Positions 1-23,141 of a DNA stretch of 23,141 nucleotides are shown here, one piece after another; within the stretch, counting starts at the first letter, position 1, and each line of letters begins with the position of its first letter. The notes under the pieces were generated by a model, which ran no database searches, was not told where the DNA came from, and worked only from the letters and a program-made list of their open reading frames with translations. This stretch comes from a virus, in the IMG/VR virus record IMGVR_UViG_3300031565_000394, positions 1-23,141 of that record. One strand, given 5' to 3'. The position numbers and the translations under genes were made by a program.

Positions 1-1
1 T

Positions 2-1237
2 TCAGCAGATCTGCAGGCCCAGCTTGAAATCGAAAAGATTAAAGCTCAGAAAGCAGACAACGCGAACAAAGCTCTTATGGATGAAAGTACGCCCTTCATT
101 GATGGCTATCAGTCTGAATTAGAACGATATAACGGTAACGGCCATACTCAGCTTATCGAGCAAGATTTGATTGATTCTGCCGATAGACTTCTTCAAAACC
201 CATTTTTTCCAAATGACCAAAACACACCGATGCCAGCTATACCAGATGGAGCTTGGAAATTTTTTCCACCTTTTTCTGGAAACAAAGGTATTGGTAAGAA
301 TTACAATGAAACTTATACTCCTGTCACTAAAGAGCAAGATCATTTTGATGATATCAATACCCAGATAGCTATAATTGAAGCCCTGGTGGACGCTACGAGA
401 AGTAGTGGAAATGAGTGTGTGGATATTCCACCGGAAATCGTTGGTCCAAGTGTGGTAATGCAACAGGCTGCGATAGACCTTAAAGCCGCTGTACAGGCCT
501 GGGAGGACTTCTTAAACGGTACCGATGCCTCAGTTGTTACCTTCGATATAGACGGTGCTAGGGCTGCTCAAAATACAGCTTCAAAAGCCGATATATCCAA
601 TGCTATCGTAGTGATAGACGCATGGCAACTCTTACAAGATTTTGATACTGTTACCCCTGTTCCAGGTGGTTGTGCTGCATTCGATACTTTTCCAGCAGGT
701 TCTTTTCAGCCAAGTAAATTTCGATCAACTGAACTTCAAGATATTAAAGATGAGATCACAGCTAGACAAGCTTTTATAACAACCAGAGAAAGTGAACTTA
801 ATACAAACTTAGGCACTGTCACTCAAGACTTTAATAATGGTGATATAACAGGTGGTTCTGGTTTCTATCTAAAAAGATTTCGTTTTGTTGATATGAGGCT
901 TAATACTGTTGGCGGAAGTTTAAGTAAACTTCGCGGTATTGAAAGAGGGCAAGATGCTCAGCAACAAATCCAAAACTCAAACGACATTACAGAAGATGCT
1001 TTAGTAGATGTCATGGCTGCGTCAGCTTTCAGAGCACCAGCAACTAATATCAATAGTGTTCATGTTTTAAATGGAAGTTTATTTAGCCCTGGTGATAGTG
1101 CATACGTGGTAGCAAACACACAGGCAGAGATTTCTGTTACTATTCAGTCTATTAGTAATAATCGAATTGTTCTTGACAAAGCCATTCCAGAAAAGTATCG
1201 GCACACTGATGGTGCAAGGCTTTATAAATTACTTTAA
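2..1237 (+). CDS. Virion structural-type protein, 5' end missing
   Basis: The frame is open from position 2, so the first ATG at 77 is probably internal. The 25 codons before it (SADLQAQLEIEKIKAQKADN...) form a charged helix that runs straight into the rest. About 411 residues are visible. Most of the protein is alpha-helical with coiled-coil-like stretches (around residues 1-50 and 240-270 of the visible part). It ends in a small beta module, 'SLFSPGDSAYVV...' to 'ARLYKLL', of the 'pGD ... I ... ip ... lyKl' kind often seen at the ends of phage structural proteins. No signal peptide, membrane segment or enzyme motif is seen. Its stop overlaps the stop of the convergent minus-strand gene by 4 bp, so no terminator fits between them. 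The position upstream of baseplate genes suggests a virion part (inference). I do not recognise the family, and the true length is unknown. Confidence 0.7.
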   Translation, partial: SADLQAQLEIEKIKAQKADNANKALMDESTPFIDGYQSELERYNGNGHTQLIEQDLIDSADRLLQNPFFPNDQNTPMPAIPDGAWKFFPPFSGNKGIGKNYNETYTPVTKEQDHFDDINTQIAIIEALVDATRSSGNECVDIPPEIVGPSVVMQQAAIDLKAAVQAWEDFLNGTDASVVTFDIDGARAAQNTASKADISNAIVVIDAWQLLQDFDTVTPVPGGCAAFDTFPAGSFQPSKFRSTELQDIKDEITARQAFITTRESELNTNLGTVTQDFNNGDITGGSGFYLKRFRFVDMRLNTVGGSLSKLRGIERGQDAQQQIQNSNDITEDALVDVMAASAFRAPATNINSVHVLNGSLFSPGDSAYVVANTQAEISVTIQSISNNRIVLDKAIPEKYRHTDGARLYKLL

Positions 1238-1542
1238 ATAATAAAACATCTTAGATAGTCCATATCTTCTTCAGTGTTTGCGGCCAATTCTTGTGTTACA
1301 TATACTAAATGTTCCTCAACCTTACCATAAGCTTTCTGCATTTCTTTTTCATCAGGATTTTTATTTGTTTCTTTTTTATTGGCTTTGAGTCTTGAGGTCT
1401 GTACTTTCAACATAGCTTTGTATTCTTTATGTAAGTATTCTGAAAAAGCTTGCTTCATTGCATCTTCAGGAATTTCGCTATAGAAGCCCTCTCTATTGAG
1501 CTTTTCCATAATTTCTTCTGCAAGATCTTTTATACTCATCAT
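1234..1542 (-). CDS. Hypothetical helical protein, last gene of minus-strand operon
   Basis: This 102-residue protein is mostly charged alpha helix (Lys/Glu rich), with no membrane segment, signal peptide or cysteine cluster; its single Cys is near the C-terminus (LRCFII). It starts with two adjacent ATG codons. The first (1542) overlaps the stop of the upstream lipoprotein gene as ATGA, and the second (1539) is an equally possible start. There is no good separate ribosome binding site, so translation is probably coupled to the lipoprotein gene. The 3' end overlaps the convergent structural gene by 4 bp. I do not recognise the family. Being last in an operon with a secreted protease-like lipoprotein, it could be a cytoplasmic partner, but nothing in the sequence shows this. 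Confidence 0.72.
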   Translation of the reverse strand: MMSIKDLAEEIMEKLNREGFYSEIPEDAMKQAFSEYLHKEYKAMLKVQTSRLKANKKETNKNPDEKEMQKAYGKVEEHLVYVTQELAANTEEDMDYLRCFII

Positions 1543-2117
1543 AAGCCATATTCTTCGGTATACTTAATTACTTCTTCTTTGTATTCATCGGGATCTGCAA
1601 GCTCAAAAAGTTCATCTATATAATATTCGTAATGCTTATGAATACAAGATTCATCTACAAGTATTGGATGCATATAAGAACCAGGGCATCCATCTGCTAA
1701 TAGGTCGTATTCCTGTATAATACCTAGCTTAAAACTAAGTCTTTCCAACCATCCCCAAAAGTTATCTGAACCTGTTGGTTTGGCGTGATCCCTAAAGAGA
1801 ACGCAGTGACCGAGTTCATGGAATAATAATTCTTCTCTTTCAAATTGACTCTTGCTTCTTAACCACCAACCGCGATCAATAAGAATCTTTTGATGAAAAG
1901 GCATTGGAGCACAAGTACCAGCAGTAACACCTTCTAAGTCTGCAAAGTGGATAGTAACATATTCAAAGTCTTCTTCTTTAACTAAGCCTCTAGATGCATT
2001 TATAAAGTTTTGAACATAGTAATCAAACTCTGGGTCTATTTGATATTCCACATTTTTTAGCTGTGCAGAACTACAGCTTGTGATAAATAAAACTATTACA
2101 ATTAGTATCTTTTTCAT
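1539..2117 (-). CDS. Putative lipoprotein zinc metalloprotease (metzincin-like)
   Basis: The 192-residue product begins MKKILIVIVLFITSC: a Lys-Lys n-region, a hydrophobic core and a lipobox (ITS-C15). It should therefore be exported, lipid-anchored at Cys15 and act outside the cytoplasmic membrane. Residues 100-104 are HELGH, the zinc/catalytic motif, followed by CVLFRDH, so Asp110 or His111 can be the third ligand. Forty residues later SYMHP (Met149) looks like a metzincin Met-turn. The Gly usual in HExxHxxGxxH is Leu here. Bacterial lipoproteins with HELGHC-x-L-x-R-x-H plus an S-x-M turn are a known type, but their substrates are mostly unknown to me. Four Cys in the mature part (69, 105, 144, 158) could form disulfides. 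The start overlaps the upstream gene's stop (TAATG) and the end overlaps the next start (ATGA). A role in envelope processing, superinfection exclusion or lysis is inference. Confidence 0.8.
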   Translation of the reverse strand: MKKILIVIVLFITSCSSAQLKNVEYQIDPEFDYYVQNFINASRGLVKEEDFEYVTIHFADLEGVTAGTCAPMPFHQKILIDRGWWLRSKSQFEREELLFHELGHCVLFRDHAKPTGSDNFWGWLERLSFKLGIIQEYDLLADGCPGSYMHPILVDESCIHKHYEYYIDELFELADPDEYKEEVIKYTEEYGL

Positions 2118-2278
2118 TATCGCCTAATATTCTTTACCATTAAAGCTCTACACTTTGTACAAACGAAATACTTGCCCTTGTCTACAAAATTATGACCTTT
2201 AATACATGACTTATTATAAGCTTTCATAAGAAGTACCATCCCTAATATTAAAAAAAAGTAAGTTGCTATATATTCCAT
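2117..2278 (-). CDS. 53-aa membrane microprotein with Cys/His zinc-type motif
   Basis: This short gene gives a 53-residue protein. Residues 3-21 (YIATYFFLILGMVLLMKAY) form one hydrophobic membrane segment. The rest carries C-x3-H-x10-C-x2-C (CIKGH ... CTKC), a spacing typical of a small zinc-binding knuckle, and it ends in a basic tail (KNIRR). Coding is supported by perfect packing: its ATG overlaps the stop of the 119-aa gene (TAATG at 2278) and its TAA overlaps the ATG of the lipoprotein gene (TAATG at 2117). It thus exactly fills the gap between the two genes in one frame. There is no clear independent ribosome site, so translational coupling is likely. Orientation in the membrane is uncertain, but the basic tail favours a cytoplasmic C-terminus. 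The family is not recognised. Confidence 0.72.
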   Translation of the reverse strand: MEYIATYFFLILGMVLLMKAYNKSCIKGHNFVDKGKYFVCTKCRALMVKNIRR

Positions 2279-2637
2279 TATGGTTTTACGCCCTTATGGT
2301 GTAATTTTGATTTAGTTCTATTTCCACAGCCTTCTTCACGACAAAGCCTATAATAATGAAGACCATCTCTTCTGTGTAAGAATTCCAATTCCATATAGCC
2401 ATCGTCGCACTCAAAACATTTACGCTTGGCTAGTTCTTTTTTCTTCTTCTGTTCTACGTTTTTCTGCTCTTCTCTTTGTTGTTCTACCAGATCTTGAAGT
2501 TGATCAAATTTACTTAAGTCAACCCTGGCCAATATTTTTCTAAGAGCAGCAAGCTGCTTTTTTAACTTCTTATTTTCATATTTAAGTCTATCTAGCTGGT
2601 CATGTTCTCTATCAGTATATTTTGCTCGTTTTGGCAT
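2278..2637 (-). CDS. Coiled-coil and zinc-ribbon phage protein
   Basis: This is a 119-residue basic protein. Residues about 8-70 are a long charged helix with heptad-like leucines (LDRLKYENKKLKKQLAALRK ...), predicted to form a coiled coil. The C-terminal part has CFEC (about residues 74-77) and a second pair C-x4-C (CREEGC), with aromatic and basic residues between, as in a small zinc ribbon. This coiled-coil plus Zn-ribbon layout is familiar from unnamed small proteins of marine and T4-like phages, recognised by pattern only. There is no signal peptide. A good ribosome site (AGGAAGAA) lies just before the ATG, after the 55-aa gene's stop. Its stop overlaps the start of the 53-aa gene. Nucleic-acid or protein binding is plausible, and the function is unknown. 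Confidence 0.78.
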   Translation of the reverse strand: MPKRAKYTDREHDQLDRLKYENKKLKKQLAALRKILARVDLSKFDQLQDLVEQQREEQKNVEQKKKKELAKRKCFECDDGYMELEFLHRRDGLHYYRLCREEGCGNRTKSKLHHKGVKP

Positions 2638-2646
2638 TTATTCTTC

Positions 2647-2814
2647 CTAAATCGCCTTATCGCCCTTTACAATTTTAAAAGTCTTTCTTCTCATCTCTGA
2701 AATTCTTCTGTTTCGGAGCTTGCGCATACGTTGTTTGATGAATCCTGTAATAATTACAATTATAGGTAATAATGTTAGAAAAAGTATTATTTTGCCATTA
2801 AAATCACTCCCCAT
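2647..2814 (-). CDS. 55-aa single-pass membrane protein
   Basis: This short gene gives a 55-residue protein. After a short N-terminus (MGSDFN), residues about 8-26 are strongly hydrophobic (KIILFLTLLPIIVIITGFI). They are followed by a strongly basic tail (KQRMRKLRNRR ... RRKTFKIVKGDKAI). By the positive-inside rule the tail should be cytoplasmic and the N-terminus outside. The start overlaps the 64-aa gene by 11 bp, and the stop lies 9 bp before the next ATG. The clean fit between its neighbours supports it as a real gene. Single-pass proteins of this size and charge occur among phage holins, antiholins and morons, but the sequence alone does not identify which. Confidence 0.7.
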   Translation of the reverse strand: MGSDFNGKIILFLTLLPIIVIITGFIKQRMRKLRNRRISEMRRKTFKIVKGDKAI

Positions 2815-2998
2815 CATTTAATTCTCTCTCAACAATCTCTTTATTATTCTTTCTTTTATAGTCTTTTTTGCTCTTAAAGGCTTTTGTAGGAGGCGGAGTT
2901 GGGATTCTGCCAATGAAAAGCTTCAATGATTCCAAGGCTTTAGCTAAACTATTCTTCTTTTTCTTAGCTTTTCGCTTGCGCTTTGCCATTTTGCCCAT
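2804..2998 (-). CDS. Small basic protein, first gene of minus-strand operon
   Basis: This 64-residue protein is very rich in Lys and Arg at its N-terminus (KRKRKAKKKK). It has a Pro-rich centre (RIPTPPPTKAF) and a second basic patch (KSKKDYKRK) before an acidic end. The pattern 'PTKxxKxKKxYxRK' resembles a motif I associate with many short phage proteins of unknown role (recognition from memory only). The start at 2998 is supported by a strong GGAGG ribosome site (complement of 3003-3007). A second Met three codons in is less well spaced. Being first, it sets the operon's promoter in the divergent region. Nucleic-acid binding is a guess from the charge. Confidence 0.65.
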   Translation of the reverse strand: MGKMAKRKRKAKKKKNSLAKALESLKLFIGRIPTPPPTKAFKSKKDYKRKNNKEIVERELNDGE

Positions 2999-3092
2999 AA
3001 TGCCTCCACATTAAAGATTGCTGAATCCTAATCTTTATAGTATATATACCACTTCCCTTCTATATAAATCTTTTAAATTATAGGTTACCTTA
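2999..3092. promoter_or_regulatory. Divergent intergenic control region
   Basis: These 94 bp separate the start of the minus-strand operon from the start of the plus-strand baseplate block, so promoters for both directions are expected here. Visible elements are AT-rich boxes and a perfect 10-bp palindrome GTATATATAC at 3040-3049. CTATATAAATC near 3060 resembles the T4-type late promoter core TATAAATA with one mismatch. The rightmost part before ATG 3093 has AGGTTACC as a weak ribosome site. No convincing -35/-10 pair was found for either strand, so exact promoters are not assigned. Confidence 0.45.
3012..3037. repeat. Inverted repeat, 8-bp arms (possible operator)
   Basis: TAAAGATT (3012-3019) and its exact complement AATCTTTA (3030-3037) flank a 10-base loop. 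A further AATCTTT sits at 3067-3073. The repeat lies between the minus-strand start and the AT-rich box, a suitable place for a repressor or activator site or a 5' RNA hairpin on the minus-strand transcript. It is short and AT-rich, so chance is possible. Confidence 0.4.
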
Positions 3093-5783
3093 ATGAGCGA
3101 TTATTCACCCAGTCCTTTTCTAAATCAAATCAAAGAAAGAAAACTTGCGATTGATGAGATAAAAGAGGAATTAGCAAAAATCCCAGCACTACCTTGGGAT
3201 GATAATTCAAAATTCTATGGCAAAGAAAATGAAGTATTTTTTGCACCTTTTTTTATTGAACCAGATCGTTGGGATAAATTTTATCCATATAGACTTTTAG
3301 TTGTAGATGTTTCAAATGGCAATCAAATTGTTGGAGTCACAGGTGATTCTTCTACGGTTTATAGTAAATTTACTCAAGAAACAAAAGCAGCAGGTATTGA
3401 ATACGTTATCTATCAAGAAGCTAGACAAAAGATGTGGGAGATGGTATTTCCAATAACACCACAACAACTCCAAATTACAGATCAATTTGCAATAAATACA
3501 ACTGCCACTATGAGAGGTGTGGTAGAAGAGCACAATGGTGTTAAATTTAAAATGATTACTGCCTCTGGAACTACAGGTGTTTGGCCACTAAAACCTACGA
3601 TTGGTGGTAACATTAGCCCAAAAAGCTCTTTTGAAAGTATTTTTTCAGGAGCAATTGAAGGTTTTTCAAGTTTAACAGAACAAGTTAAAAATATTAAAAG
3701 TGCCTGGTCTGGCAAGCATCCAAATAACCCACCTCTATCGGCAAAACCTGGTGAATCCGGTGTTGGCAGTTATGCTTCTACAGGTTATTATCAAGCTCTT
3801 TATTTAGGTCAATTTCTAGAAAGATATGCACAGGCTAAGAAACACCCATCATGGAAAAACTACAGATTAGTTCTAGACATGCCCAAACAAAATCAGACTT
3901 TTGTTGTGACACCGCAACAGTTTAGCCTATCACAAAGTGAACAAAAACCTAATCAATATAATTTTTCAATACAGCTTAAGGCTTGGAAAAGAATTACACT
4001 TAATATAGTACCTACAGCCGCATCCACTGGTTTGCCAAAATTCGGTGACCCTAATAACTGGCAAAAATGGATAAACAGTATTGAGGCAACTAGACAGGCT
4101 TTAGGTGGCGCTACTAATTTTGTTAAAGCAGTTCGCAGTGATTTTCAAGGTGTATTTAATAACTTAAGACAAATAAGTTTAGCCATAAAAGATGCTGGTG
4201 GTTTAGTGTTTTCTATAGCAGACCTTCCTCGACAAATTATTGAAGATTTAACTTCTGCTATTGAAGATAGTGCTGCAAATCTAGCAGCATCAGATGTATT
4301 AAGTTCTCCTACCAGAGCAACTGGTAATTTTGATACAGCTTTTGCTAAACTTGATGATACGCTTAAGGGAGGTAGCAAGGCAGGGTCTGTAACGCAAGGT
4401 ATCAAAAATCAAAGAAAAGTTAATGAAGGTTTATCAAGAGATGCCGTAAAATCTGGTGCTCTAGGTACGGAAGCAGCCCAAAGAACTGAAGTTGACACAT
4501 TGAATAATATTTTTGAAAATCCTGAAGAAAACTTTGATTTTTTTAATACGTTTGATTTGGATGATATCGAACTATCTCCAGAGCAAAGAGTGGCAATTGA
4601 AGATGAAATAGAAAAAACTCAACTTTTGACAGTCAATGATTTTAGAGATATTAAGGCTGATCTACTTAATCTTGCCAATCAAATTGCGGATAATTTCGGT
4701 GCTGGCGATGCTACTTACTCTGCAATTTACGGTCTACCAGACCCTAAAGAAAGAGCCTTGCCTCTTAGTGCTGAAGAAAATGAAATAATGAACTCTATTT
4801 TTGAAGCAATACAAACGATTGATCTTTTGACTGCCACAAAGCAATTTGATGATTTAAACTCAGAAGATCCTTTGGAGTTTGTTGGTGGATTAGCAAATGA
4901 ATCTGGAATTGACTTCTTAAATGCTCCATCTAAACTTGCTGTACCTGTTCCGTTTGGTTCTACAATCGAAGAAATAGCAGGCAGGTATTTACAAGATTCT
5001 AGTAGATGGCTTGAAATTGTTACAATCAATAAACTACGATCTCCATATATTGATGAAGAAGGTTTCTTTTACGACTTCTTATCAAACGCAAGTGGAAGGC
5101 AAATTAATGTAGACGATACAGAAGATAAGCTTTATATAGGCCAATCAATTATACTTCTGTCTAATACAGTGCCAGCTTTTTCTAGAAAAATTACTAACTT
5201 AGAAAAGATTGGTGAAAATAACTTTTTAATAACAGTGGATGGTTTAAATAATCTCAATACCTTAACAACTGCTGATAATGCTAGACTTCAGGCTTATTTG
5301 CCTGGAACAGTAAATAGTCAGAATCAGATTTACATACCTACAGCAGAACCATCAGAAGATGACGATAGAACTTATGAAATTCCTGGCATTAGTGACAACA
5401 AACTTGCAAAACTTTCAAAAGTCGATATATTACTGACAGATAATTTTGATGTTGCAATTAATAGTGTGGGTGATTTTAGACTTGCCAATGGGTTGACTAA
5501 CTTAATCCAAGCATTGAAGCTTAAAATTAGAACACAAAAAGGAAGTATTCTTAGACACTTAAACTATGGTCTTGGCCTAGAACACGGTATTTCAGTAGCT
5601 GATATTGAAAATGGTGCGATAATTAATGAATTAAATAAAATGATTGCAGAAGATAGCAGATTCCAGTCAATTACAAGTATTACGGTTAGACTTTCTGGAT
5701 CTTCTCTTCTTATCGATATGTCAATACAATTGGCCAACCAAACTGGCGTACTGCCTATAAACTTTGACCTGAGAGTTGCATAA
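3093..5783 (+). CDS. Baseplate wedge/hub fusion: N-terminal tail domain, LysM-like, gp25-like
   Basis: This 896-residue protein has at least three parts. Residues about 60-305 hold a tail-type domain with two related signatures: 'FPITPQQLQITDQFAI ... GTTG.WP' (about 120-166) and 'VVTPQQFSLSQS ... Y.FSIQLKAWKRI' (about 270-302). Both resemble baseplate hub or tube-interface proteins. Residues about 315-600 are mostly helical. Residues about 620-690 (PFGSTIEEIAGRYL ... LYIGQSIILLS) fit a LysM-like fold, as in T4 gp53. Residues about 778-896 (DFRLANGLTNLIQALKLKIR ... GSILRHLNYGLGLEHG ...) match the GPW/gp25 wedge family, normally a separate protein of about 120-130 aa. It is the first gene of the baseplate block, 46 bp ahead of the J-like gene, in the order W then J. 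The role as a wedge component joining tube and wedge is inferred from these families. The gp25 part is the surest call. Confidence 0.78.
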   Translation: MSDYSPSPFLNQIKERKLAIDEIKEELAKIPALPWDDNSKFYGKENEVFFAPFFIEPDRWDKFYPYRLLVVDVSNGNQIVGVTGDSSTVYSKFTQETKAAGIEYVIYQEARQKMWEMVFPITPQQLQITDQFAINTTATMRGVVEEHNGVKFKMITASGTTGVWPLKPTIGGNISPKSSFESIFSGAIEGFSSLTEQVKNIKSAWSGKHPNNPPLSAKPGESGVGSYASTGYYQALYLGQFLERYAQAKKHPSWKNYRLVLDMPKQNQTFVVTPQQFSLSQSEQKPNQYNFSIQLKAWKRITLNIVPTAASTGLPKFGDPNNWQKWINSIEATRQALGGATNFVKAVRSDFQGVFNNLRQISLAIKDAGGLVFSIADLPRQIIEDLTSAIEDSAANLAASDVLSSPTRATGNFDTAFAKLDDTLKGGSKAGSVTQGIKNQRKVNEGLSRDAVKSGALGTEAAQRTEVDTLNNIFENPEENFDFFNTFDLDDIELSPEQRVAIEDEIEKTQLLTVNDFRDIKADLLNLANQIADNFGAGDATYSAIYGLPDPKERALPLSAEENEIMNSIFEAIQTIDLLTATKQFDDLNSEDPLEFVGGLANESGIDFLNAPSKLAVPVPFGSTIEEIAGRYLQDSSRWLEIVTINKLRSPYIDEEGFFYDFLSNASGRQINVDDTEDKLYIGQSIILLSNTVPAFSRKITNLEKIGENNFLITVDGLNNLNTLTTADNARLQAYLPGTVNSQNQIYIPTAEPSEDDDRTYEIPGISDNKLAKLSKVDILLTDNFDVAINSVGDFRLANGLTNLIQALKLKIRTQKGSILRHLNYGLGLEHGISVADIENGAIINELNKMIAEDSRFQSITSITVRLSGSSLLIDMSIQLANQTGVLPINFDLRVA

Positions 5784-5829
5784 TATGGTATATATTAGGT
5801 TAGTTGCAATCTTAATGTTGGGAGCATAA

Positions 5830-8800
5830 ATGGCAAAATTTCCAAATCCGAAATCATATGAGCAAATCCTCGGAGATATGCTAGCAACTTATATCTCTAA
5901 AATTGGCGTAAATGACTTAAATGTAGGATCTGCTGTTACTTCTTTCTTCGAGTCCATGGCTCAAGCCGTTTATAGATCTTCAGGCGATACTTTTTCAATT
6001 CTCAGAGATTATTCTGTTGATAGAGCCGAAAGCGAAGCTCTTAAGCGTATTGCTGAAGAAGAGCGTGTATTTCCAATTCCTGCTCGCGTTGCGACTGGTC
6101 GAATAACTATTACAGATACTAGCTTTGAAAAAGTTGTTACAAAAGTCTATCAAGGCTCTCCACCTCCAAATATTGGTTCAAATACAATTAATGTTTCCGA
6201 TGCTGCTGAATTCACTGCAACTGGTTCTATCATTATAGGTCGTGGCACTCCAAATGTAGAAGGCCCTATTTTCTATTCTAGCATTACAAATGTTGGAAGC
6301 TTTGATGTTATCAATCTATCTACCCCTACTACTAAATATCATAATAACACAGAGAGTGTAATTTTAGCACAAGGTGGTGTAAGAATTATCCCTATTGGCA
6401 CTGTTGTTCAAACAATTGGCGGTGGTTCTTCTCCAGAAACAAACTTTTCTACAACTCAAGTTGCTACTATTCTTAATGGTGAAACACAAGTTGTAAATGT
6501 TCCAGTTGCCGCTCAAGAGCCTGGACTAGACGGTAACGTACCTAGAAATGCAATTAGAGAATTTACTTCTTCTCCTTTTACTGGAGCTACTGTTACAAAC
6601 CCCAACCCTTTTACTACTGGTAGAAGCGAAGAGTCTGATGAAGAAATTAGAATTCGTATTAAGAAACAAAGAATCTCAAAAGGCTTAGGTACAGCTACTG
6701 CTGTTAAGTCTGCAGTACTTGGCGCTCAAGCCAATGATGAAAATGCAATTGTAACTTCTAATGAAATTTTATCTACTGGTAATAAGACAACTTTATTTAT
6801 CGATAACGGACAAGGTTACGAAGAAGCTACTGCAGGTGTTGGGTTGGAATTTATTGTTGACTCAGCACTTGGCGGAGAACAATTCTTTCAACTTGCTACT
6901 GGCGGAAGTCAAACATCTATTGCAAAAGCCTTCTTACTCTCTAGTAATATTTCTCCCTATGACATCAGCGGTACAGATAGACTAGCTATTACAGTTGGTG
7001 GTATTTTAAGTGAGCATGTTTTTGCTTCAACTGACTTTAGATCAGAAGGTACAGCCGATGCGTATGAAGTAGTTGCTTCTATTAATGCAAATTCTAATAT
7101 TTCCTTCTCTGCTCGTACTGTAAACAACGGAACACAGGTTACTCTTTCTGCAAAAGAAGAGACTGATGAATTTATACAAAAAACCACACCTACTACTGGT
7201 AACGACGCAGGTATTGCTCTTGGTATTGCTATTAATGAAGTAGAGACAGTCAAATTGTTTAAAAACAAAACTGCTCTTAGTCGTAATGGAAGATCTGCAG
7301 TTGTTGAATCTGAAAATCAAAACGATTGGTCGAACACTATCACTGATGGTGAGACTTTAATTATTGCTGTTGACAATACACAGCCTATTACTTATACAAT
7401 TAACAACTCTGATTTTGCTTCTGAAGGTACTCATACAACTGTATCTAAAAATAATACACTTCAATCTTGGATTAATGTTTTAAATACAAAAATCACTGGT
7501 GCAACGGCTACTATTAATGGAAATAGAATTGTACTTTCCTCTAACTTAGATACAGATGCTAGAGCAGCTATAAATATTGACTCAGCTTCTACGTTGGTTT
7601 CAAAAGGCGTGTTTTCTTTAGCTAAAGGTTTAACAGCCGAAGGCAAAGAAGCAGATTTTACACTTTCTAGAAACACTGCACAGATTAAATTAACCGCTCC
7701 TCTTGAAGCAGGTGATAGTCTTACTGCTGGAAGTGATGCTACAGAAGGTACTATTCAATCTGGACAAATTCTAGGTGGTAACGTAGTTCTTGCAACAGAT
7801 GCAGAACTTTGGTTCTTAGTAGACAATCAGTCTGCAAGCATCATCGAAAGCGGAGTTACAAGTGATAGCTTTTTAACTGTTTTAAAACAACCAAGTAATA
7901 TCCTTAGATTCAGATCAAATCAAACTAACGCTTTTGGTAATATACAGTCTGGCGACTATATGGTAATCTGGAGTGATGAGATTTCTGCAGTTAATAGAGT
8001 TGAAGGCAGAGTGTATGCAGTAGGTACTAGTTTAGTAGCAAATGATTATGTTGATATTAAACTTACTTCTGCAGAATATGCCTTGGCAGTTGCTGAAGGT
8101 CCGGTTATCTTTTTAGAAGGTCTTGCTTTCTTGAGATCAGAAGTACCTCCACAAAAAGTAGACATCGCTGCCAACGCTTATCTAATTAGTGAAATTGCAA
8201 ATGAAATTGAAAACCAACTAATTGGTGTAAACACTGCCACTGAAAACGATGAGTTTATTATTCTTTCTACGAATAATAAGCAAATTACCGGAAGCCTCTT
8301 GCTTCTCACTCTTAATGAGTCAGCTAAGAATTTAAACTTCGAGACTGGTGATTTAGGCGTATCAAATGATTCTTTAATTGGTTTTGTTACTGCAGATTTA
8401 TCTGGTAGCGAAATGCCTTTATTTATCCATTCTAGCTTTACTAGCGATCAATTTGCAGATCCACCTAATACATCTATTGCTAACCTTGACTCTACACTTG
8501 ATTTAGACGTTGCTGGCGTTGATCCAAATGCTTTTATCGCAATGCAACATCCTTATTTAAACGGTGGAAGCTATATATTAGATGCTCAAGGTGCAGACGA
8601 AAAGGTATTGATTGACAATATCGCTGGTACAGCCATAGATATTGACGAGTCTAAAACTATTCGCAGAGTTAGATCTGGAGATCGCTATTATTTATTGAAC
8701 ACACTTGATATCGGACATAACGATAATCTTACTATAGTTCTAGATAGCGATGCTGCAAATAAAACATTTCCAATTAAACTTTATAGAAGAGCAATTACAA

Positions 8801-11793
8801 ATGCAACTATGCCAGTAAATTCTGATGAATTTAGAGCTTATGATACAGATGCAGGTGCTACTACAGAATTCACACAGTTCTTTGGAATTGATTTTGATTT
8901 TAAAAACTATAAAGCTCTTATGCAGGCTAAAAATGCTATTGATCCAAATTCTGGAGCAAATGAAGATGCAGTATTATTTAGATCAACTGTTTGGGGTAGT
9001 TCTGGTGAAGAATATCGCGTTGGATATTTCTATCCAAGTGCAGCTAATCAATCTATCACTAGTACAGTAATTATCGGTGAAACAATAAACACTAGAATTA
9101 TCTTAGAATCCGGTGCAGCCGTAACAAACAATATTGATGGAACAACAGAGTGGGATGTAACTATTACTCCAAACACTCCAGTTGCTGGTGTTGAAGAAGT
9201 TACTTATTCTTGGAATAGCGTAGGTGCTGACCCTACAATGACAACTCTTGCGCCTGGTCACTATGTGACAATCAATAATAGCGGTGAGTTTAATCCGGCT
9301 AACACTGGTACTTATAGAATTTCTTTTGCCAATTCAACTTCATTTACTATTCGTAGACCAAATGGAGAAGGCGTTGCAGAAATCAATAGAGCAAATCTTA
9401 CAACTACTACTGTTTCTCTTTATCAAAATTCAGATACAACTGCTCAAGAAGTTGCCGACTATATAGCTAGTGATCTTTCAGATTTCTTTACAGCAACTGT
9501 GTTAGACGATAATGGAACTTCTGGCGCTGGTGTTATTGGTTTAAGTACCTATGAAGACAATAATTTTGCTTCTGGAACAGATTTTGTTCAGTTAGTTGAT
9601 GGCCTTAACTGGGTTAATACCAGTGATCTCCCTGCAGTTGCACCAAATGGTCAATTTGAACTTAAAAGAACTCTTGTTCTTCCAAACTTTAATACTAATA
9701 CATTAGACGCATATGCTTTTAACGATGGTGAAGAGATAAGATTGGTACCAACTACAACTGCACAGGTAAGGGATTTCATATCAGTACTTGCAGTAACTGG
9801 TATTACAACTTTAGGTGACGTTACAACTTCTGCTAGAGATAGACAGCTTCAAATTGCTACAGATGTATTAGGTTCTGGTGGAGCAGTTCTTGTTTCAGGT
9901 GGAACAGGTAACAATGCCCAAACACAAGTTGTAGGTGTTACACAAGTAATAGCCGGAACTAACTTTTCTAAAACAACTATTAGTAAGTCAGGCCTTAATG
10001 GTTTTTCTGGTGGAAGTATAGTTAAGCTAGAAGCTAGTAATAAACAAAGAAAATCAACTGGTATTAGTTTTACAACTAACGCCACAGCAACTCCAAATAC
10101 TCCACTGCCTACAAGTTCTATTGTTGAACTTGGTAATAGAGATCTTGCAGATAGATATTTCGGTCAACCTAGAAATGCACCTAGAACTCGTGGTCGAGCT
10201 TTTCACGTAGAACAACAGGGTATTTTAGTTTGTATTTCATGGGATGGTGTTACAGGCGCTAATCCTCTTTTTACTAAGTCTGTAGATATTAATGATGTAG
10301 CTGTAGGAGATATCTCAGTATTTTACAATAATGATTTCTTAGCTACTGAATATACTATCACAAGTGGTAGTAGAAACTTTAATGAAACTCAAATTGGCGA
10401 TTCAATGACTATTACTGGTTTTGCAACTGCAGCCAACAATGGAACCTTTATTGTAAGAGGTGTTTCTGACGATGGACTTACAGTTAGCGTAACCAATACA
10501 AATGGGGTAGATGAAGCATCTACTACTATCGGTATAGGCAATGTTTCTTTTAATACAGAAGTTAGTGAAGGAGATACCGTAGAGATTGGTAGTCCATTTG
10601 CTAATCTTAACCAAGGTATTTACAGAGTTATTCGCAGATACGAAGATAGTATTTATATTGAAAATAATTCTTCAGTTGAAGAACGTGTAGTTATTGCCGA
10701 TAATCTTAGAAGCCTTGGCTTTGATGCTACAACTCAATTTGACGTAACAGTTCCAGGTAATATGCGTATTGAATGGAATACTACTGGTACCGCTCCTACT
10801 TTAGAAAATGCTAGAATGGGTGATGTTGTTAGAGTTGGTACGGCTTTTGCTGCAGCCAATCAAGGCGACTATATGGTAGCAGATTCTGGTAGTAATTATA
10901 TTGAACTACAAAATGCTGCTGCAACTCCAGAAGCCGCTGTCACTGTAAGTGGTGTTGGCGGAGATGTTCTTGAGGCTCAAATTCCTTCAATGAAATTTAG
11001 TGAATATGATGCGACAATACCTGGAGATAACTTTATAATTTCTGGAAACGTACTGGGTTCAAATAACCAAGGTATATACCCAGTAGTTGAAACTCTTTCC
11101 AAAACAAGAGTTGTTGTAGACGGTATCTTAGATGTAGTTGCAGTTCCGATTCAACTTAATGATCTATTTACTCAAGTATATTCAGAAGAAGGCACAGCCT
11201 ATACTGGCTACAAAAAGATCCGAACTCTTGCTAGTAATCCAGCAAATGCTTTACAAACATGTTTGGTATTTGAAGGCACAAGTCAGTCAAATAAAATCAA
11301 TGCTCCTGCAAGTGTATTGATTACTGCACAGAGTAAACTAGAATTTCCTGAACAAACTACAACTGGCTTTGACTCTTATAAATATCACACTGGGCTTCTT
11401 GCAGAATCTAATAAAATTGTTTATGGAGACCCAAGAGATACTACAACTTATCCAGGTGTAGGTGCCGCAGGTGCTGAGATTTTTATAGAACCTCCTTTGA
11501 TTAAGCGTATTGAAATTTCCATTAATGTTCGAGTTAATACTGGTACACCTTTCGCCAGGGTAACAGAAGAAGTGAGAAATGCAATTGCTGCATTAATCAA
11601 CTCAAGTCCGATTGGAACATCAATTGCAATTTCAGATATTATTTCTCAAGTAAATTCAGTGCCTGGTATTAAAGCTGTTTCAATCAGTTCTCCAGCGTAT
11701 GATCCAAATAACGATGTGATTGCAGTTAATCCATCAGAAAAACCATTCATCTTAGATATTGTAAATGATATCGATGTAAGTAAGGTTGAGTAA
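5830..11793 (+). CDS. Giant baseplate J-like (gp6-type) wedge protein
   Basis: At 1987 residues this is several times the usual length of baseplate J proteins (about 300-450 aa; T4 gp6 about 660). The N-terminus (SYEQILGDMLATYI ... ESEALKRIAEEE) and the J signature around residues 230-285 (GLDGNVPRNAI ... VTNPNPFTTGRSEESDEEIR) are typical. The C-terminal about 145 residues (DTTTYPGVGAAGAEIFIEPP, then RIEISINVRV ... IGTSIAISDIISQVNSVPGI) are the normal J ending. Between about residues 300 and 1840 lies a huge beta-rich insertion. It contains repeated modules of the type 'GD.v.I...F...N.G.Y.V' near residues 1141, 1522, 1580, 1663 and 1731, and 'aeeva..I ... ng..I.LS' segments. GGGAGC at 5820 gives a ribosome site. 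The stop overlaps the next start (TAATG). It probably forms the wedge ring, with the insertion decorating the baseplate rim or anchoring fibres (inference). Confidence 0.88.
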   Translation: MAKFPNPKSYEQILGDMLATYISKIGVNDLNVGSAVTSFFESMAQAVYRSSGDTFSILRDYSVDRAESEALKRIAEEERVFPIPARVATGRITITDTSFEKVVTKVYQGSPPPNIGSNTINVSDAAEFTATGSIIIGRGTPNVEGPIFYSSITNVGSFDVINLSTPTTKYHNNTESVILAQGGVRIIPIGTVVQTIGGGSSPETNFSTTQVATILNGETQVVNVPVAAQEPGLDGNVPRNAIREFTSSPFTGATVTNPNPFTTGRSEESDEEIRIRIKKQRISKGLGTATAVKSAVLGAQANDENAIVTSNEILSTGNKTTLFIDNGQGYEEATAGVGLEFIVDSALGGEQFFQLATGGSQTSIAKAFLLSSNISPYDISGTDRLAITVGGILSEHVFASTDFRSEGTADAYEVVASINANSNISFSARTVNNGTQVTLSAKEETDEFIQKTTPTTGNDAGIALGIAINEVETVKLFKNKTALSRNGRSAVVESENQNDWSNTITDGETLIIAVDNTQPITYTINNSDFASEGTHTTVSKNNTLQSWINVLNTKITGATATINGNRIVLSSNLDTDARAAINIDSASTLVSKGVFSLAKGLTAEGKEADFTLSRNTAQIKLTAPLEAGDSLTAGSDATEGTIQSGQILGGNVVLATDAELWFLVDNQSASIIESGVTSDSFLTVLKQPSNILRFRSNQTNAFGNIQSGDYMVIWSDEISAVNRVEGRVYAVGTSLVANDYVDIKLTSAEYALAVAEGPVIFLEGLAFLRSEVPPQKVDIAANAYLISEIANEIENQLIGVNTATENDEFIILSTNNKQITGSLLLLTLNESAKNLNFETGDLGVSNDSLIGFVTADLSGSEMPLFIHSSFTSDQFADPPNTSIANLDSTLDLDVAGVDPNAFIAMQHPYLNGGSYILDAQGADEKVLIDNIAGTAIDIDESKTIRRVRSGDRYYLLNTLDIGHNDNLTIVLDSDAANKTFPIKLYRRAITNATMPVNSDEFRAYDTDAGATTEFTQFFGIDFDFKNYKALMQAKNAIDPNSGANEDAVLFRSTVWGSSGEEYRVGYFYPSAANQSITSTVIIGETINTRIILESGAAVTNNIDGTTEWDVTITPNTPVAGVEEVTYSWNSVGADPTMTTLAPGHYVTINNSGEFNPANTGTYRISFANSTSFTIRRPNGEGVAEINRANLTTTTVSLYQNSDTTAQEVADYIASDLSDFFTATVLDDNGTSGAGVIGLSTYEDNNFASGTDFVQLVDGLNWVNTSDLPAVAPNGQFELKRTLVLPNFNTNTLDAYAFNDGEEIRLVPTTTAQVRDFISVLAVTGITTLGDVTTSARDRQLQIATDVLGSGGAVLVSGGTGNNAQTQVVGVTQVIAGTNFSKTTISKSGLNGFSGGSIVKLEASNKQRKSTGISFTTNATATPNTPLPTSSIVELGNRDLADRYFGQPRNAPRTRGRAFHVEQQGILVCISWDGVTGANPLFTKSVDINDVAVGDISVFYNNDFLATEYTITSGSRNFNETQIGDSMTITGFATAANNGTFIVRGVSDDGLTVSVTNTNGVDEASTTIGIGNVSFNTEVSEGDTVEIGSPFANLNQGIYRVIRRYEDSIYIENNSSVEERVVIADNLRSLGFDATTQFDVTVPGNMRIEWNTTGTAPTLENARMGDVVRVGTAFAAANQGDYMVADSGSNYIELQNAAATPEAAVTVSGVGGDVLEAQIPSMKFSEYDATIPGDNFIISGNVLGSNNQGIYPVVETLSKTRVVVDGILDVVAVPIQLNDLFTQVYSEEGTAYTGYKKIRTLASNPANALQTCLVFEGTSQSNKINAPASVLITAQSKLEFPEQTTTGFDSYKYHTGLLAESNKIVYGDPRDTTTYPGVGAAGAEIFIEPPLIKRIEISINVRVNTGTPFARVTEEVRNAIAALINSSPIGTSIAISDIISQVNSVPGIKAVSISSPAYDPNNDVIAVNPSEKPFILDIVNDIDVSKVE
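9439..9458 (+). repeat. 20-bp segment shared between J-like and 537-aa genes, copy 1
   Basis: The 20 bases ACTGCTCAAGAAGTTGCCGA occur here in the J-like gene and again at 12264-12283 in the next gene, in the same reading frame (TAQEVAD). Identity down to the wobble bases inside otherwise diverged modules suggests a duplicated or recombining domain rather than only protein-level similarity. Confidence 0.6.
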
Positions 11794-13406
11794 TGGCCGA
11801 TGATTTAGACGCAGCGAAAAAACGGCTGCGAGCTTATTTAAATCCAAGTATTCGTGGTAAGAATACAGATGCTATCATAGACTCTTTGTCTACTGGTGCA
11901 TGTCATTTAATTGACAATGTAGAGGCCATTAATGACTCTCTATATATAGTTACGGCTCAAGGTAGGTATTTGGACCAAAGACTTGCTGATAGAGATTTAA
12001 CCAGACCTGACAATGTTGGGTTATCCGATGAAGTATTTCGTGAGATTGGTATTGAAGTTTCTAACAGAAAACAAGTTAGAGATTTACTACTTAATATACT
12101 TCGCGTTATATATGGAGAAGAATTTACAAGAGCTACACTAAACTCTAGTGAGCTTGAAACATATGCTCTTCTTGATGGTGACAATTTAATTATACAATAT
12201 GATGATCAAGAAGTTGTTGAGGTATTTTTCTCAACTGCTCAGTTTACAAATATAAATGCAGCTACTGCTCAAGAAGTTGCCGATTCTATTACAAAAGAGA
12301 TTCGTAGACTTGGTAGAACTGGCTCTGCTATTGTTAAAGATAATGGCGCTGGACCTTTTGTTCAGTTAATTTCTGAAACAGATGGTCCATCTTCTACTGT
12401 AAAAGTACTTGGTGGAAGAGCACAGAATGAACTTAAGTTTCAAGAAATCAGACCAACATCTGGACTCGCTGCTACACAATGGACTTTTGAATCTGTTGCT
12501 GGTGGTTTATTCAGACTTAGATGGACTGGTGGACCTGACCCATCTATTGGTAAGGTTAGAGAAAACGACTATGTAAATGTTTTTGGCTCTGGCTTTGACG
12601 ATGACAATAAGGGTACTTTTACATTAGTAAATGTACAAAGTGGTTTAGTTAACGAGGCTTATGTTGAATTTGAAAATCCAGTTGGTGTTCCAGAAACTCA
12701 GCTTCAAGGTACTTTAGACGGTGTATTATTTTTCAATCCACTTAGATCTACTATAAATAGCAAAACTAGCTTTGCATCTTTGTTTCAGGTTTCAGCAAGT
12801 ATTTTAGAAATTTTTATTCCGGCTACAACTAGAGTTGTTCGTCGTGATAGAAAAGGTGCAGCACATTTACAGACTTCAGGCCCATCGGTACCAGATAGTG
12901 AAGGCCCATACGCCTGGGATACATCAAAAGGCTTTATTGTAGGTCAAGAAGAGTGCGAAACAACTCAGATAGTCGATTCAGGCTCAACACATATTATAGA
13001 AGTTGATGATTCGTCAGATATAACTGATGAGCCTGGTTTTTTAGTTTTTGGATTCGGAACCTCTCTAGAAGAAGGGCCAGTGCCTTATACAGCAAGACCT
13101 TCTTCTACTACTTTAATTTTAGACCCATCGTATACGTTTGAAAACGTACATGCTGCTGGTACAAATGTGACATTAATTGCTCAGAACTATGTTTTCGAGC
13201 CAGCAAAAGATGCAACAGATTTTCCATTTTATATTACAGATGTTGTATCAGGTCGCTTTTATGCAGAAGAATTAATAGCACTTGTGGCGGCTACAGGCAT
13301 TAATGTAATTATTACAGTTCTCTATCCTGGTGACGAAGGTCTCGGTAAGTGGGGAGATAACGTAGATTCTGAGAAATTTTACGTTTGGGGAGAAGATCCT
13401 TCTTAA
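11793..13406 (+). CDS. Second baseplate wedge-type protein (position of tail protein I)
   Basis: This 537-residue protein is translationally coupled to the J-like gene: its ATG overlaps that gene's TAA at 11793. The N-terminal about 110 residues are helical and resemble the start of J/gp6-like proteins (LNPSIRGKNTDAIIDSL ... TAQGRYLDQRLADRDLTRPD ... LSDEVFREIGI). Residues about 150-210 hold an 'ATAQEVADSITKEIRR ... VQLIS' module, and residues about 256-300 a 'ENDYVNVFGSGF ... NKGTF' module. Both are also present in the giant J protein. The C-terminus is beta-rich and ends in a compact domain (FYAEELIALVAATGINVIITVLYPGDEG). Its place directly after J is that of gpI in P2-like order, but its sequence does not look like gpI. 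A wedge component contacting the J-like protein is the likeliest role. Confidence 0.72.
   Translation: MADDLDAAKKRLRAYLNPSIRGKNTDAIIDSLSTGACHLIDNVEAINDSLYIVTAQGRYLDQRLADRDLTRPDNVGLSDEVFREIGIEVSNRKQVRDLLLNILRVIYGEEFTRATLNSSELETYALLDGDNLIIQYDDQEVVEVFFSTAQFTNINAATAQEVADSITKEIRRLGRTGSAIVKDNGAGPFVQLISETDGPSSTVKVLGGRAQNELKFQEIRPTSGLAATQWTFESVAGGLFRLRWTGGPDPSIGKVRENDYVNVFGSGFDDDNKGTFTLVNVQSGLVNEAYVEFENPVGVPETQLQGTLDGVLFFNPLRSTINSKTSFASLFQVSASILEIFIPATTRVVRRDRKGAAHLQTSGPSVPDSEGPYAWDTSKGFIVGQEECETTQIVDSGSTHIIEVDDSSDITDEPGFLVFGFGTSLEEGPVPYTARPSSTTLILDPSYTFENVHAAGTNVTLIAQNYVFEPAKDATDFPFYITDVVSGRFYAEELIALVAATGINVIITVLYPGDEGLGKWGDNVDSEKFYVWGEDPS
12264..12283 (+). repeat. 20-bp segment shared between J-like and 537-aa genes, copy 2
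   Basis: This is the second exact copy of the 20-base segment at 9439-9458, here at the TAQEVAD motif of the 537-aa protein. The flanking bases differ on both sides. Confidence 0.6.
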
Positions 13407-13414
13407 GGAATATT

Positions 13415-13840
13415 ATGGCTAGATCAATAATTTTAAAAGGTGCAGAGTGTAAATTATATATAGGCGGCAAGCTTTATTCAGAAGTTCGCAGTTTAAATTA
13501 CACAATTGACTACGGTGAGCAAGAGATCTATGGCATAGACTCTCCTTATCCTCAAGAGATAGCCACTACAAGGACTTCTGTACAAGGAAGTATAGCCGGA
13601 GTAAGGGTTAAATATAGTGGCGGCACACAAGGTGCTGGAGCCAGACCGAAGATCAATGAGATCTTAAATGGAGCCTATGTCTCTATTAGAGTACAAGATA
13701 GGTTTACTGGACAAGATATTTTATTTGTACCTCAAGCAAAGGTTACAAACGAAAGTATCTCTATTGCAGCTAAAGGAATAGTTAATTTAAGTTTTGGATT
13801 TAAGGGAATAATTCCATATGGTGAAACTGAACTTGCATAA
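13415..13840 (+). CDS. Tail-tube-like structural protein
   Basis: This is a 141-residue beta-rich protein. The start at 13415 (MARSIILKGAE) is preferred over the in-frame ATG at 13385, which lies inside the previous gene: an AAGGAA ribosome site (13405-13410) sits at the right distance only from 13415. The pattern 'EVRSLNYTIDYGEQEIYGIDSPYPQEIATT' then 'SVQGSIAGVRV' and a C-terminal 'AAKGIVNLSFGFKGIIPYG' resembles phage tail-tube-fold proteins (XkdM/gp19 type), which have a similar size of about 140-170 aa. Such folds also serve as baseplate-tube adaptors and tail-completion proteins. Position after the wedge genes and not beside a sheath gene makes a tube-initiator or adaptor role as likely as the main tube. 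The fold call is by pattern only. Confidence 0.6.
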   Translation: MARSIILKGAECKLYIGGKLYSEVRSLNYTIDYGEQEIYGIDSPYPQEIATTRTSVQGSIAGVRVKYSGGTQGAGARPKINEILNGAYVSIRVQDRFTGQDILFVPQAKVTNESISIAAKGIVNLSFGFKGIIPYGETELA

Positions 13841-13967
13841 GTGATTTCAGGTACTTAACTGAATAATGAAGATAAGATCTAATAAGTATTGAAAATTTCA
13901 ATCTTTAGAGTAAGTTCTTCTCTTCGAGTCCACTTAATCGTGGAGAATAAATTATAAAGGAAATCAA
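13841..13967. other. Intergenic leader with short inverted repeats
   Basis: This is the longest non-coding stretch of the plus-strand block (127 bp). It holds three short symmetric elements: TTCAG/CTGAA at 13846-13863, ATTGAAA-A-TTTCAAT at 13888-13902, and TCCAC-ttaatc-GTGGA at 13929-13944. AATCTTTA at 13900-13907 repeats the arm found at 3030-3037. None is followed by a T run, so a simple Rho-independent terminator is not supported. It probably holds a promoter or RNA-processing site for the fibre block. AAAGGA before ATG 13968 is the ribosome site. Confidence 0.4.
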
Positions 13968-16736
13968 ATGGCCGTAAGACGCTCCCAAAATTGGCTTAAT
14001 CAACAAAGGGTTGATGTTCCGCACCTTCGGGCTGTGGAATCTGCTGTACGAAACGACTTTGACGAGTTGATTGGTGCTTTCGCCATAGGTGAAAGTAAAT
14101 CTTACATTATTCGTGGCTTTGAACTCAATATGGTCGGAGCTATTGGTTCGTCTGCGACTAGTCTACAGATGATTGTAGACGGTGCTGCTCTTTTTCATGG
14201 AGCTTCTGATGAGTCTGGTACATTTTTTCAAGTACCTGAAGGCACTTCAAATGAAGTTTTAAGCTCTACAACCAATACAAAAATTGATGGTTCTTTTACT
14301 CCAAGCGCATTAAACTATGTCGGTATAGAGTTTACAAGACAAGTAGACGATGCGACTAGCGCACAGATCTTTTTATGGAATCCAACTAATAAAACTGAAA
14401 TTTCTAAAACTACTCCTTTGGCTCAAACCTTCGATTATAAGGTAGTTATTACATCATCTGTCTGGGCTGCAAATGTACTTCCAATTTCAATTGTAGAGAC
14501 TGATACTTCAAACAATGTTATTGCAGTTCAAGACCGTAGACCAATGCTTTTCAGACTTGGTTCTGGCGGTGTTGGCACTCCAGATCCATTCCATATATAT
14601 CCTTGGACTAATGATGCTGAAGGTCGAGTAGAAAATTTCTGGGAAAGCTCTTCTTCTACATCACCATTTCGCGGTGGTGATAAGCAGATTTTACACTTTA
14701 AAGAGTGGGCTGACTCAGTTATGTCCAATCTACTTGAAGTTAAAGGTACAACTTATTGGTATTCTGAAAACCCAGCCGGATCATTAACAAAAATGAGAGG
14801 AGATCTTTCTCTTCTTCAAATGACTGGTACTGGTAAATACGTCCACAGTGAAGTGACTGCAGGCCAAATGAACTGGACTAGTAATCTAAAGCTTCATTAT
14901 GTTGGCTCTAGACTCACTTATACAATTAACGGAAATGCTTCTAGCACCGATGTTATTCTTGCAGACAATCAAGTTGCATATTTTAACATTGTTCGTGATG
15001 TTGATATTATTCCAAATCTTGTTTATGTAAATAGTTCAGCCGTTGTAACCTCTGTTGGTGCAGTTGCTTGGACTGGTAATGTTTTAGCTGGCGATTTTAT
15101 TAAACTTAAATCTGAAGATGATACTAGATATTTTAAACTTCTATCCGTTGACTCTGCATCTCAAGTAACCCTTACAGAAGTTTATGATGGAACTACAACT
15201 GGTTCTTCTGGTATAGAAGCTCAGTATGCATGGGGTAGTTACGAAACTAACGCAACTCCTAGTACTGACAGACATATACAAATTGCAAATAGAGAAGATG
15301 TGCCTTTTGATTCAGAAGTATATTGGTTATACTTACGATCAGATAATGGTGAGTCTACTGCACGAATTTATATTCGCGGAGCAAGCGGTGGAGAATTACA
15401 ACAAGGTGAAGATAGAGAAATCTCTGATAATACAACCCTTGATCTTCTTGACTACATGGGTTCTCAAAGTGAAGTAGATACTGATCCAGATTATACTAAC
15501 GCCATTCAAGCTGGTATTAAAGAAGAAACCTTAGTTGTTGTAGATTCTGCTGCTAATTTAACTAGCGGTCAATACATGACTCTTAATTCTGCTTTAGATA
15601 CTAGAACATTCTATGTCTGGGTAAATATCGATGCTGCTGATGGTAATCCATACCCTGCAGGTCTTGAAGCAATTGAAATACCCTTAACTGGTGCAGATAG
15701 TAACTTAACCGTTGCTGCTGCTTTTGTTTCAGTTATCGATGCTCTGGGCGAATTTAATGTTGCAAATAACTTTGATGGCAGTGTAACTATTGTCAACTCT
15801 CAAGTTGGTGCCGCTACAGATGCTGCAAATGTTGATTTAGGTGGAGCCGCTGCTGTTAGTACACCTACAGATGGTGTTGGCGCTTATAACCACGTACTTG
15901 TTGATGACGAAAACCTTACTAAAGGTGAGAAAAGATTAGATCAAGCAATCGGTGTTATACAAGCTGCTTTAGATACCGATCCGTATGAAGAAATGGTTAC
16001 GGTTGTTGCAGGTGCGCCTGCAAATGATCAAGAAGCTACAGGTCCAGTAGTTGCTGGAACAAGTGTTAAGATTCCATATAATACTAGAAACGGAAATGTT
16101 CAGGAAACATATGTTCCAACAGAAGCCGATCTAGTTGTTTTCTTAAACGGACAAAGACTTTGTGTTGGAGCAGATTATGTTGAATCTTCTACGACTGAGG
16201 TACAATTTAATTTTGAATTAGTAATTGACGATATAGTTAAATTTACAAAAGCAGAAGTTATCGGTGCCGTAGGCAGTGGTGGAACTTCTGTTGGTGTAAA
16301 TCTTGGATCTAATTTAAATGCTGATGTTTTTAAACAGACAATAGGAAACCAACTTCAGTTTAGAAGACTCGAAGAAGGTTCTGGCGTTACTATAGTTGAG
16401 AGTGCTGATAAAATTACTATAAGCTCTTCACCTACAGTTGGGGTTAAGAATGTTGTTACAGTAAATGGGGCTAATTACTCAGCAACATCTGCTGACGATG
16501 CTGTTCTTGTAATTAATAACGGAGTTGATGTTACGATTACTCTACCCGATGCAGCTACTGTTCCAGGTTTAGAATTGGATATTAAGAAAATTGCTTCAGG
16601 AAACACTTTATTTATTAAATCAGTTTTTGGACAAGAATTAGACGGTATAGATATTGATGCCTCACCGCATGCCGTAGCTATTACGAATGAAAACACCACT
16701 GTTTTAAGTAACGGTGCTAACTGGTTTATACTGTAG
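13968..16736 (+). CDS. Baseplate/tail-fibre connector-type protein
   Basis: This 922-residue beta-rich virion protein lacks a signal peptide. The N-terminal about 200 residues (RSQNWLNQQRVDVPHLRAVE ... SALNYVGIEFTRQ ... IFLWNP) resemble the baseplate-attachment part of large phage fibre or neck proteins. A module at about 520-620 (TFYVWVNIDAADGNPYPAGL ... VAAAFVSVIDAL ... VTIVNSQVG) is common in such proteins. Residues about 710-765 (DLVVFLNGQRLCVGADYVES ... DDIVKFTKAE) match a frequent fibre motif 'vflNGq...gaDY'. The last about 95 residues (VVTVNGANYSATSADDAVLV ... ITLPDA ... GANWFIL) look like the C-terminal trimer or tip domain of fibres. It has its own leader and is the first gene of the fibre block. 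Its likely role is to link baseplate and fibres or to be a short fibre; which of the two cannot be decided. Confidence 0.72.
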   Translation: MAVRRSQNWLNQQRVDVPHLRAVESAVRNDFDELIGAFAIGESKSYIIRGFELNMVGAIGSSATSLQMIVDGAALFHGASDESGTFFQVPEGTSNEVLSSTTNTKIDGSFTPSALNYVGIEFTRQVDDATSAQIFLWNPTNKTEISKTTPLAQTFDYKVVITSSVWAANVLPISIVETDTSNNVIAVQDRRPMLFRLGSGGVGTPDPFHIYPWTNDAEGRVENFWESSSSTSPFRGGDKQILHFKEWADSVMSNLLEVKGTTYWYSENPAGSLTKMRGDLSLLQMTGTGKYVHSEVTAGQMNWTSNLKLHYVGSRLTYTINGNASSTDVILADNQVAYFNIVRDVDIIPNLVYVNSSAVVTSVGAVAWTGNVLAGDFIKLKSEDDTRYFKLLSVDSASQVTLTEVYDGTTTGSSGIEAQYAWGSYETNATPSTDRHIQIANREDVPFDSEVYWLYLRSDNGESTARIYIRGASGGELQQGEDREISDNTTLDLLDYMGSQSEVDTDPDYTNAIQAGIKEETLVVVDSAANLTSGQYMTLNSALDTRTFYVWVNIDAADGNPYPAGLEAIEIPLTGADSNLTVAAAFVSVIDALGEFNVANNFDGSVTIVNSQVGAATDAANVDLGGAAAVSTPTDGVGAYNHVLVDDENLTKGEKRLDQAIGVIQAALDTDPYEEMVTVVAGAPANDQEATGPVVAGTSVKIPYNTRNGNVQETYVPTEADLVVFLNGQRLCVGADYVESSTTEVQFNFELVIDDIVKFTKAEVIGAVGSGGTSVGVNLGSNLNADVFKQTIGNQLQFRRLEEGSGVTIVESADKITISSSPTVGVKNVVTVNGANYSATSADDAVLVINNGVDVTITLPDAATVPGLELDIKKIASGNTLFIKSVFGQELDGIDIDASPHAVAITNENTTVLSNGANWFIL

Positions 16737-16743
16737 GATTATT

Positions 16744-17175
16744 ATGAGCTTTAGACCATACAATCAGCTTACAGCTTCAGGGGTTCAAGACGTTAGAGCC
16801 AACAATACTGGTGTATCTATTGATAAAGCAGTTCCAGTTAGAATTAATGCTTCTGGAGAACTAGATTTTATTAATGTTTCTACTGAGGCTCAAGCCTTAA
16901 GTGTTTCTGGTGTAGCAGCACAGACAATTCTCGATGGTACTACTGGAAGTTTTTTAAGTTCTGGAAAAATTGAGGATGTTTCGACTTCAGCTATTTTTGG
17001 TGACACTGTATATATTTCAAAGGCTGGTATTTTAACTAATATCAAACCAGCCATTGGTGTTAGCGGCTTTATTGCTGGAGACTTTGTAATATCAGTAGGG
17101 GTTATAGCAAAGAACGAATCAAATCCAATTTTAAAAGATTTGATTATTAATATAGATGTAAAAGGGCAGTTATAA
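16744..17175 (+). CDS. Small beta-rich fibre-region protein
   Basis: This is a 143-residue protein. The start at 16744 (MSFRPYNQLTAS) is chosen over an in-frame ATG at 16714 inside the previous gene, because AGGA at 16735-16738 is spaced for 16744. The sequence has short beta strands with 'GDTVYISKAGILT' and 'GFIAGDFVISVGVIAKNES', a layout that recalls small phage decoration or DUF2190-like folds. There is no signal or membrane segment. It is packed between the 922-aa and 691-aa genes (7 bp and 1 bp gaps), so it is probably co-translated with them. It could cap or decorate a fibre, or assist assembly. The family is not firmly recognised. Confidence 0.65.
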   Translation: MSFRPYNQLTASGVQDVRANNTGVSIDKAVPVRINASGELDFINVSTEAQALSVSGVAAQTILDGTTGSFLSSGKIEDVSTSAIFGDTVYISKAGILTNIKPAIGVSGFIAGDFVISVGVIAKNESNPILKDLIINIDVKGQL

Positions 17176-17176
17176 T

Positions 17177-19252
17177 ATGGCAGATATTTCAGTTTTAGCC
17201 AGATTAATAGATGGAGAAGTAAGGAACGTAGAGTTATCCTCTAATAGCCTTGTTTTGCAATCTGTAAAGATAGGTACTTCAGAGCTTACAAAAAATGCTT
17301 TAGATAAACTTGTCTTAACTATAGATTCTGCCACTGCTGTAGATGCAAGTACACTTCATCATCACAATAATAGTTACTATACTAAATCTCAACTTGCCTC
17401 AGTTGTAGACACTATAGCTGGTGCATCTTTAATTGGTGTAGATCAATCTCCAGCCTTTGCAAATATATCTGGAGCAACTGTACAGGCAATCCTTGAATCT
17501 ATTGATACAGCACTTGGTGGTGCTACTGGAATTGTTTGGTCAACACCTGTTGATGCAAGTATTGTTCCAGATACAGCAGACACATATAATTTAGGCAGTG
17601 ATCTTCTACCTTTTACCAATGCATTTGCCAAAGAATTTATAGTAAATGATGGTGCTAGTGTTTTCAGAGGAAAATTAAGTTCTAATATCACCTATACCAA
17701 CTCTATTGTTTTAAATTCAGCTAATGCTCAAGATGTTAGAATTGTTGGTGGTCAAAACTTTAACCAAATAAATGTTGGTTCAGACGTTTATATGTTTGCC
17801 GATGATTTAGATATAAAAGCCACCACCTTTAAAATGTTAAATCCTTCTGTGCCTTCAATTATAGGTCAAGTATGGACCGCATCTGGAGTAGCTGGTGAAG
17901 GTTACTGGACAAATTCAGTACCTGACGGTGCAGATCAACAGCTTTCAAATTTAACTGGTACAGTTGCGATACCTGATGGTGTTGATATACTTGCTTTGAA
18001 TGATAATTCAGTTAACTTAGGTGCTTCAGATAATGTTTTTACCAATGTGTGGGGTTTCAACCTTAATGCACGAGGCTCATTGCAAATTTTCAATAGCGCA
18101 GGTACTGTAGTAGAAGGAGATCTTCTCTATAGTGCTGGTACTGCTTTTCCAAGTGGTGCTTCTGGTGTTAGACTTTCATTACCAGGATTAGCTACTGGTG
18201 ATGCAGTTGGTTTAAGTACTGCAGACAATAGTGTTGCAGATGCTACACCAACAAAAGATATTAGACTTGAAACTGGAAATAAAACTGATGGAACAGGCCG
18301 ATCTGGTAATATTTATTTAGAGCCTGGAACAAGCGATGGTGGTCTTAAGGGTGATATACTCTTAGCTGGTGGAAGTTTAGAACTTGGTCCTTATACAGAT
18401 GGTGGATGGTTTTGGGGAGCAGAGGGTTGGGGATTACATATACCTCAAGGCAATGGTGTAAACCACTTGTCTATGGACACTAAAGATCATGCCTCTGATT
18501 CTACAGATACTCCAGTTAACATTTCAATTCAAACTGGTTACAAACCTGGCAATAGTTCAACTCAAGCAACAGGTTCATTTTATTTGACCACTGGTCAGAA
18601 CGCTGGATCAGGTCAATCAGGATACGTTGGCATTCAAACAGGTGAGACTTTAAATGGTTCCACTGGTCAAAGTGGTGATTTAGATTTATATACAGGTGGT
18701 TCAGTTGGTTCTGGTAATAGTGGATATTTAGCAATTCAATCAGGAAACTCACAAGGTCTTTCTGGTAACACTGGTCCTGCAAATTTTCAATCTGGAAACA
18801 ATACAGCAGCGGCTGGAGATTCTGGACAGGTTTCAATCTTTTCAGGAAATTCAACAAATGGTGATTCTGGTGATCTTCTTTTAAGAGTTGGATCTGCTGG
18901 TGGAACACAAGGTAATATTAAATTATTCAAACAAGGCGTAGCCCCAAGTATCGGTGATGTCTTCACAGCAACTGCAACAGATGGTTCTGGTTATTGGGCT
19001 GCACCTGCAGCCGTTGGCTCAACTAAGGTTGAAACTAGAACTATCACTGCTGGTGAGGCTGGTACTAAATCTTTAGTTTTAGTAGCAACACCGATAACAC
19101 CAGCAGAAGTAACACTTGCAGTGGCTGGAGCGCCAGCCCAGCATTATGGTATCGACTTTACAGTCTCTGGTACCACGTTGACTTGGAATGCTTTAGGTTT
19201 AGATGGAATATTAGATGACACAGATAACTTAACAATATTATACGTAACATAG
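17177..19252 (+). CDS. Tail fibre protein with Gly-rich repeats
   Basis: This is a 691-residue protein. The N-terminal region carries the phage fibre motif HHHNNSYYTKSQL (about 61-73). Around 230-250 is the linker 'GQVWTASGVAGEGYW' followed by 'LSNLTGTVAIP', a module also present in the next two genes. Residues about 360-590 consist of repeats of roughly 18-22 aa of the type 'I.TGn...g.SG.i.l.tG', which should form a long beta-helical or triple-stranded shaft. Another 'GDVFTATATDGSGYWAAP' linker follows. The last about 75 residues (VETRTITAGEAG ... HYGIDFTVSGTTLTWNALGL ... LTILYVT) are a tip domain shared with the 324-aa protein. It starts 1 bp after the previous stop. Its role as a receptor-binding or side fibre is inferred from the motifs. 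Confidence 0.82.
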   Translation: MADISVLARLIDGEVRNVELSSNSLVLQSVKIGTSELTKNALDKLVLTIDSATAVDASTLHHHNNSYYTKSQLASVVDTIAGASLIGVDQSPAFANISGATVQAILESIDTALGGATGIVWSTPVDASIVPDTADTYNLGSDLLPFTNAFAKEFIVNDGASVFRGKLSSNITYTNSIVLNSANAQDVRIVGGQNFNQINVGSDVYMFADDLDIKATTFKMLNPSVPSIIGQVWTASGVAGEGYWTNSVPDGADQQLSNLTGTVAIPDGVDILALNDNSVNLGASDNVFTNVWGFNLNARGSLQIFNSAGTVVEGDLLYSAGTAFPSGASGVRLSLPGLATGDAVGLSTADNSVADATPTKDIRLETGNKTDGTGRSGNIYLEPGTSDGGLKGDILLAGGSLELGPYTDGGWFWGAEGWGLHIPQGNGVNHLSMDTKDHASDSTDTPVNISIQTGYKPGNSSTQATGSFYLTTGQNAGSGQSGYVGIQTGETLNGSTGQSGDLDLYTGGSVGSGNSGYLAIQSGNSQGLSGNTGPANFQSGNNTAAAGDSGQVSIFSGNSTNGDSGDLLLRVGSAGGTQGNIKLFKQGVAPSIGDVFTATATDGSGYWAAPAAVGSTKVETRTITAGEAGTKSLVLVATPITPAEVTLAVAGAPAQHYGIDFTVSGTTLTWNALGLDGILDDTDNLTILYVT
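18256..18940 (+). repeat. Gly/Ser/Thr-rich shaft repeats in 691-aa fibre gene
   Basis: The encoded protein repeats a degenerate unit of about 20 aa, '(I)xTG-(N)-x-(G)-x-SG-x-(I)-x-L-x-(T/S)G', around ten times (for example IQTGYKPGNSS, LTTGQNAGSGQSG, IQTGETLNGS, LYTGGSVGSGNSG, IQSGNSQGLSG, FQSGNN, IFSGNS). Copies are similar in protein and looser in DNA. The same unit recurs in both following fibre genes. Confidence 0.7.
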
Positions 19253-19268
19253 TCTTAAAAGGTAGAAA

Positions 19269-20243
19269 ATGTCACAAATTAAAAAGAAATTCATAGAGAT
19301 CGATGCCGTAGATGGCACAAAGCTTCGTTTAGACAATGACCAATTTGTAAGAGCTAGAAATGCTGCTGATAATGCAGATGTAAATATTCTTAAAGTTACT
19401 GCGAGCGACGAGGTTTTAGTAACAGGTAAAGAATGGTCTGTCGAACAATATGCGGCTGATTGGTGGGGTTCACTTCTAGGCGTTTGGGGCGATCCGTTTT
19501 TAGCAATCGGAACCTTTGGCGGTGGAACAAAAGATCATACACCTGACTCCGCAACGTCCGGTGCCTCGCTTTACACGCAAACAGGTTCGGCTTTGGGCGC
19601 AGCGGCAACTGGCAGCACAGGTCAAATATTTTTTCACTCAGGCGATACCTATGGAACCGCTGGTAGCACTGGCGGCATTGGATTTGAAACCGGAACTATT
19701 CTTGGTGCGACCAATAATTCAAGTTCAGGTAATTTTCAGTTTATTACCGGAAGTTCAAAAGGCGGCAACGTAGGAGGCTTTACGTTTAACCCTGGAACCG
19801 CTTTAACTGGCGGCTCGGAAGCGGTTTCACTTAGAACCGGAAATTCTTCGGGCAGCGGAACAACAGGCGGAATACTATTACAAATAGGCTCGACAAGCGG
19901 AACCCAAGGCGACTTTACCTTCCGCAAGACTGGCGTTGCAAATACCGTAGGCGATGTTTGGACAGCCACTTCGGTTAATGGGCAAGGTTATTGGAGTGCG
20001 CTTCCAGTTCCTGGTGCTGATCAATTCAATAAAGAAAGTATTACATTAATTGCTGGTGATATTACTGCTGGTAACGTAACACTTGCTCAAACACCGATTG
20101 CTAATACAACTGATTTAGTTGTAAGTGGACTTGTTTCTACTGAAGGCGTTGACTATACAGTAACTGGTGCTGTTTTAGATTTTTCAACACACATACCTGC
20201 TTTAATTGCTGGTGACATTATTAATGTTAAGTATAGATACTAA
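19269..20243 (+). CDS. Short tail fibre protein with foreign-looking centre
   Basis: This is a 324-residue protein. The N-terminus (KLRLDNDQFVRARNAADNAD, 17-36) is a fibre module shared with the next gene, including 30 identical bases. The centre (about 100-235) has the same Gly-rich 'TG...SG' repeats as its neighbours. The linker 'GTQGDFTFRKTGVANTVGDV' leads to 'QGYWSALPVPGADQ', and the last about 70 residues (ESITLIAGDITAGNVTLAQT ... EGVDYTVTG ... IINVKYRY) match the tip of the 691-aa protein. Codons in the middle (about 19395-20010) prefer GGC, ACC, GCG and TCG, unlike both ends and both neighbours, suggesting a swapped module. AAAAGG before the ATG is the ribosome site. Probably an alternative or second receptor-binding fibre. 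Confidence 0.8.
   Translation: MSQIKKKFIEIDAVDGTKLRLDNDQFVRARNAADNADVNILKVTASDEVLVTGKEWSVEQYAADWWGSLLGVWGDPFLAIGTFGGGTKDHTPDSATSGASLYTQTGSALGAAATGSTGQIFFHSGDTYGTAGSTGGIGFETGTILGATNNSSSGNFQFITGSSKGGNVGGFTFNPGTALTGGSEAVSLRTGNSSGSGTTGGILLQIGSTSGTQGDFTFRKTGVANTVGDVWTATSVNGQGYWSALPVPGADQFNKESITLIAGDITAGNVTLAQTPIANTTDLVVSGLVSTEGVDYTVTGAVLDFSTHIPALIAGDIINVKYRY
19352..19381 (+). repeat. 30-bp N-terminal module repeat, copy 1
   Basis: This is identical over 30 bases to 20341-20370 and encodes the ARNAADNADV part of the fibre N-terminal module. It lies just upstream of the atypical segment, so it could be a recombination junction. Confidence 0.7.
19395..20010 (+). other. Segment of atypical GC content and codon use inside fibre gene
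   Basis: Hand counts give 37/60 GC at 19561-19620 and 32/60 at 19801-19860, against 23/60 at 20041-20100 and 25/60 at 18721-18780. Glycine codons here are often GGC, and ACC, GCG, TCG and CCG are frequent. The same protein repeat in the neighbouring genes uses GGT/GGA, ACT/ACA and TCT. Edges are approximate. Confidence 0.7.
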
Positions 20244-20254
20244 GGAATAATAAC

Positions 20255-23141
20255 ATGAGTAGAATTTTAGATTCCAGATTTTTAGCTCCAAATTCCATCA
20301 CAGGTGCAGACCTTCGTCTGGATAACGATCAATATCTAAAAGCTAGAAATGCTGCTGATAATGCAGATGTTAATGTTATAAAAGTTGACGCATTCGATAG
20401 AACAATATTAAATGCTGCATCTGGACAATCTATTTTATTTGAAAAAAGTTTCCTTCCAGCATTGGACAATACTTATTCGTCTGGACTCGTAACTGTATCA
20501 TGGTCAGATGTTGCTAGTAGAAAATTTAGTTTGGCTGAAGGTGCATCTGTAGGTGAAATTAATCCAAATGCGACCTCACCAAGTGGTGCTACAAATTCTG
20601 TTTCGTTTTTAACAACTGGCACTAAAGATCTTTCAATCTTTACAGCTAATAGTGCAGTAGCCGATGCTGCTGCAACTAAACCGATACGAATTGAAACTGG
20701 AAATAAATCTGCTGGTACTGGTGCCACTGGTGCTGCATATCTCGTTACTGGAAACTCTGTAGGCGGAAATTCTGGTGGTCTTACTTTAAAAACTGGTACT
20801 GCTGCCACAACTAGAGGTGATATCGATATAGATGGTCGCTTAATAAATTTAAGACCTTCAGCAAGCGTACAGTCTTATGGTGCTATCGTTCCAGATGCAC
20901 CAAATACTAGAAATCTTGGTGCTGGTGGACTCTCTTGGAATCTTATCTATGGTAACTTTTTCTTTGGACAGGGAGCACTAACGTATTACGGCTCTAATTT
21001 TAATACAGCAGGTGCTATTACTGTTCAGACTGGTGATAGTAATACTGCCGCAAATACAGCCGATGCCACAGTCCAGTCCGGTGACCAAATAAATGTTGGT
21101 TCAGGAACAGTAGGTGATCTGATTTTAAAGTCGGGTTCTGTTATTGAACCAACTAATAATAATAACAGTGGTGATGTAAGTATATCAACTGGAACTACTG
21201 CTGGCTCTGGTATTCGTGGAAACATTGTTTTGAACGGCAACACTTTAGATGTTCTGAATGCACCACTAGGTAACAACTTGGCATTAAGAGGTAAAAATAC
21301 TACTGGTACTGCCTTAAACCTTATCAAGGTAAATGCTGTTGATCGTATTGAAGTTGGTAACGGAAATAACATGGTATTAAATGCTGCCAATGTTCTTCCA
21401 AATGTTACTGGTTCAAATATGGGTGCTGCTGGTAATCTTTGGGATATTTATGTAAATAGTGTACAAACTCCTTTGATATGGGAGGCGAACAATGCGTCTG
21501 TAAGAACACAAGATAATACAGTCACTAACCCTATGAGTGTACTTACAGGAGCCTCATCTGCTGGTGACTCTGGAGATATAACTATTCGCTCTGGTATAGC
21601 AACAGGTGGAGATAGCGGTGATATTCTTTTACAAGTTGGATCGGCCACAGGTACACAAGGTGTAATTAGGTTAGTTGATGGTTCACTTGGTGCAGCATCG
21701 GTTGGATATGTTTGGACATTAAATAATATTACAACAGGTGAAGGAAACTGGGCTGCTGCTGGTGGTGGCGGTGGTGCAACTACAGCTCTTGATAACCTTG
21801 CAGCGACAGCCGTAAACGCTGACATTAGTCCTTTGAACACAGCAGCTAACATAGATCTTGGATCGCCAACAAAAAGGTGGGCAGAAGTTCATGTGTCTAC
21901 TCTTTATGTGAGAGATATTTTTCAGGCCACTCTAGGAAGTACGCCGTTAGATATTCAAACAGTTGCAAGCACACAGACTGGTAACATCGACTTACAATCA
22001 GGCAATAGCTCGGCAGGGACTTCAGGTGCAGTAATATTAAATTCTGGTAGTGCCGTAGGTGGTAACTCTGGAGGTATTCAATTATTGGTTGGTACATCAA
22101 CAGCCACGCAAGGCGAGATAGCTTTTTTAAAAAATGGCGACACTACAACTATAGGTCACGTTTGGACAGCCACTGGAACAGCAGGTGAAGGCTACTGGGC
22201 GGCTGCTGCTGCAGGTGGAGCGAATACCGCTCTTTCAAATCTTACAGCCACAGCAATCAATTTAGATTTAGATCCTGCATCTGGAAACGCTACAGACCTT
22301 GGTAATACAACCAACTACTGGAGAAATGGATTTATTAACAGAATTGATTTAGTGAATGGCGGTACTGCTTGGCACCGAATACGATCAACAGTAAGCGGCC
22401 TGCCTTCTGGAGGAAGCTCTGATTTAGCTTTTATTGGACTAAGTAAATCATTAGGGTTTTGGACAAACAATGAGTCAGCGGCTAGTACAAATAGCCCAGG
22501 TGTGTTCATTGAAACTGGAAACGCGGCTGGGGTTACATCTAACTCTGGTGACATTAGTATTCAAACTGGAACTGCAACACAAACACGCGGTTCAATTGTA
22601 TTAAATGCAAACAGTCTAGACCTTACAAATGCACCTATTGGTTCAAACATTCTTCCAGATGCTAACGCAACAAGAAACTTAGGTGCAACTGGAACTAGAT
22701 TTAATTTCATGTTTGGAACAGCAGCATTTGTTGGTTCTGGTGCAGGAAATGGACATCGAATGGTTGGTTCTGAAACTCTTCCAAGCGGTGCAACTACTGT
22801 TGCTGGTCATAGATCAGAAGCGGCACAACATTTAGGTCTTTATACAATAGATCAAGCTGCTACTAAAAATGTTTATGTAGAATCTGGTAACGCATCGGGC
22901 GGAAATTCTGGTGATATTGCTTTACAAACTGGAACAGCTACCGGAACTAGAGGTTCAATTGTATTAAATGCAAACAGTCTAGACCTTACAAATGCACCTA
23001 TTGGTTCAAACATTCTTCCAAACGTCACAAATACTTATGATTTAGGTAGTAGCTCTAGTTTATTCTGGAAAGTTCTTTATGCAAATGATGTTAGGTCGCC
23101 ACAAATTAGGGTAACTGATGCGGTTGATTCTCCAGCTAATC
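20255..23141 (+). CDS. Large modular tail fibre protein, 3' end beyond window
   Basis: The frame is open from ATG 20255 (ribosome site AAGGA, 11 bp after the previous stop) to the right edge, giving 962 codons without a stop. The N-terminus (ADLRLDNDQYLKARNAADNA) repeats the module of the 324-aa protein. A diverged copy lies inside (about residue 345, LALRGKNTTGTALNLIKVNA). The body alternates three modules. The first is Gly-rich units (for example IETGNKSAGTGATG, IRSGIATGGDSGDILLQVG, LQSGNSSAGTSG, VESGNASGGNSGDIALQTGT). The second is linkers such as 'GHVWTATGTAGEGYW' followed by 'ALSNLTATAINLDLDP'. The third is 'ilPd...tr.LGa.g..f...y' units (for example ILPNVTNTYDLGSSSSLFWK). All are typical of long phage fibres. 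The C-terminal receptor or tip part is not in view. A 69-bp perfect direct repeat lies near the right end. Confidence 0.85.
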   Translation, partial: MSRILDSRFLAPNSITGADLRLDNDQYLKARNAADNADVNVIKVDAFDRTILNAASGQSILFEKSFLPALDNTYSSGLVTVSWSDVASRKFSLAEGASVGEINPNATSPSGATNSVSFLTTGTKDLSIFTANSAVADAAATKPIRIETGNKSAGTGATGAAYLVTGNSVGGNSGGLTLKTGTAATTRGDIDIDGRLINLRPSASVQSYGAIVPDAPNTRNLGAGGLSWNLIYGNFFFGQGALTYYGSNFNTAGAITVQTGDSNTAANTADATVQSGDQINVGSGTVGDLILKSGSVIEPTNNNNSGDVSISTGTTAGSGIRGNIVLNGNTLDVLNAPLGNNLALRGKNTTGTALNLIKVNAVDRIEVGNGNNMVLNAANVLPNVTGSNMGAAGNLWDIYVNSVQTPLIWEANNASVRTQDNTVTNPMSVLTGASSAGDSGDITIRSGIATGGDSGDILLQVGSATGTQGVIRLVDGSLGAASVGYVWTLNNITTGEGNWAAAGGGGGATTALDNLAATAVNADISPLNTAANIDLGSPTKRWAEVHVSTLYVRDIFQATLGSTPLDIQTVASTQTGNIDLQSGNSSAGTSGAVILNSGSAVGGNSGGIQLLVGTSTATQGEIAFLKNGDTTTIGHVWTATGTAGEGYWAAAAAGGANTALSNLTATAINLDLDPASGNATDLGNTTNYWRNGFINRIDLVNGGTAWHRIRSTVSGLPSGGSSDLAFIGLSKSLGFWTNNESAASTNSPGVFIETGNAAGVTSNSGDISIQTGTATQTRGSIVLNANSLDLTNAPIGSNILPDANATRNLGATGTRFNFMFGTAAFVGSGAGNGHRMVGSETLPSGATTVAGHRSEAAQHLGLYTIDQAATKNVYVESGNASGGNSGDIALQTGTATGTRGSIVLNANSLDLTNAPIGSNILPNVTNTYDLGSSSSLFWKVLYANDVRSPQIRVTDAVDSPAN
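20341..20370 (+). repeat. 30-bp N-terminal module repeat, copy 2
   Basis: This is the second exact copy of the 30-base segment at 19352-19381, in the same frame near the start of the last fibre gene. Confidence 0.7.
22589..22657 (+). repeat. 69-bp perfect direct repeat, copy 1
   Basis: This is identical over 69 bases to 22952-23020, 363 bp (121 codons) downstream in frame. It encodes GSIVLNANSLDLTNAPIGSN and the following ILP. A diverged third relative is near 21219-21276 (NIVLNGNTLDVLNAPLGNN). Such a repeat lets the gene lose or gain a 121-codon unit in frame. Confidence 0.85.
22952..23020 (+). repeat. 69-bp perfect direct repeat, copy 2
   Basis: This is the second copy of the repeat at 22589-22657, preceded and followed by diverged sequence. 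It lies in the same reading frame of the last fibre gene. Confidence 0.85.

Follow-up and report, generated by a model that had tools for sequence, protein, structure and literature searches.

Among described phage systems, T5 Llp is an outer-membrane lipoprotein that is encoded beside the receptor-binding gene and that blocks the receptor without proteolysis (PMC9586334). Llp and T1-type Cor resemble the protein at the centre of this study, P2, in that they are phage outer-membrane lipoproteins encoded beside tail or adsorption genes (PMC9586334), but both are small binding proteins that lack an enzymatic domain, whereas P2 has a full protease active site, lies antisense and is often part of a multi-gene operon. 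Two-component spanins (Rz/Rz1) share with the P2 locus the pairing of a lipoprotein with small single-transmembrane proteins, apparently made with the virion genes; by comparison P2 is enzyme-sized, and in the transmembrane proteins of its locus the N-termini are short and the basic tails are predicted to lie in the cytoplasm, with no periplasmic coiled coils. The PF18894/SprT-like zincins are similar to P2 in their catalytic site, but differ in that P2 is a lipoprotein predicted to be exported, has conserved cysteines and carries an S-x-M motif further downstream. Within the literature available, a search on phage Mx1, phage-encoded metalloproteases and lipoprotein protease spanins returned nothing relevant.

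The window, i.e. the whole stretch of DNA analysed, is a virus fragment of ~23 kb (23,141 nt, positions 1 to 23,141 of IMG/VR record IMGVR_UViG_3300031565_000394). As described in the initial annotation, six co-oriented minus-strand ORFs (1234-2998) are present between two plus-strand genes of the virion block, U and the baseplate gene B (Table 1). B matches PHROG 975/184 and shares 30% identity with a protein of Myxococcus phage Mx1 that acts in baseplate assembly; most ingroup loci have a homologue of U in the corresponding position. The joints between the six ORFs are as annotated with respect to the 9-bp gap (P5/P4), the two TAATG overlaps (P4/P3 and P3/P2) and the ATGA overlap (P2/P1), but the 11-bp P6/P5 overlap holds only when counted from the second ATG, being 14 bp from the first. 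P1 overlaps the stop of the convergent U by 4 bp. Further along the window, three plus-strand tail genes that follow one another (17177-23140) have similar N-termini and common SGNSGGxxLQTG-type repeats, as in a duplicated fibre-gene family.

Table 1. Genes and promoter-like motifs of the cassette and its flanks (window coordinates)
Feature	Position	Strand	Description
U	77..1237	+	386-aa virion-block protein; left-hand boundary of the slot; context, outside the operon
P1	1234..1542	-	102-aa all-helical protein; last gene, convergent with plus-strand U
P2	1539..2117	-	192-aa predicted lipoprotein zinc metallopeptidase; core gene of the locus
P3	2117..2278	-	53-aa single-TM microprotein with a C-H-C-C zinc knuckle
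P4	2278..2637	-	119 aa; coiled coil, then C4 zinc ribbon (CxxC ... C ... C); in the variable position of the cassette
P5	2647..2817	-	56-aa single-TM microprotein
P6	2804..2998	-	64-aa basic protein; first gene of the cassette
AATCTTTA motif	3012..3019	-	just upstream of P6; same motif before virion genes in relatives
AATCTTTA motif	3030..3037	+	of the divergent baseplate gene; forms an apparent palindrome with 3012-3019
TGGTATATAT	3042..3051	-	extended -10-like promoter motif of the cassette
B	3093..5783	+	896-aa baseplate protein; right-hand boundary of the slot; context, outside the operon

On comparative evidence the six ORFs are genuine genes rather than chance ORFs, because locus L002, the baseplate protein of which is ~62% identical to that of the window, retains five of them (32-52% identity) at the corresponding site and in unchanged order. 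L002, L003 and many further loci were found by searches based on B. For P1, P3, P4, P5 and P6, dN is well below dS in the window/L002 pair, in which synonymous sites are near or at saturation; for P2, a closer pair (L025/L043) gives a dN/dS of 0.12.

The P2 sequence has a signal peptide, a lipobox (ITSC), HELGHCVLFRDH and a DGCPGSYMHP segment. Across 24 homologues H100, E101, H104, H111, C144, S147, M149 and C158 are invariant, and the lipobox cysteine is present in at least 90%. The structural model is confident (mean pLDDT 87) and zincin-like, its best PDB fold match being the SprT/Spartan-type protease 6mdx (E 7e-3, with none in the PDB below 1e-3) and its best viral match having an E value of 3e-7; together with the invariant HExxH, these fold matches place P2 among the zincins. 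PF18894 (PhageMetallopep) is matched by 17 of the 24 homologues (best 3.5e-6) and SprT-like by 8, whereas the window protein itself has no match to PF18894 at E <= 1 and the L003 member reaches 14.7 bits against a cut-off of 23.7. P2 is thus best described as a predicted zincin-fold lipoprotein near PF18894/SprT, the link being weak for the window protein. Classification as a metzincin was rejected: the H-x3-H-x6-H arrangement is without the glycine, S-x-M lies downstream and the best PDB fold is SprT/Spartan.

The exported lipoprotein protease of the initial annotation is upheld at the level of prediction by the signal peptide, the lipobox, the invariant zinc-site residues and the model. Because the lipobox is followed by Ser at +2, in addition to the signal peptide, we infer that P2 undergoes export and lipidation and ends up in the outer membrane; its conserved cysteine pairs are typical of an oxidising compartment. 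That P2 is instead a virion-maturation or tail-associated protease, as its position next to a baseplate gene and its sharing of that gene's promoter motif might suggest, is very unlikely, given that export is implied by the signal peptide, the lipobox and the cysteines conserved in P2, which moreover is antisense and dispensable at this site.

Profiles of all six proteins, run over the loci, were used to map the content of the slot between U and B. The cassette is on the minus strand in every case, with the order P6-P5-(variable)-P3-P2-P1, so the linkage envisaged in the initial annotation for one operon-like unit does recur in related phages. The variable position holds P4 in the window, L002 and L017, a gene that we take, from sequence features, to be a PhoH-like PIN+ATPase in L006-L010, L016, L027, L034 and L051, or another gene (L018), or is empty; most relatives have another gene or none where P4 would be, and in others P4 stands elsewhere in the genome. 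Of 30 dereplicated ingroup loci with a visible slot, 25 have P2 adjoining B; P2 is missing from the cassette in L002, L006-L008 and L034. An alignment-based P2 scan of viral contigs added six loci with P2 between U and B (L137-L142), and one, L143, with B and P2 and no match to U. A scan with a single P2 sequence returned no match in viral contigs, nor did tblastn of P2 against GenBank phage records. The corresponding P6 scan gave no cassette beyond those already known, all 21 P6 homologues in the loci lying inside this cassette, and the P4 scan returned L002 alone; the P1 alignment is too diverged for scanning. As further observations on the slot, an HNH-like gene lies between P6 and the baseplate gene in L006 (9151-9804) and in the near-identical L005, L007 and L008, and L032 (9556-9915) and L033 (8059-8424) have a minus-strand gene of 119-121 aa between P2 and the baseplate gene, where P6-P5 would stand.

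In the baseplate tree, basal ingroup loci carry P2 alone, P6-P5-P3 and P1 appear in the crown, and no cassette genes occur in Mx1 or on its side of the tree. P2 is the oldest and most faithfully kept part of an operon that was built up stepwise. A single, fixed, interlocked six-gene module, as first proposed, does not fit this pattern: the content is modular, and relatives of both P4 and P2 are also found elsewhere in related genomes.

At least one P2-family copy is present in each of the 16 clade records searched, some of which may be incomplete, and in none of four outgroup records nor in phage Mx1. In G001, G002 and G009, the cassette of which is without P2, a diverged P2-family copy stands elsewhere; in the P2 tree the copies outside the cassette fall apart from the cassette copies, with weak support. 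G001 encodes two such off-cassette lipoproteins (L060 1440-1949 and L059 8965-9378), one of them followed by another lipoprotein-like gene. One member of the tree, L097, resembles a cytosolic SprT-like protein and is not included in the count of cassette-type P2. A Deltaproteobacteria MAG (G021) includes two phage contigs with P2 in the matching place, and lipoprotein homologues of P2 are encoded in genomes of that class. Such bacterial lipoproteins (L101, L103 and L106) share with P2 a signal peptide, a lipobox-like cysteine, HELGHC and a downstream IMS motif, but are cellular and have a shorter C-terminal part (match to the P2 profile, 1e-9 to 1e-18). The MAG contigs, together with Mx1, suggest where the host range of these phages lies.

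These homologues in bacterial genomes, the occurrence of P2 relatives and P4 away from the slot, and its mosaic content of PhoH-like, Zn-ribbon and endonuclease-like genes would also be expected if the slot were an accessory hotspot, in which unrelated host-specific genes with no joint function gather at a tolerated site by a divergent promoter. We consider this explanation unlikely, since P6-P5, P3 and P1 keep their order throughout the crown and are under purifying selection there, and the clade as a whole has held on to a P2 relative.

The proteins encoded with P2 are less readily placed. The initial annotation had listed, in addition to the lipoprotein, two single-pass membrane microproteins, a Zn-ribbon coiled coil and a basic protein, all of which are borne out by the predicted features (Table 1), and its view that the cassette matches no known system is likewise upheld. 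P1 and P3-P6 have no convincing family among the matches listed for Pfam and PHROG. P6 has a conserved KSKKDYNRK-like C-terminal motif, with R31, Y47, R49 and K53 invariant. P5 has a C-terminal RRKxFKxVKG motif, and in P3 the invariant C25, H29, C40 and C43 form the zinc knuckle in the predicted cytoplasmic tail. Both P5 and P3 have short N-termini and basic tails assigned to the cytoplasm by the positive-inside rule, i.e. on charge only. P1 has a conserved Y-S-E motif and a confident model (pLDDT 90), for which the fold search gave no match with E <= 0.001. Several candidate identities were tried and set aside. The cysteine spacing of P4 suggested an Ogr/Delta late activator (PF04606), but the L002 homologue matches with E 0.76 over 12 positions, below the cut-off, and the window P4 gives no match at E <= 1; a match of P4 to a spanin (phrog_214, E 0.063) covers the coiled coil only, and P4 has no TM segment. 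The idea that the basic motif of P6 is ribosome-rescue-like found no match among solved structures.

Evidence on expression comes from promoter-like motifs. Upstream of genes in two long relatives, AATCTTTA was observed 8 times against 0.5 expected and 11 times against 0.7, and relatives have it before a number of virion genes, namely baseplate, tape-measure-like, fibre and tail genes. In one of the two long relatives TTGTGGTA-type sites are also strongly enriched upstream of genes, there preceding small unknown genes and homing endonucleases. By comparison with shuffles, AATCTT[TA] is present in the cassette leader in 13 of 28 loci (1.9 expected) and before B in 28 of 31 (2.7 expected), and the extended -10-like motif in the cassette leader in 18 of 28 (3.3 expected). 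Upstream of the baseplate J-like gene of the window (5786-5829), TGGTATATAT and CAATCTTAA form the same motif pair as in the cassette leader. Because both leader motifs are common to virion genes, including the next baseplate gene, the cassette is probably expressed together with the virion genes. We did not adopt a scheme in which one motif is strictly early and the other strictly late, as both stand before the J gene. Two other proposals also failed: the leader folds no better than shuffles (z 0.13), the palindrome consisting of two divergent AATCTTTA motifs rather than an RNA hairpin, and a T4-type TATAAAT late promoter is rare in upstream regions.

The extended -10-like motif is present also in cassettes where AATCTTTA is missing. 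From such a promoter P2 could be made soon after infection and destroy the receptor, i.e. an early superinfection exclusion that is Llp-like in purpose, for which T5 Llp provides a precedent (PMC9586334). The same kind of motif before the J gene, however, means that it is no marker of early genes, and AATCTTTA is common to virion genes and many cassettes; early exclusion is thus distinctly unlikely.

A role in lysis fits almost as well as the explanation that we favour. In this case P2 would cleave periplasmic envelope-linking proteins, replacing or assisting spanins, with P5 or P3 being holin-like; the predicted outer-membrane lipoprotein and the single-TM proteins share motifs with virion genes, and no spanin family is among the matches listed for G001, in a scan covering genes of 75 aa and above. 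The topology predicted from charge is, however, opposite to that of an i-spanin, the lipoprotein has 192 residues with a protease domain, and many relatives have a cassette P2 without a TM partner. There is no endolysin in the cassette of the window and, because that of G001 (phrog_465) stands alone ~90 kb away, the cassette is not the main lysis cassette; by definition the set makes up neither a spanin pair nor a complete lysis cassette. Other TM genes of G001 (51991-54312) are lysis candidates as well. A lysis helper is, on balance, an unlikely assignment. Separately, L058 12377-13257 (G001 52377-53257) and L068 5924-6464 (G003 85924-86464) encode conserved small membrane proteins that are possible lysis/holin candidates, being 80/81 aa with two hydrophobic stretches and 101/94 aa with one TM.

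The explanation that we favour, albeit tentatively, is that of a modular antisense accessory operon in the tail block, arranged around an exported zinc protease, P2, that would trim proteins on the surface or in the envelope of the cell under infection. P2, made together with the virion proteins and anchored in the outer membrane, would cleave outer-membrane or surface proteins; at the end of infection such trimming of receptors or envelope may prevent progeny from being re-adsorbed to the dying cell or debris and exclude competitors; a weaker envelope at exit may be a further, minor gain. For such a purpose T5 Llp is a precedent (PMC9586334). In the inner membrane, P5 and P3 would expose their tails, basic or zinc-binding, to the cytoplasm, while P6 is a soluble basic protein; P6, P5, P3 and P1 are later additions on the same transcript and may act on another step. 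The envelope-acting module of the initial annotation is thus retained with respect to the exported P2, but not for the microproteins, which, with basic tails predicted to be cytoplasmic, need not work with P2 in the periplasm. Sequence does not separate the roles that it had offered, namely lysis, superinfection exclusion and adsorption control.

Somewhat more doubtful is the specific proposal that a dedicated outer-membrane zinc protease, made with the virion, removes receptors or loosens the envelope at exit, i.e. that exclusion or anti-readsorption is enzymatic rather than a matter of receptor blocking. Against the favoured explanation it can be said that known superinfection-exclusion lipoproteins bind receptors and are no proteases, that late timing is judged from motifs shared with virion genes, and that the L021/L025/L030/L043 subclade has no AATCTTTA close to the cassette start. 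Lineages without a cassette P2 that keep another P2-family copy elsewhere would provide a natural experiment.

Accessory operons of phages that include an envelope protein are of a familiar kind; enzymatic exclusion would be a new variant compared with receptor-blocking lipoproteins. If the favoured explanation is right, an exported protease is conserved as an almost constant accessory in a large, mostly uncultured group of phages distantly related to Mx1, which would point to a proteolytic envelope-control step absent from the known lipoprotein and spanin systems.
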